Positions 1 to 64,000 of a stretch of DNA of 64,000 nucleotides are shown in pieces. The stretch is from positions 434,001 through 498,000 of the forward strand of contig NZ_CP044227.1 in assembly GCF_008727735.1 (NCBI RefSeq). Direction: 5' to 3'. The notes below the pieces were generated by a model. The model was not told where the DNA came from and ran no database searches. It saw only the letters and a list, made by a program, of their open reading frames with translations. The position numbers were made by a program, and so were the translations under genes. The first letter of the stretch is position 1. Each line of letters begins with the position of its first letter. Origin of the DNA: Flintibacter sp. KGMB00164. Lineage in GTDB: Bacteria; Bacillota; Clostridia; Oscillospirales; Oscillospiraceae.

Positions 1-1
1 C

Positions 2-949
2 AAGGGAAAGTTGGCCGGCATGCCCTGTTACCAGCTTTTCGGCGGAAAATGCCGGGAGGGCATTCCAGTTTATCGCCACGTAGACGGAAAAGATCTCAGC
101 GAAATCTGTGAAAACATTCAGCGGTATCAGGAAATGGGGATCACCCATCTGCGTTGTCAATGCGGCGGTTACGGCGGTGGCCGCTATGGAAAGGCCCCCA
201 GCACGGCTCCTGAGGGAGCGCCCGACGGTATTTACCTGGATTCCCGGCGATACATCCGGGATACGGTCAAACTCTTCCAGGGAATTCGCGATCGGGTTGG
301 ATATGACATCGCTCTGGTGCATGATGTTCACGAGCGAATTGCTCCGGTGGAAGCAGTCCGCTTGGCCAAGGAACTGGAGCCATATGATTTGTTCTTCCTG
401 GAGGATCCTGTTCCCCTGGAGCAGACGGAGTGGTTGAAAGTGCTGCGGCAGCAGACCAGCATTCCTATTGCTCAGGGTGAGCTGTTCAATAACCCTGCAG
501 AGTGGAAATACCTGATTTCGGAACACCTCATTGATTTTATCCGCGTTCATATCAGCCAGATTGGTGGCATTACTGCAGCCAGAAAGCTCCAGATTTTTGC
601 AGAGCAGTTTGGCGTACGTACCGCCTGGCATGGTCCCGGAGATATGTCTCCTGTTGCTCACGCTGCCAATATTCACATCGATCTGGCGGCACCCAACTTT
701 GGCGTTCAGGAATGGTCCGGCATCGAACCCCCCAACTTCGTCATTCAGGATCTGAAGGGTCCCCATGGTGCTTTGCTGGATGTCTTCCCCGGTCTGCCCG
801 AGTATCGCAACGGCTATGTATACGCCAACGACAAGCCCGGTCTCGGCGTGGATTTGGATGAGGCAGAGGCGGCCAAATATCCCTGTGAGAACACAGTTAC
901 ACAATGGACTCAGACCCGGCGTCGGGATGGTAGTCTCCAAACTCCGTGA
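2..949 (+). CDS. ManD/RspA-type sugar-acid dehydratase (5' end outside window)
   Basis: Enolase-superfamily acid-sugar dehydratase; family members remove water from D-mannonate or a related aldonate to give 2-keto-3-deoxygluconate. The window opens inside the gene (first full codon at 2), so about 80-90 N-terminal residues are missing. Visible family marks are KGKLAGMP leading into LFGGK, the HDVHERI metal/base segment, LEDPVP, QGELFNN, and the C-terminal WHGPGDMSPV and FGVQEW motifs characteristic of mannonate dehydratase/RspA proteins. The WHGPGDMSPV variant may mark a low-activity or different-substrate subgroup. It is followed by a TRAP transporter and two dehydrogenases, one of them RspB-like, so it belongs to an rspAB-like sugar-acid operon. 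The family call is firm; the exact substrate cannot be read. Confidence 0.88.
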   Translation, partial: KGKLAGMPCYQLFGGKCREGIPVYRHVDGKDLSEICENIQRYQEMGITHLRCQCGGYGGGRYGKAPSTAPEGAPDGIYLDSRRYIRDTVKLFQGIRDRVGYDIALVHDVHERIAPVEAVRLAKELEPYDLFFLEDPVPLEQTEWLKVLRQQTSIPIAQGELFNNPAEWKYLISEHLIDFIRVHISQIGGITAARKLQIFAEQFGVRTAWHGPGDMSPVAHAANIHIDLAAPNFGVQEWSGIEPPNFVIQDLKGPHGALLDVFPGLPEYRNGYVYANDKPGLGVDLDEAEAAKYPCENTVTQWTQTRRRDGSLQTP

Positions 950-1005
950 TTTATATGGAGAGGATATACAGGAAAACAAAAAATAATAGAAAGTAGGATG
1001 GGAAA

Positions 1006-2019
1006 ATGAAAAAGCGGATTTTTGGTATGTCAGTAGCGATTGCCCTGACCCTTGGTTGCCTGGCTGGCTGCGGCAGCAGCAGTGACGGCGGGAACGGCGG
1101 TACTTCCGGAACCAGCGGAAAGATCGAGCTGCGTATGGCTCAGGCCTCTGCAGCCGATGGTGCGATTGGCCAGTCCATGGAGGAATTTGCCCGCCTGGTC
1201 AGCGAGAAGTCCAACGGAAACATTGAGATCACTGTATTTCACAATGGCCAGCTGGGTACCGAGCGTGATAACGTAGAAGCCTGCCAGCTGGGCAATCTGG
1301 ACATGGCTGTGGTGAACAACTCGGTGATGGCCAACTTCATTCCTTGGTTCTCTGCCTTTGACCTGCCCTATGTGATTGAGAATACCGACCATGCTGACAA
1401 GGTATTCCTGGGTGAGATCGGAGACGAGATGCTGACTGCCATGGATGATATCGGTGTACACGGACTGAGCATCTGGGAGTCTGGCTTCCGCAACCTGACC
1501 AACTCGGTACGTCCCGTTAACTCTCTGGCTGATGTCAGCGGCCTGCGTATCCGCGTGATGGAGAACCCTGTGCACCAGGCTCTGTGGATGGCTCTGGGGG
1601 CAGACGCTGTTCCCATGAACTGGAGTGACGCTTACACTGGCATGCAGCAGGGTGCCATCGATGGACAGGAGAATCCCACCACCGTTATCGATAAGAACAA
1701 CGTTGCCGAAGTCAATGACGAGCTTGCCGTCACAGAGCACGTGTACTCCACCGTGGCCGTTATTATGAGCCCCAGCGTGTGGAATTCTCTGGGTGAGGAA
1801 AACCAGAAGATCATCAACGAGGCCATGGCTGAGGTCGAGATTTCTGAGCGTGAGCTGAGCCGCCAGATGGAGCAGGAGGCTCTGGAGACCCTGCAGTCTG
1901 AAGGTATGAATATTACCTACCCCGACAAGGCTGAGTTCATCTCTGCCACTCAGTCTGTGCGTGACGAGTACGGCAAGGACTATGCCGATATTCTCAGCCG
2001 CGTCGAAGCCGCGAAGTAA
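1006..2019 (+). CDS. dctP: TRAP transporter solute-binding lipoprotein, DctP family
   Basis: Extracytoplasmic receptor (337 aa) that captures a carboxylate, probably a hexonate or uronate here, and delivers it to the DctQM permease. It has a lipoprotein signal MKKRIFGMS...LGCLAGC with the lipobox Cys at about residue 22, then a Gly/Ser tether. The body has the DctP/SiaP layout: EFARLVSEKSNG near residue 60, NGQLGTERD, the ISVWE-like ISIWESGF segment, the GLRIRVMENP strand carrying the conserved carboxylate-binding Arg, and GMQQGAIDGQENP. The ribosome site is AGGATGGGAAA before ATG 1006. It follows the dehydratase by 56 bp and is separated from dctQ by a perfect palindrome. Substrate is inferred from neighbours only. 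Confidence 0.93.
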   Translation: MKKRIFGMSVAIALTLGCLAGCGSSSDGGNGGTSGTSGKIELRMAQASAADGAIGQSMEEFARLVSEKSNGNIEITVFHNGQLGTERDNVEACQLGNLDMAVVNNSVMANFIPWFSAFDLPYVIENTDHADKVFLGEIGDEMLTAMDDIGVHGLSIWESGFRNLTNSVRPVNSLADVSGLRIRVMENPVHQALWMALGADAVPMNWSDAYTGMQQGAIDGQENPTTVIDKNNVAEVNDELAVTEHVYSTVAVIMSPSVWNSLGEENQKIINEAMAEVEISERELSRQMEQEALETLQSEGMNITYPDKAEFISATQSVRDEYGKDYADILSRVEAAK

Positions 2020-2027
2020 TTCTTTCC

Positions 2028-2053
2028 GCGCGGGGCGGAATTCCGCCCCGCGC
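2028..2053 (+). other. Perfect 26-bp intercistronic palindrome between dctP and dctQ
   Basis: The arm gcgcggggcggaa is followed immediately by its exact reverse complement, giving a 13-bp GC-rich inverted repeat just after the dctP stop. No T-run follows, so it is unlikely to be a full terminator. This position is typical of an mRNA-stabilising or partially terminating hairpin that lets the binding protein be made in excess of the permease. Confidence 0.8.
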
Positions 2054-2099
2054 TACATGAGCCAGAAATAGATGCTGCTTTTTGATGGGAGGAATGAAA

Positions 2100-2588
2100 A
2101 TGCGCATTGTTTTAAAAGCAGTGGAAAAATTTCAAGATCTGATCAACAGTCTGATTGCAGCTGTAATGATGGTAATCATGGTGATTATTTTGGTCCAGAC
2201 GGTGGGACGTGGAGTCAGCCTGAGTATTCCCTGGTCTGAGGAAGCTTCCCGTTACCTCTTTGTCACTATGATTCTTCTGGGAATCAACATCGGTATCTCC
2301 CAGAACATGATGGTCAATATTGACATGATTGACAGTTTTATTCCCCATGGAGCAAAAAAGGTCCTGTGTGTTATCCGCGAAATTATTGGAATTGTGGTTG
2401 CCAGCATGTTTTTCTACAGCACCTTCCCGATGATTAAAATCGGACAGTTTCAGAAGAGTCCTGCTCTGCAGCTCCCTATGTCCGTGATGTATATTATTAT
2501 GGCGATTGGGTTTGCTCTGGCTGTCTTGGCGACCCTCATTCGTCTGATTCGCCTGTTTACTGATTCGGATAAGGAGGAAAACGCATGA
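2100..2588 (+). CDS. dctQ: TRAP transporter small permease, DctQ family
   Basis: Small membrane subunit of the TRAP transporter, 162 aa, partner of the DctM subunit encoded next. Four hydrophobic segments fit the family: about residues 15-35 (IAAVMMVIMVIILVQ), 50-68, 85-105 and 128-150. The IPWSEEASRYLFV motif after the first helix is the DctQ signature. Several in-frame starts exist (TTG 2082, ATG 2085, 2094, 2100). ATG 2100 is chosen because the GGGAGG at 2087-2092 lies 7 nt upstream of it and abuts or follows the others. Its stop overlaps the dctM start in an ATGA, so the two are translationally coupled. Confidence 0.93.
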   Translation: MRIVLKAVEKFQDLINSLIAAVMMVIMVIILVQTVGRGVSLSIPWSEEASRYLFVTMILLGINIGISQNMMVNIDMIDSFIPHGAKKVLCVIREIIGIVVASMFFYSTFPMIKIGQFQKSPALQLPMSVMYIIMAIGFALAVLATLIRLIRLFTDSDKEENA

Positions 2589-3868
2589 GTACTGCTGCTG
2601 TAATGCTGATTGTCGTACTGCTGATCCTGATGTTTTCCGGCGTTCCCATCACATGGTCTCTGGGTGCGGCATGTGTTGCTTCAATTTGTCTGGATCCCAC
2701 ACTTTCCTTCTCTGTTTTGTGCCAGAAGATTTTCACCGGGTGTGATAACTTTTCCATGCTGGCCCTGCCAGCTTTCTTCCTTGCCGGCGATATTATGGCC
2801 AAGGGTGGTCTGTCCAAACGCCTTGTTGCCTTTGCCGACTCTTTTGTAGGCTGGATTTCCGGCGGTATCTCTCTGGTGGCTATTGTGGCGTGTACTTTCT
2901 TTGCCGCTATCTCCGGCTCCTCGGTTGCTACCACTGCTGCCATCGGCGGCCTGATGTATCCTGAGATGGTCAAGCGGGGTTATCCTGAGGACTATTCCGC
3001 CGCGGTTCAGGCTATTGGCGGTACCCTGGGTATCGTTATTCCCCCCTCCATCGTATTCGTAATCTACGGCAACATCACTGGTGTTTCTGTGGCGAAGCTG
3101 CTGATGGCGGGCGTTATCCCCGGCGTGCTGTGCGGCATAATGCTGTGTGTCTATGCCTACTTCAAGGCCAAGAAAGAGCACTTCCCCAAGGAGGCCGGTT
3201 TCTCCTTTACACGTTTTCTGAAGTCCTTTGCTAACGCCGTGTGGGCGCTGCTGATGCCCATCATTATCATGGGCGGCATCTATGCTGGCATCTTTACTCC
3301 TACCGAGTCAGCTGTGGTGGCTGTGTTCTACGGTCTGCTGGTCTGCTTGGCCATCTATCGTGAGATCACCTGCAAGGGAATCTGGGAGATTGCCAAGGGC
3401 ACTGCTGCTACCACCGCAAACCTGATGTTCCTGGTGGTTACCGCTCAGATGTTCGGTTACCTCATTACCTACTACCGCATCCCTGTGTACGTGACCGAGG
3501 CCTTTATGGCGGTGGCCAGCAATAAGTACATCTTCCTGCTGCTGATTATCGTGCTGCTGAGTATCTGCGGCATGTTCCTTGAGGTTGGTGCTACAAACCT
3601 CATTCTGGGTCCCATCCTGGCTCCCATTGCGGTGCAGTTCGGCATCGACCCCGTCCACTTCGGTATGCTGTTTGTGTTCCTGCTGGCTATGGGCCAGGCT
3701 ACTCCTCCCTTCGGCACCACTATGTTTGTGGCTTGCGGCCTGAGCGAACAGCCAGTCAGCCGGGTAGCACGGCAGCTGATTCCCTTCGTACTGGTGGAAA
3801 TTTTCTGTGCATTCCTGTTTGCTTATATTCCCACTCTGTCCACCTTCCTGCCTAACCTGCTGAAGTAA
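2585..3868 (+). CDS. dctM: TRAP transporter large permease, DctM family
   Basis: Main transport subunit, 427 aa, with the expected 11-12 hydrophobic segments; it imports the DctP-bound carboxylate using an ion gradient. Family marks include MFSGVPITWSLG near the N-terminus, ALPAFFLAGDIMAKGGLSKRL, the ISGSSVATTAAIG loop, GGTLGIVIPPSI, GIFTPTESAVVAVFYG and QATPPFGTTMFV near the C-terminus. Length is normal. It starts inside the dctQ stop (ATGA). It completes a dctPQM set between a sugar-acid dehydratase and two dehydrogenases, supporting uptake of an aldonate or uronate. Confidence 0.95.
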   Translation: MSTAAVMLIVVLLILMFSGVPITWSLGAACVASICLDPTLSFSVLCQKIFTGCDNFSMLALPAFFLAGDIMAKGGLSKRLVAFADSFVGWISGGISLVAIVACTFFAAISGSSVATTAAIGGLMYPEMVKRGYPEDYSAAVQAIGGTLGIVIPPSIVFVIYGNITGVSVAKLLMAGVIPGVLCGIMLCVYAYFKAKKEHFPKEAGFSFTRFLKSFANAVWALLMPIIIMGGIYAGIFTPTESAVVAVFYGLLVCLAIYREITCKGIWEIAKGTAATTANLMFLVVTAQMFGYLITYYRIPVYVTEAFMAVASNKYIFLLLIIVLLSICGMFLEVGATNLILGPILAPIAVQFGIDPVHFGMLFVFLLAMGQATPPFGTTMFVACGLSEQPVSRVARQLIPFVLVEIFCAFLFAYIPTLSTFLPNLLK

Positions 3869-3934
3869 TTTAGCCTCCGGGCAGCCTGTTGGGCTGTCCG
3901 GAGCACAACCAATGAATGAAAGAAGGATATCATT

Positions 3935-4975
3935 ATGAACGGGACTATGAAGGAAGTTGTTATCGTAGAACCCCATAAAGCTGAAGTGCGAGAGGTCCCT
4001 ATTCCTCAGCTGACCAGCCCGGATGATGTGCTGATCCAGATGAAGTCCGCCGGCGTGTGCGGCAGCGACCACCATCTCTATCACGGCCTGAATCCCTGTT
4101 CCACCTATCCTCGTATCCCCGGCCATGAGAATGCCGGCATTGTAGCTGAGGTGGGTGCCAACGTGACCAATGTGAAGGTAGGCGATCACGTGATCGTGGA
4201 CCTGATCTCCACTTGCGGCACCTGCTATCAGTGCACCCATGGCCGCAAGAACGTATGTGAAAACGTGCGGGTGCGCGGTTCCGGCGCTGATGGCGGCTGG
4301 AGAGAGTATTTCATCGCCCCTGCCAAGGAGGTCTATAAGATTTCCGATGAAGTCAAATGGGAGGATGCCGCCCTGGTCGAGCCCTATGCCATTGGCTCCC
4401 ACTGCACTGGACGCGGCCGCGTAGTCGAGGACGATGTGGTCTTTATCCTGGGTATGGGCACCATCGGTTCCATTATCCTTCAGACCTGTAAGGCCAAGGG
4501 CTGCAAGACCGTAATTTGCTGCGATGTGAGCGACTCCTCTCTGGAGCGCGCCAAGGGCTACGGCGCAGACTATGTAATCAACTCCAAGACTGAGGATATT
4601 GTCTCCCGCGTGCAGGAGATTACCCATGGCCACGGCTGTACAGTTGCCTTTGATGCGGCCTGCTTCCCCGGCTCTCTTACCCTGTGTCTCCAGCCTGGCA
4701 TCCTGTGCAATGCGGCCCGCATGGTCCCCATGGGATTCTCCACTGCCCAGGAGGGGATTACCCAGGCTATGATCAACCAGCGCGAGTTGGATGTCATTGG
4801 TTCCCGTATGTCCCAGAATGCCTTTGAGCCCACCATTGCCCGTATGGAGAAGGGTGAGTATAATACCGAGGGAATCGCCACTACATTTATTCCCTTCAGC
4901 CAGATTGACAAGGTATTTTATCTCATGGACCACCCTGACGATTCCGCAAAGAAAATGGTTATTCTGTTTGACTGA
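3935..4975 (+). CDS. Zinc-dependent sugar-acid/polyol dehydrogenase, RspB-like
   Basis: Medium-chain NAD(P)-dependent dehydrogenase, 346 aa, that interconverts a hydroxyl and a keto group on a sugar acid. Catalytic zinc ligands are Cys42 (VCGSDHH) and His64-Glu65 (PGHENAG). Structural zinc ligands Cys94, Cys97, Cys100 and Cys108 are in the CGTCYQC...NVC lobe. The nucleotide fold shows GMGTIG. The overall pattern resembles E. coli RspB and L-idonate/L-galactonate 5-dehydrogenases, and RspB is encoded beside RspA in E. coli, matching the RspA-type dehydratase here. The ribosome site AGAAGGA is 7 nt before ATG 3935; ATG 3947 is an alternative. The substrate is not determined. Confidence 0.88.
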   Translation: MNGTMKEVVIVEPHKAEVREVPIPQLTSPDDVLIQMKSAGVCGSDHHLYHGLNPCSTYPRIPGHENAGIVAEVGANVTNVKVGDHVIVDLISTCGTCYQCTHGRKNVCENVRVRGSGADGGWREYFIAPAKEVYKISDEVKWEDAALVEPYAIGSHCTGRGRVVEDDVVFILGMGTIGSIILQTCKAKGCKTVICCDVSDSSLERAKGYGADYVINSKTEDIVSRVQEITHGHGCTVAFDAACFPGSLTLCLQPGILCNAARMVPMGFSTAQEGITQAMINQRELDVIGSRMSQNAFEPTIARMEKGEYNTEGIATTFIPFSQIDKVFYLMDHPDDSAKKMVILFD

Positions 4976-5011
4976 TTTGATAGGGCAGTTTGATCACAGG
5001 AGGAGAACAAT

Positions 5012-5785
5012 ATGATTCATAATCTTTTTGATATTACCGGGAAAAAAGCTATTGTGACCGGTGGTACCCGCGGCCTTGGCTTTGGCATGGCTGAGGGCCT
5101 GCTGGAGGCCGGTTGTGAGGTCTGCATTGTGGGCTCCAGCGAAAAAAGTGTTTCTGCTGCCCTGGCCAAGTTCCAGGAGAAAGGTTTTGCCTGCCACGGT
5201 GTCCACGGCGATATGTCCGTGCGGGATGAAGTCTACCGGGTATTCCAGGCTGCTCTGGCCGAACTGGGCGGCGATCTGGACATCCTGGTGGTAGCCCATG
5301 GTATCCAGAGACGTCACAGTGCCGAGGAGTTTCCTCTGTCCGACTGGGATGATGTTATTAACGTAAATCTCAACTCCGTATTTATCTTGGACCAGGAGGC
5401 GGCTAAAATCATGCTGCCCAAGGGATACGGCAAGATCATCAATATCGCCTCCATGGTGTCTTGGTTCGGCGGCCAGACTGTACCCGCTTACAGCGCGGCG
5501 AAGGGCGGCGTGACCCAGATGACCAAGGAGATGAGCAATGACTGGATCAAGCGTGGCATCAATGTTAATGCTATCGCACCGGGTTACATGGCCACCGATA
5601 TGAACGCGGCTCTGACTCAGGAAGCGAATCCCGAGCGCTACCAGCAGATTACGGACCGGATTCCTGCCGGACGATGGGGTACCGGCGACGATATGAAGGG
5701 TACCTGCATTTTCCTGGCTTCTCATGCCAGCGACTATTTGGGTGGTGCGATCATTCCCGTAGACGGTGGTTACCTGGTGAAATAA
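5012..5785 (+). CDS. KduD-like short-chain dehydrogenase (2-deoxy-gluconate/keto-gluconate type)
   Basis: Short-chain dehydrogenase/reductase, 257 aa, closest in pattern to KduD and gluconate 5-dehydrogenases, which reduce 5-keto sugar acids. It shows the cofactor loop TGGTRGLGFGMA near residue 17, catalytic Ser in NIASMVS, Tyr and Lys in YSAAKGG, then NAIAPGYMATDMN, DRIPAGRWG and the C-terminal VDGGYLVK. The usual NNAG after strand 4 is replaced by VAHG, an oddity that keeps the final Gly. An AGGAGG lies before ATG 5012. It is the last gene of the sugar-acid operon and is followed by a strong terminator. The SDR family is certain; the precise reaction is inferred from context. Confidence 0.88.
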   Translation: MIHNLFDITGKKAIVTGGTRGLGFGMAEGLLEAGCEVCIVGSSEKSVSAALAKFQEKGFACHGVHGDMSVRDEVYRVFQAALAELGGDLDILVVAHGIQRRHSAEEFPLSDWDDVINVNLNSVFILDQEAAKIMLPKGYGKIINIASMVSWFGGQTVPAYSAAKGGVTQMTKEMSNDWIKRGINVNAIAPGYMATDMNAALTQEANPERYQQITDRIPAGRWGTGDDMKGTCIFLASHASDYLGGAIIPVDGGYLVK

Positions 5786-5890
5786 GAACAGAGACTGTGA
5801 TTTACTGAATCGAGAGATTGAACGGCAAAATCTGACCTGAATACAAGGAAATGACCGACAGTTTAGCAGAATGAGCCGTTGTATAACAAC

Positions 5891-5942
5891 AAGCAAAGGG
5901 CTGAGAACATGATGTCTCAGTCCTTTGCTTGTTTGTTTTTCT
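5891..5942 (+). terminator. Intrinsic terminator of the sugar-acid operon
   Basis: The arms aagcaaagg-g-ctgaga and tctcag-t-cctttgctt form a 16-pair stem (one G-T) around an 8-nt loop, followed by gtttgttttt. It lies about 105 bp after the KduD-like gene. The rest of the 364-bp gap (5786-6150) shows no other recognisable feature. Confidence 0.88.
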
Positions 5943-6150
5943 AACGGTTGCCAAGCAAGAACGTAAAAAGACTTCTGTATTTTTGAGGTCAAAATTTTTT
6001 ATCGAGGTTAAGAAAACTTAAGGGAATATTTAGAGGGGCAACTGGTTTCCTGTGCTATGCTTTCAAAGCCTCAGCAGTCGACATAAAGAAAGCAGAAATA
6101 GCTGACGGACAGCTGGTATCATGTGCTGAGACAAGGAGGTTTGCAGCTAT

Positions 6151-6417
6151 ATGTGGCTGAAAGTTTTGCTGGAAGAGTTCATGGATGTAGCACAGTCGGA
6201 ACAGACATCCAGAACGGTTCGGATTATCTGCACCATTTTTGTGTCTCTTGTGCTTATACTTGGTATTGCCTGCCTGTTTCTGCTGGCATTTCTGATAGAA
6301 GAAGCGGGTCTTTTCAGAAGAGCGGTCTCTCTGATCCTGGGTATTGGTATTTTGGCCTATTATGTTTATTTTCTGAAAATCGTTTTGCGCAGGATCAGAA
6401 ATATAAAGAAGTCTTGA
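6151..6417 (+). CDS. Small two-helix membrane protein of unknown function
   Basis: 88-aa protein I do not recognise. A charged N-terminus of about 22 residues is followed by a long hydrophobic segment at about 24-49 (IICTIFVSLVLILGIACLFLL) and a second at about 56-77 (RAVSLILGIGILAYYVYFL), ending in a basic tail (RRIRNIKKS). AAGGAGG lies at 6133-6139, 11 nt before ATG 6151. The next gene, a small zinc-binding protein, starts 33 bp after the stop, so the two probably share a transcript. It could be an uncharacterised membrane peptide; nothing ties it to a pathway. Confidence 0.65.
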   Translation: MWLKVLLEEFMDVAQSEQTSRTVRIICTIFVSLVLILGIACLFLLAFLIEEAGLFRRAVSLILGIGILAYYVYFLKIVLRRIRNIKKS

Positions 6418-6450
6418 TGAAGGAAAGGTTGCCGAAACGGAGGAAAAATC

Positions 6451-6681
6451 ATGCAATGCCTGGATTGTGGAGCAGAGATGGAGCAGGGCGTGACAGAGTG
6501 TGTCGGCGCCGGCTTTGAGAGCTGGTATGAGTTTACTTCAGAGACAGAGCGAGCGAAAAAAGGAATTCGGGGATTTTTTACCCGGCAGACTATAGATATC
6601 CCTTCTGCTTTGGGGGAACACCCGGCATGGCACTGCCCCAGGTGCAGAAAAGTCCTGATGTGGGTGGACAGTAAGGAATAA
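6451..6681 (+). CDS. Small CxxC zinc-ribbon protein
   Basis: 76-aa protein with a CLDC pair at residues 3-6 and a second CPRC pair at 62-65, the four-cysteine pattern of a small zinc ribbon; Cys17 and His61 lie nearby. Conserved-looking features are the ECVGAGFESW loop after the first knuckle and HCPRCRKVLMW at the end. It resembles the short Clostridial PF20097-type proteins by general pattern, which I cannot confirm. CGGAGG is 9-10 nt before ATG 6451. Function unknown; such ribbons are often nucleic-acid or protein adaptors. Confidence 0.75.
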   Translation: MQCLDCGAEMEQGVTECVGAGFESWYEFTSETERAKKGIRGFFTRQTIDIPSALGEHPAWHCPRCRKVLMWVDSKE

Positions 6682-6760
6682 AGCTGAGCCGGATAGGATC
6701 AGGTATACATTTAGAAAGTGGTATCCTGAATTAGAGAGTTTTCAGAGGTTGAAGAAAAAA

Positions 6761-6790
6761 CATGCCGCAGTGAAAACTGCGGCATGTTTG
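6761..6790 (-). terminator. Terminator for the DUF421 operon (minus strand)
   Basis: The arms catgccgcagt and actgcggcatg form an 11-bp stem with a GAAA/TTTC loop. On the minus strand it is followed by tttttt, giving a canonical terminator downstream of the 53-aa gene. On the plus strand only tttggtt follows, so it may act weakly for the zinc-ribbon gene as well. Confidence 0.8.
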
Positions 6791-6979
6791 GTTAATAGCC
6801 ATGGTCATGGTGATATAAAAGCTGTGTGAGGGTGCGATTGCACAGAGCGAGTATGTTACGCAGCATAAGTGCTGTGAATTTCAAAAAATACCATGAGTCC
6901 CAATAGAAACAAACGGCAAGAGAAGGTGCCTTTATTTGAAATTGACCTCATAAACATGTTTATGAAAAGTTTGTTTGTT

Positions 6980-7141
6980 CTAGTGGAAAACCTTTTGATC
7001 AGGCCCGGAAGATCCCTCTATAATGGGTTTTGCATTCTCCTTTCCGTGTTTGGCTTTTCCTTGAATTTGTGGAACGGGCGGCACCTCATTTCGAGGTTTT
7101 GTATGGGTCCACTCTGGACGAGACATTCCTTTTTTTGCCAT
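6980..7141 (-). CDS. Conserved-looking 53-aa basic protein
   Basis: 53-aa hydrophilic protein beginning MAKKGMSRPEWTHTKP, rich in Lys, Pro and His, with the central block NEVPPVPQIQGKAKHGKE. The true start is ATG 7141, preceded by GGAGGT 7-8 nt upstream; a longer open frame continues upstream but has no start signal. It lies 43 bp downstream of the DUF421 gene on the same strand, ahead of a shared terminator. From memory, similar SRPEWTH-type small proteins occur in other Clostridia, but I cannot verify this here. No function is known to me; it has no membrane segment or signal peptide. Confidence 0.72.
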   Translation of the reverse strand: MAKKGMSRPEWTHTKPRNEVPPVPQIQGKAKHGKENAKPIIEGSSGPDQKVFH

Positions 7142-7184
7142 TTTAATACCTCCATTTGTCGTCACAACGAAACATATAATACGC

Positions 7185-7880
7185 CTAGTTTGTGTGCCTT
7201 CTGTTGTGGTCATTTTTGTAGATGACAAGCCGTTGGTTTTTGTCACAGACCGCCAAGAAAACATCCTGAGCAGAATGAATCCCGCGCTGTTTGAGCTGCT
7301 TGTCCAGCCAGGTCAAATCCAGTCCCATGTTTTTGAGATTGCTCTCCAGAATCCGCCCGTCCATAATCAATTCGGTGAACAACAGCTCTTGCTCTGGGGA
7401 AAGCTCCATATCGCTGGGGGTTACAGGGCGTTGGGTGCTCACCGGGAGAATGGTCAGCCTTCCATTGAACTCGAAAATTGCGGTCTGAATGCTGGTTAGG
7501 TCAAAGTATCCCTGTTGTCTGCACATAACCAGAAATTCCTCTAAATCAAGCTTCGCCTTTTTTAAATTTTCCCGATAGAGCTTCCCTTGATCCATAAGAA
7601 TCGTGGGGGAACCATAGAGATATCTGCGTGTTCTGGGAAATTTGTTGGTCACCACGCTGAGCAGAAACGTGACTCCTGCGTAAATCACAATTGCGGTAAG
7701 GGGTTTCCAGGGCTGCTCCAGTTCTGTGGCCATCTCCGCGGCGATGGAGCCGATGGTGATTCCCGTGATATAATCAAAAAAATCCAGCTGCGCAATCTGC
7801 TTGTGGCCAATAAACTTTGCCGCCAGAAAGATGGCGGCAAAGGAACCTAACGTGGTAAGGCAAAGAACAAAAATTTGAAT
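7185..7880 (-). CDS. DUF421 (YetF/YdfS-like) membrane protein, probable ATT start
   Basis: Membrane protein of the DUF421 family. Three hydrophobic segments fill the first 80 residues (FVLCLTTLGSFAAIFLAAKF, the ITGITIGSIAAEMATEL helix, LTAIVIYAGVTFLLSVV), followed by the cytoplasmic domain with SPTILMDQGKLYRENLKKAKL, the QGYFDL motif, and STQRPVTPSDMEL. Known members often sit near spore or membrane-stress genes; the mechanism is unsettled. The start is unusual: family proteins begin just before the first helix, and the good ribosome site GAAAGGGGG is 8 nt upstream of an ATT codon at 7880. The nearest in-frame ATG (7928) has no ribosome site. It forms an operon with the 53-aa gene. Confidence 0.85.
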   Translation of the reverse strand: MQIFVLCLTTLGSFAAIFLAAKFIGHKQIAQLDFFDYITGITIGSIAAEMATELEQPWKPLTAIVIYAGVTFLLSVVTNKFPRTRRYLYGSPTILMDQGKLYRENLKKAKLDLEEFLVMCRQQGYFDLTSIQTAIFEFNGRLTILPVSTQRPVTPSDMELSPEQELLFTELIMDGRILESNLKNMGLDLTWLDKQLKQRGIHSAQDVFLAVCDKNQRLVIYKNDHNRRHTN

Positions 7881-8020
7881 AGGACACGCCCCCTTTCTCC
7901 ATAGTCTGGCCGGAATGACAGCAAACATACACGGCAGCACGCCATGCTTTTTTGCTCCTCTCACCAAATGGGAGTGGGACACATAGGATGAAGTACCAAC
8001 CATAAAAAGGAGCAAATCGT

Positions 8021-8464
8021 ATGGAGACTCATTCCTTTAAAAAGGGCAGCTGTGGCGCTTGTGTGAACAACCACGGGCCGGCACCATGTATCGTCCATGT
8101 TATGGGCGCAGCGCAGAAGAATCAAAATTTTCGTACTGCATTTTGGACCGGGAGCTGCTTACAAATGACCCTAATGCACATTCCAACTTGCGGGGAAATA
8201 GGGTTAGAGATGCACCCTGATACCGATCAGTTCATCCGGGTCGAAAACGGGCAGGCTCTTGTTTGTGTGGGGAATAGGAAAGAAAGCCTGGATTTCCAGT
8301 GTTGCCTGAAAACCGGAGACGGCATTTTTGTGCCGGCAGGATCCTGGCACAATATTTGTAATACTGGGGATTGCCCGCTGAAGCTGTCCTCCATCTATGC
8401 TCCGCCTCACCATCCCAAAGGAACGGTCCACTGCACAAAGGCGGATGCAGCTTCAAAAGACTAA
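8021..8464 (+). CDS. Cupin-domain protein
   Basis: 147-aa single-domain cupin. The double-stranded beta-helix motifs are visible as G-x5-HPDTDQFIRVENGQA (about residues 63-83) and GDGIFVPAGSWHNICN (about 106-121), where the His and Asp/Glu residues would bind a metal. The N-terminus has CGAC and several further Cys, unusual for a cupin. AAAGGAG is 8 nt before ATG 8021. It is divergent from the DUF421 gene and converges on the Rieske oxidoreductase. Cupins of this size include sugar isomerases and small-molecule binding proteins; nothing here decides which. Confidence 0.85.
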   Translation: METHSFKKGSCGACVNNHGPAPCIVHVMGAAQKNQNFRTAFWTGSCLQMTLMHIPTCGEIGLEMHPDTDQFIRVENGQALVCVGNRKESLDFQCCLKTGDGIFVPAGSWHNICNTGDCPLKLSSIYAPPHHPKGTVHCTKADAASKD

Positions 8465-8509
8465 GCCGGCATCTGCCCATAAAGAGTCAACAAAAAGCAA
8501 AATCGTGTA

Positions 8510-8548
8510 AAAATACCGGCAGGCTCCCTACGGAGCTATGCCGGTATT
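8510..8548. terminator. Bidirectional terminator between converging genes
   Basis: The arms aaaataccggcaggctcc and ggagctatgccggtattt pair across a short loop (two mismatches), between the cupin and Rieske genes. T-rich sequence follows on the minus strand (ttttacacgatttt); the plus-strand tail is weaker. Confidence 0.72.
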
Positions 8549-8554
8549 TCTGAG

Positions 8555-10000
8555 CTATGCTTGGGTTTGTGACAGAGAAATTTCCTCCTGGGCTGGTCCT
8601 GAAATTAGCCGCCCATCGCAGTCAAAACGTGAACCGTGGCAGGGGCAGTCCCAGCTGCGCTCATCGGGATTCCACTCCAGTTGACAGCCAAGATGTGGGC
8701 ATCGGATGTCTACCGCATGGATGGTGCCGTCCTGTTCTTTATAAACGCCCACCTTTTCCCCGTCTAAAAAGACGATCCCGCCGTGGCCCGCGGGAATGTT
8801 GGACGCCTCCTCCGACGGAATTTGGAAAAACCGCTTGATAAGTCCCTTAACGGCTTGCCCGCCCTCTGCTGCCACGCCTGGAAGAGCGGCAGCCTCAAAC
8901 CGGCCCGGGTCAAAGACCTGGGCATACGAATTCTCTGTTCCACATATCATATCCCGGAGTATCATTGCGGACACCATGGATGTGGTCATACCCCATTTCT
9001 GAAAGCCGGTGGCTACATACCAGTTTGGCCGGCTGGCGGTATACCGGCCAATATACGGCACTCCGTCCGGTGTGATACAGTCCTGGGCAGACCAGTGGGC
9101 AACCTCACGACTTTGAGGAAACCACTCTCTGGCCTTCTGCCGCAGGCGCGCATACCGGCCGCCCTGTGTATTCTCTCCGGTCCGGTGATTTTCACCCCCC
9201 ATCAGCAAAAACTCCCCGTAGTTCCGGAAGGACCAGCCCCCTTTCTCCGCGCTGATATACATGCCATCCACTTTGGGGGCATTGGCCAGCGCCAGAACAT
9301 AGGATCGCTCCTGATGCAGTCTGGTAAAATACATTCCCGGAAAATTGAGAAAGGGGACATGGCAGGTAAAGACGATCTGCTGAGCTTTAACTGTTCCATA
9401 GGGGGTGGACAGTCTGTCTTCCTCTACCGTTTGGACCGGGGTATGCTCGTAGACGGTCAGCTTGTCGGATATGGATTTCAAAAATTTTAACGGATGAAAC
9501 TGAGCCTGATGGTCAAATTTTACTGCACCCACAGCCAGAGCCGGGATGCTTACATCTGTGACGTAGGAGGCAGAAAGACCCAGTTCTACAGCTGCCCGCA
9601 CCTCTTCCTGGAGCGTTTGGGCGTCATTTCCGTAGACATAGGCACTGCGCTCTTCAAAATCGCAGTCAATTCGGTTGGCTTTTATGATGTCTTTGTAAGC
9701 GCGGACGGCCAACTGATTGGCTTGGGCATATTGCCGGGCGGCGTCCATCCCCATAGTTTGAATCAATTTTTGATAGACCATGCCATGCTGTGAAGTAATC
9801 TTCGCTGTGGTGTTCCGGGTTTGACCGCTGCCAATTCGATTGGCTTCCAGGACCACCACCTGGCGTCCAGCTTCCTGCAAGGCAAAGGCGGTCAAAATAC
9901 CGGCCATGCCTGCGCCGATGACTGCAACCTCAACCTCCAGATCACCATGCAGCGTCTCACGCTCTCGAATACTACAACTTTGAGACCAAATGGATTCCAT
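8555..10000 (-). CDS. FAD-dependent oxidoreductase with C-terminal Rieske domain (YhfW-like)
   Basis: 481-aa two-domain redox protein of the same arrangement as B. subtilis YhfW. The N-terminal DAO-type FAD domain starts VAVIGAGMAGILTAFALQ (residues about 24-41), followed by LEANRIGSGQTRNTTAKIT. Near the C-terminus a Rieske [2Fe-2S] domain shows CPHLGC and CPCHGSRF, the two Cys-His ligand pairs, ending RLISGPAQ. It presumably moves electrons between a flavin substrate site and the cluster; the substrate is unknown. ATG 10000 is chosen because GGGAGG lies 6-7 nt upstream; the open frame runs 37 codons further without a ribosome site. Single gene, convergent with the cupin. Confidence 0.9.
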   Translation of the reverse strand: MESIWSQSCSIRERETLHGDLEVEVAVIGAGMAGILTAFALQEAGRQVVVLEANRIGSGQTRNTTAKITSQHGMVYQKLIQTMGMDAARQYAQANQLAVRAYKDIIKANRIDCDFEERSAYVYGNDAQTLQEEVRAAVELGLSASYVTDVSIPALAVGAVKFDHQAQFHPLKFLKSISDKLTVYEHTPVQTVEEDRLSTPYGTVKAQQIVFTCHVPFLNFPGMYFTRLHQERSYVLALANAPKVDGMYISAEKGGWSFRNYGEFLLMGGENHRTGENTQGGRYARLRQKAREWFPQSREVAHWSAQDCITPDGVPYIGRYTASRPNWYVATGFQKWGMTTSMVSAMILRDMICGTENSYAQVFDPGRFEAAALPGVAAEGGQAVKGLIKRFFQIPSEEASNIPAGHGGIVFLDGEKVGVYKEQDGTIHAVDIRCPHLGCQLEWNPDERSWDCPCHGSRFDCDGRLISGPAQEEISLSQTQA

Positions 10001-10165
10001 ACGCTTCCTCCCAATGGTAGGTTTTGTTCTCTGTTTATTTTTGGCCGGAAAAGCAGTGCTTATGTGTGCCCAATCCATTTCATAGCAGAGAGAAAACGTA
10101 GCTGGCTGCAATGCAGAAACACTATAGATTTACATGGCTAAGAATCTATTTTTAAAATTACAAAA

Positions 10166-10188
10166 GCCTCCCGCACGGAGCGGGAGGC
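10166..10188 (-). terminator. Terminator of the Cys-rich gene
   Basis: A 9-bp GC stem gcctcccgc/gcgggaggc with a 5-nt loop. On the minus strand the tail is ttttgtaatttt, placing it 82 bp after the Cys-rich gene's stop. Confidence 0.85.
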
Positions 10189-10269
10189 AGGGAAAATGCA
10201 GCGGAAACAGATGAGTCCGTCTCCAAACTGCGCAAAGGTTCACAGGAAGCATCTGCCCCACAAGGCGGA

Positions 10270-10632
10270 TTAGACTTCCGGTTTGGTCAGCTCAGGCAGA
10301 GGGGGAACTTTGCCGCAATCGGTGCAGATATCCTGCTCCGAAGCCCCGTTGCAGTTGACATAGCTGTCACCTACGGTGGCAACGGCGCCAAATTCCACAG
10401 GAACCGCCACGCAGATATCCTGGGTAATGGTGAAGAAGCAGGAACCGTTCTTTACGCCGCCGCATACCTCACGGCCGGGAGTAACCACGGGATTACCGCA
10501 GCATTTGGTGGTGGTCATGCCGGTCTGGGCAAAGGGGGTCACAGTAACAGGAACACAAATGGACGCAGACTGATAGCCTACAGTAGGACAAGTCTGAGCC
10601 TCATTGAGCAGTTCAGAATTTAAAGTGGCCAT
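10270..10632 (-). CDS. Cysteine-rich protein of unknown function, possible spore-surface component
   Basis: 120-aa protein with ten Cys (15, 26, 44, 45, 57, 65, 74, 94, 103, 106) and no signal peptide or membrane segment. The sequence is beta-rich, with an internal echo: ICVPVTVTPFAQTG near residue 25 and ICVAVPVEFGAVATVG near 73. A CCGNPVV block lies between them. I do not recognise the family. It is divergent from a vWA protein and both promoters carry the same gtgcatag-n-atgaga box, so they are probably co-expressed. A Cys-rich, leaderless protein would suit a disulfide-linked spore coat or appendage component, but that is inference. AGGAG is 7-8 nt before the ATG. Confidence 0.7.
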   Translation of the reverse strand: MATLNSELLNEAQTCPTVGYQSASICVPVTVTPFAQTGMTTTKCCGNPVVTPGREVCGGVKNGSCFFTITQDICVAVPVEFGAVATVGDSYVNCNGASEQDICTDCGKVPPLPELTKPEV

Positions 10633-10661
10633 AAGAAAAACTCCTTTCTGGCAGTCGCCAT

Positions 10662-10752
10662 TCTCATCCTATGCACAGAGATAAAAACGGTTCTTCTCTT
10701 TTACCAAACCATAAAGCCTGGGCAATTCTTTTCCGGCGTGCATAGTATGAGA
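10662..10752. promoter_or_regulatory. Divergent promoters sharing a CATAGnATGAGA box
   Basis: On the plus strand gtgcatagtatgaga lies at 10738-10752, 31 nt before the vWA start. On the minus strand gtgcataggatgaga runs 10676 to 10662, 30 nt before the Cys-rich gene's start. The shared 15-nt element differs at one position and has a similar distance to each gene. CATAnnnT resembles the -10 element of mother-cell sporulation sigma factors (SigE/SigK), which suggests but does not prove sporulation control. Confidence 0.55.
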
Positions 10753-10782
10753 TGGGATATTTCCCAGAAGGAGGTAACACAC

Positions 10783-12156
10783 ATGGGTGTTACAAATTCC
10801 AATAAAGTAATTAACACCGACCGCATTCCCTGTGACGGGACTCTGCGTGTTACTCTGGCGCTGACGGCCGCGCCGGATATTGTTTCCAATCCCACTGATA
10901 TCGTCCTGGTCCTGGACCGCTCGGGCAGCATGACTGGGACGCCGCTGGCAGATATGAAAGTAGGAGCCAAGACCTTCATTGATCTTATTGACGAGGCTAC
11001 CGACAGCAGCCAAGACGGCCAGATCGGCTCGGGCAGCCGCATGGGTGTTGTCAGTTTTTCCAATACCGCCGTGGCCGATACCCAGCTGATCACCTCCGTG
11101 GATGTACTGAAAGCCGCCGTAGACAATTTGTCCGCCGGGGGCAGCACCAATCACGCAGATGCCTTTGCCAAAGCCATCCAGCTGTTTGATCCGGCCTCTG
11201 CCAATGCAAAGGTCATGGTTATGTTTACAGACGGTAATACCACCATCGGCGCGCCTCCCGCTCCTGTGGCGGCTGCGGCCAGAGCCCAGGGAATCATCAT
11301 TTACTGCATCGGACTGATCGGCTCCGATGGCCTGGATATCACCGCCTTGAACGACTGGGCCACCGATCCGGACGCATCCCACGTGGCGGTGACGCCAAAT
11401 GCCGCCGACCTGGAAGAGCTTTTTGCCGAACTGGCTGCCAACATTTCCAAACCAGGAGCAACGGAGATCGTCATTGACGAGGTAGTCAACCCGGACTTTG
11501 TGATTACCAGCATTTCCTCCCCTACCAAAGGATCTGCCACCATGCTGGATGCCCACTCCCTGCAGTGGAATATCGCCCAGCTGGGGGTAACCTCCAGCGA
11601 GAGTGCGGTCCTGGATTTCTTTATCCGCCATGTGGGCCAGCAGACCGGGACCAAACTGGTCAATGAGTCCATCACTTATTCAGACAAGGAAGGAAACGTG
11701 GTTTCCTTCCCGAAACCTATGGTATCCGTTGAGTGCGATATCGTGGTGCATCCCGAGCCGTGCCCTGAGCCGGTAGAACTGACCGTGGAGGGCTGCCAGG
11801 ATTCTGTCTTGGTGGACTTGGGCAATGTCTATCTGGAGTCGCAGGGACGGATCATTCAAATGGATGTAACGATCCAAAATGTCTGTCCCGGGAAGCGGGT
11901 TGCTTTGGCAGCGATCCTCACCGAAGTAGACCGGGACGGCATGGAGCACCAGAGAGGCATGAAGGCTTTCACCATTCCGGCCCACAGCGCCCCCGTGTGT
12001 CGGGATGTGTTGGTCAAGTGTATTAAGTTTGTCGTTCCGGAGGACTTGAGTGCATCCGGCGGAGCCATGTGCAGTCCCCGCAAATTTAAAGCCCGCTTTC
12101 TGGCCAACAACATTGATACTGACTACCGCTGCTGTGAATCCACGCTGACACTTTGA
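10783..12156 (+). CDS. von Willebrand factor A domain protein
   Basis: 457-aa protein without signal peptide. Residues about 38-235 form a vWA domain with a complete MIDAS site: DRSGS at 45-49, a Thr in GGSTNHADA and Asp in MFTDGNTT. A beta-rich region follows (EIVIDEVVNPDFVITSI), then a C-terminal module with scattered Cys (PEPCPEPV, VEGCQ, NVCPGKR, APVCRDVLVKC) that may form disulfides. ATG 10783 is used because GAAGGAGG is 8 nt upstream; the frame is open 15 codons further but lacks a site. Divergent from, and probably co-regulated with, the Cys-rich 120-aa gene. vWA proteins of this layout in Clostridia may be spore or surface components; that is inference. Confidence 0.85.
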   Translation: MGVTNSNKVINTDRIPCDGTLRVTLALTAAPDIVSNPTDIVLVLDRSGSMTGTPLADMKVGAKTFIDLIDEATDSSQDGQIGSGSRMGVVSFSNTAVADTQLITSVDVLKAAVDNLSAGGSTNHADAFAKAIQLFDPASANAKVMVMFTDGNTTIGAPPAPVAAAARAQGIIIYCIGLIGSDGLDITALNDWATDPDASHVAVTPNAADLEELFAELAANISKPGATEIVIDEVVNPDFVITSISSPTKGSATMLDAHSLQWNIAQLGVTSSESAVLDFFIRHVGQQTGTKLVNESITYSDKEGNVVSFPKPMVSVECDIVVHPEPCPEPVELTVEGCQDSVLVDLGNVYLESQGRIIQMDVTIQNVCPGKRVALAAILTEVDRDGMEHQRGMKAFTIPAHSAPVCRDVLVKCIKFVVPEDLSASGGAMCSPRKFKARFLANNIDTDYRCCESTLTL

Positions 12157-12170
12157 CTCATTCACTTGCC

Positions 12171-12194
12171 TACCACCGCTCATAGGCGGTGGTA
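12171..12194. other. Short hairpin after the vWA gene
   Basis: The arms taccaccgc and gcggtggta form a 9-bp stem with a 6-nt loop, 15 bp after the vWA stop. There is no T-run, so it may be an mRNA 3' stabiliser ahead of the true terminator at 12253. Confidence 0.55.
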
Positions 12195-12252
12195 CATATT
12201 GCGCTTAGGAGCAACGGGACATATACGGAATTATGAAAGCAATATATATTCA

Positions 12253-12312
12253 AAATTCGGGATAAATGACTGTTACGCCGCATTTATCCCGAATTTATTT
12301 GTCTTTTTATAG
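12253..12312 (+). terminator. Terminator of the vWA gene
   Basis: The arms aaattcgggataaatg and catttatcccgaattt pair perfectly over 16 bp around a 12-nt loop, followed by atttgtctttttat. Located between the vWA gene and the convergent DUF1349 gene. Confidence 0.85.
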
Positions 12313-12379
12313 TTTTTTGAAATGAATTGCCAATATTCATGGCTTTAGCTGAAAGTGGCCCTGGTTGGCCTTTTAAGTC

Positions 12380-12994
12380 TTAAATATTTTCATCTGGCGC
12401 CTGCCCATCATGCGCCATCCACTTGCAATCCGTCAATTCCATATTTGAAAAAACCGCACGGAAAGAGGAATCCTCAGGACTGCAGGCATAGATGCCAAAC
12501 GAAATTTTCCCCTTTGCTTCATTCAGGTGGCAGATACGCATCTGGTGGAATACCTTGCCGTCCTCCGAACACTCGATGCAGAAATCGTCTTCCCTGCGGC
12601 TTAAGCGGTACCACATGGATTTCACATGGGCGGGAATTTCTGTGGTTGCCCAGTCAGAATAGCCGTGGTTGGTCACCACGCTGCCCAGGTGCTGGAAAGT
12701 TTCGTTTTCGTATTCCACCGATCCTTTCAGCCAGTTTTCACTATCCAGATACATGACGACTCCGCACTGGTCAAAGCGGTGATGGCTTTCAGAAAATTCT
12801 GTTTTTACCACGAAGGAAAAGAATTTCTCCTCCGTATCCATTTGCAGAACAGGAGCATTATCATTACGAAAATGGTAATAGGTTCTCTGCCAAAGATCGG
12901 TGTGCGGTTTTGTGACGATTTCAATTCGATCCTGCGTAATCACACAGCTCTTAGGTTCCCGAGTCCATGTTAAGTTTTGAACGTCGAATTTCAA
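12380..12994 (-). CDS. DUF1349 family protein, TTG start
   Basis: 204-aa protein of the DUF1349 (concanavalin-like beta-sandwich) family, related to yeast and bacterial regulation/lectin-like proteins of about 200 aa. Marks include KPHTDLWQRTYYHF near the N-terminus, DQCGVVMYLDSENWLKGSVEYEN in the middle, SDWAT, and GIYACSPEDSSF near the end. The start is set at TTG 12994 because GGGAGG lies 8 nt upstream and homologues begin close to this point; the upstream extension is low-complexity. No operon partner. Biochemical role unknown, probably carbohydrate binding by fold. Confidence 0.82.
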   Translation of the reverse strand: MKFDVQNLTWTREPKSCVITQDRIEIVTKPHTDLWQRTYYHFRNDNAPVLQMDTEEKFFSFVVKTEFSESHHRFDQCGVVMYLDSENWLKGSVEYENETFQHLGSVVTNHGYSDWATTEIPAHVKSMWYRLSRREDDFCIECSEDGKVFHQMRICHLNEAKGKISFGIYACSPEDSSFRAVFSNMELTDCKWMAHDGQAPDENI

Positions 12995-13181
12995 ACGGAT
13001 CCCTCCCGTTGTTCTGGGACTTGATGCGTCCGATGTAGTTGTCGTCCCGCAATAAAGATTTGACTGCTTGCTTTTATAGTGGCAGTATAACATGTAGACA
13101 GAGTGTTCTCAACACGATGAGAGCAGTTATCCTTCATAAAAGAATACGTAAAAGGCATAATTTCAGTAAAGTGGGTGCAAG

Positions 13182-13748
13182 ATGGGAGAAGTAATTCGAT
13201 GCAGCTGGGCCAACCCCAAGAATCATTGTTATATTCAGTATCACGATGAAGAGTGGGGAGTACCGGTCCATGACGACCAAAAGTTATTTGAGATGTTGAT
13301 TCTGGAAAGCTTTCAGGCAGGACTATCCTGGGAGTGTATTCTGAATAAGCGGGAGGCTTTTCGCCAAGCCTTCGATGGCTTTGCTTTAGAAAAGGTATGT
13401 GGATACGGCGAGGACAAGCTGGAGGAACTGCAGCATGATTCTGGAATTGTCCGCAACAAGTTGAAAATTCGATCTGCGGTAAACAATGCAAAGATATTCA
13501 GATCGATACAGGAGGAGTGGGGGAGCTTTGACCGCTACCTCTGGCACTGGACGGAAGGAAAGACGATCTGTGAGACAGGCAAAGTCAGCTCTGAGCTATC
13601 CGATGCCATTTCCAAGGACTTAAAGCGGCGGGGGATGAAATTCGTGGGGACTGTGATTATTTACTCCTACCTGCAGGCGGTAGGGGTGATAGATTCTCAT
13701 GAGGAAAATTGCTTTTGCAGACGACGAAATTGGTCTGTGGGAGAATAA
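13182..13748 (+). CDS. tag: DNA-3-methyladenine glycosylase I
   Basis: Base-excision repair enzyme that removes 3-methyladenine from alkylated DNA; 188 aa, normal length. Zinc-knuckle ligands are visible as Cys7 (RCSWA), His21 (YHDEEWG) and the C-terminal His and Cys in DSHEENCF. The core has the typical LFEMLILESFQAGLSWECILNKR and the helix-hairpin-helix-like GIVRNKLKIR segment with the N-A-K motif. The preferred ATG 13182 follows a weak site (GTGCAAG). It is a single gene ending in a terminator shared with the convergent iron-transport operon. Confidence 0.95.
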   Translation: MGEVIRCSWANPKNHCYIQYHDEEWGVPVHDDQKLFEMLILESFQAGLSWECILNKREAFRQAFDGFALEKVCGYGEDKLEELQHDSGIVRNKLKIRSAVNNAKIFRSIQEEWGSFDRYLWHWTEGKTICETGKVSSELSDAISKDLKRRGMKFVGTVIIYSYLQAVGVIDSHEENCFCRRRNWSVGE

Positions 13749-13790
13749 ATTCCAGAGAAAAGTACCTTGAACGGATAGACATGAGAAATC

Positions 13791-13824
13791 AAAAGGGTAC
13801 TCCTTGTGAAAGGAGTACCCTTTT
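13791..13824. terminator. Bidirectional terminator between tag and the siderophore operon
   Basis: The perfect 15-bp arms aaaagggtactcctt and aaggagtaccctttt flank a GTGA loop, so both strands end in a T-run. It serves tag on + and the YclQ-like gene on -. Confidence 0.85.
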
Positions 13825-13920
13825 GTGCAGTCTAGCCAGGCGGCGCTGCACCTCTGTCCGGAGAATAGCTATACCAACCACAGCGGCCCGGCAGCAGCGG
13901 AGGTTGACGATGGATGAATT

Positions 13921-14925
13921 TTATGCCAGCAGCTCGCTCTCCAGATCCTGGAGCATAAGATCCAGTGCGGTGATGCCGCCCTCGGCGGTGTACCACACGG
14001 CGGGGTGAGCCAGATAGACGACGTTGCCGTTTTTGTAGGCGTCAGTTCCCTTTACCAGCTCATTTTCCACGATCTCCTGGGCCAGCTTGGCGCCATCGGT
14101 GCCAATGGCGGCGTCGCGGTCCATGACGAAAATATAGTCGGGAGCCTTCTCTACAATGAACTCAAAGGAAGCCTCGTTGCCGTGGGTGGAGGTGTCGATG
14201 TTGGCGTCCACACCGATGTTTTCAAAGCCAATTTCCCGCCCGATCATAGAGCAGCGGCCATCGTTGCCCAGTACATTGTAGCTGCCGCTGGTCACCAGGC
14301 CAACAATGGCGGTCTTGCCGGCAGCAAACTCAGACAGGGCGGTGATGCGGGCGTCAAAATCGGCCATCAGCGCATCCACCTTGTCCTCCATACCAAACAT
14401 GGAGGCAATGGTGGCAGCATTCCGGCGCACGCTCTCCACCACACCAAGCTCGGTGTCGGTGGACAGATAGACCACAGGAGCGATCTCGCTGAGGGCGTCG
14501 TAGCTGGAGGCCAGGCGGCCGCCGATAAAAATCACATCGGGCTCGCAGGCCATCACGGCCTCCAGATCAGCCTCCTTAATGGTGCCAATGTTGGCAATGT
14601 CATCCTTGATGTAACCCTGAAGATACTCCAGACTGGTATCAGCGGTGCCTACCACCCGGTCGCCCACACCCAGGGCGTCCAGAATGTCCAGGGAAGCCAT
14701 GTCCAGGATAGCGATGCGCTGGGGATCGTAGGGCACCTCCAGCTCCACCGCCTCCTTGCTGGCGTTCAGGCTGGTGATGGTCACAGACGCAGGATTCTGG
14801 TCATTATTGCCGCCAAGGGAGGAGGTATTCTCGGAAGAACTGCCGCCGTTCTGAGCGGAACAGGCCATGAGGCTCACGGCCATTACGCCGGCCAGGGCAA
14901 GAGAAAGCATCTTTTTGATGTTCAT
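13921..14925 (-). CDS. Siderophore ABC transporter substrate-binding lipoprotein, YclQ-like
   Basis: 334-aa receptor for a ferric siderophore, closest in layout to B. subtilis YclQ (petrobactin) and related CeuE proteins. The lipoprotein signal ends MAVSLMAC with the acylated Cys at residue 22, followed by a Ser/Asn/Gly tether. The helical-backbone binding fold is evident: PYDPQRIAILDMASLDILDALGVGDRVVG, NIGTIKEADLEAVMACEPDVIFIGGR, and the C-terminal VVYLAHPAVWYTAEGG. It is the last gene of a four-gene operon (two permeases, ATPase, receptor). AGGAG is 6 nt before ATG 14925. Iron control is likely, from function and a dyad upstream of the operon. Confidence 0.92.
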   Translation of the reverse strand: MNIKKMLSLALAGVMAVSLMACSAQNGGSSSENTSSLGGNNDQNPASVTITSLNASKEAVELEVPYDPQRIAILDMASLDILDALGVGDRVVGTADTSLEYLQGYIKDDIANIGTIKEADLEAVMACEPDVIFIGGRLASSYDALSEIAPVVYLSTDTELGVVESVRRNAATIASMFGMEDKVDALMADFDARITALSEFAAGKTAIVGLVTSGSYNVLGNDGRCSMIGREIGFENIGVDANIDTSTHGNEASFEFIVEKAPDYIFVMDRDAAIGTDGAKLAQEIVENELVKGTDAYKNGNVVYLAHPAVWYTAEGGITALDLMLQDLESELLA

Positions 14926-14964
14926 TTGGTTACTCCTTTTCTAAAAAAGTACTGAAAACAAGGG

Positions 14965-15717
14965 TCAATAGTAGATGGACAGCGGCTTGCCCGCAATGGT
15001 TAGGATCTCGAAGTCCACCTGATAGATCTCCGACAGGTTTTCCTTCGTCATCACCTCCTCCACAGTGCCGAACTTGGCGATTTTTCCGTCCTTGAAGGCA
15101 CAGATGTAATCAGAATAGAATGCCGCATAGTTGATCTCATGCAGCACCAAAATCACCGTCTTTCCCAGCTCGTCGCAGAGACGGCGGACAATTTTCATCA
15201 TGTTAGTGGCGTGGTAAATATCCAGGTTGTTGGTGGGCTCGTCCAGAAGCACATACTCGGTATCCTGGGCGATGACCATGGCGATCATGGCCCGCTGCCG
15301 CTGGCCGCCGGAGAGCTCGTCGATGAAGCGATCCTGAAAGTCCTCCAGCTCCATGTAGGCAATGGCCCGGTCAATGATTTTCTGGTCCTCGGGGGTGACC
15401 CGGCTGCCTGAATAGGGAAAGCGCCCAAAGGTCACCAGCTCCCGCACGGTCAGCTTCATCTGAATGTTGTTGGTCTGGGTCAGGATGGCAAGCCGCTTGG
15501 ACAGTTCCTTGCTTTTCCACTTGCCGATGTCCTTGCCCTCAAAATCCACCAGCCCGCTGTCGTGGGCAATCAGCCGGGAGATCATACCCATGACCGTAGA
15601 TTTGCCTGCGCCGTTGGGGCCGATGAGGGAGATCACCTTGCCCTTGGGGATGGCAAAGGACACGCCGTTTACTACGGTTTTTCCGTCGTACTGCTTTGTC
15701 AATTCCTGTACACGCAT
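14965..15717 (-). CDS. Siderophore ABC transporter ATP-binding protein, YclP-like
   Basis: 250-aa ABC ATPase that powers ferric-siderophore import. Walker A is GPNGAGKST (residues about 32-40), the Q-loop lies in AILTQTNNIQMKLTV, the signature is LSGGQRQRA, Walker B is YVLLDEPTNNLD and the switch His is in VLHEINYA. The Asn at LTQTNN and the length match the FecE/YclP subgroup. It starts 2 bp after the upstream permease stop and is followed 39 bp later by the receptor gene. Confidence 0.94.
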   Translation of the reverse strand: MRVQELTKQYDGKTVVNGVSFAIPKGKVISLIGPNGAGKSTVMGMISRLIAHDSGLVDFEGKDIGKWKSKELSKRLAILTQTNNIQMKLTVRELVTFGRFPYSGSRVTPEDQKIIDRAIAYMELEDFQDRFIDELSGGQRQRAMIAMVIAQDTEYVLLDEPTNNLDIYHATNMMKIVRRLCDELGKTVILVLHEINYAAFYSDYICAFKDGKIAKFGTVEEVMTKENLSEIYQVDFEILTIAGKPLSIYY

Positions 15718-15719
15718 GG

Positions 15720-16697
15720 TTACACCTTCTTTCTTGTCAGGAGGAGATAGAGGAAATAGAGACCGCCGCCCACGGTGATAAATACGCTCACCGGAACGGA
15801 ATAGGAATACACGTGCTCCACAATGAGCTGTCCGCCCACCAGCACGATCATGCCGAACAGCGCCGAGCCCAGCACCAGCTGGGTGTGCCGGAAGGTCTTG
15901 AGAAGCTGGCGGGACAGGTTGGCGATAATGAGCCCCAAAAAGGAGATGGGGCCTACCATGGCGGTAGCCACGGCAATGCAGAGGGTCACGCCCAGCAGCA
16001 GACGGCGGATACAGCGGTCATAGTCCACCCCCAGATTGATGGCCTGCTGTTTGCCCAGAGTCAGCACATCCAACAGGGCCAGTTCCTTGCGCAGCGCAAA
16101 GGTGACGCCTGCCAGAAGGATTACGGAAAAGACGATGATCTCCGAATTGATGTTGCTGAAGCTGGCCACCAGGGTGTTGAGCAGAGAATCATATTCGTTG
16201 GGGTCCATGACCCGGGTGAGCGTGGTCTGAATGCTGCTGAAAAAGGAAGTCAGCACGGTACCCACCAACAGAACATACAGCACATTGTGCTTGGTCTTCT
16301 TGAAGATCCAGCTGTAAATAATGGTGGCGGTAATGCCCATGAGCACCACATCCACCGCAAAGGACAGGTTAGCGTTGGAGGCCACCACGCTGGCTGAGCC
16401 CAGGAAAAACACCACCGCCGTGTGGATCAGGGTATACAGGGAATTCATGCCCAGCAGGCAGGGGGTCACGATGGTGTTGTTGATGATGGACTGAAATACC
16501 AGAGAGGCGCCGCCGATGGAAAAGGCGGTAATGAGCATGACAATGAGCTTTGGAGTACGGATTTTCATGGCGTAAGCCAGGAGTTTTGGGTTGGAAAAGT
16601 TAACCTCCACCAGCATATATCCTGCCGCGCAGAGGAGAACCAGAGCGGCCAGAATCAGAAGCTTGCGCTGGTTGGCGCGCATGGCAGCGGTATTCAC
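15720..16697 (-). CDS. Siderophore ABC transporter permease, YclO-like
   Basis: 325-aa FecCD-family permease. It carries many hydrophobic segments, starting with LLILAALVLLCAAGYMLV, and the family's coupling region GVTLCIAVATAMVGPISFLGLIIANLSRQL near residue 240-270. Gly/Pro-rich PKLIVMLITAFSIGGASLVFQ at about 48-70 corresponds to the usual R-x-P-R region. It overlaps the upstream permease gene by 4 bp, indicating translational coupling. It forms the heterodimeric channel with the product of that gene. Confidence 0.93.
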   Translation of the reverse strand: MNTAAMRANQRKLLILAALVLLCAAGYMLVEVNFSNPKLLAYAMKIRTPKLIVMLITAFSIGGASLVFQSIINNTIVTPCLLGMNSLYTLIHTAVVFFLGSASVVASNANLSFAVDVVLMGITATIIYSWIFKKTKHNVLYVLLVGTVLTSFFSSIQTTLTRVMDPNEYDSLLNTLVASFSNINSEIIVFSVILLAGVTFALRKELALLDVLTLGKQQAINLGVDYDRCIRRLLLGVTLCIAVATAMVGPISFLGLIIANLSRQLLKTFRHTQLVLGSALFGMIVLVGGQLIVEHVYSYSVPVSVFITVGGGLYFLYLLLTRKKV

Positions 16698-17734
16698 TGG
16701 TCCGCACCTCCTTTCAGATTGGGCACAGCGGAACAGCAGCCTGTTCCGGTGCTGCCCAGGCGGATGGCCTTCCGCCCGTACTTGAGTCGGTAAAAGAGCA
16801 GCCCGATAAAGATAAGGCTTCCCAGGATGCCTACGATCAGCTCAATGGGCAGCTCATAGGGGGCGATCACGACCCGGCCGATCATGTCGCACACCAGCAC
16901 AAAGATGGCGCCGAACAGAGCGGTGTCCACCAGCGTGCCCCGGATCTTGTCGCCCTTATACATGGCAACCACATTGGGCACGATCAGGCCGATGTAGGAG
17001 ATGGAGCCTACCACCACCACGATGCTGGCGGTGATCATAGCGGCGATGGTGAGTCCGGCAAAGAGGACCAGATTGTAGGGAACACCCAGATTTTTGGAAA
17101 AGTTCTTTCCCATTCCCACGATGTTGAAATGGTTAGCAAAGAGGAAGGCCAGCACCACCAGGGGAACCGTTAGCCAGACGATCTCATACCGGCCTTTCAA
17201 CACCAGGGAGAAGTGTCCCACCAGCCAGGAGGATAACGCTTGGGTCATCTCGTATTTGTAGGCCAGGTAGCTGGTGATGCCGCCAATGACATTGCCGAAC
17301 ATGATACCAACCAGAGGAACCATCACCACGTCCTTGAACTGGATACGCTGAATAAACCACACGAACACCCAGGTGCCAAGAACTGCGGCAGCAAAGGCAA
17401 AGATGGCCCGGCTCCATAGGGTGGAAGCCGGCATGAACAGCAGCGCCAGAAGGATGCCGAGCTGTGCCGAGGAAATGGTGGCGCCCGTGGTGGGCGATAC
17501 AAATTTGTTGCTGCAAAGCTGCTGCATGATAAGTCCTGCCACACTCATGCCGATGCCGGTGCACAAGATGGCCAGCAGGCGGGGCAGCCGGGAGATGAGG
17601 AAAATCTCCAGCTGTTCAAAATTTCCTGCCAGAAGTTCACCGAGCGTCAGATCAATCACGCCCACGAACAGGGAACAGCAGGACAATAGAATCAGCAGAA
17701 CAGAAAGAACAATAGTCGATCGATACGGTCTGAT
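16694..17734 (-). CDS. Siderophore ABC transporter permease, YclN-like, probable ATC start
   Basis: FecCD-family permease, first gene of the operon. Core motifs are ISRLPRLLAILCTGIGMSVAG, SPTTGATISSAQLGIL, and VVVVGSISYIGLIVPNVV. Without an upstream extension the protein would begin at TTG 17686 in mid-helix. Reading on to 17734 adds RPYRSTIVLSVLLILL, which completes the first helix, and places an ATC codon 6 nt after GGGGAG, the only ribosome site. No ATG or GTG is available in this stretch, so either ATC or the poorly placed TTG 17686 is used. The overlap with the second permease is 4 bp. Confidence 0.85.
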   Translation of the reverse strand: MRPYRSTIVLSVLLILLSCCSLFVGVIDLTLGELLAGNFEQLEIFLISRLPRLLAILCTGIGMSVAGLIMQQLCSNKFVSPTTGATISSAQLGILLALLFMPASTLWSRAIFAFAAAVLGTWVFVWFIQRIQFKDVVMVPLVGIMFGNVIGGITSYLAYKYEMTQALSSWLVGHFSLVLKGRYEIVWLTVPLVVLAFLFANHFNIVGMGKNFSKNLGVPYNLVLFAGLTIAAMITASIVVVVGSISYIGLIVPNVVAMYKGDKIRGTLVDTALFGAIFVLVCDMIGRVVIAPYELPIELIVGILGSLIFIGLLFYRLKYGRKAIRLGSTGTGCCSAVPNLKGGADQ

Positions 17735-17758
17735 AGGAGACTCCCCTTTCTTCTGTGA

Positions 17759-17872
17759 GTTAGCAGAAACTAACCATTATGTAAAAAATCATGCGCAGCG
17801 GCAATTGAACTGATTATGCAAAGCACTGCGCATCGCGGTGTTATTATAACATCATAAGTTAGCTATATGCAA
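17759..17872 (-). promoter_or_regulatory. Promoter and dyad upstream of the siderophore operon
   Basis: Reading the minus strand, TTGCAT (17872-17867), an 18-nt spacer and a perfect TATAAT (17848-17843) form a promoter. About 70 nt downstream, the dyad gttag-N6-ctaac (17759-17774) lies in the leader just upstream of the ribosome site. A similar gttagct half-site sits between -35 and -10. An iron-responsive repressor is plausible by function, but the dyad is not a clear Fur or DtxR box. Confidence 0.55.
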
Positions 17873-18040
17873 CTTCGCAAAAAGCATAAGCTGATGGATG
17901 GAAAAAATGTAAATTTTATTCATTTTGCAAATGGCCACGGTCGGATGCGGATGAAAAGACTCCGGCGGCACGGAGCTAATCTCGATGCGGTGGTGCTTAT
18001 GCTTTAGGATCTGCTGAATTACAATAGACTGGAAAAAGGA

Positions 18041-18108
18041 TTGCGTGGAAGAAAACGAAGGAGCTATAATACCACTGGAAGTAAAATGTCAGAACTGGAG
18101 CGTGACAT
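18041..18108 (+). promoter_or_regulatory. Promoter with operator-like dyad for the tandem DUF262 gene
   Basis: TTGCGT (18041-18046), an 18-nt spacer and TATAAT (18065-18070) form a good vegetative promoter. The exact dyad ATGTCA-N11-TGACAT (18086-18091/18103-18108) lies just downstream, where a bound repressor would cover the expected transcription start region. No regulator gene is adjacent. The remainder of the 17735-18133 gap holds the divergent siderophore promoter and no gene. Confidence 0.6.
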
Positions 18109-18133
18109 CAATTTGGTTTGAGAGGATGTTGGA

Positions 18134-21100
18134 ATGATGCCAAATGATATCGATTCGGCCCTGGAAACGGCGGGACCACGAATTCTGGATACGGCGCAGC
18201 TATTGAAGTGCTATGCGGGGAATGAACACTCGCTTCCTAGGTTGGAACTGCCAAATTTTCAGCGGGATTATGTCTGGGGACCGGATCAGTGGGGACAGCT
18301 CTGGGAGGACCTGGTGGAGCTGTCTGATGAGAACGGGCAGCACTTTATGGGCAGCCTGACGCTGCAGAGGACAGGAAGAACTTTTCAGGTTCTGGACGGT
18401 CAGCAACGGCTGACCACCGCTATGGTGCTGCTGGACTTTCTGGAAGCCCATGTAGGGGAACAGTCATGTAGCCTGGGAAAACTGTTTGTAAATGCTAACG
18501 TCTGTTATCAGGATGTTCTGGGACAAGAGGAAGAAGCGGAGGAGGTACAGAGTAAGCGGTCCGCTGCCGAGAAACGTTACCAGGAGATCTTTGAATATTT
18601 TGCCAAGCGTCATGCCGTTGCGGGATATCCGAATCAGCGCCCACTTCTTAACAAACTAAAATGCCGCTTTTTCTGGCTGGTGGACGAAATTGGATCGGAG
18701 AATAACGAGCACAGGACCTTCGAACAGCTCAACGCCACGGGAAAGCCGCTGGCCTATGCAGATTTTCTCCTGAGCTATCTGCTGGAGCTTCACCAGCAAG
18801 ACAGCAGTTCTCTCACAGTAGGAGAGGTGAAAGCACAGTGGGAGAGGCTGCTGGCAGACATCTCTCGGGGAGAGTTATATGAGGCGGAAGAGGCCCTGGT
18901 CCTGGAAGAGGACGGGGATGATGCCGAGGATGGGAATACAGATGAATCGGAGACTGGGGAGAATATTTCCGACAAGACGGAAACGCCCGGGGGAAAGAAC
19001 AACGCTGGAGAGGACACCGGAAATAAAGAGGCAGACCAGACGGCAGAAAGGGATGGCATCCACCAACCGCTGAAACTGAAGAAATTTCTCAACGCCCTGG
19101 GGGCAGTGACTCTGATCTGGGGGGGAAGCGTGCCCGAAACAGTGGAGAGCTTCCAAAAGACCATGTCGCTGCTGTGCGGAAAAGCGCCGGAAGAACTGAA
19201 GGCCGAAGAGATCCTGAACGTGCTGAAAAGGTGGGCTGCTCATTATCTGGCTCTGACCAATCCTCTTTCCAAAGCGTACGCTCACAGCACCTTCGAGATG
19301 GAGCGGTACTATCTAAGTGTGTTGCACACGTCGGCTTTGCCTATGGCCATGCGTGTGCTGGACAGATTTCAAAAAGGAAAGTATCAGCAAGAGCAGGTAA
19401 AGGCAATTCTTGGAGCTGTAGTGAGGTTTTCCCTCTATCAGAGAATTTACGTTTCCCGCAGCGGCAGCGGCCTGAAAAGCAGCAGCCGGAAGATCATGAT
19501 GCTGGATTACGTTCTGGAAGCTTTGGAAGCAGGCAGGAAATTTCCGCTGACCATGCAAAACGTCCTGGGTGTCATTATGGGGGAGGTGCCCTGGCATATT
19601 ACAGAGGGGCGGTTGCAGGAAGCACCCTATTCCTCGTCTGTAAGTAAGGTCCTCTTGTGCATAGCCTATGACCGGTGGGTGGATCAGCATCCCGGCAATA
19701 AACGGATTCCAGAGTTGGAGCGGGAAGTCGGACCATTCCAAGTGGAACATATGGTGGCTCGTAATCTGCCGGACGGTGCCTTTGGCCAATACGGCTTTAA
19801 CGTCAGTAGCGTGGACCAAAGTAGGAACTTGATTTTGTTGGAGCAGAAACTCAACAACAGTCTGAACAACCTAACCCCGGAGAAAAAGATGGGAAATGAA
19901 GGATGGCCAAGCTCCCGTCTGTACGGATATTATACGGACCTTTCTACGTTTCCGAAAAAGGATGGCTGGTCCGGTCTGTTTGAAGCCCAGAAACATCGGA
20001 TGAGCGACCTTTGGGAGAGTTTCCAAAGCTATATGGGCAGCCCGAACGATCCCATTCCAAAGGATATGCGGGCAGACAAGTACCCTGTGCTCTGGGCCTG
20101 CAAAAAAGCGGACATCCCCCAGCGTGTGGAGCCGGCATGGGGAAAAGGAGAGAACAAAGAACCCACACAGCAAAGGAAGCTCTATTCCCTAGACAAGGAC
20201 TTTATGTATCAGTTGGAGCCGAAAAAAGAAGCAGAGGTCCAGTCGTTCTACTACTATCAGAGGTCCTTGGGGGAAAACAATCACTCGAGGCAGAAGAAAA
20301 ACAAACAGGACGAAGAGCCTAATACCAAGCTAAACATGATCGGGCAGATGTTTTTCGCCATTTTAAAGTATGCTCACTTTGAGGCGGTAGACGGAAGTGA
20401 TAGCCGGGCAATTGGTTCAGCACCACTGTATGAATATGTTGCATCCCTTACACAGGAGGATCCGGTCTCACGGATGCTGGCGATCACAAAATCGGACCAA
20501 GAGGAGCCTGTGATCCTGATTCCCAAGAAAGATCAATCCGGCAAAATAAAGTGGGTGAAGCTGTCTGCTGTTTGGGAGACGGTTGAAAAGGATCCGGAGC
20601 GGGGTGTCATCTGGTTCAATAGCAAGTTCTCTGCCAGCGATTTGTGCAGGCGGTTGGAGCGGGTTTATGAACACATGGTTCAGAACCCGGAAAGGAAGGT
20701 AACTTTCAGCTTCTGGGTGGAAGTTAGAAGTGCCGTGGTTCAGAGTGTGGGCGGAAAACTATACTATGCGCCCTATATCAATGTGGGAGATCCGGAAGCC
20801 TACCGGAAATTCCTTGAAAGCAAAACTGAAACCAATCAGCCGCGGTTGTCTTGCTCTGAGGTGCAGCCTGTGGAGAAGTGTTGGTTCCGGGTGGAACAAA
20901 AGGGAATTGAGGACCTTTTGAAGTTCCATCTGACTATTCCGGAGTACCAGCGCCGCTATGTGTGGAATAGCAGGAACTGGCAGGAGATGCTGGACTATAT
21001 CATGGAGCTGGGCTTTGCCGGGAAAGACAGCATCCCCTATGGTATGATAATTCTCTGCAAAGACCGGAATGGCGGCTCTTACGCAGTGGTGGATGGCCAG

Positions 21101-22486
21101 CAGCGGCTGACCACCCTGGCAAACTTCTGGGAATACGCCTGTGGAATATTCCCTGCACAATGGGAGCTGCAGAAATACGCAGAGATTCAGGGCTGCCTGC
21201 AGAAAGGGCCTGGGGCTTTTTTGCTCGGACTTTTGAAAAAAGTCCGGTTTACGGTGCTGTTTTTGGAGGGAGACGACCTGCCTGTCACCTGTCCCTATCA
21301 GGTGTTTTCCGCCATCAACGGAAAAGGTAAGAAACTGACCACAGCTGAGAAAATGAAAAATTTGCTCTTTGAGAGGTTGGAAAAGAGAAATCTGGATAAT
21401 GACGAAAATAGAAAATTAGTGAGCGCGCTTCTCCGGAATATACGTTTTCCCAAGGCCTGGCTGGAGATGCAAAAAAAAGAGCACATTTCTGATGAGATGT
21501 TGTACGGGGAATGCAAGACCGCTCTAGTCCGTCCTGGAAGTAATCCGTTGAATGAATTTCTTATCTATGGTAAGGTATTCCGAAAATATCTCGACGGAAG
21601 CCGGTCAACGATGGACCAGGCACTGCAAAGGGAACTGTTGTTTTACCGTAGCCTGGGTGTGACCACAGGGGATGCTCTAGTTTTGAGTTGGCTGACTTCT
21701 TTGAGCGAGAAGGACGCGGCAAAGAATCTGAAAAAGCTCAATATGCTCTACTTTTTGCTGTATGTCATGGACCGAAACGGAAACGACAAAAAGAGTATTA
21801 ACAGTAAGTTGCCTCGGCTTGTCGGTAGTCAGGAGGCGCTGACTATCCGTTGTCAGAAACCGACACTGACGCTGCTCAATGAGTCTCTGTGGCGGGATGA
21901 TGATAAGGGAATCCAAGCGGTGTGGAAGGATTTCGTGTGTACCTATGACCTGGGTGGAGCGAAGAAGTCGGTGGCCCGCTTCCTACTGCTTCGGATCGAG
22001 TGCTGGCTGGGCTTGTCACAAACGGCTCTGAACAAGGCGCTGAAAGGGGAATGGGCTCCGGAGGTGGAGCATATCCATCCCATCAGTGATCCGATTCAGG
22101 AACTTCATATGAACTGTCTAGAAAACATCTTTCTGCTGGAGAAAGTTATCAATATTTCTGTCAGTGACCGGAAACTAATGGATTTGGACGGCGGAAAGAA
22201 AAGTAAAGATGGGAAAAATAAGAGTGAAAAGTCTGGAGGAAAACTGGCCGAAGGAGGAAAAAAATCGGGAGGCGGCAGGAAGTTTTATTCCGACAGCAAG
22301 CTGGTGATGCCTGGAATGTTCTATGATAATGAGGGACCCAGGTGGTTCAGTCGGGAAGGTACCTACGGCAAGGTGGAGGCCGATAAGCGCATGGAGGAAA
22401 TCTGGAAACGGATTGAAGAACAGTTTCGTGACGATATAAGCAGTATCCTTCCACCTCAGAAAAGCTGCGCCGGCCTAAACAAATGA
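18134..22486 (+). CDS. Tandem GmrSD-like protein: two DUF262-DUF1524 modules in one chain
   Basis: 1450-aa protein, probably a type IV-like restriction or anti-phage factor. DUF262 (GmrS-like nucleotide-binding/hydrolysing fold) occurs at about residues 37-110 (LPNFQRDYVW, VLDGQQRLTT) and again at about 932-1010 (IPEYQRRYVW, VVDGQQRLTT). Each is followed far downstream by a DUF1524/HNH-like nuclease: VEHMVARN near 536 with SRNLILLEQKLNNSL, and VEHIHPIS near 1310 with LENIFLLEKVIN. An acidic low-complexity insert lies at about 253-312, an unassigned domain at about 640-930, and a Lys/Gly-rich linker near 1350-1385. ATG 18134 is 7 nt after GAGAGGA. Canonical GmrSD has one copy of each domain. 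No methylase or partner gene is adjacent. Confidence 0.85.
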   Translation: MMPNDIDSALETAGPRILDTAQLLKCYAGNEHSLPRLELPNFQRDYVWGPDQWGQLWEDLVELSDENGQHFMGSLTLQRTGRTFQVLDGQQRLTTAMVLLDFLEAHVGEQSCSLGKLFVNANVCYQDVLGQEEEAEEVQSKRSAAEKRYQEIFEYFAKRHAVAGYPNQRPLLNKLKCRFFWLVDEIGSENNEHRTFEQLNATGKPLAYADFLLSYLLELHQQDSSSLTVGEVKAQWERLLADISRGELYEAEEALVLEEDGDDAEDGNTDESETGENISDKTETPGGKNNAGEDTGNKEADQTAERDGIHQPLKLKKFLNALGAVTLIWGGSVPETVESFQKTMSLLCGKAPEELKAEEILNVLKRWAAHYLALTNPLSKAYAHSTFEMERYYLSVLHTSALPMAMRVLDRFQKGKYQQEQVKAILGAVVRFSLYQRIYVSRSGSGLKSSSRKIMMLDYVLEALEAGRKFPLTMQNVLGVIMGEVPWHITEGRLQEAPYSSSVSKVLLCIAYDRWVDQHPGNKRIPELEREVGPFQVEHMVARNLPDGAFGQYGFNVSSVDQSRNLILLEQKLNNSLNNLTPEKKMGNEGWPSSRLYGYYTDLSTFPKKDGWSGLFEAQKHRMSDLWESFQSYMGSPNDPIPKDMRADKYPVLWACKKADIPQRVEPAWGKGENKEPTQQRKLYSLDKDFMYQLEPKKEAEVQSFYYYQRSLGENNHSRQKKNKQDEEPNTKLNMIGQMFFAILKYAHFEAVDGSDSRAIGSAPLYEYVASLTQEDPVSRMLAITKSDQEEPVILIPKKDQSGKIKWVKLSAVWETVEKDPERGVIWFNSKFSASDLCRRLERVYEHMVQNPERKVTFSFWVEVRSAVVQSVGGKLYYAPYINVGDPEAYRKFLESKTETNQPRLSCSEVQPVEKCWFRVEQKGIEDLLKFHLTIPEYQRRYVWNSRNWQEMLDYIMELGFAGKDSIPYGMIILCKDRNGGSYAVVDGQQRLTTLANFWEYACGIFPAQWELQKYAEIQGCLQKGPGAFLLGLLKKVRFTVLFLEGDDLPVTCPYQVFSAINGKGKKLTTAEKMKNLLFERLEKRNLDNDENRKLVSALLRNIRFPKAWLEMQKKEHISDEMLYGECKTALVRPGSNPLNEFLIYGKVFRKYLDGSRSTMDQALQRELLFYRSLGVTTGDALVLSWLTSLSEKDAAKNLKKLNMLYFLLYVMDRNGNDKKSINSKLPRLVGSQEALTIRCQKPTLTLLNESLWRDDDKGIQAVWKDFVCTYDLGGAKKSVARFLLLRIECWLGLSQTALNKALKGEWAPEVEHIHPISDPIQELHMNCLENIFLLEKVINISVSDRKLMDLDGGKKSKDGKNKSEKSGGKLAEGGKKSGGGRKFYSDSKLVMPGMFYDNEGPRWFSREGTYGKVEADKRMEEIWKRIEEQFRDDISSILPPQKSCAGLNK

Positions 22487-22490
22487 AAGA

Positions 22491-22544
22491 ACACGGGCTC
22501 CGGAAGAATTAGATTCTTCCGGAGCCCGTGTTTTGACCTTTTGT
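22491..22544 (+). terminator. Terminator of the tandem DUF262 gene
   Basis: A perfect 19-bp stem, acacgggctccggaagaat and its complement, with a 3-nt loop, followed by ttttgacctttt. It starts 5 bp after the stop codon. Confidence 0.9.
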
Positions 22545-22559
22545 GGGAAGCAGCGCCTG

Positions 22560-23250
22560 CTTCAAAATTTCTTAGATGCCCAGGATTGCTGCTGGATTTT
22601 GAGTGGAAGAAGGATTTATTCGGTGTGTTTTCAATGTGGGAGCGAAGCAGATTGTATGCATACGTCTCGTCGCTTGCCAGCATGAACTGCAAAACTGCTG
22701 ATGCGACAGAATATTGTTGACCATTTACACCGAGGGCTGCTTCTGGTAAAGATAAGAGGCATAGGAGTGAGAATAAAACACTTTATGCTCCGGAAGAGCC
22801 ATGCGATTTCCTCTGGTCAAAAGAAATATCTTGTGGAACTTTTGGTCCAGTTCGTTGACATCGTCCCAGCAAAACCATCATACTCGAAAGCCACTGCGAG
22901 GAATGTTTTCCACAGTCCCTCTGTAAGCAGACAGTTGAGACCTTATTTGAGCGGGGTGGGATCATACTGCACAGAGTAAATAAAGTCATTCGTGCTGCCG
23001 GTGAGATGGAGTAGGTCCATGCCATTGTGTTTCAGCAGCCGGCAGGCCTCCGATAACAAAATGCTCCCGGAAATAGGGGCCACCGCTAATTTTTGTGGAA
23101 TACAGCCTGCTTTCTGCTATTGAGTACTCTGACTCAATAGGTTGCTGGTGACAGATACAATTCTCTGTTCTGCAGTTGTTATAGGCAGAGATGTATCTTG
23201 CGTATGCTGAAAGCATAGAAAGATCGGAAGATCTAAAAATGAGACCCCCG
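22560..23250. other. No intact gene; possible decayed coding sequence on the minus strand
   Basis: Frames are short and lack ribosome sites. On the minus strand between about 23050 and 22780 one frame reads RLLKHNGMDLLHLTG, NDFIYSVQYDPTP, a stop, then LLTEGLWKTFLAVAFEYDGF, which looks like coding sequence broken by a stop. I cannot assign it to a family. It marks the left start of the degraded accessory region. Confidence 0.35.
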
Positions 23251-23254
23251 ATTA

Positions 23255-23327
23255 TGATGTACCTGATGGGATTCGCACCCACGACCTCTTGGATACGAAC
23301 TGAACGCGCTCCCAAACGTGCGAGTCA
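23255..23327 (-). pseudogene. Decayed tRNA-Ala copy
   Basis: The 3' two-thirds of the intact tRNA-Ala at 35796-35871 is recognisable: acctgatgggattcg, then cccacgacctct, and gaacgcgctccca. Differences fall in the T-loop, the anticodon stem (GGAT.CGAAC changed, loop now TTCGTAT) and the acceptor arm, which no longer pairs; the 5' end (D-arm and acceptor) is lost. No functional tRNA can form. Its orientation matches the intact gene 12.5 kb away, as expected for a duplicated integration target that has since decayed. Confidence 0.75.
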
Positions 23328-23586
23328 TATTAACCCCAAAGTGAGGCCGAAAAATAGCGAAAACAAAAATAAACAGCCTAAAATCAGCAGAACAGTGAGT
23401 ATCTTTGTTATATACGAGGTATTCAATAGCAAAATTTTGCGATTAAAGATGCTTTCTTATGGACAAATACTTGAGTGGTTGCGCAACTCAAGTCGGGGGC
23501 ACTGCGTTACCCCCCTCTGCAATAAACATACGCTTCAAAAGTTTTACGAAGGATTATGACTTAAGGAAAGAAGGGAGCAGAATGTG

Positions 23587-23830
23587 TCAGAAATTATGCT
23601 ATCTGACTATTTTTACGGGGACGAATCTGAACAATTCACCTACTTCCGTATTCCTCAACTGCTTGATTACAAGCCAACGTTTCAAACACTTCTCCACAGA
23701 CGTGAAACTTTTGTATGGTATGCTGTTAGACCGCATGAGCCTGTTTGTCAAGAACAACTGGTATGCGGTGCCGCCTCCCCTTTTTTACCAGGAAAATGTT
23801 CCCTATAAAACCGTGCAAAGTGGCTTTATT
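23587..23830 (+). pseudogene. RepA_N-type replication initiator fragment, frameshifted
   Basis: One frame reads MLSDYFYGDESEQFTYFRIPQLL from about 23599, the conserved opening of RepA N-terminal-domain initiators of plasmids and conjugative elements. The neighbouring frame then continues with FKHFSTDVKLLYGMLLDRMSLFVKNNW (about 23680-23760), the next block of the same domain. At least one frameshift separates them, and the sequence after it is no longer alignable. Only the first 60-70 residues of the family survive. It is a remnant of a mobile element. Confidence 0.8.
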
Positions 23831-23839
23831 TTGCCTTAT

Positions 23840-24394
23840 AATCTCAAAAAGAAAAGACTGCTGGTGAAAAATGGAATGATCTATTTCTCTTTTTCGCTGA
23901 AATTTGACAACATATTGCAAATGAGAGAATTTTGTGCTATAATTTTATTAAAATTTCACTATAAACCAAGCGCTTTGTATAAATGCTTCGTTAGTATGTC
24001 GATTTTGTGAGAAAGCGGTGTTGTATTTTTCAGGACAGACGAAGTCATATAAAAGGCGCTAGAAATTTTACGCGAACACAACCCGGACAGGTACAGGTTA
24101 CGATACCAATCAACATGACGAGGAGGATGTACAGGCCGTCCTGGCAGCTTTGTATATAAATTTCAAATAGATTGGAGATGAAGAATAATGGGAGCTATAT
24201 ACCTGAGAGCGGGCCGAAGATTGAATATGCTTGGGCGCGCTCTGGCGCTCGTGTTGACCACGATGGCCAGGTGGTTAACCGAGACAACTATGTCATTGCG
24301 GGCGTCCCCTGCCCGCGGAGCGGTGTAAGCATGACCGCGCGGAGTTAGTTCCGAGCACGCTCGGAAATCCAAGAGAGAAAGGAATTATAACAGT
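23840..24394. other. Gene-free spacer with fragmentary frames
   Basis: Between the RepA remnant and the lectin/SLH gene there is no complete gene. A frame around 24185-24340 (IEYAWARSGARVDHDGQVV) has codon use like a coding fragment, but I do not recognise it and it has no proper start. The last 30 nt supply the ribosome site (AGAGAAAGGA) of the next gene. Confidence 0.4.
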
Positions 24395-26971
24395 ATGGCA
24401 CAACAACGCAGAAAACGGACTCTGTACAGGAGTCTGGGAGCTTGGATACTGACCGGCGCCCTGGCAGCGGGTATGCTGCCCGTCGTATCCATGCCCGCCT
24501 CGGCGGCTATGGGGCAGTATGAGAAGGCAGACGGCATAATGTGGCTTCAAGAAAATTCGTTTTTGATATCAGAGGATACGAAAACAAGTGCTGGATTGAC
24601 ACCGGTGGATAAAACTACCTTTATAGAACCCAACACAATTAAAATGGGTGGTTCTGTCGATGGAGATACAAGTGCCCCTACTGCGTCTCGCAGTGATACG
24701 GTGACCATCACGAGCAAACACGCAATTGACTGGTCACAAAGCTTTGAACTGCAAATACACTTTGAAAATGATGGTTTGCCGGACGGTATGGCCATCAGCT
24801 TTCACAACGACCCCAACTACAATGGGAGTAAATGCGGAAATGGAGATTTGGGTGTTTATTCCTTTGGGGACAACAAAGGTGTAACGAATGCAGCTATTTT
24901 TGAGGTAGATACATTCAATAACCACAATTACCCTGGATCCGGACAGGGAGCTGCCAGTGATACGGCCTTCGCTAATGAAGGCGATAATGCTTGCCATTTG
25001 GGATTCGCTCTGACAAATGAGAACGGAGAGCTAAAGTCAGACACAGTCCAAGTTAGTAAAGCGAATCCCAAGCTTGCCCGCCAAGGCGAAAACATCGTTA
25101 CTATTACATGGGATGTCGATGCGCACCAGGCAACCTTGTCTTTTGAAGATACCTCAGGTGAAGGCATCAATGAAACTTTAACGATTACGGATTTTAATCC
25201 CAAAACACTGTGGGCAGATAAACCGGTTTATATGACGATTTCCGCTTCTATCCATCAGGACAATCTCCATGGCAACCGTTGGGGCAGCTATTCTTTGCGG
25301 GTCGATAGCTTTGCGTATACTGGTCTGGAGCCCGAGGAATCTGCCGAATATCTGGTGTACCGCGACGGCAAAATGGACTCTAAACCGGTGAAATATGATT
25401 CCAACAACACGCAGACCTGGCCCATGCCCGGCGACAAGGTGGTGGCCGTACACACAATGTGGAATAAGAATAGCAGTAGCAAATACATCTCCATCCCCAT
25501 CCGTGTGCCGGAGGCCCGGATCTCCGACAGTAACAGTGGATACAGTGTGGTACAAAAACTGACCCCTACTGATTTGAAGGGTACCATCGGAAGCGACAAC
25601 ATCTTCAACGATGCGATGTCAGATTCCGCCCTCTCCACCGCCACCTTTACCTTCCCTGCGACCGACAACAGCGCGGAGGAACAAAAGAAGACGGTCGAGT
25701 ATACCTACACCATCCCCGAAGGGATCAAAGAGAAGTATGTCATCGAAGACAAGGTGACCATCGGTTCTCCTATCATGACCCAGTATACCTTCTACAACAC
25801 GATCAATCTGGGTGGTCTGCCCACCGTCTCGGCCCCCAGTGTGCAGCTTGAGAAGGGCTCCTACGGCGGAAGCTTTAATCTGGAAAACGATGTGACCTAC
25901 GCTAACTACGGCGGCAACAAGGACAATACCACGCTCAAGATCACCAATGCGGAGGGCCAGGAGGTCAGTACCATCGACACCAACAATGTGGGTACCTACA
26001 AGATCACTTATACGGTAACGGACTCCCGTTTCCATGACGCGGTGACCAGCATCGAGCGCACCATTACCGTGACCGACAGCAGCAGTGGCGGCAGTACCGG
26101 TGGCGGTGTTACCACCAAGTATACACTGACCTATGAAAGCAATGGTGGTACCACTTTTGCCGCTGAACGGTATGCTTCCGGCACTAAGGTCGAACTGACC
26201 AAGACACCCCATCGCGACGGTTATGTCTTTACCGGCTGGTATTCTGATGCCGAGCTCTCTCAGCCAGTCACCAGTGTTACCATGCGGAAGAACATGACTG
26301 TCTACGCTGGATGGGAGAAGACCGGAACCTCTGATCTGTTGAACACGGAGGAGCACATGGCCTACCTTAGTGGGTATGATACCGGTCTGTTTGGGCCTGA
26401 TAACAACATGACCCGCGCTGAGGTGGCTCAGATGTTCTATAGACTCCTGCTGGAGAAGAATGTCCCGATCACCGTTTCGTTTACAGATGTTGATGCCGAT
26501 GCCTGGTATTCACATGCTGTCAATACTCTGGCATCCATGGGGATTGTAACCGGCGTAGGAGACAATCAGTTCGATCCTGAGCGTTCTATTACACGGGCTG
26601 AGTTTACAGCAATTGCCATGCGTTTTGCCGATTTGGATGTCAACGGGAATAACATCTTTTCCGATGTGAGCGCCAATGATTGGTATTACAATCAGGTGGT
26701 GGGTTCTGTTAAGTACGGTTGGATTACCGGGTATTCCGATGGGACCTTCCGCCCCAACAACACGATCACCCGCGCAGAGGTGACGACAATTGTCAATCGT
26801 ATGCTGGGCCGTGCTGCGGACGAGCAGTACGTAGACAGCCATGTTGACCAGCTGTGCGTGTTCCCTGATGTGCTGTCGGGTCACTGGGCTTACTATGAGA
26901 TCATGGAGGCCACCAACCCCCACAATTATACCCAGGCCAGTGGTGTGGAGGACTGGACAAGTCTCAAGTAA
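24395..26971 (+). CDS. SLH-anchored surface protein with L-type lectin-like domain
   Basis: 858-aa exported protein held on the cell wall by three C-terminal SLH domains. The signal peptide covers residues 1-38, ending PASAAM. An L-type lectin-like beta-sandwich (about 45-310) shows DGLPDGMAISFHNDPN, AAIFEVDTFNN and NIVTITWDVDAHQATLSF. An Ig-like segment (about 470-565) leads via a Ser/Gly linker to one InlB B-repeat (YTLTYESNGGTTF to YAGWEK, about 573-645), then SLH units from about 650 to 810 with repeated FxDV...WY...G.G.F.P...ITRAE. The tail WAYYEIMEATNPHNY is shared with the other SLH protein here. Role is inferred to be glycan binding at the surface. ATG 24395 follows AAAGGA by 12 nt. 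Confidence 0.9.
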   Translation: MAQQRRKRTLYRSLGAWILTGALAAGMLPVVSMPASAAMGQYEKADGIMWLQENSFLISEDTKTSAGLTPVDKTTFIEPNTIKMGGSVDGDTSAPTASRSDTVTITSKHAIDWSQSFELQIHFENDGLPDGMAISFHNDPNYNGSKCGNGDLGVYSFGDNKGVTNAAIFEVDTFNNHNYPGSGQGAASDTAFANEGDNACHLGFALTNENGELKSDTVQVSKANPKLARQGENIVTITWDVDAHQATLSFEDTSGEGINETLTITDFNPKTLWADKPVYMTISASIHQDNLHGNRWGSYSLRVDSFAYTGLEPEESAEYLVYRDGKMDSKPVKYDSNNTQTWPMPGDKVVAVHTMWNKNSSSKYISIPIRVPEARISDSNSGYSVVQKLTPTDLKGTIGSDNIFNDAMSDSALSTATFTFPATDNSAEEQKKTVEYTYTIPEGIKEKYVIEDKVTIGSPIMTQYTFYNTINLGGLPTVSAPSVQLEKGSYGGSFNLENDVTYANYGGNKDNTTLKITNAEGQEVSTIDTNNVGTYKITYTVTDSRFHDAVTSIERTITVTDSSSGGSTGGGVTTKYTLTYESNGGTTFAAERYASGTKVELTKTPHRDGYVFTGWYSDAELSQPVTSVTMRKNMTVYAGWEKTGTSDLLNTEEHMAYLSGYDTGLFGPDNNMTRAEVAQMFYRLLLEKNVPITVSFTDVDADAWYSHAVNTLASMGIVTGVGDNQFDPERSITRAEFTAIAMRFADLDVNGNNIFSDVSANDWYYNQVVGSVKYGWITGYSDGTFRPNNTITRAEVTTIVNRMLGRAADEQYVDSHVDQLCVFPDVLSGHWAYYEIMEATNPHNYTQASGVEDWTSLK

Positions 26972-26997
26972 GCACAGGTAAGCAATAACCTCCAATC

Positions 26998-27090
26998 TGT
27001 TTTGGGGAAGGGGAAGACCTGCGGGCCTTCCCCCTCTCCATCCAAGCCCACAAGTAACATGCTTGCGGGTTTGGATGGGAAGTTAGAATG
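26998..27090 (+). terminator. Hairpin pair after the lectin/SLH gene
   Basis: The first stem pairs ggggaag with cttcccc around acctgcgggc (about 27012-27034). The second pairs ccatccaagcccacaag with cttgcgggtttggatgg (about 27041-27079, two wobbles or mismatches). A clear T-run is missing, so these may be 3' stabilising structures rather than a strong terminator. Confidence 0.5.
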
Positions 27091-27204
27091 TCAATATCTG
27101 TATACTCTACATTATCTGGATAGTTGGAAAAGAAGATGCCTTGTTTGTTTAGTTCAGGAAATAAATCCGGCAGACAATGGCGTTGCACAGTGAAATGATA
27201 TGGA

Positions 27205-27569
27205 AGCAACAAAAAAGTGTGGTGGCGGTATAAGAGCGGGTACAAATGGCGGGCAGCAGTACATACTCGGACCGGTGCTGGTACTGGTTGTCCGATATAT
27301 GCCGGAAAGTGCCCTGTACCGGAGAAAATGATCTGGCAAGTCAGTTTCTTCAAATTCCAGAGCATGGCATCCTTCCTTCAACGAAGCCCTGACTCCAAAG
27401 ATGGTCACAGGCAGTTCCCACCGCAAAGTATGGTCGAAGTGTGATCTGTGATCAAGGACATGTATGGCAGACGATAATTTGTTCTCGTACTGGAATCAAA
27501 AGATGTGGATGCTCTATATGTGCAGGCTGCATCAGCCAAGAACAGCTGGAAAAACACCCCAAAATTTAA
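27205..27569 (+). pseudogene. Zinc-ribbon (DUF4379/PF14311-like) protein fragment
   Basis: Repeated treble-clef zinc-ribbon units in broken frames. From about 27213: VWWRYKSGYKWRAAVHTRTG then AGTGCP and YAGKCPVP. From about 27440 in shifted frames: HRKVWSKCD, GHVWQTIICSRTG and RCGCSICAGC, ending at a TAA at 27567. The unit pattern W-C...GH.W...V..R.G..CP.CAG is that of the probable zinc-ribbon family often found on mobile elements. At least two frameshifts, a Cys-to-Tyr change in the first CAG knuckle and a missing start show it is dead. Confidence 0.7.
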
Positions 27570-27678
27570 CGATTCAAGTATAAAGTGGTCCGACCACTAT
27601 CTTGGCCTATTCACTCAGATAAAAAATTCAGACTAGCCATGCCTGCACCAGACAGGCGTGGCCCTATGGAGGTAACCT

Positions 27679-28104
27679 TTGCAACTCAATATTTCTACCG
27701 ATTACGCACTGCGCATTGTCTTATATCTATCCGGAGCAAAAGATGTAGTAACATCCAGCCGATTAGCGGAAGAGCTTGGTATACCGCACAGCATTGTTTT
27801 TAAAACGGTCAAAAAGCTACAAAAAGCAGACATTGTTCAATCCACCACGGGTACAACAGGCGGTTATCTTTTGTCCAGACCATCCACGGAAATCAGGGTG
27901 TACGATATTGTCAGTATTATGGAGAAAACCATGAAGCTCAACCGATGTCTGGAGCCGGATAGATATTGCAGCCGAGGTGCCGTCGATACCTGTCCGGCCA
28001 GAAGATTTTATGCTAATCTTCAGGAAAAAATTGAACAGACGCTTAAAGAGATGACCATTTATGAGCTAATGCACGGTGCGAAAAGTGGGGAAGTTGATTC
28101 TTAA
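27679..28104 (+). CDS. Rrf2-family transcriptional regulator
   Basis: 141-aa winged-helix regulator. The N-terminus MQLNISTDYALRIVLYLS and the HTH (SSRLAEELGIPHSIVFKTVKKLQKADIVQS) followed by the wing TGGYLLSRP are typical of Rrf2/IscR/NsrR proteins. In the C-terminal part, three Cys (CLEPDRYCSRGAVDTCP, about residues 93-108) match the spacing of Fe-S ligands in the family, so it may sense redox, NO or cluster status. It starts at TTG 27679, 5 nt after GGAGGT. It is the only intact regulator inside the accessory region; its target is unknown. Confidence 0.9.
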   Translation: MQLNISTDYALRIVLYLSGAKDVVTSSRLAEELGIPHSIVFKTVKKLQKADIVQSTTGTTGGYLLSRPSTEIRVYDIVSIMEKTMKLNRCLEPDRYCSRGAVDTCPARRFYANLQEKIEQTLKEMTIYELMHGAKSGEVDS

Positions 28105-28134
28105 TCTACACTGCTAGAGTTCCACTCCCTTGAA

Positions 28135-28356
28135 ATGCGGTGTCCTGATCTGCGGCCCGGCCAGCAGAAGGGTTTGCTCCGCAAGCTGCAGAGTATTGAG
28201 GCAAAAGACGAGAATATCCGAGAGCGGAATGAGGTGCTTGATTACCTGACAGGTGCTCTGCCGGAGGACACAGCAGAGCTGGCACGGCTGTGGTTAATGG
28301 AATTTCTTGCAGCGACTGATTGGCGGAGGTATATGAAAAAAGGAAATAAAACGTAG
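28135..28356 (+). CDS. Hypothetical 73-aa protein, possibly a fragment
   Basis: 73-aa, highly charged, largely helical frame (KLQSIEAKDENIRERNEVLDYLTGALPEDTAEL). It has no recognisable ribosome site before ATG 28135, and coding-like sequence continues upstream (EFHSLEMRC), so it may be the 3' remnant of a larger gene. It lies 30 bp after the Rrf2 gene on the same strand. I do not recognise the family. Confidence 0.4.
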   Translation: MRCPDLRPGQQKGLLRKLQSIEAKDENIRERNEVLDYLTGALPEDTAELARLWLMEFLAATDWRRYMKKGNKT

Positions 28357-28394
28357 AATATTAAATAACGCCAAGGGAATAATTGGAAGAGATG

Positions 28395-29215
28395 TTGTCA
28401 CTGTGCCTACTTTTTCTCTGGCGCCCGTAGGCGCGTATGCGGTGGATGCCGGATTAAATATAATGGCGGAAGAAATGAATACGATCTCCCTAACTGATTA
28501 GCCGGCCACTCCTGCTCCGGATGGAAAATCCTGAGTATAACGAAACGATATATACAAGATTGAGCGAAGCGGTGCAGGATGCCGGACCGTACAAGGCATA
28601 ATCTATGTGACCGGCGAGGCTTTTCTTGATACAGCGTATGATAATATCAGGATCCAGATCGGCACGGATATAACCATTACCGATAAAGATGGGAAGCTAC
28701 CTGTTTTGAACCGGATGGCGATGTGATATAGTTTATTCGCCTGGAAGGTGGTGGCCTGACCCTTAAAGCAGGCTGTTTGATCCAGAATTGCTATATCAAC
28801 CGGGCAAATTTGGGTGCCGACTATCCCTATGCGGTGCTGGGTGGGCGGCCTACTCAATTACCCTGGATGCAAATGGAGGCAACGACGGTCCAGGTACCAT
28901 CACAGGAGTACCCGCAGGCCCCCATACTCTCCCACGACGCTGGTGCCCATGCTCAGGTCAAGGGAAAAGAGGTTATGTTCATCGGATGGATGGCTAGACG
29001 GCATGAGAAAATCTATTCAGCAAACGATACTGCTCCTACCACCATACATGAAGTGACTAGCGCGGATTAGCATGTGAGCGTACATACGGTCTACGGTTTC
29101 GATAAAAATGGAAACCGCATCCCAGATGTCATGGAGGCGACCGTTACCTTCAAAGTGGTCAATGGAACCTGAAACGACACCGACAGCGCTGGTAAGATTG
29201 TTGCAGTTTGTTTGA
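28395..29215 (+). pseudogene. Decayed surface-protein gene (InlB/SLH class)
   Basis: Broken frames with surface-protein motifs. Around 28408: VPTFSLAPVGAYAVDAG like a mature N-terminus. Around 28750: GGLTLKAGCLIQN, like a beta-helix repeat. From about 28855 in shifting frames: ITLDANGGNDGPGT, KGKEVMFIGWMA, KIYSANDTAPTT, the layout of Listeria-Bacteroides (InlB) repeats. From 29086: VYGFDKNGNRIPDVMEATVTFKVVNG. Stops and frameshifts interrupt all of them, and no SLH part remains. It appears to be a third, dead relative of the two intact surface proteins. Confidence 0.65.
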
Positions 29216-29276
29216 CCATGGATACAGTTATCAGCTACTAATACAGAAAAACAGAGGGAATCTAAATGATACACGA

Positions 29277-29655
29277 TCCCTTTTGTTCCAACGGTGGCTA
29301 AATCGCCAACCAATCTAATATCACCACCCGCTGAAAAGGCGCAGACAACCAACTGGTTATCTGCGCCTCATTTTTCCTCGATAAGTTATCCTGCATTATC
29401 TGGAAAACTGCGGAAGGTATTGAAGCAAAGTGTCTAGGTATGGATGTGATTTTATACCTCCCTTTTCTATCACGAAAAAACATTCAAAACTTAAAAAATT
29501 TTGCTTTGCGGAAAAAGATATTTCGGCTGTTCTCCTCACGATTTTTGTTGACTGTCCTCGAATCAACAAAAATTAAAGGAGGAGCTAATATGTTTGGCTA
29601 TAGTAGTGACTATGCTCTAAATAAAAAGGACCCGGACGCCATCGTGTGTAAAGGG
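29277..29655 (+). repeat. 380-bp direct repeat, copy 1
   Basis: Homologous to 35250-35632 with small indels. Shared landmarks in order: ccttttgttcca, aaaaggcgcagacaaccaactggtt terminator hairpin (arms about 29338-29367), tctgcgcctcatt, tttttgttgac, atcaac, an AAAGGA ribosome site and ATG of a frame beginning M-F-x-x-x-SDYALN. Copy 1 follows a dead surface-protein gene and copy 2 a live one, so the repeat is probably part of a duplicated gene unit. Confidence 0.8.
29338..29376 (+). terminator. Terminator inside repeat copy 1
   Basis: The stem ggcgcagacaacca / tggttatctgcgcc has one mismatch and a 2-nt centre, followed by tcatttttcc. It lies downstream of the decayed surface-protein gene. Confidence 0.7.
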
Positions 29656-29685
29656 AAGAATTGGGGTTATTCTCCTCTCGGCTAA
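29590..29685 (+). pseudogene. Truncated conjugative-element ORF (SDYALN N-terminus), copy 1
   Basis: 31-codon frame starting MFGYSSDYALNKKDPDAIV with a good GGAGG site 8 nt upstream. The opening resembles the N-terminus of sigma-like HTH proteins of Clostridial conjugative transposons (SDYALN-K-DAIVY type), which are well over 100 aa; this recognition is from memory. The frame diverges after the first 20 residues and stops, so it is a remnant. Confidence 0.6.
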
Positions 29686-29742
29686 CTGTGCTGCAAGCTG
29701 CTCGAACGTTACAAAAATTGAAAAACTTCCTCCGGCGCCATC

Positions 29743-30014
29743 TTTTGTGGCAAAAGCGGAAAAGAATTGACCCGCTAACAAATCTGGGCGGAATTGAAAG
29801 GCCTTTGTAAATACGGGGGCGTGTCTCCAACCAAAATATTTTCTCACAACTTGCGACATCTGTTTGCCATCATTTTTTATGAAACCTGCGAGGACCTTGT
29901 AAAACTGGAAAAGCAATGGGGCGTTCGAGTATTGAAACAACCCACATTTATCTTGTGACCTCTGGCATTGAGCACCAGCGCCAGCTTGATCGACTGAGTT
30001 GGTGTCGTAGGTAA
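29743..30014 (+). pseudogene. Tyrosine recombinase (integrase) C-terminal fragment, stop and frameshift
   Basis: Frame from 29743 reads FCGKSGKELTR, a TAA, QIWAELKGLCKYGGVSPTKIF, then SHNLRHLFAIIFYE with the catalytic His-x-x-Arg, and EDLVKLEK. After a frameshift near 29918 it continues GRSSIETTHIYLVTSGIEHQRQLDRL and stops at 30012. That is the exact order of catalytic-domain motifs (HNLRHLFA, GHSSIETTRIY) of phage-type integrases; the catalytic His/Arg survive, the GH before SSIETT is now GR, and the Tyr is in HIYL. The N-terminal half is absent. Confidence 0.85.
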
Positions 30015-30296
30015 AATCAACATTTTGCTGTTTGAAAAACGGATGTTGAGCATTACTGAAGAATAGAGCGCAAAAAAATCCTCGCCTATGACTAAAAACA
30101 GGCGTATCTGGGAGCACCAAAACTGACAACAAAAATTCCTATATTTGCGGTCTAGCTTCTTGCGTCAAAAAATCCGAATCTACATTGTGTTTTACGGAAT
30201 AACATGCTATAATTTCCATATATTATGCGATTGAGAAGGCTTATCCTGACTAAGCTTTGGGACAAAATGTTGATTTTGAGATATGGGGGTGATAGA

Positions 30297-30510
30297 TTGG
30301 GGGAATGGTTTCAATCGTATTGCGAGCGAGTGGAGTTAGGGGCACTATTGGAACAATGGGATATGTAACGCAATTTACCCTTGCCCCCCAATAAGATTTC
30401 TCATGGAAGCAAGCACAAAGTTTGATAGCGTTGTAAAAAGGAGCATGAATGACAGGCCTCCGTAGCGTCCTAGACCTGCGGTGGCTGCGGTTGCCCTGTG
30501 TGCGCTGGTA
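30297..30510 (+). pseudogene. Second zinc-ribbon (DUF4379-like) protein fragment with in-frame stops
   Basis: One continuous frame reads LGEWFQSYCERVELGALLEQWDM, stop, RNLPLPPNKISHGSKHKV, two stops where family members have WW, RCKKEHE, stop where W is expected, QASVAS, stop, then GCGCPVCAGKIS. All motifs of the zinc-ribbon unit are present in order in one frame, so the damage is mainly nonsense mutation of Trp codons. It closely parallels the fragment at 27205-27569. Confidence 0.75.
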
Positions 30511-30636
30511 AGATCAGTAAAAACAGGCCGGCGCGGTATCAGGCAGCGCTGGCGAAGGTTTGACCATGACGACAGACAAGCTCATTATTCAACCCGAAAG
30601 GGTAAATATATTTTATTTTACAGAGGAAGGAATGTC

Positions 30637-33600
30637 ATGAAAAAGCGAATAGTAGCAGTATTTTTGGGTATATGTATGATAGTCAGCTTTCTGCCTGTCA
30701 GTGCATTGGCGGTAGATGATCCGATGGATAACGGCCTGGAAAATGTAGTCCCGACCTCACCGTCTGTTGGCAGAGAGGTCTGGATCGACGGCATAAACGG
30801 TGATGATGATAATAACGGATCGTCCAAGGACAAACCTGTCAAGACCATCCAGAAAGCCATGGAACTGGCCGGAGAAGGCGGTACCATCATTGTTAAGGAT
30901 ACAGTCACAATAGAGGATGAAAATAATTTGGTGCTGGAAAATGTCACCATTAAGAGAATGGATGATGACGCAACCGGTGCCTGGGATGAAATTTTGATAA
31001 AAAACTCTTCCGTAACACTGAAAAATATCACGCTTGACGGTAACAAGGATGGGCAACCAGCTGAAAATGAAAAAGATGGTTATTTATTGAATATAACTAA
31101 TAGTAACGTGACAATTGAAGACGGCACCGTGATATGCAATTACGCGGGGTACGCTGCGATGTATGTGTACGGCTCTGATGTTACGATGAACGGCGGCGAG
31201 TTTACAGGTAATGAGGCACATCCGAACGGCGGTAATTCATACGGTACCGTATGTATTACAGATGACTCTACATTCGTTATGAATGATGGCTCTATTCATG
31301 ATAATACTGCTTATTCAGAAGGGGCGGGCGCATTTTACATCTGTTATGATAACTCTGCAAAATTGGACATACACGGGGGTGTAATTACCAAAAATAGCGG
31401 GAAGCGTGGTGCTATTTATAATTGGGGCGGTGTTTTAACGATAGATGGCGGTGAGATCACCAAAAACGAGGGCAATCAAGCTGGCGCCATTGGAATGTAT
31501 GGTTATCGCACACAAGATTTCTATTTGCCTAAAACAACCATATCTGGAACGGAAGAGAGTCCCGTCATCATCGCGTCAAATGACGGCGCAGCAATCGACG
31601 TAAGTGGCGGAACATTGAACATCACGGGAAAGGTTGAGATAACTAATAATTCTGGCCTCTACATTGAACCAGGCAACGTAACAATAGGAGAGGGCGTTAT
31701 TCTTTGCAACAATAGAAAATCAACGAGCTGGGATATTTGCTTCTATGAAGGTACCCTTACTCTGCCGGATGCCGCAGGAATGAAACAAACATATGGAGAC
31801 AGCGGATATTTTATTGATGGCTGGTATCGTGACGATTGGGAAGCTACAGTAGAGAATACACTTGTTGCGGTTGACCAGCCGCTCGTGGCTACAGGCTTTC
31901 ATGGTGTTCACTACGTACTCGTTGCGGCGTATACAGCTCATCGTGTCATCTATTATAATTATCAATCGGGTACTGTGGGAGCAGAACTTCCAACAAGCGG
32001 ATTGCCAGTTCAGCCTATTGATACAAAAGCTTATTTGCCGGGAGATACAGCGCCTCTGAAGCAGCCGTCCAAGACGCGATTTGTAGGACCGAAAAATTCT
32101 GATCCGGATGCACCAATGGGCGTATGGACCTTCGAGGGGTGGAAGTATAATTCCTGGAATGGAATATATGGAACTGGCTCTGAATATACAGTAGAAAACT
32201 ACGTGGATGGTTCTGTCACCATGGACGCGCCATATTTGGTGAAACGGCCAGATACCTCGTGGGGCAGTAATGGTACAGGTGTTATGCTCACCGGCATCTG
32301 GGAGTGGAGCCAAGAGGACGTCCCTTGGTACTATGAAGTATACTACGAGACCTTCAATGAGTATGGTGGAACCCAATGGAATCTGTTGGCCCAGGAAGAA
32401 TGTGGGCCCACAGATCCTACAGCCAATGTTTCTATCGTTCCTGAGAAAATTGTAACAACGCATCAGAACGAACTCGAACAAAATGATATCCTGACCGGCG
32501 ATCCTGAGCAGCTTGGTACGCACTATGTCTTTGATGAAAACTATCCGAGCAACTACAGCCAAAAACAACGACTAAGTGCACAAGCCGGAGACGCTTCAAA
32601 AGAGAACCCCCTGAAAATCTACTTCAAGTCTGCTGAACACAAGATAACGTATGAATATGAAGGAGACGTTCCGGACGGGGCGACAGATGAATTGCCTGCT
32701 CAGAAAACCGCGCGCTATCGGCAAACGGTGAACTTGGACGAGCCTGAACTGATAGGGTATACCTTCTCCGGGTGGAGCGTAAAAGAGCCGAATGGAGCCC
32801 AGAAACTTTTGGAAGATGGCGAACTCACCATGCCCAACACAGACGTCACCCTGGTGGGTTCCTGGACGGAACGAGACCCGGCCGTGATATCCCCGGCTGA
32901 CATGACCGTCTACATGGGCGGTGAGGCTGGTTATGATGGAATCCTTGACGCAAATGGTAACGTGACATCCAGCGACAGCCTGCCGGAGCCGTTCTTCAAA
33001 ATCGACTTGCCGGGTGTGGACCCGGAGGACACCATTTATTATGTTATTCTTACGGCCGAAAAGGAGTACGATGACAATTGCTATTATTCTGACTATTGGC
33101 AGCTCCTCCCCTGCGGCGAGGGGACGGATCTCTATCGATCGATCTTCTTTAATTGTTATATGAGTTCAGGCGAAGACGAACAAGAAATAGAGCTGTCTGG
33201 CCCTCCGATCAGGTTTACACAGGGGAATGACGTCAAAACAACCGACACATTCACGCCCGGCGAAAACCTGCACCAGACGCTGACCATGGAGATATGGGAG
33301 AATCTGGCCACGGCGGATATGGCAGCGTTGTACTACAGCGGTAAGGACAGTAACGATGAAGACATTAACGGTGCATGCAAAGTTGCATTCCAGCCAGGCA
33401 CCCTGACTGTCCGCGGCACCACCGAGAATCCGCAGTATGCCGAGATAAATGCCGAGAGTATAACGGAAGGCACGATCAGCGCAGCGGCCCCGGAGGGGAC
33501 AACATATACCTACTATGTAGATGGTCAGGATATCCCTGTTTGGGATGACGCTTTGGAAGGTGAAGATGGCGGGGGCATGACCAACGACATGGATATCGCC

Positions 33601-35190
33601 CTGCTGGTGGATGATATCATCAACAGCAGCGGCACAGACCGCGAGACTGCGCTGAAAGACAAAGCAGAGGAATACTTTGAGCAACAGGGTATTGCGGCAG
33701 ACTATTCCTACCAGTTCAAGTATCTGGACCTGGTGGACCGGAACAACGGCAATGCCTTGGTAAATGCGTCGAATCCTGTGACGGTATCCTGGCCGATCCC
33801 GGCGGGAGTGGAACTTTCTGATGAGATCAACTTCAAGGTCTTGCACTTCAAGGACATGAACCGGGAGGACAGCGATCTTTCCGGCTGTACGGTAGAGGAA
33901 ATCACACCGACCGTAGAGAACGGATATGCCACCTTCTCCATTGCGCCTAAAACTGCGGTCGGCGGCGGTTTCTCCCCCTTTGCTCTTGCCTGGGGGAAAA
34001 AGGAACCTACGCCTGCTACCTACAAGCTGACCTATCATGCAAATGATGGAACAAATCGAACCAGTGCCACAAGCCATACATCTGGTGCAGAGGCGGTAGT
34101 TGCGAACAGCTTGTGGAATCGTACCGACTATGTCTTTACCAGCTGGAACACGGCGGCAGATGGCAGCGGAACTTCCTATACTTCTGGTGCTTCTATTACA
34201 ATGACCAGCAGTATAGAACTCTACGCTCAGTGGCGATATACAGGCGGTACCGTTGATCCTGATCCCGATCCTACGGAGCACACTCTGCGGTATGAGACCA
34301 ATAGCAGTGAGATGGTCCAGTCTGAGACAAAGAAGGTATCCTGGACGAAGAAGTATGGGGATCTGCCGACTCCCCAGCGAGATGGCTATACCTTTGCAGG
34401 CTGGTACCGAAACAGTACTCTGACTATGCCTATCACTGGTGACGTAAAGGTCTACGGCACTGTGACCATCTATGCCAAGTGGAACAAAACTGTGGTTGAC
34501 CCCGATGACACGGGCGTGTCCGACTGGCTGGATACTCAGGATCACCGGCTGTATCTGGTGGGCTATCCCGATAGCACCTTCGGTCCCGACCGGAACATGA
34601 CCCGTGCCGAGGTGGCCCAGATGTTCTATGCCCTGCTGCTGGATCAGGATGTAAGGATTACCCAGACCTTCTCTGATGTGCCCGCTGACGCCTGGTACAC
34701 CACGGCGGTGAACACCCTGGCCAGCCTGGGCATGATGGACGGCTATCCCGACGGTACTTTCCATCCCAATGCCCCCATTACCCGGGCGGAGTTCGCCACC
34801 GTAGCCCTGGCCTTTGCCTATGAGCCTGAGAAGGCCTCCTGCGACTACTATGATGTGTTCTACAACACCTGGTACTACCCCTATGTGGCCCAGGCAACCA
34901 GCTATGACTGGATCGGCGGCTACCCCGACGGTAGCTTCCGGCCCAACAACTTCATCACCCGTGCCGAAGTGACGGTCATTGTCAACAATATGTTGGGCCG
35001 CAGCGCAGACGAGCGATACATTGACCGCAATGCAGATAAGCTGGTGTATTTTACAGACCTGACGGACAAGTATTGGGCTTACTACACCATCATGGAGGCC
35101 ACCAACAGTCACGACTATACAAAAGAAGGCAACACGGAGTCTTGGATCAAGCTTAATTACATGCAAAATTATAAGGGCCTACAAGCTTGA
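30637..35190 (+). CDS. Large SLH-anchored surface protein with beta-helix and InlB repeats
   Basis: 1517-aa exported protein. The signal peptide MKKRIVAVFLGICMIVSFLPVSALA is followed by a DUF1565-like start (VWIDGINGDDDNNGSS...TIQKAMELAGEGGTIIV) and a right-handed beta-helix with repeated N-G-G/D-G-S turns (about residues 45-410). Next come InlB-type B-repeats: HKITYEYEGD..FSGW (about 670-750), YKLTYHANDG..YAQWR (about 1128-1203) and LRYETNSSE..YAKWNK (about 1212-1287). Three SLH domains follow (about 1292-1470; GYPDSTFGPDRNMTRAEVA, GYPDGTFHPN, GYPDGSFRPN), and a tail WAYYTIMEATN shared with the lectin protein. ATG 30637 is used: GGAAGG lies 5-6 nt upstream and the signal peptide begins there. 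Confidence 0.9.
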   Translation: MKKRIVAVFLGICMIVSFLPVSALAVDDPMDNGLENVVPTSPSVGREVWIDGINGDDDNNGSSKDKPVKTIQKAMELAGEGGTIIVKDTVTIEDENNLVLENVTIKRMDDDATGAWDEILIKNSSVTLKNITLDGNKDGQPAENEKDGYLLNITNSNVTIEDGTVICNYAGYAAMYVYGSDVTMNGGEFTGNEAHPNGGNSYGTVCITDDSTFVMNDGSIHDNTAYSEGAGAFYICYDNSAKLDIHGGVITKNSGKRGAIYNWGGVLTIDGGEITKNEGNQAGAIGMYGYRTQDFYLPKTTISGTEESPVIIASNDGAAIDVSGGTLNITGKVEITNNSGLYIEPGNVTIGEGVILCNNRKSTSWDICFYEGTLTLPDAAGMKQTYGDSGYFIDGWYRDDWEATVENTLVAVDQPLVATGFHGVHYVLVAAYTAHRVIYYNYQSGTVGAELPTSGLPVQPIDTKAYLPGDTAPLKQPSKTRFVGPKNSDPDAPMGVWTFEGWKYNSWNGIYGTGSEYTVENYVDGSVTMDAPYLVKRPDTSWGSNGTGVMLTGIWEWSQEDVPWYYEVYYETFNEYGGTQWNLLAQEECGPTDPTANVSIVPEKIVTTHQNELEQNDILTGDPEQLGTHYVFDENYPSNYSQKQRLSAQAGDASKENPLKIYFKSAEHKITYEYEGDVPDGATDELPAQKTARYRQTVNLDEPELIGYTFSGWSVKEPNGAQKLLEDGELTMPNTDVTLVGSWTERDPAVISPADMTVYMGGEAGYDGILDANGNVTSSDSLPEPFFKIDLPGVDPEDTIYYVILTAEKEYDDNCYYSDYWQLLPCGEGTDLYRSIFFNCYMSSGEDEQEIELSGPPIRFTQGNDVKTTDTFTPGENLHQTLTMEIWENLATADMAALYYSGKDSNDEDINGACKVAFQPGTLTVRGTTENPQYAEINAESITEGTISAAAPEGTTYTYYVDGQDIPVWDDALEGEDGGGMTNDMDIALLVDDIINSSGTDRETALKDKAEEYFEQQGIAADYSYQFKYLDLVDRNNGNALVNASNPVTVSWPIPAGVELSDEINFKVLHFKDMNREDSDLSGCTVEEITPTVENGYATFSIAPKTAVGGGFSPFALAWGKKEPTPATYKLTYHANDGTNRTSATSHTSGAEAVVANSLWNRTDYVFTSWNTAADGSGTSYTSGASITMTSSIELYAQWRYTGGTVDPDPDPTEHTLRYETNSSEMVQSETKKVSWTKKYGDLPTPQRDGYTFAGWYRNSTLTMPITGDVKVYGTVTIYAKWNKTVVDPDDTGVSDWLDTQDHRLYLVGYPDSTFGPDRNMTRAEVAQMFYALLLDQDVRITQTFSDVPADAWYTTAVNTLASLGMMDGYPDGTFHPNAPITRAEFATVALAFAYEPEKASCDYYDVFYNTWYYPYVAQATSYDWIGGYPDGSFRPNNFITRAEVTVIVNNMLGRSADERYIDRNADKLVYFTDLTDKYWAYYTIMEATNSHDYTKEGNTESWIKLNYMQNYKGLQA

Positions 35191-35249
35191 AAAAATCTAA
35201 GCTTTGACCAAATGGTGAACTATTAGAGGGGAAAACAGATGATTTATCG

Positions 35250-35632
35250 CCCCTTTTGTTCCACCGGCGGTTAAACCACCGCCAAATCCAATACCGCTAT
35301 CCGCCGAAAAGGCGCAGACAACCAACTGGTTGTCTGCGCCTCATTTATTTCTCGACACATTATCCGAGTATTCTGCTGGAAACTCTGGGAGACATTGAGG
35401 TGGAATATGGAGGTGTGGATTGATTTTGCACTGTCCTATCCCAATCCGAAAAAACGCTGAAAATTTAGAAAAAATTGCAATTTGGCGAAAAAAGATGCTT
35501 CTGCCGCTCCACCTCGTGGTTTTTGTTGACCAGCCAAAAATCAACGAAAATCAAAGGAAGGACCAATATGTTTAAATGCAATAGTGACTATGCTCTGAAT
35601 TAAAAGGTTCCGGACACCATCAAATGTAAAAA
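35250..35632 (+). repeat. 380-bp direct repeat, copy 2
   Basis: Counterpart of 29277-29655, starting about 60 bp after the large SLH gene and ending inside the second copy of the SDYALN frame. It carries the better-preserved version of the terminator hairpin (35311-35340). Confidence 0.8.
35311..35352 (+). terminator. Terminator of the large SLH gene, inside repeat copy 2
   Basis: The perfect 14-bp arms ggcgcagacaacca and tggttgtctgcgcc, with a 2-nt centre, are followed by tcatttatttct. It lies 121 bp after the stop codon. Confidence 0.8.
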
Positions 35633-35790
35633 CACTACTGGAATACATATCCGTCTGACCCGTGCCGACTTCTCAAGCGCAGAGAAGTTTGAAAAACAGA
35701 AATGCTCGAGAAGCTCTGCGCAATGGCAGCAGAGTGCCAAGACCATGATATATCACAATATAGAAAAGACAGACCTGTGTAAACAAGTCT
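35578..35790 (+). pseudogene. Conjugative-element ORF (SDYALN N-terminus), copy 2, nonsense-mutated
   Basis: The frame from ATG 35578 reads MFKCNSDYALN, TAA, KVPDTIKCKNTTG, then HIRLTRADFSSAEKFEKQK, which matches the next block of the same conjugative-element family (IRLTREDF..EEEF-type), before degenerating into the tRNA-Ala gene. It retains more of the protein than copy 1 but has an in-frame stop at codon 12. It supports a mobile element ending at this tRNA. Confidence 0.65.
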
Positions 35791-35795
35791 GTCTT

Positions 35796-35871
35796 TGGTG
35801 GACCTGATGGGATTCGAACCCACGACCTCTCGGATGCGAACCGAACGCGCTCCCAACTGCGCTACAGGCCC
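35796..35871 (-). tRNA. tRNA-Ala, anticodon CGC
   Basis: 76-nt cloverleaf including an encoded CCA. The acceptor arm GGGCCTG pairs with CAGGTCC and has the G3:U70 wobble that identifies alanine tRNAs. The D-arm is GCGC-AGTTGGGA-GCGC; the anticodon stem TTCGG/CCGAG encloses TTCGCAT with anticodon CGC; the T-arm is GTGGG-TTCGAAT-CCCAT. It is an intact gene on the minus strand and a likely integration target for the mobile element remains to its left on the map. Confidence 0.95.
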
Positions 35872-36032
35872 AGATATTCAATTCAGCTTTTGTATTATAC
35901 CAGATTTTTAAAAAATGTAAAGCCCAATTTTGAAGATATCTATGAGAAGCGGCCAGATTTGGAAAAATAGGTTGCCATTTTGGGGGAAGTATAGTAAAAT
36001 ACAGTCTAGCTTGTTTTGCACTTCGGCGCAAA

Positions 36033-36309
36033 GCAAGGCCGCACTAGTTGGGGAGATAGCGGTGCCCTGTACCTGCAACCCGCTACAGCAGGGATGAATC
36101 CCGGCCCCCGGACGTGCGATGTGTCGTCTGACCTGGAAAAGCAGTGATGATAGACCGGTCCCGCGCAACGTGGCCCCGTGAACCGTGTCAGGCGGGGAAC
36201 CGAGCAGCACTAAGCGGCAAGCCGCGTGTGCCGTGGGGTTACTGTTCTTGAGCCGGCTGTCCAGGTAACGGGCATACCGCGCGCTTCAAAGGCCGGTGTG
36301 CGGCCTTGC
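36033..36309 (+). ncRNA. ffs: Signal recognition particle RNA, long Firmicute type
   Basis: The terminal arms gcaaggccgcac (36033-36044) and gtgcggccttgc (36298-36309) pair perfectly and define a 277-nt RNA. The 5' Alu-like part agttggggagatagcggtgccctgt is followed by the S-domain with gtgaaccgtgtcagg, a GGAA tetraloop on cgg/ccg, and agcagcactaag, the Ffh-binding helix. A T-run follows directly. The position just upstream of dnaX is the same as in B. subtilis (scr-dnaX). Confidence 0.95.
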
Positions 36310-36347
36310 TTTTCGCCGAAGTTTTCTTTTTTCGAGGTGATTTTAAC

Positions 36348-38129
36348 GTGTATCAGGCCCTGTACCGCAAGTGGCGCCCCCGCACCTTTGACGACGTGGT
36401 GGGGCAGGAGCATATCACCCAGACCCTGAAGCAGCAGGTGTCCGGCGGACGGCTGAGCCACGCCTACCTGTTCACCGGAACCCGGGGAACCGGAAAGACC
36501 ACCTGCGCCAAGATCCTGTCCCGGGCGGTGAACTGTCAAAGCCCGGTCAATGGCAACCCCTGCAACCAGTGCCCCGCCTGCCTGGGCATTGAGAACGGGT
36601 CTATCCTGGACGTGCTGGAGCTGGACGCCGCCTCCAACAACGGCGTGGATCAGGTTCGAGCCCTGCGGGACGAGGCGGTATACACCCCCGCGGCGGTGAA
36701 AAAGCGGGTCTACATTGTGGACGAGGTGCACATGCTCTCCACCCCCGCCTTCAATGCACTGCTGAAGATTTTGGAGGAGCCTCCGGCCCACCTGATGTTT
36801 ATCCTGGCCACCACCGAGCTTCATAAGGTGCCTGCCACCATCAAGTCCCGGTGCCAGCAGTTTTCCTTTAAGCGCATCCTGCCCGGCCAGATCGCTCAGC
36901 GTCTGGGATATGTGGCCCAGCAGGAGGGAATTGACCTGACAGAAGAGGGAGCCGCTCTGCTCTCCCGCCTGGCCGACGGCGGCCTGCGGGACGCTTTGTC
37001 CCTGCTGGACCAGTGCGCCGGAGGCGGACAGCGGGTAGACGAGCAGGAGATTCTGGACACCCTGGGCCTGGCAGGTAATCTGGAGACCGCCAAGCTCATG
37101 GGTCAGCTGGCCCAGCGGGATACCGCCGCAGCGTTGGAGACCCTGTCCCGCCTGTACCGCAACGGAAAGGATGTAGGCTCGGTGCTCTCCGAGCTTTCCG
37201 GCCTGGCCCGGGATCTGCTGCTGCGCAAGACCGCGCCCCGGGGTGGAGCCGCCCTGCTTACCGGCGGATATGATGAGTCCACCATGCGAGCCCTGGGCGA
37301 ACAGTTTACTGCCCAGCGGCTGCTGCAGATTTTGAAAACCTTACAGGAGACACTGCCTGAACTGAGCCGCAGTGTCAACCGCCGTACTGACGCGGAACTG
37401 TGTCTTATCCGGCTCAGCGACGAGGGACTGGACGAGTCCTTTGCAGGCCTGTCCGCCCGGGTAGCCCGGCTGGAGGAACAGCTGGCCAAGGGTGTGCCCG
37501 TCCAGGCACAGCCGGCCCAGAGTGCTCCGTCCGCGCCTGTGCAGGCGCCGGTCAAGCCGGCGGTTGAGGATACGCCTCCCTGGGAGGAGGAACGTCCGCC
37601 TCTGCCTCCGGAACCGGAAGAGGAGCCCTCCTGGCCTGAGCCGGAGGCTGTTCTGGCCAGCGCACCCGTACCCCAGGCTCCGGCTCCCACGGTCCAGGTG
37701 CCCCCTGCTCAGGCAGCTCCTGCGCAGTCAGCTCCGGCTGGGGGAATGCAGGGCGGAACCTCTGCCTTCTGGCCCTCCTTTGTGGCCGGACTGCGGGGCA
37801 AGGTGCCTGCCTCGGTACTGCCTTACCTGAATAACCCCGCCAAGGTCACCGGCGTGTGGAAAAACAAGGCTTTGACCCTGTGGACGGATACCGAGTTCAC
37901 CCGGGCCATGCTGAATAAACCCCCGGTCCTTCAGGGCCTGGCCCAGGCAGCCGATGTCTGCTTTGGTGTAACCGGCGCCCGGGTATCGGTGATCGCAGGA
38001 AAACCCCCGGCAGAGGATCTGGCCGCTCCGGCGCCTGCTGCGCAGGCTGTTCCGGCACAGGGGAGCGGGGATGCTCTGGATGCCCTGCTGGCCTTTGGGG
38101 AGAAGTTTGACAACATTAAAATACAGTAA
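36348..38129 (+). CDS. dnaX: DNA polymerase III subunit gamma/tau
   Basis: 593-aa clamp-loader ATPase that assembles the replicase on primed DNA. Start is GTG 36348 (VYQALYRKWRPRTFDDVVGQ), 8 nt after GAGGTG; the upstream frame has no site. Walker A is GTRGTGKTT, followed by the zinc-binding Cys cluster (C...PCNQCPAC), the Walker B VYIVDEVHML, the SRC arginine finger in IKSRCQQF, and the domain III region to about residue 370. A Pro/Ala/Glu-rich linker (about 385-480) precedes the tau-type C-terminal domain. It sits between the SRP RNA and ybaB, the conserved Firmicute order. Confidence 0.97.
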   Translation: MYQALYRKWRPRTFDDVVGQEHITQTLKQQVSGGRLSHAYLFTGTRGTGKTTCAKILSRAVNCQSPVNGNPCNQCPACLGIENGSILDVLELDAASNNGVDQVRALRDEAVYTPAAVKKRVYIVDEVHMLSTPAFNALLKILEEPPAHLMFILATTELHKVPATIKSRCQQFSFKRILPGQIAQRLGYVAQQEGIDLTEEGAALLSRLADGGLRDALSLLDQCAGGGQRVDEQEILDTLGLAGNLETAKLMGQLAQRDTAAALETLSRLYRNGKDVGSVLSELSGLARDLLLRKTAPRGGAALLTGGYDESTMRALGEQFTAQRLLQILKTLQETLPELSRSVNRRTDAELCLIRLSDEGLDESFAGLSARVARLEEQLAKGVPVQAQPAQSAPSAPVQAPVKPAVEDTPPWEEERPPLPPEPEEEPSWPEPEAVLASAPVPQAPAPTVQVPPAQAAPAQSAPAGGMQGGTSAFWPSFVAGLRGKVPASVLPYLNNPAKVTGVWKNKALTLWTDTEFTRAMLNKPPVLQGLAQAADVCFGVTGARVSVIAGKPPAEDLAAPAPAAQAVPAQGSGDALDALLAFGEKFDNIKIQ

Positions 38130-38153
38130 CACAGAATAAGGAGTGTTTTGGCT

Positions 38154-38501
38154 ATGGCAAAGGGATTTAACAGCCGCGGACTGGGCGGCATGGGCGGCGG
38201 CATGAACATGAACATGATCAAGCAGGCCCAGAAGATGCAGCAGGACATGATGAAGATGCAGCAGGAGCTGCAGGAGAAGGAGTACACCGCGGCTGCCGGC
38301 GGCGGCGTGGTCACTGCCACCGTCAACGGCAAGCACGAGCTGAAGAATCTGGAGATCGACCCCGAGGCCGTGGATCCCGATGATGTGGAGATGCTCCAGG
38401 ATCTCATTGTGGCCGCAGTGAACGAGGCCATGCGCAGCGCCGATAACGACGCCTCCAGCTCCATGCAGAAGCTGACCGGCGGACTGGGCCTGCCCTTCTG
38501 A
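38154..38501 (+). CDS. ybaB: YbaB/EbfC family nucleoid-associated protein
   Basis: 115-aa DNA-binding protein of the YbaB/EbfC family. The Gly/Met-rich N-terminus (SRGLGGMGGGMNMNM) leads into the helix AQKMQQDMMKMQQELQEKEYTAAAGGGVV and the beta sheet VTATVNGKHELKNLEIDPEAVDPDD, closing with SSSMQKLTGGLGLPF. It starts 25 bp after dnaX, the usual partner. AAGGAG at 38138-38143 suits either TTG 38148 (5 nt) or ATG 38154 (11 nt); I use the ATG. recR, often next, is absent here. Confidence 0.95.
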   Translation: MAKGFNSRGLGGMGGGMNMNMIKQAQKMQQDMMKMQQELQEKEYTAAAGGGVVTATVNGKHELKNLEIDPEAVDPDDVEMLQDLIVAAVNEAMRSADNDASSSMQKLTGGLGLPF

Positions 38502-38612
38502 AAATGGATCAACAAACGGGACGGTTTCCTTGCTGGGGAGCCGTTCCGTTTTGTATTAAACATACAAAATGTTTAAAAGGGCAGAGAAATTCAAAAAAAG
38601 GTGACTTTTTTC

Positions 38613-38641
38613 TTTACAGACTGGAAAAAATGTGATATAGT
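38613..38641 (+). promoter_or_regulatory. rpsO promoter
   Basis: TTTACA (38613-38618), a 17-nt spacer and TATAGT (38636-38641) form a near-consensus vegetative promoter, starting the rpsO transcript about 120 nt before its ATG. Confidence 0.78.
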
Positions 38642-38647
38642 ATCCCA

Positions 38648-38767
38648 GCGTGAAATCACGCGCGCCCATCCGCTTCGTTGCGGGGTACGGCCTGTCCAAG
38701 AGGGCAGGGCTTCACCCGCCCGTTACGCAGCTCTTTGGGCAGAATAATAAGAAAGGTGGAAATTCCC
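38648..38767 (+). promoter_or_regulatory. rpsO leader, candidate S15 autoregulatory RNA
   Basis: A 120-nt GC-rich leader between the promoter and rpsO contains a hairpin gcctgtcc-aagag-ggcagggc (about 38691-38711) and the ribosome site AAAGGTGG. Such structured leaders bind surplus S15 in many bacteria. The specific S15 motif is not certain from sequence alone. Confidence 0.45.
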
Positions 38768-39034
38768 ATGATTCGTAAGGACGAAAAGACTGCCGTTATT
38801 GAGGCCAACCGCACTCACCCCACTGACACCGGTTCTCCCGAGGTTCAGATCGCCATTCTGACCGCTCGCATCAACGAGCTGACCGAGCACCTGAAGGTCC
38901 ACAAGCAGGACAACCACTCCCGTCGTGGCCTGCTGAAGATGGTCGGTAAGCGCCGCAAGATGCTGGACTATCTGATGGCTAAGGACATCGAGCGTTACCG
39001 TGCTATCATCGCCAAGCTGGGCATCCGTAAGTAA
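38768..39034 (+). CDS. rpsO: 30S ribosomal protein S15
   Basis: 88-aa protein of the small subunit's central domain, binding 16S rRNA helices 20-22. Diagnostic motifs: [36 protein letters not shown] and [13 protein letters not shown]. The start is ATG 38768, 8 nt after AAAGGTGG and matching the family length. pnp follows 344 bp downstream, the conserved rpsO-pnp pair. Confidence 0.98.
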
Positions 39035-39042
39035 GTTTTGCC

Positions 39043-39074
39043 GCATAGGGCAGCGTTTTAACGCGCTGCCCTAT
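39043..39074 (+). terminator. Hairpin after rpsO (terminator or processing stem)
   Basis: The arms catagggcagcg and cgctgccctatg pair around ttttaacg. The tail is ttcgcatc, without a real T-run, so partial read-through into pnp is likely. Confidence 0.6.
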
Positions 39075-39378
39075 GTTCGCATCTAAAACAAACCAAAAAC
39101 CGGGAGCGATCCCGCTTTTTTAGCAGTTGAATATGAGCCGAAGCGCGTAGGATAGGCGCGCAGGGGAGCTTGGACCGGAGCGACGGATACAAACCAAGGC
39201 AGGCAAAGCCGGACTGTTTGTGTCCGGAGTCGCAGGGAAAGCGACCCGGCCGCGCGCCCAATCCGCAGCGTGACAATGCCGAAGCGCGTAGGATAGGCAA
39301 GGCCCACGTTTCGACTCGTATTCAAGTGCTAAAAGGTGAGACCTCCCGGGCAAATCAATACAAAAGGAGGATTACCAA
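39075..39378 (+). ncRNA. Structured pnp leader with an internal 21-bp direct repeat
   Basis: The element gccgaagcgcgtaggata-ggc occurs at 39137-39157 and again at 39278-39298, exactly repeated. Between them are hairpins cggac-tgtttgt-gtccg and gtcgc-agggaaa-gcgac. The 304 nt hold no coding frame with a ribosome site until AAAGGAGG for pnp. PNPase mRNAs are self-regulated through leader structure in some bacteria; whether this one is, or whether a separate small RNA is made, is unknown. Confidence 0.5.
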
Positions 39379-41529
39379 ATGTCAACCGTTATTAAGCACA
39401 AGCAGTTTAACAACTACAAGAGCTGGACCATGGACCTGTGCGGCCGTCCCCTGACCATCGAGGTGGGCAAGGTGGCCGAGCTGGCCAGCGCTTCCGCTAT
39501 GGTTAAGTACGGCGAGACCACCGTGCTGGTGGCTGTCACCGTGTCCCCCCGTCCCCGTGACGGCATCGACTTCTTCCCCCTCTCCGTTGAGTTTGAGGAG
39601 AAGTTGTACGCTGTGGGCCGCATCCCCGGCTCCTTCATGCGCCGTGAGGGTCGTCCCTCCCTGCCCGCCGTTCTGGCTTCCCGCCTGATCGACCGGCCCA
39701 TGCGCCCCCTGTTCCCCTACGACTTCCGCAACGACGTGTGCATCCAGTGCACCGTCATGAGCGTGGATTATGACTGCTCCCCCGAGGTGGCTGCCATGAT
39801 CGGCGCCTCCGCCTGCGTGAGCTACTCCGAGATCCCCTTCGCCGGCCCCATCGGCTGCCTGGAGGTGGGTTACTGCGACGGCCAGATTGTCCTCAACCCC
39901 AACCAGGAGCAGCGCAAGACCTCCCGCATGGACGTGACCGTGGCCGCTACCGCTGAGAAGGTGGTCATGATCGAGGCCGGCGCCGACGAGATCCCCGACG
40001 AGATCATGTATGCCGGCATCGTGAAGGCTCACGAGGAGATCAAGAAGCAGATCGACTTCATCAACCAGATCGTTGCCGAGATCGGCAAGCCCAAGATGGA
40101 GTATGAGCACGCTCAGTTTAACCAGGAGCTGTTTGACAAGATCGTGGACGAGTTCATGGACGAGGCCAAGGCCGCCATGGATACCGACGACAAGAACGTG
40201 CGTGAGACCCGCTGGAACGCCATGATCGACAAGTGGCACGAGAAGTATCTGGAAGAGTACCCCGACATGGACCAGTACCTGGAGGAGTTCACCTACAAGT
40301 TCCAGAAGAAGATCGTCAAGGCTTGGCTGCTGGAAGGCCACCGCGTGGACGGCCGCGCCAAGAACGAGATCCGTCCTCTGGCTGCCGAGGTTGGTGTGCT
40401 GCCCCGCGTCCACGGTTCCGGCCTGTTCACCCGCGGCCAGACTCAGGTTCTGTCTGTGTGTACCCTGAACACCCTGGCTGCCTGCCAGAAGCTGGACACC
40501 ATCTGGGAAGAGGACGAGAAGCGCTATATGCACCACTACAACTTCCCCCCCTACTCTGTGGGTGAGGCCCGCGCTCCCCGTTCCACCAACCGCCGCGAGT
40601 ACGGCCACGGCGCTCTGGCTGAGCGCGCTCTGGTGCCCGTGCTGCCCTCCGTGGAGGAGTTCCCCTACGCCATCCGGGTCGTGTCTGAGGTTCTGTCCTC
40701 CAACGGTTCTACCTCTCAGGGCTCCATCTGCGGCTCCACTCTGGCTCTGATGGACGCCGGTGTGCCCATCAAGGCTCCCGTGGCCGGCATTTCCTGCGGC
40801 CTCATTCAGGACGACAACGGCGGCTTCACCACCTTCATCGACATCCAGGGCGTGGAGGACTTCCACGGCGAGATGGACTTCAAGGTTGCCGGTACCAAGG
40901 CCGGTATCACCGCCATCCAGATGGACCTGAAGAACGACGGTCTGACCCACGAGATCATCAAGGAGGCCCTGGAGATCACCCGGGACGCCCGTTACGCCAT
41001 CCTGGACGAGATCATGCTGCCCTGCATCTCCGCGCCCCGCGCTGAGGTGAGCAAGTATGCTCCCAAGATGATCACCATGAAGATCGATCCCGACAAGATC
41101 CGCGAGGTTATCGGTAAGGGCGGCTCCGTGATCCAGAAGATCACCGCCGAGTCCGGCGCTACCGTGGACATCGAGGACGACGGCACTATCCACATTGCCT
41201 CCCCCAACGCCGAGGCCTGCGACGCTGCCAAGAAGATGATCGAGACCATCGTGTTCGTTCCCCAGGTGGGCGAGCTGTACTACGGCAAGGTGGTGCGCAT
41301 CCTGCAGTTCGGCGCCTTCGTGGAGCTGGCTCCCGGCAAGGACGGCATGGTCCACATCTCCAAGCTGGCTGATCGCCGCGTGGAGAAGGTGGAGGACGTG
41401 GTCAACATCGGCGATATGATCTGGGTCAAGGTCACCGACATCGACGACAAGGGCCGCGTGAACCTGAGCTACCGCGACGCCATCAAGGAGATCAAGGCCA
41501 AGAAGGCCGCCGGCGAGAGCGTGAAGTAA
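39379..41529 (+). CDS. pnp: Polyribonucleotide nucleotidyltransferase (PNPase)
   Basis: 716-aa 3'-to-5' phosphorolytic exoribonuclease of the RNA degradosome. Two RNase PH domains (about 10-145 and 320-545) flank an all-alpha domain. Landmarks are GKVAELASASAMVKYGETTVL, RREGRPS, DRPMRPLFP, then GHRVDGRAKNEIRPL, GSGLFTRGQTQVL, SSNGSTSQGSICGSTLALMDAGVPI. A KH domain (IREVIGKGGSVIQKI) and S1 domain (YYGKVVRILQFGAFVEL...GMVHISKL) follow. ATG 39379 has AAAGGAGG 9 nt upstream. Pairs with rpsO as usual. Confidence 0.98.
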   Translation: MSTVIKHKQFNNYKSWTMDLCGRPLTIEVGKVAELASASAMVKYGETTVLVAVTVSPRPRDGIDFFPLSVEFEEKLYAVGRIPGSFMRREGRPSLPAVLASRLIDRPMRPLFPYDFRNDVCIQCTVMSVDYDCSPEVAAMIGASACVSYSEIPFAGPIGCLEVGYCDGQIVLNPNQEQRKTSRMDVTVAATAEKVVMIEAGADEIPDEIMYAGIVKAHEEIKKQIDFINQIVAEIGKPKMEYEHAQFNQELFDKIVDEFMDEAKAAMDTDDKNVRETRWNAMIDKWHEKYLEEYPDMDQYLEEFTYKFQKKIVKAWLLEGHRVDGRAKNEIRPLAAEVGVLPRVHGSGLFTRGQTQVLSVCTLNTLAACQKLDTIWEEDEKRYMHHYNFPPYSVGEARAPRSTNRREYGHGALAERALVPVLPSVEEFPYAIRVVSEVLSSNGSTSQGSICGSTLALMDAGVPIKAPVAGISCGLIQDDNGGFTTFIDIQGVEDFHGEMDFKVAGTKAGITAIQMDLKNDGLTHEIIKEALEITRDARYAILDEIMLPCISAPRAEVSKYAPKMITMKIDPDKIREVIGKGGSVIQKITAESGATVDIEDDGTIHIASPNAEACDAAKKMIETIVFVPQVGELYYGKVVRILQFGAFVELAPGKDGMVHISKLADRRVEKVEDVVNIGDMIWVKVTDIDDKGRVNLSYRDAIKEIKAKKAAGESVK

Positions 41530-41552
41530 GGTTTTTGCCTGAATAAGAAATA

Positions 41553-41587
41553 AAAAGTGGCTGCCTTACAGGCAGCCACTTTTTTTA
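41553..41587 (+). terminator. pnp terminator
   Basis: The 11-bp stem agtggctgcct / aggcagccact with a 3-nt loop is flanked by A- and T-runs (aaaa before, ttttttt after), so it can also serve the convergent XRE gene. Confidence 0.92.
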
Positions 41588-41594
41588 TGTCGGT

Positions 41595-41816
41595 TTATTT
41601 GGAGGTAGGATAAGGGGAGGAAACTGGGGTCAAGCCCAGAAGATAATCCACACTGGTATGATAGAATGTGGATAATTTGATCAGGGCAGCGGTGGGAATA
41701 TCATTTTCCCCCGTCTCGTATTTGGAATAGCCGGTTTGGGACATACCCAGCATTTCAGCCACCTGCCGCTGGCTCAGGTCGTGGTCCTCACGCAGGGCTC
41801 GGATTCTGGGATACAT
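41595..41816 (-). CDS. Small XRE-family HTH regulator
   Basis: 73-aa protein consisting of a lambda-Cro/C1-type HTH: IRALREDHDLSQRQVAEMLGMSQTGYSKYETGENDIPTAALIKLSTFYHTSVDYLLGL. Single domain with no effector region. It is divergent from a 63-aa RHH-like gene, and the shared upstream region holds two dyads built from the same half-site (aggtt/aacct). That layout suggests autoregulation and control of the divergent gene. Confidence 0.9.
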   Translation of the reverse strand: MYPRIRALREDHDLSQRQVAEMLGMSQTGYSKYETGENDIPTAALIKLSTFYHTSVDYLLGLTPVSSPYPTSK

Positions 41817-41839
41817 GCTGCATCACCTCGGACTCAGTA

Positions 41840-41885
41840 TAGGTTAACCTAAAACAGAGTATTTACTTTCAACCTGAAACAGGTT
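41840..41885. promoter_or_regulatory. Two operator-like dyads between divergent regulators
   Basis: taggttaaccta (41840-41851) is a perfect 12-bp palindrome and aacctgaaacaggtt (41871-41885) a second dyad of the same half-site in inverted arrangement. They lie 31 bp apart between the XRE and RHH-like genes. Confidence 0.6.
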
Positions 41886-41906
41886 AAAATGTAGGGGGTG
41901 AGAGGC

Positions 41907-42098
41907 ATGGATAGACAAAAAAGAAAAATCTTGCGGATTTCAATTCCGGAAAAAGAGTATGAGCAGCTACGCATATTGGCGGAGCAGGGCATACGCACCG
42001 TGCCAGCATATAGCCAACAAATTATTCTGCGATATTTAAGAAAAGTAAAGCGCGGCGAATTAGAAGATGGCTGGGGACTGAATGAAAGAATCGATTGA
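41907..42098 (+). CDS. Small ribbon-helix-helix-like protein
   Basis: 63-aa basic protein. The layout is a beta strand (RKILRISIP), helix (EKEYEQLRILAEQ), turn with Pro, helix (YSQQIILRYLRKVKR), as in CopG/Arc ribbon-helix-helix DNA-binding proteins. No specific family is recognised. ATG 41907 is chosen, with AGGGGG about 8 nt upstream; GTG 41898 is inside the ribosome site. Divergent from the XRE regulator with shared operators, so the two probably form a small control pair, possibly left by a mobile element. Confidence 0.6.
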   Translation: MDRQKRKILRISIPEKEYEQLRILAEQGIRTVPAYSQQIILRYLRKVKRGELEDGWGLNERID

Positions 42099-42122
42099 GC
42101 GAATGCTCTATATGGATAAAGT

Positions 42123-42150
42123 AGCGGCTGTCCGTTAGGACAGCCGCTTC
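42123..42150 (+). terminator. Hairpin terminator after the RHH-like gene
   Basis: The perfect 11-bp stem agcggctgtcc / ggacagccgct has a GTTA loop. The tail tcaattg is only moderately T-rich. Confidence 0.65.
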
Positions 42151-42265
42151 AATTGTGCAAACCGCAAAATTTTTTTGAAAAACCTGTTTACCTTCACACT
42201 TTAATGTGTTAATATAATTGGAAAGCCGGGAACTTCCGTCCGTCCCGGAGGAAAGGAGATGCCCT

Positions 42266-42571
42266 ATGGCGAAAACGGAGCGTAAAGAGCGCAGCCAGGC
42301 CCTGTATGAGACGATTTTGAAGTTAAAGGACCTGGACGAGTGCCGGAAATTTTTTGAGGATCTCTGTACCCCCACGGAGCTGCAGTCCATGGAGCAGCGC
42401 TTTGATGTGGCCGTCTACCTCCAGCAGGGTCTGGTCTATCTGGACATCCTGGAGAAGACCGGAGCCAGCAGCGCTACCATCAGCCGGGTCCGCCGGTCCA
42501 TGCTGGAAGGCGGCGCAGGCGGTGTGGTACGGGACATCATCATCCGGGAAGGCCTGGACAAAAAAGACTGA
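42266..42571 (+). CDS. YerC/YecD family TrpR-like protein
   Basis: 101-aa TrpR-superfamily protein. The HTH-bearing region LDECRKFFEDLCTPTELQSMEQRFDVAVYLQQGLVYLDILEKTGASSATISRVRR matches the YerC/YecD family of Firmicutes. The start is ATG 42266, 8 nt after AAAGGAG. It lies 24 bp upstream of iorA, so it is the first gene of the arylpyruvate operon and may sense an aromatic compound such as tryptophan, as TrpR does; that role is inference. Confidence 0.92.
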   Translation: MAKTERKERSQALYETILKLKDLDECRKFFEDLCTPTELQSMEQRFDVAVYLQQGLVYLDILEKTGASSATISRVRRSMLEGGAGGVVRDIIIREGLDKKD

Positions 42572-42595
42572 ATCAGGAAGAAAGCAGGGAAGACT

Positions 42596-44335
42596 ATGAA
42601 ACAACTGATGTTGGGCAACGCGGCTGTTGCCCGTGGACTGTATGAGGCGGGGTGCTCTGTGGCCTCCAGCTACCCCGGTACCCCCAGTACCGAGATCACC
42701 GAAGAGGCCGCCAAGTACGACGCCATCTACTGTGAGTGGGCTCCCAATGAGAAGGTGGCTATGGAGACCGCCTTTGGCGCGTGCCTTGCCGGCAAGCGCT
42801 CCTTCTGCGGTATGAAGCACGTGGGCCTCAACGTAGCTGCCGACCCGCTGTTCACCATCTCCTACACCGGTGTGAATGCGGGCATGGTCATCGCTGTGGC
42901 CGACGATGCGGGCATGCACTCCTCTCAGAACGAGCAGGACTCCCGCCACTATGCCATCGCAGCCAAGGTGCCTATGCTGGAGCCCTCCGACTCCGCCGAG
43001 GCCCTGGCCTTTGCCAAGCGGGCCTATGAGATCTCCGAGGAGTTTGATACCCCGGTCATCCTGAAGATGTGCACCCGTGTATCCCACTCCCAGTCCCTGG
43101 TGGAGCTGGGGGAGCGCACCGAGGTGGAGAAGCCCTATGAGAAGAACATCGCCAAGTACGTGATGATGCCGGGCAACGCCATCCGCCGTCACCCTGTGGT
43201 GGAGGAGCGCACCCGCAAGCTCACCGAGTTTGCTGAGACCTGCGACCTCAACCGGGTAGAGATGGGCGGTACTTCCATGGGCGTGATCACCTCTTCCACC
43301 TCCTATCAGTATGTGAAGGAGGTCTTTGGGGACAGCGTGTCGGTGCTCAAGCTGGGCATGGTCAACCCCCTGCCTGTGAAGCTGATTCTGGACTTTGCCA
43401 GCAAGGTGGACAAGCTGGTGGTCGTGGAGGAGCTGGACTCCATCATCGAGGACCACTGCCGCAAGCTGGGCCTGAAGGTTTGGGGCAAGAACGTGCTGCC
43501 TCTGGAGGGTGAGTTCTCCCAGAACCTGGTGGCCTCCAAGCTGGGCGGTACCGTACATACCGGCAAGACCCTGGAGGACGCCATTCCTCCCCGTCCCCCT
43601 GTTATGTGCGCCGGCTGTCCCCACCGCGGCCTGTTCTACACCCTGAACAAGAATAAGTGTACTGTCCTGGGCGACATCGGCTGCTACACCCTGGGTGCGG
43701 TGGCTCCCCTGTCCGCCATGGATATGACCCTGTGCATGGGCGGCTCCATCTCCGGCATCCACGGCTTCAACAAGGCCCGTGGGGAGGAGACTGAGGGCAA
43801 GACCGTGGCCGTCATCGGCGACTCCACCTTCATGCACTCTGGTATGACTGGTCTGGCCAACATCGCCTACAACCAGTCCAACTCCACTGTCATCATCCTG
43901 GACAACTCCATTACCGGCATGACCGGCCACCAGCAGAACCCCACCACCGGCTACAACATCAAGGGCGACCCCGCCGGTAAGATTGATCTGGAGTCCCTGT
44001 GCAAGGCCATGGGCTTCAACCGCGTCCGGGTGGTGGACCCCTATGACCTGAAGGCCTGTGACCAGGCGGTAAAGGAGGAGCTGGCCGCCAACGAGCCCTC
44101 CGTCATCATCTCCCGCCGTCCCTGCGCTCTCTTGAAGTACGTCAAGCACAACGCGCCTCTGGCGGTGAACAAGGACAAGTGCATCGGCTGTAAGAGCTGC
44201 ATGAAGATCGGCTGCCCCGCCATCTCCATCAAGGAGGGCAAGGCCTGGGTGGACAACACCCTGTGTGTGGGCTGCGGCGTGTGCGAGCAGCTGTGCCCCG
44301 TAGGGGCCTTTGAGAGCACCGGCAAGGAGGGTTAA
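42596..44335 (+). CDS. iorA: Indolepyruvate ferredoxin oxidoreductase, alpha subunit
   Basis: 579-aa catalytic subunit that oxidatively decarboxylates arylpyruvates (from Trp, Phe, Tyr) to aryl-acetyl-CoA while reducing ferredoxin. The N-terminus MKQLMLGNAAVARGLYEAG is the pyrimidine-binding domain (SSYPGTPSTEI). The TPP domain follows from about 330 (CAGCPHRGLFYTL, GDIGCYTLG, GDSTFMHSG, DNSITGMTGHQQNP). Two [4Fe-4S] clusters are at the C-terminus (CIGCKSCMKIGCP and CVGCGVCEQLCP). RBS GGAAAGGAG-like AAGACTATG context; iorB follows with 4 bp between stop and start. Length is typical. Confidence 0.96.
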   Translation: MKQLMLGNAAVARGLYEAGCSVASSYPGTPSTEITEEAAKYDAIYCEWAPNEKVAMETAFGACLAGKRSFCGMKHVGLNVAADPLFTISYTGVNAGMVIAVADDAGMHSSQNEQDSRHYAIAAKVPMLEPSDSAEALAFAKRAYEISEEFDTPVILKMCTRVSHSQSLVELGERTEVEKPYEKNIAKYVMMPGNAIRRHPVVEERTRKLTEFAETCDLNRVEMGGTSMGVITSSTSYQYVKEVFGDSVSVLKLGMVNPLPVKLILDFASKVDKLVVVEELDSIIEDHCRKLGLKVWGKNVLPLEGEFSQNLVASKLGGTVHTGKTLEDAIPPRPPVMCAGCPHRGLFYTLNKNKCTVLGDIGCYTLGAVAPLSAMDMTLCMGGSISGIHGFNKARGEETEGKTVAVIGDSTFMHSGMTGLANIAYNQSNSTVIILDNSITGMTGHQQNPTTGYNIKGDPAGKIDLESLCKAMGFNRVRVVDPYDLKACDQAVKEELAANEPSVIISRRPCALLKYVKHNAPLAVNKDKCIGCKSCMKIGCPAISIKEGKAWVDNTLCVGCGVCEQLCPVGAFESTGKEG

Positions 44336-44339
44336 GGCA

Positions 44340-44912
44340 ATGGAAACCAAGAATATTATGATCGTAGGCGTGGGTGGCCAGGGCTCCCTGCTGGCCAGTA
44401 AGCTGCTGGGCCACCTGCTTATGGAGCAGGGATATGACGTCAAGGTGTCCGAGGTCCACGGTATGTCCCAGCGCGGCGGCAGCGTGGTTACCTATGTACG
44501 CTACGGCGACAAGGTAAATTCTCCTGTCATTGATAAGGGCGAGGCGGACTTTATTGTCTCCTTCGAACTGCTGGAGGCTGCCCGTTGGCTGGAGTATCTC
44601 AAGCCCGACGGACAAATCGTCACCTCCACCCAGCAGATCGACCCCATGCCTGTTATTACCGGGGCCGCCAAGTACCCCGAAAATCTGGTGGAGAAGATGA
44701 AGGCCACCGGAGCCAAGGTGGACGCGCTGGACTGTCTGGCTCTGGCCGAGCAGGCTGGCTCCTCTAAGGCAGTGAATATTGTGCTCATGGGCCGGCTGTC
44801 TCACTACTTCGACCTGCCGGAGGAGGCCTGGCAGGCTTCTCTGGAGGCCATGGTGCCCCCCAAGTTCCTGGAGCTGAACAAGAAGGCCTTCGAGCTGGGG
44901 AAGCTTTCTTAA
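44340..44912 (+). CDS. iorB: Indolepyruvate ferredoxin oxidoreductase, beta subunit
   Basis: 190-aa gamma/delta-type pyruvate-ferredoxin oxidoreductase subunit that pairs with IorA. Motifs: IMIVGVGGQGSLLASKLLGHLL, VKVSEVHGMSQRGGSVVTYVRYG, and DFIVSFELLEAARWLEYLKPDG. ATG 44340 lies 7-8 nt after AGGAGG in the iorA tail. A palindrome (44901-44922, aagctttctt/aagaaagctt) straddles its stop codon. Confidence 0.96.
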   Translation: METKNIMIVGVGGQGSLLASKLLGHLLMEQGYDVKVSEVHGMSQRGGSVVTYVRYGDKVNSPVIDKGEADFIVSFELLEAARWLEYLKPDGQIVTSTQQIDPMPVITGAAKYPENLVEKMKATGAKVDALDCLALAEQAGSSKAVNIVLMGRLSHYFDLPEEAWQASLEAMVPPKFLELNKKAFELGKLS

Positions 44913-44922
44913 AAGAAAGCTT
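44901..44922 (+). other. Palindrome over the iorB stop codon
   Basis: Arms aagctttctt and aagaaagctt with a 2-nt centre. It is AT-rich and followed by tgcaaag, so it is a possible processing or partial termination site before paaK rather than a strong terminator. The remaining 150 nt before paaK show no gene. Confidence 0.5.
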
Positions 44923-45072
44923 TGCAAAGAATTTTGTGCAAAGCTGCGCTTTGCCTCTGCGCCCGCCTGAAGAGATGCCTTCCATAAGGCGAAAGCCCGC
45001 CGGGAAGGCAGATGGGATGGGCCTTATTTAGGAGAAAAGCAAGATCACGAGATACACACAAGTTAGAGAGGG

Positions 45073-46383
45073 ATGAATCCATTGGAACGGTATTATCAGC
45101 CCGAGATTGAATGCGCCTCTCGGGAGCAAATTCGTGCCTGGCAGGATGAACGCCTGGTCAAGCAGGTGCGCCATGCCTATGACCACGTGCCTTATTACAA
45201 GAAGCTGATGGACGAAAAGGGAGTGCGTCCGGAGGACATTAAGTCGGTGGACGACCTGCACAAGCTGCCCTTTACCTATAAAAAGGACCTGCGGGATACC
45301 TATCCCTATGGGCTGTTTGCCGTTCCCATGAAGGATGTGGTGCGGCTGCATGCCTCCTCCGGAACCACTGGAAAGCAGATCGTGGTAGGCTATACCCGGG
45401 AGGACCTGGATATCTGGGACGATATTGTGGCCCGTCAGCTGGTGGCCGTGGGAGCCACCGAGGAGGATAAGGTACATATCTCCTATGGTTATGGCCTGTT
45501 TACCGGCGGTCTGGGACTGCACGGCGGCGCTACCAAGCTGGGCGCCACGGTCATTCCCGTCTCCTCCGGCAACACCCAGCGGCAGATCACCATTCTCCGG
45601 GACTTTGGCTCTACCGTTCTGTGCTGCACCCCCTCCTACGCCGCCTTTATCGGCGAGACCCTCCACGAGATGGGACTCACCGGCAAGGACATTCCTCTGA
45701 AGGCGGGCATCTTCGGTGCCGAGGCCTGGAGTGAGGAGATGCGCCAGGATATCCAGGAGAAGCTGGGCATCAAGGCCTATGACATCTATGGCCTGACCGA
45801 GATCATGGGTCCCGGCGTGGCTTACGAGTGCTCCGAGCAGAACGGAATGCACGTCAACGAGGACCACTTTATCATCGAGATTATCGATCCCGAGACCGGA
45901 GAGGTGCTGCCCGAGGGTCAGCAGGGTGAGATCGTCTTCTCCTGTATCACCCGCCAGGCCTTCCCCCTGCTGCGCTACCGCACCCGGGACATCGGCGTGA
46001 TCCGCCACGAAAAGTGCTCCTGCGGACGCACCTTCGTGAAGATGAGCAAGCCCATGGGCCGCAGCGACGATATGCTCATCATCCGCGGCGTCAACGTCTT
46101 CCCCTCTCAGATCGAGACGGTGCTACTCAACCACGGCTATCCCGCCAACTACCAGATCATCGTGGATCGGGTCAAGTCTACCGACACGCTGGATATCCAG
46201 GTGGAGATGACCCCCGAGATGTTTACCGACAACCTGGGCGAGATCGACCGTCGTCAGAAGGAACTGGTGGAGGGCCTGCGCTCTCTGCTGGGTCTGGCCG
46301 CCAAGGTCACCCTGGTGGCCCCCAAGTCCATTGTCCGCAGCGAGGGCAAGGCGGTCCGGGTCATCGACAAGCGGAAAATTTAA
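45073..46383 (+). CDS. paaK: Phenylacetate-CoA ligase family protein
   Basis: 436-aa AMP-forming acyl-CoA ligase that activates or, in reverse, conserves energy from aryl-acetyl-CoA made by IorAB. Motifs: LHASSGTTGKQIVVGYTREDL (AMP-binding loop), the AEAWSEEMRQDIQEKLGIKAYDIYGLTEIMGPG core, LRYRTRDIG, and C-terminal GRSDDMLIIRGVNVFPSQIE. AGAGAGGG directly abuts ATG 45073, too close to serve it, but is 9 nt upstream of in-frame TTG 45082 (LERYYQPEIE); the start may be that TTG. An ACT-domain gene follows 12 bp downstream. Confidence 0.94.
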   Translation: MNPLERYYQPEIECASREQIRAWQDERLVKQVRHAYDHVPYYKKLMDEKGVRPEDIKSVDDLHKLPFTYKKDLRDTYPYGLFAVPMKDVVRLHASSGTTGKQIVVGYTREDLDIWDDIVARQLVAVGATEEDKVHISYGYGLFTGGLGLHGGATKLGATVIPVSSGNTQRQITILRDFGSTVLCCTPSYAAFIGETLHEMGLTGKDIPLKAGIFGAEAWSEEMRQDIQEKLGIKAYDIYGLTEIMGPGVAYECSEQNGMHVNEDHFIIEIIDPETGEVLPEGQQGEIVFSCITRQAFPLLRYRTRDIGVIRHEKCSCGRTFVKMSKPMGRSDDMLIIRGVNVFPSQIETVLLNHGYPANYQIIVDRVKSTDTLDIQVEMTPEMFTDNLGEIDRRQKELVEGLRSLLGLAAKVTLVAPKSIVRSEGKAVRVIDKRKI

Positions 46384-46395
46384 GGAGGGTTCGCC

Positions 46396-46830
46396 ATGAG
46401 CATCAAGCAGATCTCCATTTTTGTGGAAAATAAGCCGGGAGCCCTGTACGGCCTGACCGGTGTTCTGGCCCAGAACAAGGTGGACCTGCGGGCCCTTTCC
46501 CTGGCTGAGACCAGCGAATTCGGAATCGTGCGCATCATCGTCAACGATGTATACAAGGCAACCACCGTTCTTAAGGACGCGGGCTATGTCCATTCCATCA
46601 CCCCTGTGGTGGGCGTGGCTATCCCCGACGTGCCCGGAGGACTCAACCGGGTACTCCAGGTACTCTCCAATGCCAAGATCAACGTGGAGTACATGTACGC
46701 CTTCCTGGGCGGCAAGCAGGCCAACTCCGCCTACATGATCTTCCGGGTCCAGGACGTGGAAGCCGCGGAGCAGGCACTGGCCCAGCGGGATATCAAGGTG
46801 CTGGATCAGGACCAGATGGCCGGGGTATAA
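46396..46830 (+). CDS. Tandem ACT-domain protein
   Basis: 144-aa protein with two ACT modules: residues 4-68 (ISIFVENKPGALYGLTGVLAQNKVDLRALSLAET) and 70-138 (VVGVAIPDVPGGLNRVLQVLSNAKINVEYMYAF). ACT domains bind amino acids. It is the last gene of the iorA-iorB-paaK operon, with AGGAGG 7 nt before ATG 46396. This linkage is common in amino-acid-fermenting Clostridia, where it probably senses an aromatic amino acid. A strong terminator follows. Confidence 0.94.
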   Translation: MSIKQISIFVENKPGALYGLTGVLAQNKVDLRALSLAETSEFGIVRIIVNDVYKATTVLKDAGYVHSITPVVGVAIPDVPGGLNRVLQVLSNAKINVEYMYAFLGGKQANSAYMIFRVQDVEAAEQALAQRDIKVLDQDQMAGV

Positions 46831-46863
46831 GAAAGAACAACCGCCTTGGAATAAGGAACAATC

Positions 46864-46910
46864 AAATGGCAGCATCCAGACGTTCTGGATGCTGCCATTT
46901 TTACCTTTTC
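46864..46910 (+). terminator. Terminator of the arylpyruvate operon
   Basis: The perfect 16-bp arms aaatggcagcatccag and ctggatgctgccattt, with a 5-nt loop, are followed by ttacctttt. Confidence 0.92.
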
Positions 46911-47002
46911 AGACGTGTGAAGGTAGAAGAACAGAGAATGGTATGGTATACTGAATAAAAAGAGACCTGTTTTTACAGAGAGGAACAGAAGGGGAGAGGA
47001 CA

Positions 47003-47536
47003 ATGAAAAAACGTATCATTGGCGTATTTTTACTGGCGGCTGTCCTTCTTATCTGCGGCGTAGTATTTTATCAAAGCCAGAAAGAGGAGGATGGCGCTAC
47101 GCTGGAAAGCAGAGAGGTGCTCTTGGATCAGGCGATCTCCCAGAGCAAAGGAACGCAGTGGACCATTGCCACGGAGACCAAGCTGGAGGACCATATTGTA
47201 AGCGGCGCGTACAGTACCGATGGAAAAGTGACCCTGGCTGTGTTCAGCCCCTTGGGAGACGGAAAATACGAATTTAGCTCTTCGGTAAACAGAGAGAAAG
47301 ATGATATCGTGATTGATACCACTGCGATCAACGGAACACGATATAATCTGATCTGGTTTTGTGGGGCGCAGACCGAGTATGCCGAGGCAACGTACATTGT
47401 CAATGGGGAGCTGCAGCCTGTAGAACGGTTTGACACCACAAATATGGATATCATATGTGTGAAGATTGACGCGGCAGCAAAGGAGTATAGCAGCCATGTT
47501 GTGTACTACGACAGCCAGGGAAACCGATATGAGTAA
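47003..47536 (+). CDS. Membrane-anchored protein of unknown function
   Basis: 177-aa protein with one N-terminal membrane segment (residues 4-23, RIIGVFLLAAVLLICGVVF) and a beta-rich extracellular part (VTLAVFSPLGDGKYEFSSS, DTTAINGTRYNLIWFCG). There is no lipobox, so it is a single-pass anchor or uncleaved signal. I do not recognise the family. AGGGGAGAGG is 5-8 nt before ATG 47003. Single gene with its own terminator, convergent with pta. Confidence 0.75.
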   Translation: MKKRIIGVFLLAAVLLICGVVFYQSQKEEDGATLESREVLLDQAISQSKGTQWTIATETKLEDHIVSGAYSTDGKVTLAVFSPLGDGKYEFSSSVNREKDDIVIDTTAINGTRYNLIWFCGAQTEYAEATYIVNGELQPVERFDTTNMDIICVKIDAAAKEYSSHVVYYDSQGNRYE

Positions 47537-47570
47537 ACCGGGTTTGCCAATCAAACGCGTAGAGAGATAA

Positions 47571-47600
47571 AAAAGGACCGCCCATAGGCGGTCCTTTTTT
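47571..47600. terminator. Bidirectional terminator between converging genes
   Basis: Perfect arms aaaaggaccgcc and ggcggtcctttt around CATA, with T-runs on both strands, between the 177-aa gene and pta. Confidence 0.92.
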
Positions 47601-47613
47601 ATGTGGCAGAAGA

Positions 47614-48594
47614 TTAGTTGCCAGCCAGGGCGGCGGTGATGATAGCCATGGAGTAGACCTCCTGGGCGTTACAGCCGCGGCTCAGGTCGTTGATGGGGGC
47701 GTTCAGGCCCAGCAGGATGGGGCCGTAAGCCTCGAAGGAGCCCAGACGCTGAGCGATCTTGTAGCCGATGTTGCCGGCGTTGATGTCGGGGAAGATGAAG
47801 GTGTTGGCATAACCGGCCACCTTGGAGTCGGGGCACTTGGTGTGAGCCACGCGGGGAGACACAGCGGCGTCAAACTGCAGCTCGCCGTCCACGGGGATCT
47901 CGGGCATAGCAGCCTTGGCCTTCTCGCAGGCGTTGCGCATCTTGTCCACGTCCTCGCCCTTGCCGGAGCCGAAGGTGGAGTAGCTCAGGAAAGCAACCTT
48001 GGGGTCAATGCCGAAGATCTTGGCGCACTTGGCAGTCTCCACGGCGATCTCAACCAGCTCGTCCTCGTTGGGCTTGATGTTGATGGCGCAGTCGCCCATA
48101 GCCAGCACGTCGTTGTCGCCGGTGGCGGAAGGACGAACCAGGATGAAGCAGGAGGAGACGATCTTGTTGCCGGGCTTGGTCTTGACCAGCTGCAGAGCGG
48201 GACGGACGGTGTCGGCGGTGGAGTAGGTAGCGCCGCCCAGCAGAGCGTCGGCCTCACCCATAGCCACCAGCATGGTGCCGAAGTAGTTGCCCTTCTTCAG
48301 AGCAGCGCGGCACTCCTCCTCGGTCATCTTGCCCTTGCGCAGCTCGACCATCTTGGCAACCATAGCGTCCATGTTCTCGTAGGTCTCGGGGTCTACGATG
48401 ATGGCGCCGCGGATGTTGAAGCCGGCGTCCTCAGCGGCAGCGCGGACTTCCTCCTCCTTACCCACCAGCACGGGGGTCAGGAAAGTACCGGACAGCAGAC
48501 GGGCAGAGGCCTCCAGAATACGGGGATCGGTGCCCTCGGTGAATACGATCTTACGGGGATGAGCCTTCAGGATGTCGATGAGTTTCTTGAACAT
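47614..48594 (-). CDS. pta: Phosphate acetyltransferase
   Basis: 326-aa enzyme interconverting acetyl-CoA and acetyl phosphate, the entry to ATP formation through acetate kinase. The short, domain-free Clostridial form: KIVFTEGTDPRILEAS, GGATYSTADTVRPALQLVKTKPGNKIVSSCF, MGDCAINIKPNEDELVEIA, FLSYSTFGSGKG, VAGYANTFIFPDINAGNIGYKIAQRLG. ATG 48594 is used because GGAAGG lies 10 nt upstream; an earlier ATG (48603) is only 2 nt from it. ackA is not adjacent. It links CoA thioesters from amino-acid fermentation to substrate-level ATP. Confidence 0.96.
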   Translation of the reverse strand: MFKKLIDILKAHPRKIVFTEGTDPRILEASARLLSGTFLTPVLVGKEEEVRAAAEDAGFNIRGAIIVDPETYENMDAMVAKMVELRKGKMTEEECRAALKKGNYFGTMLVAMGEADALLGGATYSTADTVRPALQLVKTKPGNKIVSSCFILVRPSATGDNDVLAMGDCAINIKPNEDELVEIAVETAKCAKIFGIDPKVAFLSYSTFGSGKGEDVDKMRNACEKAKAAMPEIPVDGELQFDAAVSPRVAHTKCPDSKVAGYANTFIFPDINAGNIGYKIAQRLGSFEAYGPILLGLNAPINDLSRGCNAQEVYSMAIITAALAGN

Positions 48595-48778
48595 GTGAAC
48601 CATTCCTTCCAAAACAGAAACTTGGGTGCGGGAGACGAAAAAAACGCCTCACGTCATGCACTCTTTTCTGGGACTATGGTAGCATTTTCCCGTGGAAAAT
48701 GCAAGAGTTACTGCACTTTCATTTTGCCGGATTTCTCGAAAAGGATACAAAAAAACCCACAAAAATATGAAATTTCTC

Positions 48779-48807
48779 TTTACGAAAGGTATTGGGTCGT
48801 TTATACT
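48779..48807 (+). promoter_or_regulatory. Promoter for the XRE regulator-lepA unit
   Basis: TTTACG (48779-48784), a 17-nt spacer and TATACT (48802-48807), 80 nt before the regulator start. Confidence 0.7.
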
Positions 48808-48887
48808 ATACCAAGTGTATTGATTTTTAGGGCGGCAGCCGGATCGAGTAATCGGCAGGCCTGGCCGCTCGGATAGAGGTGAACAAT

Positions 48888-49592
48888 TTGAACGCAGAAT
48901 TTGCCCGTACCCTGTCCCTGCTGCGTCAGGAAAAAGGAGTCAGTCAGCGCGCAGCCGCCGCGGAGCTGGGTATCTCTCAGGCCCTCATGTCTCACTACGA
49001 AAATGGCATCCGTGAGCCCGGTCTGTCTTTTGTGGTCAAGGCCTGTGATTATTATGGCGTGTCCGCCGATTACCTGTTGGGCCGCACCCTGACCCGGGAT
49101 GGAACCACCATTGGAGCTGAGGAGCTCTACGACGTCAGCGAAGAGAAAAACAATTCCATGCGGGGCTCTGTGCTGGCCCTGCTGTCCAAGAAGCTGCTGG
49201 TGAACTCGGTGGGAATGCTCTTCGACCTGCTGGGGAAGACCGGCAGCCGGGAGGCCATCCGTGCCGCCTCCAACTACCTGTCCTCGGCGGTCTACTCGGT
49301 GTACCGCCAGCTTTACCACGCCAATCCGGCCAACAACCCCGATTTCTTCTCCGTGTCTCAGCGGCACGCCCAGGCTGGCCTGGCCCAGGCGGATATGGAT
49401 CTGTCCCGGGTGGAGCTGGAGGATGCGCTGGCCCAGCATGTGAAGGACAAGGGCCAGATGCCTGAGATGGACCACGCCGCTCTGGCCCGGGATTATCCCG
49501 TGCTCTATCAGTCCATGCTGCAGCTCATCCACAACTCCGGCGAGCGGATGAACAAGCTCTTTGGCGGCCGGGATAATAAAGATAGTAAATAA
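48888..49592 (+). CDS. XRE-family HTH regulator with C-terminal helical domain
   Basis: 234-aa protein. The N-terminal Cro/C1 HTH (LSLLRQEKGVSQRAAAAELGISQALMSHYENGIREPGLSFVVKACDYYGVSADYLLG) is followed by an all-helical region of about 150 residues (SSAVYSVYRQLYHANP...MLQLIHNSGERMN) with no recognised ligand fold. TTG 48888 is chosen since AGAGGTG is 6 nt upstream; GTG 48879 overlaps that site. It sits 45 bp before lepA with the same strand; whether it controls lepA is unknown. Confidence 0.88.
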   Translation: MNAEFARTLSLLRQEKGVSQRAAAAELGISQALMSHYENGIREPGLSFVVKACDYYGVSADYLLGRTLTRDGTTIGAEELYDVSEEKNNSMRGSVLALLSKKLLVNSVGMLFDLLGKTGSREAIRAASNYLSSAVYSVYRQLYHANPANNPDFFSVSQRHAQAGLAQADMDLSRVELEDALAQHVKDKGQMPEMDHAALARDYPVLYQSMLQLIHNSGERMNKLFGGRDNKDSK

Positions 49593-49637
49593 GCGCCGCC
49601 TGTTTATGAATCTGAATCTCATCTTTGGAGGGTATCT

Positions 49638-51446
49638 ATGACCGATCAATCCAAAATCCGCAATTTTTCTATCATTGCCCACATCGACCACGGCAAGTCC
49701 ACCTTGTCTGACCGTCTCATTGAGCAGTGCCATGCAGTGACCGAGCGGCAGATGGAGTCTCAGCTGCTGGACAACATGGACCTGGAGAAGGAGCGCGGCA
49801 TCACCATTAAGGCCCGTGCCGTCCGTCTGGAGTACCAGGCCCAGGATGGGGAGACCTACCACCTCAACCTCATCGACACCCCGGGCCATGTGGACTTCAA
49901 CTACGAGGTCTCCCGGTCTCTGGCCGCCTGTGAGGGCGCGGTGCTGGTGGTGGACTCCACCCAGGGCGTGGAGGCTCAGACGCTGGCCAACACCTACCTG
50001 GCTCTGGAGCACGATCTGGAGATCCTGCCCGTGTTCAATAAGATCGACCTGCCCGCCGCCAATCCCCAGAAGGCCAAGGAGGAGGTAGAGGCTATTATCG
50101 GCCTGCCCGCCATGGAGGCCCCGGAGATCTCCGCGAAAATGGGCATCAACATTCCCGCCGTGCTGGAGGACATTGTACAGAACGTGCCCGCCCCCACCGG
50201 CGACGCCAGTGCCCCTCTGAAGGCCCTGGTCTTTGACAGCCAGTACGACCCCTATGTGGGTGTTATCGTCTACTTCCGTGTGATGGAGGGCACCCTGAAG
50301 AAGGGCATGAATGTAAAGATGATGGCCTCCGGTGCCTCCTACCAGGTGCTGGACTGCGGCTATCTGCGTCCCCTGGGTATGGACTCCTGCCCCGAGCTCA
50401 CCGCCGGCGAGGTAGGCTGGTTTACTGCCTCCATCAAGAACGTGAAGGACACTCGGGTGGGCGACACCATCACCGGAACCGATCAGCCCGCTGCTGAGGC
50501 TCTGCCCGGCTACCGGCCCGCCCAGGCCATGGTTTACTGCGGTATCTACACCCAGGACGGCAGCAAATATCCTGACCTGCGGGACGCCCTGGAAAAGCTC
50601 CAGCTCAACGACGCTTCCCTGTCCTTCGAGCCCGAATCCTCCATCGCCCTGGGCTTTGGTTTCCGCTGCGGCTTCCTGGGCATGCTCCACATGGAGATCA
50701 TCCAGGAGCGCCTGGAGCGGGAGTTCGATCTGGACCTGGTTACCACACTACCCTCTGTAATCTACGAGGTAGATAAAACAGATGGGACTACCGTGAAGGT
50801 GGATAACCCCCACAACTACCCCGATCCCGGCCTGATCACCGAGGCCCGGGAGCCCTACGCCAAGGTATCCATCATCGCGCCCCCCGACTACGTAGGCAAC
50901 ATCATGCCCATGTGTCAGGACCGCCGGGGCATTTTTAAGGACATGCAGTATCTGGACACCAACCTGGTGGAGCTGCACTACTCCATGCCTCTGGGCGAGA
51001 TCATCTACGACTTCTTTGATGCTCTGAAGGCCCGCACCAAGGGCTACGCCAGCCTGGACTACGAGCTGGAGGGCTATCAGCCCAGCCAGCTGGTGAAGGT
51101 GGACCTGCTCCTCAACGGCGACCAGGTGGACGCCCTGAGCTTTATTGCCCACAAGGATAAGGCCTACGGCCGGGCCCGGAAGATCTGTGAGAAGCTCAAG
51201 GAGAACATCCCCCGACAGCTCTTTGAGGTCCCCATCCAGGCGGCCATCGGCGGCAAGATCATTGCCCGTGAGACCGTCAAGGCTATGCGCAAGGACGTGC
51301 TGGCCAAGTGTTACGGCGGCGACATCACCCGTAAGAAGAAGCTGCTGGAGAAGCAGAAGGAAGGCAAGAAGAAGATGAGAAGTCTGGGCACGGTACAGAT
51401 GCCTACCGAAGCCTTTATGGCAGTTCTCAAGCTGGACGAGGAATAA
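49638..51446 (+). CDS. lepA: Elongation factor 4 (LepA)
   Basis: 602-aa ribosome-bound GTPase that back-translocates or remodels stalled ribosomes. The GTP-binding motifs are [45 protein letters not shown] and NKIDLPAA; the LepA-specific C-terminus contains [34 protein letters not shown] lies 8 nt before ATG 49638. The last 32 nt of the gene are repeated downstream at 51634. Confidence 0.98.
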
Positions 51447-51448
51447 AA
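51417..51448 (+). repeat. lepA 3'-end repeat, copy 1
   Basis: The last codons of lepA plus its stop and a few As, atggcagttctcaagctgg to gaataaaa. The same 32 nt recur at 51634-51665 with two adjacent substitutions (gc to at). Confidence 0.88.
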
Positions 51449-51633
51449 AAGCCGCCGCAGGCGGCCCTCCCGCCAAAGCCAGCGCCTGCGCAGCCGTTGG
51501 CGGCTGTGCCGCCTTACGGATGCGGCGTGCCCCTTGCGGGTAAGCGGGTTTGGCGGGAAAAGGAGAAGCAAGGAAATGCAGCGAGGAGTGCCCGCCAGGG
51601 CGCTGTGAGCGGAATGGACTTTGCTTCGACGCC
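51449..51633. other. 185-bp GC-rich segment between the two lepA-tail copies
   Basis: Begins aagccgccgc-aggcggc, a short hairpin, and contains cgccaaagccagcg...ggcgggaaaa, but no coding frame with a ribosome site. It looks like inserted sequence or the filler of a duplication. It has no recognised terminal inverted repeats. Confidence 0.55.
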
Positions 51634-51665
51634 ATGGCAGTTCTCAAATTGGACGAGGAATAAAA
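51634..51665 (+). repeat. lepA 3'-end repeat, copy 2
   Basis: Duplicate of the lepA tail (atggcagttctcaaattgg to gaataaaa) with no lepA body in front. It immediately precedes the ribosome site of the glyoxalase-like gene. Confidence 0.88.
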
Positions 51666-51677
51666 GGAGAACGATTT

Positions 51678-52046
51678 ATGATCAAATTCAATCACTTCAA
51701 CTTCAATGTCCTGGATCTGGACAAGAGCCTGGACTTCTATAAAAAGGCCCTGGGCCTGGAGCCTGTGCGGGTGAAGGATGCCGAGGACGGCTCCTTCCGT
51801 CTGGTGTACCTGGGGGACGGCCTCACCGAGTTTCAGCTGGAGCTGACCTGGCTGCGGGACCGCAAGGAGCCCTACAACCTGGGCGAGTGTGAGTTCCACC
51901 TGGCCTTCCACACCGATGAGTACGAGCAGCTGCACCAGAAGCACCAGGACATGGGCTGCATCTGCTTTGAAAACCCGGCCATGGGGATCTACTTCATCTC
52001 CGATCCCGATGGCTACTGGATCGAAATCGTGCCTGAGCATAAATAA
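51678..52046 (+). CDS. Glyoxalase I-like (VOC) metalloprotein
   Basis: 122-aa single-module vicinal-oxygen-chelate protein: HFNFNVLDLDKSLDFYKKALGLEPVR, LVYLGDGLTEFQLELTW, ECEFHLAFHTDEYEQLHQKHQDMG, YFISDPDGYWIEIVPE. Putative metal ligands are His6, a Glu in the ELTW strand, His76 and Glu116. The GloA-like pattern (EFHLAFHTDEYE, DPDGYWIEIVP) favours lactoylglutathione lyase type, but Clostridia often lack glutathione, so the thiol cofactor may differ. AAAGGAG is 8 nt before ATG 51678. Confidence 0.9.
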   Translation: MIKFNHFNFNVLDLDKSLDFYKKALGLEPVRVKDAEDGSFRLVYLGDGLTEFQLELTWLRDRKEPYNLGECEFHLAFHTDEYEQLHQKHQDMGCICFENPAMGIYFISDPDGYWIEIVPEHK

Positions 52047-52052
52047 GAAAAC

Positions 52053-52088
52053 GGACCTGACGGAGCAATCCGCCAGGTCCATTTTTTT
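52053..52088. terminator. Terminator of the VOC gene
   Basis: Stem ggacctgacgga / tccgccaggtcc (one A-C mismatch) with GCAA loop, followed by attttttt. It also overlaps the end of livF on the other strand. Confidence 0.82.
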
Positions 52089-52768
52089 AGCCCAGATAGG
52101 CCTTCTTGACTTGTTCGTTGTTGAGCAGCTCTCGCCCGGAACCCGACAGGGTGATCTTGCCGGTCTCCAGCACGTAGGCTACATCGGCGATGCGCAGAGC
52201 CATGTTGGCGTTCTGCTCGATGAGCAGGACCGTGACGCCCTGGCGGTTGATCTCCTTGATAATGTCAAAGATACCCTTGACCACGATGGGGGCCAGGCCC
52301 AGGGAGGGCTCATCCATCATGATGATCTTGGGGCGGGACATGAGGGCGCGGCCCACAGCCAACATCTGCTGCTCGCCGCCGGACAGGGTGCCCGCCGCCT
52401 GCCAGGAGCGCTCCTTCAAGCGGGGGAAGAGCTCATAGACCCAGTTGAGGTCGTCGTCCAGGCTGTCCCGGCGCAGGTAGGCGCCGATCTTCAGGTTCTC
52501 CAGCACGGTGAGGTCCGGGAAGACGTGGCGTCCCTCGGGCACCAGGGTGATGCCCTTGGAAACGATGCGGTCGGGGCTGAGGGCGGTGATATCCTCGCCC
52601 TGGAGGTGGATACGGCCATGGGCGGGTTTCACCAGTCCGGCAATGGTGCGCAGCGTGGTGGATTTGCCCGCGCCGTTGGCGCCGATGAGGGTGACGATCT
52701 TCCGCTCAGGTACCTCAAAGGTGATGCCCTTCACGGCCTCAATGCCGCCGTAGCTTACCTTCAATTCA

Positions 52769-52782
<14 letters not shown>
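52087..52782 (-). CDS. livF: Branched-chain amino acid ABC transporter ATPase, LivF
   Basis: 231-aa ABC ATPase. Walker A IGANGAGKST, signature LSGGEQQMLA, Walker B IIMMDEPSLGLAP and the LivF-specific VLENLKIGAYLRR block and GSGRELLNNEQVKKAYLG end. ATG 52782 lies 14 bp inside the livG gene and has GGGGGTGG about 6 nt upstream, so translation is coupled. It is the last gene of livKHMGF. Confidence 0.96.
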
Positions 52783-53616
<834 letters not shown>

Positions 53617-53620
<4 letters not shown>

Positions 53621-54768
53621 TTCGCCACCTCCTTGGTTTTCTTACGGGGTTTGAGCAGATCTGTGATCTCCTTGTTGCCCATGATGCCCTGACGGAAGAA
53701 GAGCACCACGATCATGATGACCACGGAGAAGACCACCATGCGGAAGCCGTTGCGGAACAGGCCCAGCTTGATGCCCAGGAAAGAGCCCATGTCCAGGCCG
53801 CGCAGCCACCACTCGGAGCAGGCCACATACAGGAAGGTGGACAGGACAGAGCCGGAGATGGAGCCAATGCCGCCGATGACCACGATGAGCAGGATCTCAT
53901 AGGTCATGGTGGAGGTGTACACCTTGGCCTGGGCGTTGTTGGCGAACATGGCAAACAGTGCGCCGCCCACGCCGGAGAAGAAGGAGCTGATGACGAAGGA
54001 GAGCATCTTGTGCTTGGCCAGGTTGATGCCCATGGCCTCCGCGGCGATCTCGTCCTCCCGGATGGCCTTGAAGGCCCGGCCGTAGGAGGAGTTGATGAGC
54101 ATGACAATGATGGCCACGCAGATGATCATGATGAGCATGGGGAAGAAGGAGGACAGGTAGAACACCACCTTGCCGCTGGAGTCGGTGATGTTGAAGTTGT
54201 TGAAGGTGGGAATCTGGGTGATCATGTTGGCACCGTTGGTGATGGGGCCCAGAGCCTGCCACTGGAAGATGGCCCGGATGATCTCGGCAAAGCCCAGGGT
54301 GGCAATGGCCAGATAGTCACTCTTGAGGCGCAGCACCGGCAGGCCGATCAGGTAGGCAAAGAAAGCTGCCACGCAGCCGCCCAGAATGATGGCCAGCAGC
54401 ACGCCAAGAATGAGGCCAGCCGGGGTGTCCACCCCGCCGAACAGGTCAGGCAGGGAGAATTTTACCGCCGAGCCGCCGAACAGGTAGTACACCGTGTCCT
54501 TGGCGGATACAGGGACTGTGAGGATGGCGTAGGTGTAGGCACCCAGCAGCATAAAGCCCGCCTGGCCCAGGGAGAACAGGCCGGTAAAGCCGTTGACCAG
54601 GTTCATGGACACGGCCACCAGGGAGTACACCGCACCCTTTTTCAGGACCACAAACAGCTGGCTGGTGGAGGGGAGGGTGTTCTCCAGTACAGTCACCAGA
54701 ACCAGCACCAGAATCGCGGCGGCCAGCCCCAGCAGGGCGCCCCGTTTGCTTCGTTTCTCTTGAATCAT
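53617..54768 (-). CDS. livM: Branched-chain amino acid ABC transporter permease, LivM
   Basis: 383-aa permease with about ten hydrophobic segments. Family motifs are AVSMNLVNGFTGLFSLGQAGFMLLGAY, LRLKSDYLAIATLGFAEIIR, GPITNGANMI, and SYGRAFKAIREDEIAAEAMGIN (coupling region). AGGAGG is 6 nt before ATG 54768, and it starts 12 bp after livH. Confidence 0.95.
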
Positions 54769-54780
54769 AGTGCTACCTCC

Positions 54781-55665
54781 TTACACCTTATCCGTGGCCT
54801 TTTCACCGAACAGTCCGGTGGGCTTAAAGACCAGAATGATGATCAGCAGGGCAAAGGTAAAGGCGTCCACGAAGGTGGTGGCACCCTCAAAGGGCAGGAT
54901 CTTCACGAAGTTCTCGCAGATGCCGATGAGGAACGCGCCGATCACCGCGCCGGGGATGGAGCCGATGCCGCCGAACACCGCGGCCACGAAGGCCTTCAGA
55001 CCGGGCATGGAGCCCACCGTGGGGACCACGGAGGAGTAGGTGGTGAAGTAGAGCATGGAGCCGATGGCTGCCAGAGCCGAGCCGATGATAAAGGTGATGG
55101 AAATGACGGAGTTGATTTTGATGCCCATGAGCTGGCTGGTCTCAAAGTCCTTGGCCACCGCCCGCATGGCCATGCCCACCTTGGTGCGGTTGATAAGCAG
55201 GGTGAGCAGGATGACCAGGGCCACCACCAGAACGGGGGTGAGCAGCACCACCCACTTGATGGAGGTGCCGGCCACGGTGATGGTGTCGGACAGGAAGGGG
55301 AGAGAGGGGTAGATCATGGGCTGACCGCCGGTGACGTAGGTGGCGGTGTTCTGGAGCAGGTAGCTCACGCCGATGGCGGAGATCATCACGCTCATACGGG
55401 GGGCGGAGCGCAGGGGCTTGTAGGCCACACGCTCAATGCAGAAGCCAAGAACCACCGTCAGGATAACCACCAAGGGCATAGCTACATACAGGGGGAAGGT
55501 GGCGCTCAGGTAGATGCCCAAGAGGCCGGCCACCATGAACACGTCGCCGTGGGCGAAGTTAATGAGGCGCAAAATGCCGTAGACCATGGTGTAGCCGATG
55601 GCGATGAGGGCGTATTGGCCGCCCACCGAAATGCCGAAAAGCAGGGTGGAGATAAAAAATTCCAT
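54781..55665 (-). CDS. livH: Branched-chain amino acid ABC transporter permease, LivH
   Basis: 294-aa permease: GISVGGQYALIAIGYTMVYGILRLINFAHGDVFMVAG at the N-terminus is the LivH signature; SPTVG/AVAKDFETSQLMGIKIN is the ATPase coupling helix, and GGIGSIPGAVIGAFLIGICEN follows. AGGAGG lies 8 nt before ATG 55665. It is separated from livK by a hairpin-containing gap of 159 bp. Confidence 0.95.
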   Translation of the reverse strand: MEFFISTLLFGISVGGQYALIAIGYTMVYGILRLINFAHGDVFMVAGLLGIYLSATFPLYVAMPLVVILTVVLGFCIERVAYKPLRSAPRMSVMISAIGVSYLLQNTATYVTGGQPMIYPSLPFLSDTITVAGTSIKWVVLLTPVLVVALVILLTLLINRTKVGMAMRAVAKDFETSQLMGIKINSVISITFIIGSALAAIGSMLYFTTYSSVVPTVGSMPGLKAFVAAVFGGIGSIPGAVIGAFLIGICENFVKILPFEGATTFVDAFTFALLIIILVFKPTGLFGEKATDKV

Positions 55666-55762
55666 GGAATTTCCTCCTCAGTCAAAGTTTTGCTGGACAG
55701 TCCCAAAAAGAGGGGGAGACCGCCTCCTTTTGGGGCGGCCCAGCGGGAGGTGGATACAGAAT

Positions 55763-55790
55763 TGGCGGGGACCCGAGGGGGCCCCCGCCA
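55763..55790 (-). other. Intercistronic hairpin between livK and livH
   Basis: On the minus strand tggcgggggccccctcggg-tccccgcca pairs as an 8-9 bp GC stem (tggcgggg/ccccgcca). No T-run follows, so it resembles an mRNA stabiliser or attenuator that keeps livK expression above the permease genes. The rest of the gap (55666-55824) holds no gene. Confidence 0.65.
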
Positions 55791-55824
55791 AACCGTAAAT
55801 CAAATCAATTGCGGGGCGGGGAGC

Positions 55825-57027
55825 TTACTTCGCTACCGTCTGCTGAGTCTCCAGCTCCCAGGCACCGTCGTTGGTGGAGTGCTTGATATAGGCGGTGTCA
55901 CGCACGGCGTCGCCGTTGGTGTCGTCAAAGGCGATGTGGCCGGACACGCCGTCATACTCCACATCCCACAGGGCGGCCTTAATGGCGGCGGGGTCCACGC
56001 TGTCGGCCTTCTTGATGGCCTCGAGAGCCACATAGTAGGCGTCATAACCCATGGCGGTGACTGCGGCTACGGTGTCGTTGCCGCCGTTGGACTCCAGAGC
56101 GCCGGAGGCGGTGTTGATGTAGTTCTTGATGCCCGCGTCGAAGTCAGGGTTGCCGCCCTCCTGATAGAAGGTGGACACGTACAGCTGAATGTTGGTGCCC
56201 TTGGCGGCCTCCAGGACCATGTTGTCGTCCAGGGTGTCAGAACCCACGAAGGGGATCTCCAGGCCCAGAGAAGCGGCCTGAGTGATAATCTGGGTGGCGT
56301 AAGCGATGGACACGGGGGTGAAGATAACGTCGGCGCCCTGGTCCTTGGCCTTGTTCAGGTAGGAGTTGAAGTCGGAGTTGTTGGTGGGGAAGGAGTCGGT
56401 GATGACCTTGCCGCCGGCGGCCTCAAAGGCCTGCTTGAAGAAGGCGATCAGGCCCTGGTCGTACTCGTTGCCCGCCTCGCCCAGGCAGTAGGCGGTTTTG
56501 GCCTGGAACTTATCCATGGAGAAGTTAGCCAGAACAGTGCCCTGGAAGGGATCCAGGAAGCAGATGCGGAAGTAGTAGTCGTTGCCGGCGGTGACGTTGG
56601 GGTTGGTGCAGGTCACGCCGATGGCGGGGATGCCAGCGTTGCCGAAGGTGGGGCCGGCGGCGATGGACACGCCGGAGCCGTAGGAGCCCAGCACCATGGC
56701 CACGCCCTCACTGACCAGCTGGGAAGCGGCGGTGGGGGCCTTGTCGGTGGAGGAGCCGTTGTCAGCATAGACCAACTCGACCTTGTACTCCTCGCCGCCC
56801 ACAGTGACGGTAGGAGTCTCGGAGTTAGCATACTGCATGCCCAGCATTTCCTTCTTGCCGCCGGAGGCGGAGTCGCCGGAAGCGGGCTCAAACACGCCGA
56901 TCTTGATTACCTTGTCGCCGGAAGCAGAGCCGCCGCCGGAACCAGAGCCGGAGCCGGAGCTGCCGCAGCCAGCCAGAGCGGCGATCATCAGGGCGCAGGA
57001 CGTAGCCAAAGCCAGAAATCGTTTCAT
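55825..57027 (-). CDS. livK: Branched-chain amino acid ABC transporter substrate-binding lipoprotein, LivK-like
   Basis: 400-aa type I periplasmic-binding-fold lipoprotein. The signal MKRFLALATSCALMIAALAGC ends at the lipobox Cys 21, followed by a Ser/Gly linker. Motifs: VIKIGVFEPASGDSASGGKKEMLGMQYAN, DNGSSTDKAPTAASQLVSEGVAMVLGSYGSGVSIAAGPTFGNAGIPAIGVTCTNPNV and VEYDGVSGHIAFDDTNGDAVRDTAYI, all typical of LivK/LivJ. GGAGG is 8 nt before ATG 57027. First gene of its operon, behind a strong promoter. Confidence 0.95.
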   Translation of the reverse strand: MKRFLALATSCALMIAALAGCGSSGSGSGSGGGSASGDKVIKIGVFEPASGDSASGGKKEMLGMQYANSETPTVTVGGEEYKVELVYADNGSSTDKAPTAASQLVSEGVAMVLGSYGSGVSIAAGPTFGNAGIPAIGVTCTNPNVTAGNDYYFRICFLDPFQGTVLANFSMDKFQAKTAYCLGEAGNEYDQGLIAFFKQAFEAAGGKVITDSFPTNNSDFNSYLNKAKDQGADVIFTPVSIAYATQIITQAASLGLEIPFVGSDTLDDNMVLEAAKGTNIQLYVSTFYQEGGNPDFDAGIKNYINTASGALESNGGNDTVAAVTAMGYDAYYVALEAIKKADSVDPAAIKAALWDVEYDGVSGHIAFDDTNGDAVRDTAYIKHSTNDGAWELETQQTVAK

Positions 57028-57107
57028 GTTCGTTCCTCCAATCTTTTTCGGGCAAATTCCCGAATGTCCACAACAAAAAGACAAATGTCCATGTGAACTT
57101 GTGGTTT

Positions 57108-57136
57108 ATTATAGCAAAGTGAAAAAGAAAATGCAA
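57108..57136 (-). promoter_or_regulatory. liv operon promoter
   Basis: On the minus strand TTGCAT (57136-57131), a 17-nt spacer and TATAAT (57113-57108), with about 80 nt of leader to livK. Confidence 0.72.
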
Positions 57137-57218
57137 GGGCAATTCAGGAAAGTTTCAGATTCAGCGATTTTAAGACGGAGATATAAAAATGGGGTAGAAA
57201 AAAGGGAAAAATAAACAA

Positions 57219-57247
57219 AAGACGCCTCTGGCTTTTGCCAGAGACGC
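57219..57247 (-). terminator. Terminator of the GH3-GtrA operon
   Basis: ggcgtctctggc / gccagaggcgtc pairs on the minus strand (two mismatches) around AAAA, followed by ttttgtttatttttcc. Confidence 0.82.
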
Positions 57248-57267
57248 CTTTATGGGAAGGAAGAGTA

Positions 57268-57822
57268 TTACTTCTTCTGGGCCTCGCCCTCGGGGAAGAT
57301 GATCTTGTTGACAAAGAAGAAGATCACCATAGAGATACCGCCGTTGAGCACCACGGTACCGATGTTGTAGATGAAAGCGGGCACGAACAGACCGGCCACC
57401 GCCATCCAGATGCAGTTGATGGAGTTGACGATGCAGGTGATGATGCAGAAGGCGATGACGTACCACAGGATCTGGTAGGCCAGGTTGCCCTTGCTGCGGA
57501 AAACCAGGTTGCGCTGGAGGGGGAAGTTGATGCACTCGCCGATGACCATGGCAACCATGTAGGCGCAGAAGTAGGGCAGGCCGCCGTGGTCCACGTCGTA
57601 GCCCAGGATGTTCCACTGGAAGGTCTCCCCAAACAGGGTGATGGGGATCCCCGGCCAGCCGAAGTCCACCATGGGCAGACCGGCAAAGGCGGCGGGCAGG
57701 AAGGTCAGCAGGATGTACTTGAAGACGGTGATGACGTTGCTGACAATGACGAACAGGCCGCCTTCCCGGATCCACTTGGCGGCTCCGGGATGTTTGGCCG
57801 CAAAATTATTCCAAAAACTCAC
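57268..57822 (-). CDS. GtrA-like small membrane protein
   Basis: 184-aa GtrA/DPMS-type protein with four hydrophobic segments (about 23-45, 77-100, 113-135, 145-165), associated with flipping lipid-linked sugars in surface glycan assembly. Marks: IREGGLFVIVSNVITVFKYILL, ECINFPLQRNLVFRSKGN, and FFFVNKIIFPEG. GTG 57822 overlaps the stop of the GH3 gene (GTGA), so it is translationally coupled to a glycosidase, an unusual partner. It might transport or present a GH3 product or act in wall glycan remodelling. Confidence 0.88.
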   Translation of the reverse strand: MSFWNNFAAKHPGAAKWIREGGLFVIVSNVITVFKYILLTFLPAAFAGLPMVDFGWPGIPITLFGETFQWNILGYDVDHGGLPYFCAYMVAMVIGECINFPLQRNLVFRSKGNLAYQILWYVIAFCIITCIVNSINCIWMAVAGLFVPAFIYNIGTVVLNGGISMVIFFFVNKIIFPEGEAQKK

Positions 57823-60239
57823 AGTTTTTTGCTCCTCTCCTTCTTGACCTTCCCGTTGGCGAAGAAGCCGGCGATGGTCTTACCCATGCCGCGGAAGAAG
57901 TGGCCGTTGCAGGCCTCCAGAATGGAGGCAGTCATCTCGGTGGTCACCAGTCCGTTGCTCATCTTGGCCAGGCCGCGGAAAGGCATGCTGTGGATAAAGA
58001 GAACGTTCAGGTTGGGCTGGTCCTTCTCTTCGCTCTTGCGCTGGATAGCGGCCAGACGGCCGGCAGCGAAGCGGGCCACAAAGCCCTTGGCGTAAATCAT
58101 CTGGGACAGGCTGTCGTTGTAGCCCAGAGGCTGGGAGCGGTCCCACTTGTCCTGGGGGATGGGACGGCCCAGCAGGGTCTCAAACTGGTCGTCGGGGACG
58201 GCCTGGACCTGGGCGGAGTAGTAGCAGGACAGCTTCTCCCGGTCGTAGGGGATGGGAGCGCCGGTGCCCTCCACCTCCACCTGCGCGGTGAGCAGGATGT
58301 CGGCGGCGCTGGCGCCCACCTCCAGGCGGTACTCGCCGCCCTCGATCTCCCAGCGGTTGGTCTTCACGTTGAAGTAACGGAAGGCCTTGTCATCCAGAGG
58401 GATGGTAACGGTGCGGCTCTCTCCGGGCTGGAGGAAGACCTTGGCAAAGCCCTTGAGCTCCCGCAGGGGAGTGAAGAGCTGGCTGTTGGGCCGGGAGACA
58501 TACAGCTGGGCCACCTCCGCGCCGGCGCGCTTGCCGGTGTTGGTGAGGGTGAAGGTGACCTTCTCCTTGTCGGCCTTCAGGTCCGAGTAGGCGAAGGTGG
58601 TGTAGCTCAGACCAAAGCCGAAGGGGAAGCGCACGGCCTTCTGGGCGGTAAGGTAGTAGCGGTAGCCCACGAAGATGGACTCCCGGTACTGGGCGGTGAG
58701 CTCCCGGCCGGGGAAGAAGTCCCGGTTGGGGGTATCGTCATAGACCAGGGGATAGGTCTCGGCCAGCTTGCCGGAGGGATTTACCTTGCCGGTGAGAATG
58801 TCGGCCATGGCGCCGGCACCCGCCTGGCCGCCCAGATAGCCGTGGACGATGGCGGCGGCCTTGTCATACCAGGGCAGCTCCACAGGAGAGCCGCCGGAGA
58901 GGACCACAACTACCTTGGGGTTGGCAGCGGCCACCGCCTCCAGCAGTCGGTTTTGATTGGCGGGCAGGCGCATGTGGCTGCGGTCCATACCCTCGCTCTC
59001 GAAGATCTCAGGCAGACCCAGATAGAGCAGCACCACATCGGCCTGGGCAGCCAGCTGGACCGCGGCCTGCTGGAGACCTGCGTCCTCGGTGCCGTTGCGC
59101 AGGTAGCCCTGGGCGTGGCCCACTACGTCCAGACCGCTGGCCTTCAGGCAGTCCAGAGGTTTGTCCAGACGGGTGGGATTGACCAGAGAGGAACCGGCGC
59201 CCTGATACCGGGGCTCCAGAGCCATGTCGCCGATAACGGCCACCCGGGTGTTAGGAGCCAGAGGCAGCAGATCATTCTCATTCTTCAGCAGCACAGCGGT
59301 CTGGGCAGCGGCCTGACGGGCCACGGCGTGGTGGGCCTCCTGATCGAAGTCCCGCTTGCCGCCGGCGGTGGCCTCATGGGTGGCCAGGATCACGTCCAGC
59401 AGCTGGTCTACCCGCAGGTCGATCTCCCCTTCGGTGATCTTACCCTCTTTCAGGGAGGCCATCAGCTCCCGGTCGCTGTCGCCGATGGTGCCGGGCATCT
59501 CCAGGTTGCTGCCCGCCTTGATGCCGGCGGTCTGGCTGTTGCAGCCGCCCCAGTCGGTGACCACAAAGCCGTCAAAGCCCCACTCGTCCCGGAGAATCTC
59601 GGTGAGCAGGTGGGCGTTCTCGTTGGCGTAGGTGCCGTTTACCTTGTTGTAGGAGGACATGATGGACTTAGGATGGCCCTCCTTGACGGCGATCTCAAAG
59701 TTGGTCAGGTACAGCTCCCGCAGGGTGCGCTCATCCACCACGCTGTCGCTGGTCATGCGCAGCAGCTCCTGAGAGTTGGCGGCAAAGTGCTTGGGACAGG
59801 CGGAGATGCCGTTTTCCTGCACGCCCCGGATGAAGGCGGCGGCCATTTTGCCGCCCAGGTAGGGGTCCTCGGAGTAGTACTCAAAGTCGCGCCCGCCCAG
59901 AGGGCTGCGCTTGGTGTTCAGGCCGGGACCCAGCAGGACGTTGACCTGCTGGCAGGCGGCCTCCTTGCCGATGGTGCGGCCGCACAGGGTGGCCAGCTCC
60001 TCATCCCAGCTGTTGGCGATGCCGGCGGCGGTGGGGAAGCAGGTGGCAGGCTGACTGGCATTGATGCCTAAATGGTCGCCCTCTCCCAACTGCTTGCGCA
60101 CCCCGTGAGGGCCGTCGGACAGGAACATGCTGGGCACACCCGCCTTGGGAAAGGGGTAGGTGCTCCACACGTCCCGGCCGGAGAGCAGGGCGATCTTTTG
60201 TTCCAGGGTCAGCTTATCCAGAATGTCTTGGTGTTTCAC
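57819..60239 (-). CDS. Glycoside hydrolase family 3, soluble beta-glycosidase
   Basis: 806-aa GH3 enzyme without signal peptide. The usual domain order is seen: N-terminal barrel from residue 1 with SDGPHGVRKQ, LLGPGLNTKRSPLGGRDFEYYSEDP, CPKHFAANSQE, the catalytic nucleophile Asp at about residue 229 (VVTDWGG), the alpha/beta-sandwich with AVIGDMALEPRYQGAGSS (about 315-520), and a fibronectin-like domain (PFGFGLSYTTFAYSD to LEVGASA). About 130 extra residues follow (YNDSLSQMIYAKGFVA). Substrate cannot be told. The gene has AAGGGAG 9 nt before ATG 60239 and lies 90 bp after the membrane GH3. Confidence 0.94.
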   Translation of the reverse strand: MKHQDILDKLTLEQKIALLSGRDVWSTYPFPKAGVPSMFLSDGPHGVRKQLGEGDHLGINASQPATCFPTAAGIANSWDEELATLCGRTIGKEAACQQVNVLLGPGLNTKRSPLGGRDFEYYSEDPYLGGKMAAAFIRGVQENGISACPKHFAANSQELLRMTSDSVVDERTLRELYLTNFEIAVKEGHPKSIMSSYNKVNGTYANENAHLLTEILRDEWGFDGFVVTDWGGCNSQTAGIKAGSNLEMPGTIGDSDRELMASLKEGKITEGEIDLRVDQLLDVILATHEATAGGKRDFDQEAHHAVARQAAAQTAVLLKNENDLLPLAPNTRVAVIGDMALEPRYQGAGSSLVNPTRLDKPLDCLKASGLDVVGHAQGYLRNGTEDAGLQQAAVQLAAQADVVLLYLGLPEIFESEGMDRSHMRLPANQNRLLEAVAAANPKVVVVLSGGSPVELPWYDKAAAIVHGYLGGQAGAGAMADILTGKVNPSGKLAETYPLVYDDTPNRDFFPGRELTAQYRESIFVGYRYYLTAQKAVRFPFGFGLSYTTFAYSDLKADKEKVTFTLTNTGKRAGAEVAQLYVSRPNSQLFTPLRELKGFAKVFLQPGESRTVTIPLDDKAFRYFNVKTNRWEIEGGEYRLEVGASAADILLTAQVEVEGTGAPIPYDREKLSCYYSAQVQAVPDDQFETLLGRPIPQDKWDRSQPLGYNDSLSQMIYAKGFVARFAAGRLAAIQRKSEEKDQPNLNVLFIHSMPFRGLAKMSNGLVTTEMTASILEACNGHFFRGMGKTIAGFFANGKVKKERSKKL

Positions 60240-60293
60240 AGTCTATCTCCCTTTCATTCAGCGGTATGGATGCAAATGTGGATGTAAGGGGGA

Positions 60294-60318
60294 ATCCCCC
60301 CGGGGCAGCCGGGGGGAT
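60294..60318 (-). other. Hairpin between the two GH3 genes
   Basis: A perfect 10-bp stem atccccccgg / ccggggggat with a 5-nt loop. The minus-strand tail is tcccccttac, not T-rich, so it is a likely intercistronic stabiliser or weak terminator. Confidence 0.65.
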
Positions 60319-60329
60319 CTCCTAGGTAG

Positions 60330-63212
60330 TTAAGCCTGAGTGGAGGCGTCCTCCATCTTCTTGGACTTCTTGATGATCATCACAGCGCCGGCCACCAGGA
60401 TCACACCCACCACCACGTCGATGGCGATGGCAGCGATCTGCCAGCCCTGCAGACCGGCATCAGTCAGGTTAGCGGGATCGTAGGCGCGGGAATTCACAGT
60501 GGTGTACAGGATGTTCTTACAGGCCTGACGCATGGCCAGCACGGAGGTAGCGCTGGTGGTGTCGGTGACATGGTTGGTGGGAGTGTCATAGGCAACCAGC
60601 ATGCAGTCGGTGCCGCCGCGGATAGCCTGGTCAGAATCCATGTAAGTCGTATTGCCGAAGTAGTCGGTGAGCACGAAGCCCTGGAAGCCCCACTCGTCAC
60701 GCAGGACGTTGTTGAGCAGCTCGTCACAGGCGCCGGCCCAGACAGTGCCGACATAGTTGAAGGAGGACATGACCGCCTGGCAGCCGCCGTCCTTCACAGC
60801 GATCTCGAAGGGCTTGAGGTAGATCTCACGGATGGACTGCTCGTTGGCCCAGGTGCACAGCATCACATCGCGGTTGGTCTCCTGGTCGTTGAGGGCGAAG
60901 TGCTTCATGTAGGCGTACACGCCGTGCTCCTGAGCGCCCAGAATAGCGCTGGCAGCCATGTTGCCGCCCAGAACGCCGTCCTCGGAGTAGTACTCGAAGT
61001 TACGGCCGGCGAAAGCGGAACGGTGGGTGTTCATAGCGGGAGCGTACCAGCCGGACACGCCCATCTCGTCGGCCATCTTGCCGATGCGCTCGCCGAAGTC
61101 ATTGGCCAGATCCACATTCCAGGTGGCGGCGATCATGACGGCGGCGGGGAAGCCGATGGAGCCCTTGCCGGTGAAGTTGTTGTTGATGGAGGCAGGACCG
61201 TCGCAGTCGATGGTCTGCACCTTGCCGATGCTGTTGATGGCGGAGGTCTGGTAGCCGCCGATGGCAATGAGGGTGTCCATCTCAGACACGGTCATCTGGT
61301 CCAGCAGCTCATCCCACTGGGGATCGTCATAGTCCACGCCGCGCAGATCCTCCAGCTTCAGGCCGTTCTTGGCGCCGGTAGTGGGCATGACGTCATCGGC
61401 GTTATTGTAGTTGTTGGGGTCGTAGTTGCTGTTGTTGAGGAAGGTAGCCTTGGCCTCATCGCTCATAGAGTAGCTGGCAGGAGCGGCAGTGGCCTCGTCG
61501 TAGTTGGCAAAGCCGTTGGCGCGGCTGAGATAGGTCACATCGCCCTCAGCAAAGGCAAACTGATTGGAAGCGGCCACGGCGTCGGTGGAACGGGGGCTGG
61601 TGTCGCCGTAGGTGATAGTGGTGGGAACGTTGTAGGTCTGGGAAGCGATAGCGGTGTGGGCGTCGGAGTTGATGGAGATGGCGTAGTCGCCGGCCTCCAG
61701 CACGTAAGCGCCGGCACCGTAGGTATCATAGGAAGCCATGTCCTCCACGTCGAAGGAGATGGTCAGGGTCTGGGAAGCGCCGGGCTCCAGCATGTCGGTC
61801 TTGTCAAAGGCGATGAGGTTGGCGCTGGCCTTCTCAATGCCGCCGTTGGTGTAGGGAGGATTGTAGTAGACCTGGACCACATCCTTGCCGGCCACATCGC
61901 CGGTGTTGGTGACGGTCACGTCAAAGGTAATGGTGCCGTTGCTCTCGGAGATGGGACCCATCTCCTGGGTGAAGGTGGTGTAGCTCAGACCATAGCCGAA
62001 GGGATACTGTACGGTGGCGTCATAGTCGATGAGGCCCTCCGCAGCAGCGGTCTCATAGAACTTGTAACCCACATAGATGCCCTCTACGTAGTTTACAAAA
62101 GTGGGGGTAGCACCCTCAATCTCAAACTCACTGACGTTATCATAGGCAAAGTTGCCAAAGTTGTTCCAGGTGGGGGTCTGGGTCAGGTCGTAGACATAGG
62201 TGTCCACCATCTTGGCGGAGGGGTTCACCTCGCCGGTGAGGATCTCGCCCAGAGCGTTGAAGCCGGTCTGACCGGGGCCGGCCATAACCAGAGCGCCCTT
62301 GATGGAATCATACTGGTCCAGCCAGCCAAGCTCCATGGGGTTGGCGGCGTTGATAACCACGATAACGTTGTCAAACTCGCTGGTGACGCGCTCCACCATG
62401 GCGATCTCGCGGTTGCTCAGTTCCAGGTAGTGCTTGCTGGCGTCACGGTCATCGTCCTGGGAGCTGATACGCACGCCGGAGGCACCCCAGGTGCCGCCCT
62501 CTTCAAAGGTGTCCTCGCCGTCATAGCTGGTGGGCAGGTCGGCGCCCTCGCCGCCGGAGCGGGAGATCACGATCAGAGCGGTGTCGGAGTACTCCTTGGC
62601 ATTCTCGAAGATGCCGGCGGCGTCATACTCCTCCATGGTGGGCTCGGGGATGGTCCAGTCCTGGCCCCACATGCCCACGGTGGGACGGGTGTCACGGTAC
62701 TCGGTGTAGAAGTCAGTGATGGTGGTGTTGTACTCGATGCCGGCGTTGCTCAAGCCCTCCAGCAGGGAGACAGTGGGATAGGAGTCGGACAGGCCACCGG
62801 AACCGGTGCCGCCGTAGACAGGGTTGGTGGAGGACCAGCCGAACACGTTGAGCTTGGTGTTGCTCAGGGGCAGGGCGCCCTCGTTCTTCACCATGACGAT
62901 GCCTTCTTCGGCGATGGTCTGGCACAGCTCATTGGCGGAAGCGGCAGTCTCGTCGGTGACGGAGCCGTCGCCCATGGCCAGGGAGATAAGGCTGCTCATG
63001 GGGCCAAAGCAGATGAGGTTCACGGTGACGGCGATGGCCAGCACCATGGCCAGGGCGGCCTCGCCCCGGATCAGGAACTTCTTGGACCGGGCCATCTTGC
63101 GGCAGGCGATCATGGCCACGATGGCCAGGACCAGCACGACGGCAAGCCCGATCAGGTAGGGTTTGCAGGTGTTCAACACGGAGATTACGTCTTCAATGTT
63201 GATGGCAAGCAT
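60330..63212 (-). CDS. Membrane-anchored GH3 glycosidase with reversed domain order
   Basis: 960-aa GH3 enzyme. Two N-terminal membrane helices (about 15-37 and 48-75, CKPYLIGLAVVLVLAIVAM and AALAMVLAIAVTVNLICFG) and one at the C-terminus (about 925-948, IAIDVVVGVILVAGAVMI) anchor it. The order is unusual: the C-domain/fibronectin modules come first (EEGIVMVKNEGALPLSN near 93, YPFGYGLSYTTF near 410), and the catalytic barrel follows (DPQWDELLDQMTVSEM, TIDCDGPASINN, FAGRNFEYYSEDGVLGGN, MKHFALNDQE, nucleophile Asp at about 848 in FVLTDYFGN). GAGGAAGAATAG precedes ATG 63212. Upstream ATG/GTG lack a site. Probably releases sugars at the cell surface. Confidence 0.93.
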   Translation of the reverse strand: MLAINIEDVISVLNTCKPYLIGLAVVLVLAIVAMIACRKMARSKKFLIRGEAALAMVLAIAVTVNLICFGPMSSLISLAMGDGSVTDETAASANELCQTIAEEGIVMVKNEGALPLSNTKLNVFGWSSTNPVYGGTGSGGLSDSYPTVSLLEGLSNAGIEYNTTITDFYTEYRDTRPTVGMWGQDWTIPEPTMEEYDAAGIFENAKEYSDTALIVISRSGGEGADLPTSYDGEDTFEEGGTWGASGVRISSQDDDRDASKHYLELSNREIAMVERVTSEFDNVIVVINAANPMELGWLDQYDSIKGALVMAGPGQTGFNALGEILTGEVNPSAKMVDTYVYDLTQTPTWNNFGNFAYDNVSEFEIEGATPTFVNYVEGIYVGYKFYETAAAEGLIDYDATVQYPFGYGLSYTTFTQEMGPISESNGTITFDVTVTNTGDVAGKDVVQVYYNPPYTNGGIEKASANLIAFDKTDMLEPGASQTLTISFDVEDMASYDTYGAGAYVLEAGDYAISINSDAHTAIASQTYNVPTTITYGDTSPRSTDAVAASNQFAFAEGDVTYLSRANGFANYDEATAAPASYSMSDEAKATFLNNSNYDPNNYNNADDVMPTTGAKNGLKLEDLRGVDYDDPQWDELLDQMTVSEMDTLIAIGGYQTSAINSIGKVQTIDCDGPASINNNFTGKGSIGFPAAVMIAATWNVDLANDFGERIGKMADEMGVSGWYAPAMNTHRSAFAGRNFEYYSEDGVLGGNMAASAILGAQEHGVYAYMKHFALNDQETNRDVMLCTWANEQSIREIYLKPFEIAVKDGGCQAVMSSFNYVGTVWAGACDELLNNVLRDEWGFQGFVLTDYFGNTTYMDSDQAIRGGTDCMLVAYDTPTNHVTDTTSATSVLAMRQACKNILYTTVNSRAYDPANLTDAGLQGWQIAAIAIDVVVGVILVAGAVMIIKKSKKMEDASTQA

Positions 63213-63370
63213 TCTATTCTTCCTCCTGTCGTGTTTTTGGGAAGGACGCACACAGAACAGCCCTTCCCGAATCTGAGAGGAGTTTATCACAACTTAACCT
63301 CGTTTTTTCATGAAAGGCACAAACTGCTGTCTTTTGGGCGCAAACTGTAAAAAATATTGTGAAAGTACAC

Positions 63371-63411
63371 AAAACAAAACCCCGCTTGTTTGGCAGTATA
63401 AACAAGCGGGG
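63371..63411 (-). terminator. Terminator of the histidine-kinase gene
   Basis: Perfect 12-bp arms ccccgcttgttt / aaacaagcgggg (63380-63391, 63400-63411) with 8-nt loop. On the minus strand it is followed by ttttgttttg. The stretch 63213-63370 between the kinase and the GH3 gene shows no gene. Confidence 0.85.
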
Positions 63412-63441
63412 GTGGCCGCAAGGGGAAAGTTTTTCCGCAAC

Positions 63442-63999
63442 TTAATGGTGCTCCAGAGGGAAGAGCAGGGTGAGCTGAAACCACTCGTCCTTGGCCTGGA
63501 CCGTCATGGTGCCGCCGTATTTTTGGGCGGTGTAGCGCATGCTCTTCAGGCCGTAGCCGTGGTACTCCCGGTCGGCTTTGGTGGTCATGGGCAGACCGTC
63601 CTGAAAGACGGGGGGAGCGGGACAGTAGTTTTCACACCGGATGACCAGAAAGTCCTTTTTGGTATAGACCTCCAGGTGAATGAGCCGCTTTTCTTTATCC
63701 GGAATGGACAGTTCGCACTCAATGGCGTTATCCAGAGCATTGCCGAACAGGGTGCAGATATCCATCACGTCCATAAAGGACAGCCGGGCCCCGTCGGCCA
63801 CGCAGGTGAGCTTGATTTGGTGCTTGGCACAGTAGAGACTCTTGCCGGTGAGCACTGTGTCCAGCACCGAGTTGCCCGTTTTGTTCTGGGCCTCGTAGTG
63901 CTGAATTTCCTCCTCCATCTGGTCCAGAAAGGCGGAGCGGCGGGCGGGATCCTCCTCCGCCCGGAGCACGGCGATCTGGTGTTTGAGGTCGTGGTATTT
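63442..63999 (-). CDS. AgrC-like (GHKL) sensor histidine kinase, C-terminal part only
   Basis: The last 185 codons of a sensor kinase; the gene continues past the right edge. The dimerisation/H-box HDLKHQIAVLRAEEDP is at the very edge, with the phosphorylatable His about 3 residues from the end of the window. The ATP-binding domain is of the AgrC type: DVMDICTLFGNALDNAIEC (N-box), DFLVIRCENYC, and KADREYHGYGLKSMRYTAQKYGG (G-box). AgrC-type kinases usually sense peptides with a LytTR response regulator, which would lie outside the window. Its terminator separates it from the GH3 cluster. Confidence 0.92.
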   Translation of the reverse strand, partial: KYHDLKHQIAVLRAEEDPARRSAFLDQMEEEIQHYEAQNKTGNSVLDTVLTGKSLYCAKHQIKLTCVADGARLSFMDVMDICTLFGNALDNAIECELSIPDKEKRLIHLEVYTKKDFLVIRCENYCPAPPVFQDGLPMTTKADREYHGYGLKSMRYTAQKYGGTMTVQAKDEWFQLTLLFPLEHH

Positions 64000-64000
64000 G

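What the first reader, a model, noticed from the sequence alone, without database searches (positions are those of the whole stretch)
18134..22486. One protein with two complete GmrSD-like restriction modules
Canonical GmrSD has one DUF262 (DGQQR) and one DUF1524/HNH-like domain, together or as a pair. This 1450-residue chain carries DUF262 twice (near residues 40-110 and 932-1010) and DUF1524-like motifs twice (VEHM near 536, VEHIHP near 1310), separated by an unassigned region of about 300 residues. The copies are diverged. It may work as a built-in heterodimer, one half sensing and the other cutting. It stands alone with its own promoter and an exact ATGTCA-N11-TGACAT dyad. Seen: motifs and dyad. 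Known: GmrSD and relatives restrict modified phage DNA. Inference: this is a defence protein with a built-in dimer.
Basis: partly seen in the sequence, partly recalled or inferred. Interest (0 to 1): 0.66.

Follow-up and report, generated by a model that had tools for sequence, protein, structure and literature searches.

The report
Double GmrSD-like restriction enzyme, one chain
A bacterium encodes a very large protein that looks like two complete DNA-modification-sensing cutting enzymes, each with its own energy site and its own cutting site, built into one chain, where the known relatives use one such unit or two separate proteins.

Summary
One uninterrupted 1450-residue frame (18134-22486) carries two GmrSD-type modules, A (about 36-635) and B (about 911-1450), joined by about 275 residues of unknown fold. 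DUF262 is significant in both halves. DUF1524 is weak in the window itself, but it passes the Pfam cut-off in both halves of a relative, both halves' models align with SspE, DndI and BrxU, and DGQQR and the H-N-N nuclease residues are kept in both. The fusion is not an error: a second intact copy sits in Candidatus Gemmiger (51% identity, whole length). A third, in Oscillibacter valericigenes, is cut by an insertion element, its two frames open into the element and in the same phase. It is the only frame with two DUF262 matches (E 1e-8) listed from 249 phylum genomes. Best reading: a single-chain, tethered pair of type IV (modification-dependent) restriction modules. It would work like the two-protein TgvAB, GrwAB and ECOR17 GmrSD systems but is built differently: fused, with a nuclease in both partners. 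The dyad is at chance level. No activity was tested.

The parts
18134..22486 (+). Gene of the 1450-aa double GmrSD-like protein
   Evidence: Open frame; whole-length homologue L027:5145-9290, 51% identity
18239..18793 (+). Module A DUF262 (GmrSD_N), residues 36-220; DGQQR at 18395-18409
   Evidence: PF03235 E 1.5e-28 on the half alone; conserved columns kept
18794..19603 (+). Module A helical region, residues 221-490, with a low-confidence acidic stretch at 253-293
   Evidence: AlphaFold2 model m83dd55450089
19604..20038 (+). Module A DUF1524 / His-Me finger, residues 491-635; E538 H539, N565, N574; A542 where most outside proteins have P
   Evidence: PF07510 22.6 bits (just under cut-off), above cut-off in Gemmiger A and Oscillibacter A; fold alignments; columns
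20039..20863 (+). Middle region of unknown fold, residues 636-910; patch FWVE...G...YxNxGD shared by three members
   Evidence: Residues 640-922 alone: no Pfam family above cut-off and no PADLOC, NCBIfam or PHROG family; alignment of three members; model confidence low
20864..21388 (+). Module B DUF262, residues 911-1085; DGQQR at 21092-21106
   Evidence: PF03235 E 2.1e-22 on the half alone; ParB-like fold alignments
21389..22018 (+). Module B helical region, residues 1086-1295 (FLLYVMDRNGN stretch unchanged in Gemmiger)
   Evidence: Model mb938c398687b; alignments
22019..22483 (+). Module B DUF1524 / His-Me finger, residues 1296-1450; E1312 H1313, N1331, N1340
   Evidence: PF07510 30.3 bits in Oscillibacter B, 19.3 in Gemmiger B; strand-strand-helix around these residues in the model; SspE C-terminal domain alignment; columns
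18041..18070 (+). Possible promoter: TTGCGT, 18 nt, TATAAT
   Evidence: By eye; not listed by the scanner; Gemmiger copy has TTGGCA-17-TATAAT upstream (sequence printed, read by eye)
22488..22534 (+). Hairpin of 20 pairs, likely terminator

Best explanation
A single-chain type IV (modification-dependent) restriction enzyme made of two fused, diverged GmrSD-type modules. Shown: both modules are present in one chain; both keep the NTPase motifs (QR, DGQQR, FxxxN) and the His-Me nuclease residues (H, N, N); the double chain occurs, under constraint, in more than one genus. Inferred from relatives: the two DUF262 domains bind and hydrolyse NTP and sense modified DNA, and this releases the DUF1524 nucleases. 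Inferred: A and B pack on each other as the two protomers of BrxU do, or the two proteins of TgvAB or GrwAB are thought to do, so that the chain is a permanently tethered heterodimer with two nuclease sites, able to cut both strands in one binding event. Because A and B cannot part fully, any NTP-driven opening must occur within the chain. The middle region would be the linker and a possible extra recognition or regulatory domain of B. Likely target: DNA of phages with modified bases or backbone.
For: DUF262 in both halves. DUF1524 above cut-off in both halves of Oscillibacter. The models of A and B, made separately, both align with SspE (A: Z 16.9, rmsd 18.1, 535 aligned; B: Z 18.8, rmsd 16.2, 461), DndI 9jfl (A: Z 16.9, rmsd 7.7, 502; B: Z 18.2, rmsd 8.6, 444) and BrxU (A: Z 12.9, rmsd 15.1, 403; B: Z 10.8, rmsd 16.1, 380); the best unrelated rows are at 4.4 for A and, ParB-like, 6.7 for B. 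Of columns at least 95% identical in 54 outside proteins, A keeps 24 of 24 in window, Gemmiger and Oscillibacter; B keeps 21, 22 and 22 of 24; no loss is a DGQQR, H or N residue. Second intact fusion in Gemmiger, 51% identity over 1338 aligned codons, dN 0.46 against near-saturated dS 1.99, each of seven segments with pN below pS. Third copy interrupted by an element with a 7-8 bp target duplication, frames in the same phase. A and B each form supported clades with the same branching, (window, Gemmiger), Oscillibacter. Best PADLOC model for both halves is HEC-06, a GmrSD-like family. Two-protein precedents in which both DUF262 proteins are needed: TgvAB (PMC11411939), GrwAB (PMC12137116), ECOR17 GmrS1/GmrSD2 (PMC12373910) (passages read). 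BrxU is an intertwined dimer (PMC8565348, passages).
Against: No activity, complex or substrate was tested. The full 1450-residue chain exceeds the modelling limit, so A-B contact was not modelled. Window B by itself does not match PF07510, and window B lacks three of 24 otherwise conserved columns (D955, W1092, K1360), so B could be a weaker enzyme. Module A has A542 where 50 of 54 outside proteins have P, though tandem-pair A proteins with EHIHA also exist. Foldseek lists DndI for both halves but BrxU and SspE for A only; its TM-scores normalised by the query are low (0.26-0.47 for the DndI, BrxU and SspE rows). The aligner's own note says Z under about 13 may be a common arrangement in helical proteins, which covers the BrxU rows. 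The gene stands alone, with no defence gene seen among ten flanking proteins scanned with Pfam.
Confidence: 0.62

Rival explanations
1. Division of labour: one half (B with the middle region) senses or regulates, the other (A) cuts, as in TgvAB and GrwAB where only one partner has a nuclease.
For: In the two-protein relatives only one partner has DUF1524 (PMC11411939, PMC12137116; passages). Window B has lost 3 of 24 conserved columns and does not match PF07510. B carries the extra middle region.
Against: All DGQQR and H-N-N residues are kept in B of all three members, and Oscillibacter B passes the PF07510 cut-off, which a retired nuclease would not be expected to show.
Confidence: 0.22
2. 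Two independently acting GmrSD enzymes on one polypeptide (beads on a string), widening the range of recognised modifications rather than forming one heterodimer.
For: Each half is a complete module of single-protein GmrSD type; single-protein members such as BrxU act alone (PMC8565348, passages).
Against: The two halves were on one chain in all three members found. Neither half turned up alone as a close homologue in the searches run.
Confidence: 0.1
3. Fusion of an older two-gene TgvAB/GrwAB-type operon (nuclease protein followed by partner), not an independent arrangement.
For: Same order, nuclease-type protein first and longer partner second, as the tandem pairs L061-L064. AU tests on the DUF262 tree do not reject A with pair-A (p 0.095) or B with pair-B (p 0.226).
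Against: One search places pair-A and pair-B, and pair-A, away from A and B; the two pair-B proteins scanned (L061, L064) show no PF07510 while B here has the nuclease. A plus B as one clade is not rejected either (p 0.28 and 0.31). Origin unresolved.
Confidence: 0.2
4. Sequencing or assembly artefact: two adjacent genes fused by a missing stop or a frameshift.
For: None found.
Against: Second intact fusion at 51% identity in another organism's assembly; single-contig window genome; Oscillibacter frames in one phase on both sides of the element.
Confidence: 0.01

Closest known systems
Single-chain GmrSD / BrxU (type IV restriction, DUF262 + DUF1524)
   Same: Domain order, motifs and fold of each half; BrxU works as an intertwined dimer (PMC8565348, passages).
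   Different: One module per chain; dimer of identical protomers that separates on NTP binding, which a fused pair cannot do fully.
TgvAB of Vibrio cholerae VPI-2
   Same: Two DUF262 proteins both needed; type IV restriction of modified phage (PMC11411939, passages).
   Different: Two genes; only TgvB has DUF1524. Here one chain, nuclease in both halves.
GrwAB of V. cholerae WASA strains
   Same: A DUF262-DUF1524 protein with a DUF262 partner encoded by the second gene, both needed (PMC12137116, passages).
   Different: Two genes; GrwB is described as DUF262 followed by domains of unknown function. Here B has DUF1524, and its extra region lies before, not after, its DUF262.
ECOR17 GmrS1/GmrSD2
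   Same: Doublet of DUF262 proteins that only protect together (PMC12373910, passages).
   Different: Two genes; only GmrSD2 has the HNH domain.
SspE and DndI (phosphorothioate-sensing)
   Same: Best solved-structure alignments for both halves.
   Different: Single module; work with Ssp or Dnd modification genes (DndI paper seen only in a search listing). None of the ten flanking proteins scanned is one.
HEC-06 (PADLOC)
   Same: Best PADLOC model for both halves.
   Different: Single-module length (profiles of 558-569 positions); said to act independently (PMC11411939, passages).

Membership tests
GmrSD superfamily (type IV restriction) | DUF262 domain with QR, DGQQR, FxxxN | tested here: met
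   Both halves
GmrSD superfamily (type IV restriction) | DUF1524 His-Me finger with H...N...N/H | tested here: met
   Residues kept in both halves; PF07510 above cut-off in Oscillibacter A and B and Gemmiger A, below it in Gemmiger B; window A just below, window B not listed
GmrSD superfamily (type IV restriction) | Fold of SspE/BrxU/DndI | tested here: met
   Both halves separately; Foldseek lists DndI for both, BrxU and SspE for A only
GmrSD superfamily (type IV restriction) | Cleavage of modified DNA, NTP-stimulated | not testable with these tools
Canonical single-chain GmrSD | One DUF262 and one DUF1524 per chain | tested here: not met
   Two of each
TgvAB/GrwAB two-gene systems | Two separate adjacent genes | tested here: not met
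   One frame; fused homologues
TgvAB/GrwAB two-gene systems | DUF1524 in only one partner | tested here: not met
   Nuclease residues in both halves
TgvAB/GrwAB two-gene systems | Common descent with GrwA/GrwB or TgvA/TgvB themselves | not tested
   The V. cholerae proteins were not fetched; only tandem pairs of a similar shape were placed, without resolution
SspE / DndI | Neighbouring Ssp or Dnd modification genes | tested here: inconclusive
   Ten flanking proteins scanned with Pfam show none; the remaining frames of the window and the rest of the genome were not searched for them

The most novel reading that the evidence does not exclude
An obligate single-chain GmrSD heterodimer with four working active sites (two NTPases, two nucleases), which has covalently locked the dimer that BrxU must open and re-form, and so cuts both strands of modified DNA by an intramolecular cycle; the middle region would add a new modification reader.
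Probability: 0.3. Interest if true: 0.68.

Novelty: new variant of a known kind. Interest (0 to 1): 0.5.

Why it matters
Why several type IV systems need two DUF262 proteins is left open in the papers read (TgvAB, GrwAB, ECOR17; passages). A natural fusion fixes the stoichiometry and the pairing and keeps all four sets of active-site residues, so each site can be switched off alone in one protein. It also tests the proposal that GmrSD enzymes must fall apart into monomers and re-form to cut (BrxU, PMC8565348): a tethered pair should not be able to.

Tried and rejected
Dyad as an operator: at chance level. Solved-structure search by sequence with the whole protein: no match up to E 10. Plasmids and phages with the whole protein: 49 and 3 records with a match, none covering 80% of the query; the 20 plasmid and 3 phage rows listed cover 12-16%. 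B half alone: 2 plasmid records, 10% covered. Viral contigs: no relative with the whole protein (0 of 3 candidate stretches) or with the B tail (0 of 47); with the A alignment 2 of 45, both short DUF262-region matches. Middle region: no family; a sub-threshold Ferritin-like hit (E 0.1) and a sub-threshold DUF438 hit in A (E 0.003 in the half alone) ignored; the model of the middle is too poor to search by itself.

First belief, later dropped: I took Oscillibacter valericigenes (G270) to hold a natural two-gene version. Searches showed that both contig ends are copies of repeats, that the stop of A and the stop before B both lie inside them, and that the flanks share a target duplication; so it is an interrupted fusion. 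G270 is named by me as strain An890 because its contig C41 and the named contig L028 have the same length (6807) and the same 967-codon frame.

Conservation count: the first version used 47 (A) and 43 (B) of the 54 non-redundant viral proteins; of the 7 left out of both, 5 had no nuclease motif recognised by my pattern, so that version was selected towards motif-bearing rows and gave 24 of 25 for A and 22, 23, 24 of 26 for B. I repeated it with all 54. At a looser 85% threshold the window keeps 29 of 33 (A) and 25 of 33 (B). The structure alignments are the selected ones.

Trees: duplicate rows (L055, L062) were dropped in both; in the long one also L017, the pair-B proteins and pair65_1, and rows were thinned by shared 4-mers. 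The long tree is a quick one (SH-aLRT only) with warnings about long branches. AU tests for A with pair-A and B with pair-A did not finish and were not repeated. One search took 8 of the 10 proteins. In one search the frames were listed for 6 of 8 loci, and for some of them on the side away from the gene; only its BLAST table is used.
Full report
What is there. The frame at 18134-22486 is a single open frame of 1450 codons, present once in the organism's one-contig genome, in which both DUF262 matches at E 1e-8 lie in this frame. Taken apart, residues 1-639 and 923-1450 each match Pfam GmrSD_N (1.5e-28 and 2.1e-22). GmrSD_C is just under its cut-off in A and not listed for window B.

Relatives settle the nuclease question. 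A scan of genome contigs (84,980 species by the tool's description) with two peptide patterns from the B tail gave 386 candidate stretches and 2 relatives: L027, Candidatus Gemmiger excrementigallinarum, and L028, Oscillibacter valericigenes An890. The scan sees only genomes that carry those patterns, so it is a lower bound. L027 holds an intact 1381-residue frame, 51% identical to the window protein from end to end. In these relatives GmrSD_C passes its cut-off in Oscillibacter A and B and in Gemmiger A, and is below it in Gemmiger B (19.3 against 23).

Active sites. I aligned A and B of all three members with 54 non-redundant GmrSD-like proteins of viral contigs and asked which columns at least 95% identical in those outside rows are kept. 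A keeps 24 of 24 in window, Gemmiger and Oscillibacter. B keeps 21, 22 and 22 of 24; the losses are a D, a W and, in the window only, a K. In all six rows DGQQR, the QR of the first motif, F and N of FxxxN, and E, H, N, N of the nuclease are kept. In the window these include R92, H539, N565, N574 in A and R991, H1313, N1331, N1340 in B. So neither half looks like a retired enzyme. An earlier count with fewer outside rows is told under Tried and rejected.

Folds. AlphaFold2 models of A (mean pLDDT 79) and of the middle region plus B (mean 70; the three parts of B mostly 80-95, with poor loops; the middle mostly under 60) were made from alignments of window, named relatives and viral proteins. 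Foldseek ranks DndI (9jfl) first for both (E 3.2e-8 for A, 2.7e-8 for B); its list holds BrxU and SspE for A but not for B. The second look by VIA-align, among Foldseek's own lower candidates, puts SspE, DndI and BrxU at the top for both halves (Z 10.8 to 18.8; rmsd 4.9 to 18.2, whole-chain values being high as the domains stand differently), with ParB-like folds below for B. A and B match each other by BLAST only around the DUF262 motifs (32% over 114 residues, E 1e-9).

The fusion is real and old. Between window and Gemmiger the non-synonymous distance is 0.46 against a near-saturated synonymous distance of 1.99, and each of seven segments has pN below pS; the middle region is the least kept (32% identity) and the six module segments the most (50-63%). 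In Oscillibacter the A frame and the B frame sit at the ends of two contigs. The last 79 bases of each contig recur in three other places each, mostly contig ends, of that genome. The flanks share CATTTTA (7-8 bases), and the two ends share GTAACT-TTCAG with one mismatch as inverted ends. Both stops lie inside the repeats, and the frames on the two sides are in the same phase. The simplest reading is one chain broken by an insertion element (IS66-like by recalled features: GTAA ends and 8-bp target duplication); the element's inside was not assembled. I first read it as a two-gene form and was wrong. On the DUF262 tree (61 rows) and the longer quick tree (81 rows) A and B form separate, supported clades with the same inner order, so the halves have travelled together. 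Whether A and B came from one duplication is open: holding them together is not rejected (p 0.28; p 0.31).

How rare. With the whole protein, 18 of 64 genus genomes had a match, own included, the other 17 with DUF262-region matches only; 2 of 400 family genomes at E 1e-12, own and Oscillibacter; 1 of 394 order genomes at E 1e-15, own. With the B alignment, 1 of 391 class genomes at E 1e-20, own. These samples overlap. A survey with PF03235 at E 1e-8 in 249 phylum genomes found 80 with a match, own included; the window's frame is the only one listed with two matches, and every other listed frame is at most 943 residues. A weaker second copy would be missed. At least five of those 249 genomes carry two adjacent DUF262 genes: four of the shape A with a nuclease motif then a partner of 739-755 residues, one of the shape 434 then 593 residues. 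Of the best 80 viral loci kept from 198, 78 had a DUF262 frame by my motif filter, none double, 2 with adjacent pairs.

Setting. The gene stands alone between a FecCD transporter operon on the other strand and a stretch of short frames with a RepA_N match. In the genus, 8 genomes besides the own have the FecCD gene at E 1e-80. In the closest, homology ends at window position 17892, about 240 bases before the gene, and a different open frame of 429 codons lies there; none of the eight loci, with about 1.3-1.6 kb of flank on that side, has a BLASTN match to this gene. GC of the gene is 0.51 against 0.54 for the window. This fits an acquired accessory gene. A hairpin of 20 pairs follows it. The dyad is chance.

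How it most likely works. From TgvAB, GrwAB and ECOR17 GmrS1/GmrSD2 (passages of PMC11411939, PMC12137116, PMC12373910), some type IV systems need two DUF262 proteins, of which one has the nuclease; in TgvAB and GrwAB mutation of either protein's DUF262 motif, and in all three mutation of the nuclease, abolishes defence. BrxU is an intertwined dimer that NTP binding takes apart (PMC8565348). I infer that the window protein is the covalent version of such a pair, but with a nuclease in each partner. Steps shown: domains, motifs, constraint, fusion. Steps inferred: pairing of A with B, NTP use, target, double-strand cutting.

Novelty. The domains and the two-partner idea are known. In the library searched, the terms 'two DUF262 domains', 'double DUF262', 'DUF262-DUF1524-DUF262', 'duplicated GmrSD', 'tandem GmrSD' and 'GmrSD-GmrSD' gave no paper, 'tandem DUF262' and 'DUF262 fusion' none. 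The text on domain architectures in PMC4619093 (section 12; its figure was not seen) lists DUF4268, DUF4357 and a DNA-binding domain as extras, not a second module. Papers outside that library were not searched. I rate it a new variant of a known kind.

Noticed in passing
L024:1-79 and L025:6729-6807 (Oscillibacter valericigenes An890 contigs): Ends of a multi-copy repeat (inverted ends GTAACT-TTCAG, 7-8 bp target duplication), probably one insertion element, interrupt that strain's copy of the gene.
   Followed up: yes
window 23459-24010 and 22487-24394: RepA_N match (E 4.6e-9) and short frames just downstream, GC 0.44: possibly the remains of a mobile element.
   Followed up: partly
L061-L065 (unnamed phylum genomes), L117 and L126 (viral contigs): Adjacent pairs of DUF262 genes shaped like GrwAB (L061-L064) or TgvAB (L065, L117, L126), two of them on viral contigs.
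   Followed up: partly
L065:2334-3632: The short first gene of the TgvAB-shaped pair carries DUF7834 (E 3e-65) after its DUF262: a possible marker domain for the TgvA role.
   Followed up: no
window 24395-26971 and 30481-35190: Two large surface proteins with SLH domains and Listeria-Bacteroides repeats.
   Followed up: no
L027:9400-10248: A 282-residue frame next to the Gemmiger copy looks (recalled, not scanned) like a PARG-type macrodomain protein.
   Followed up: no
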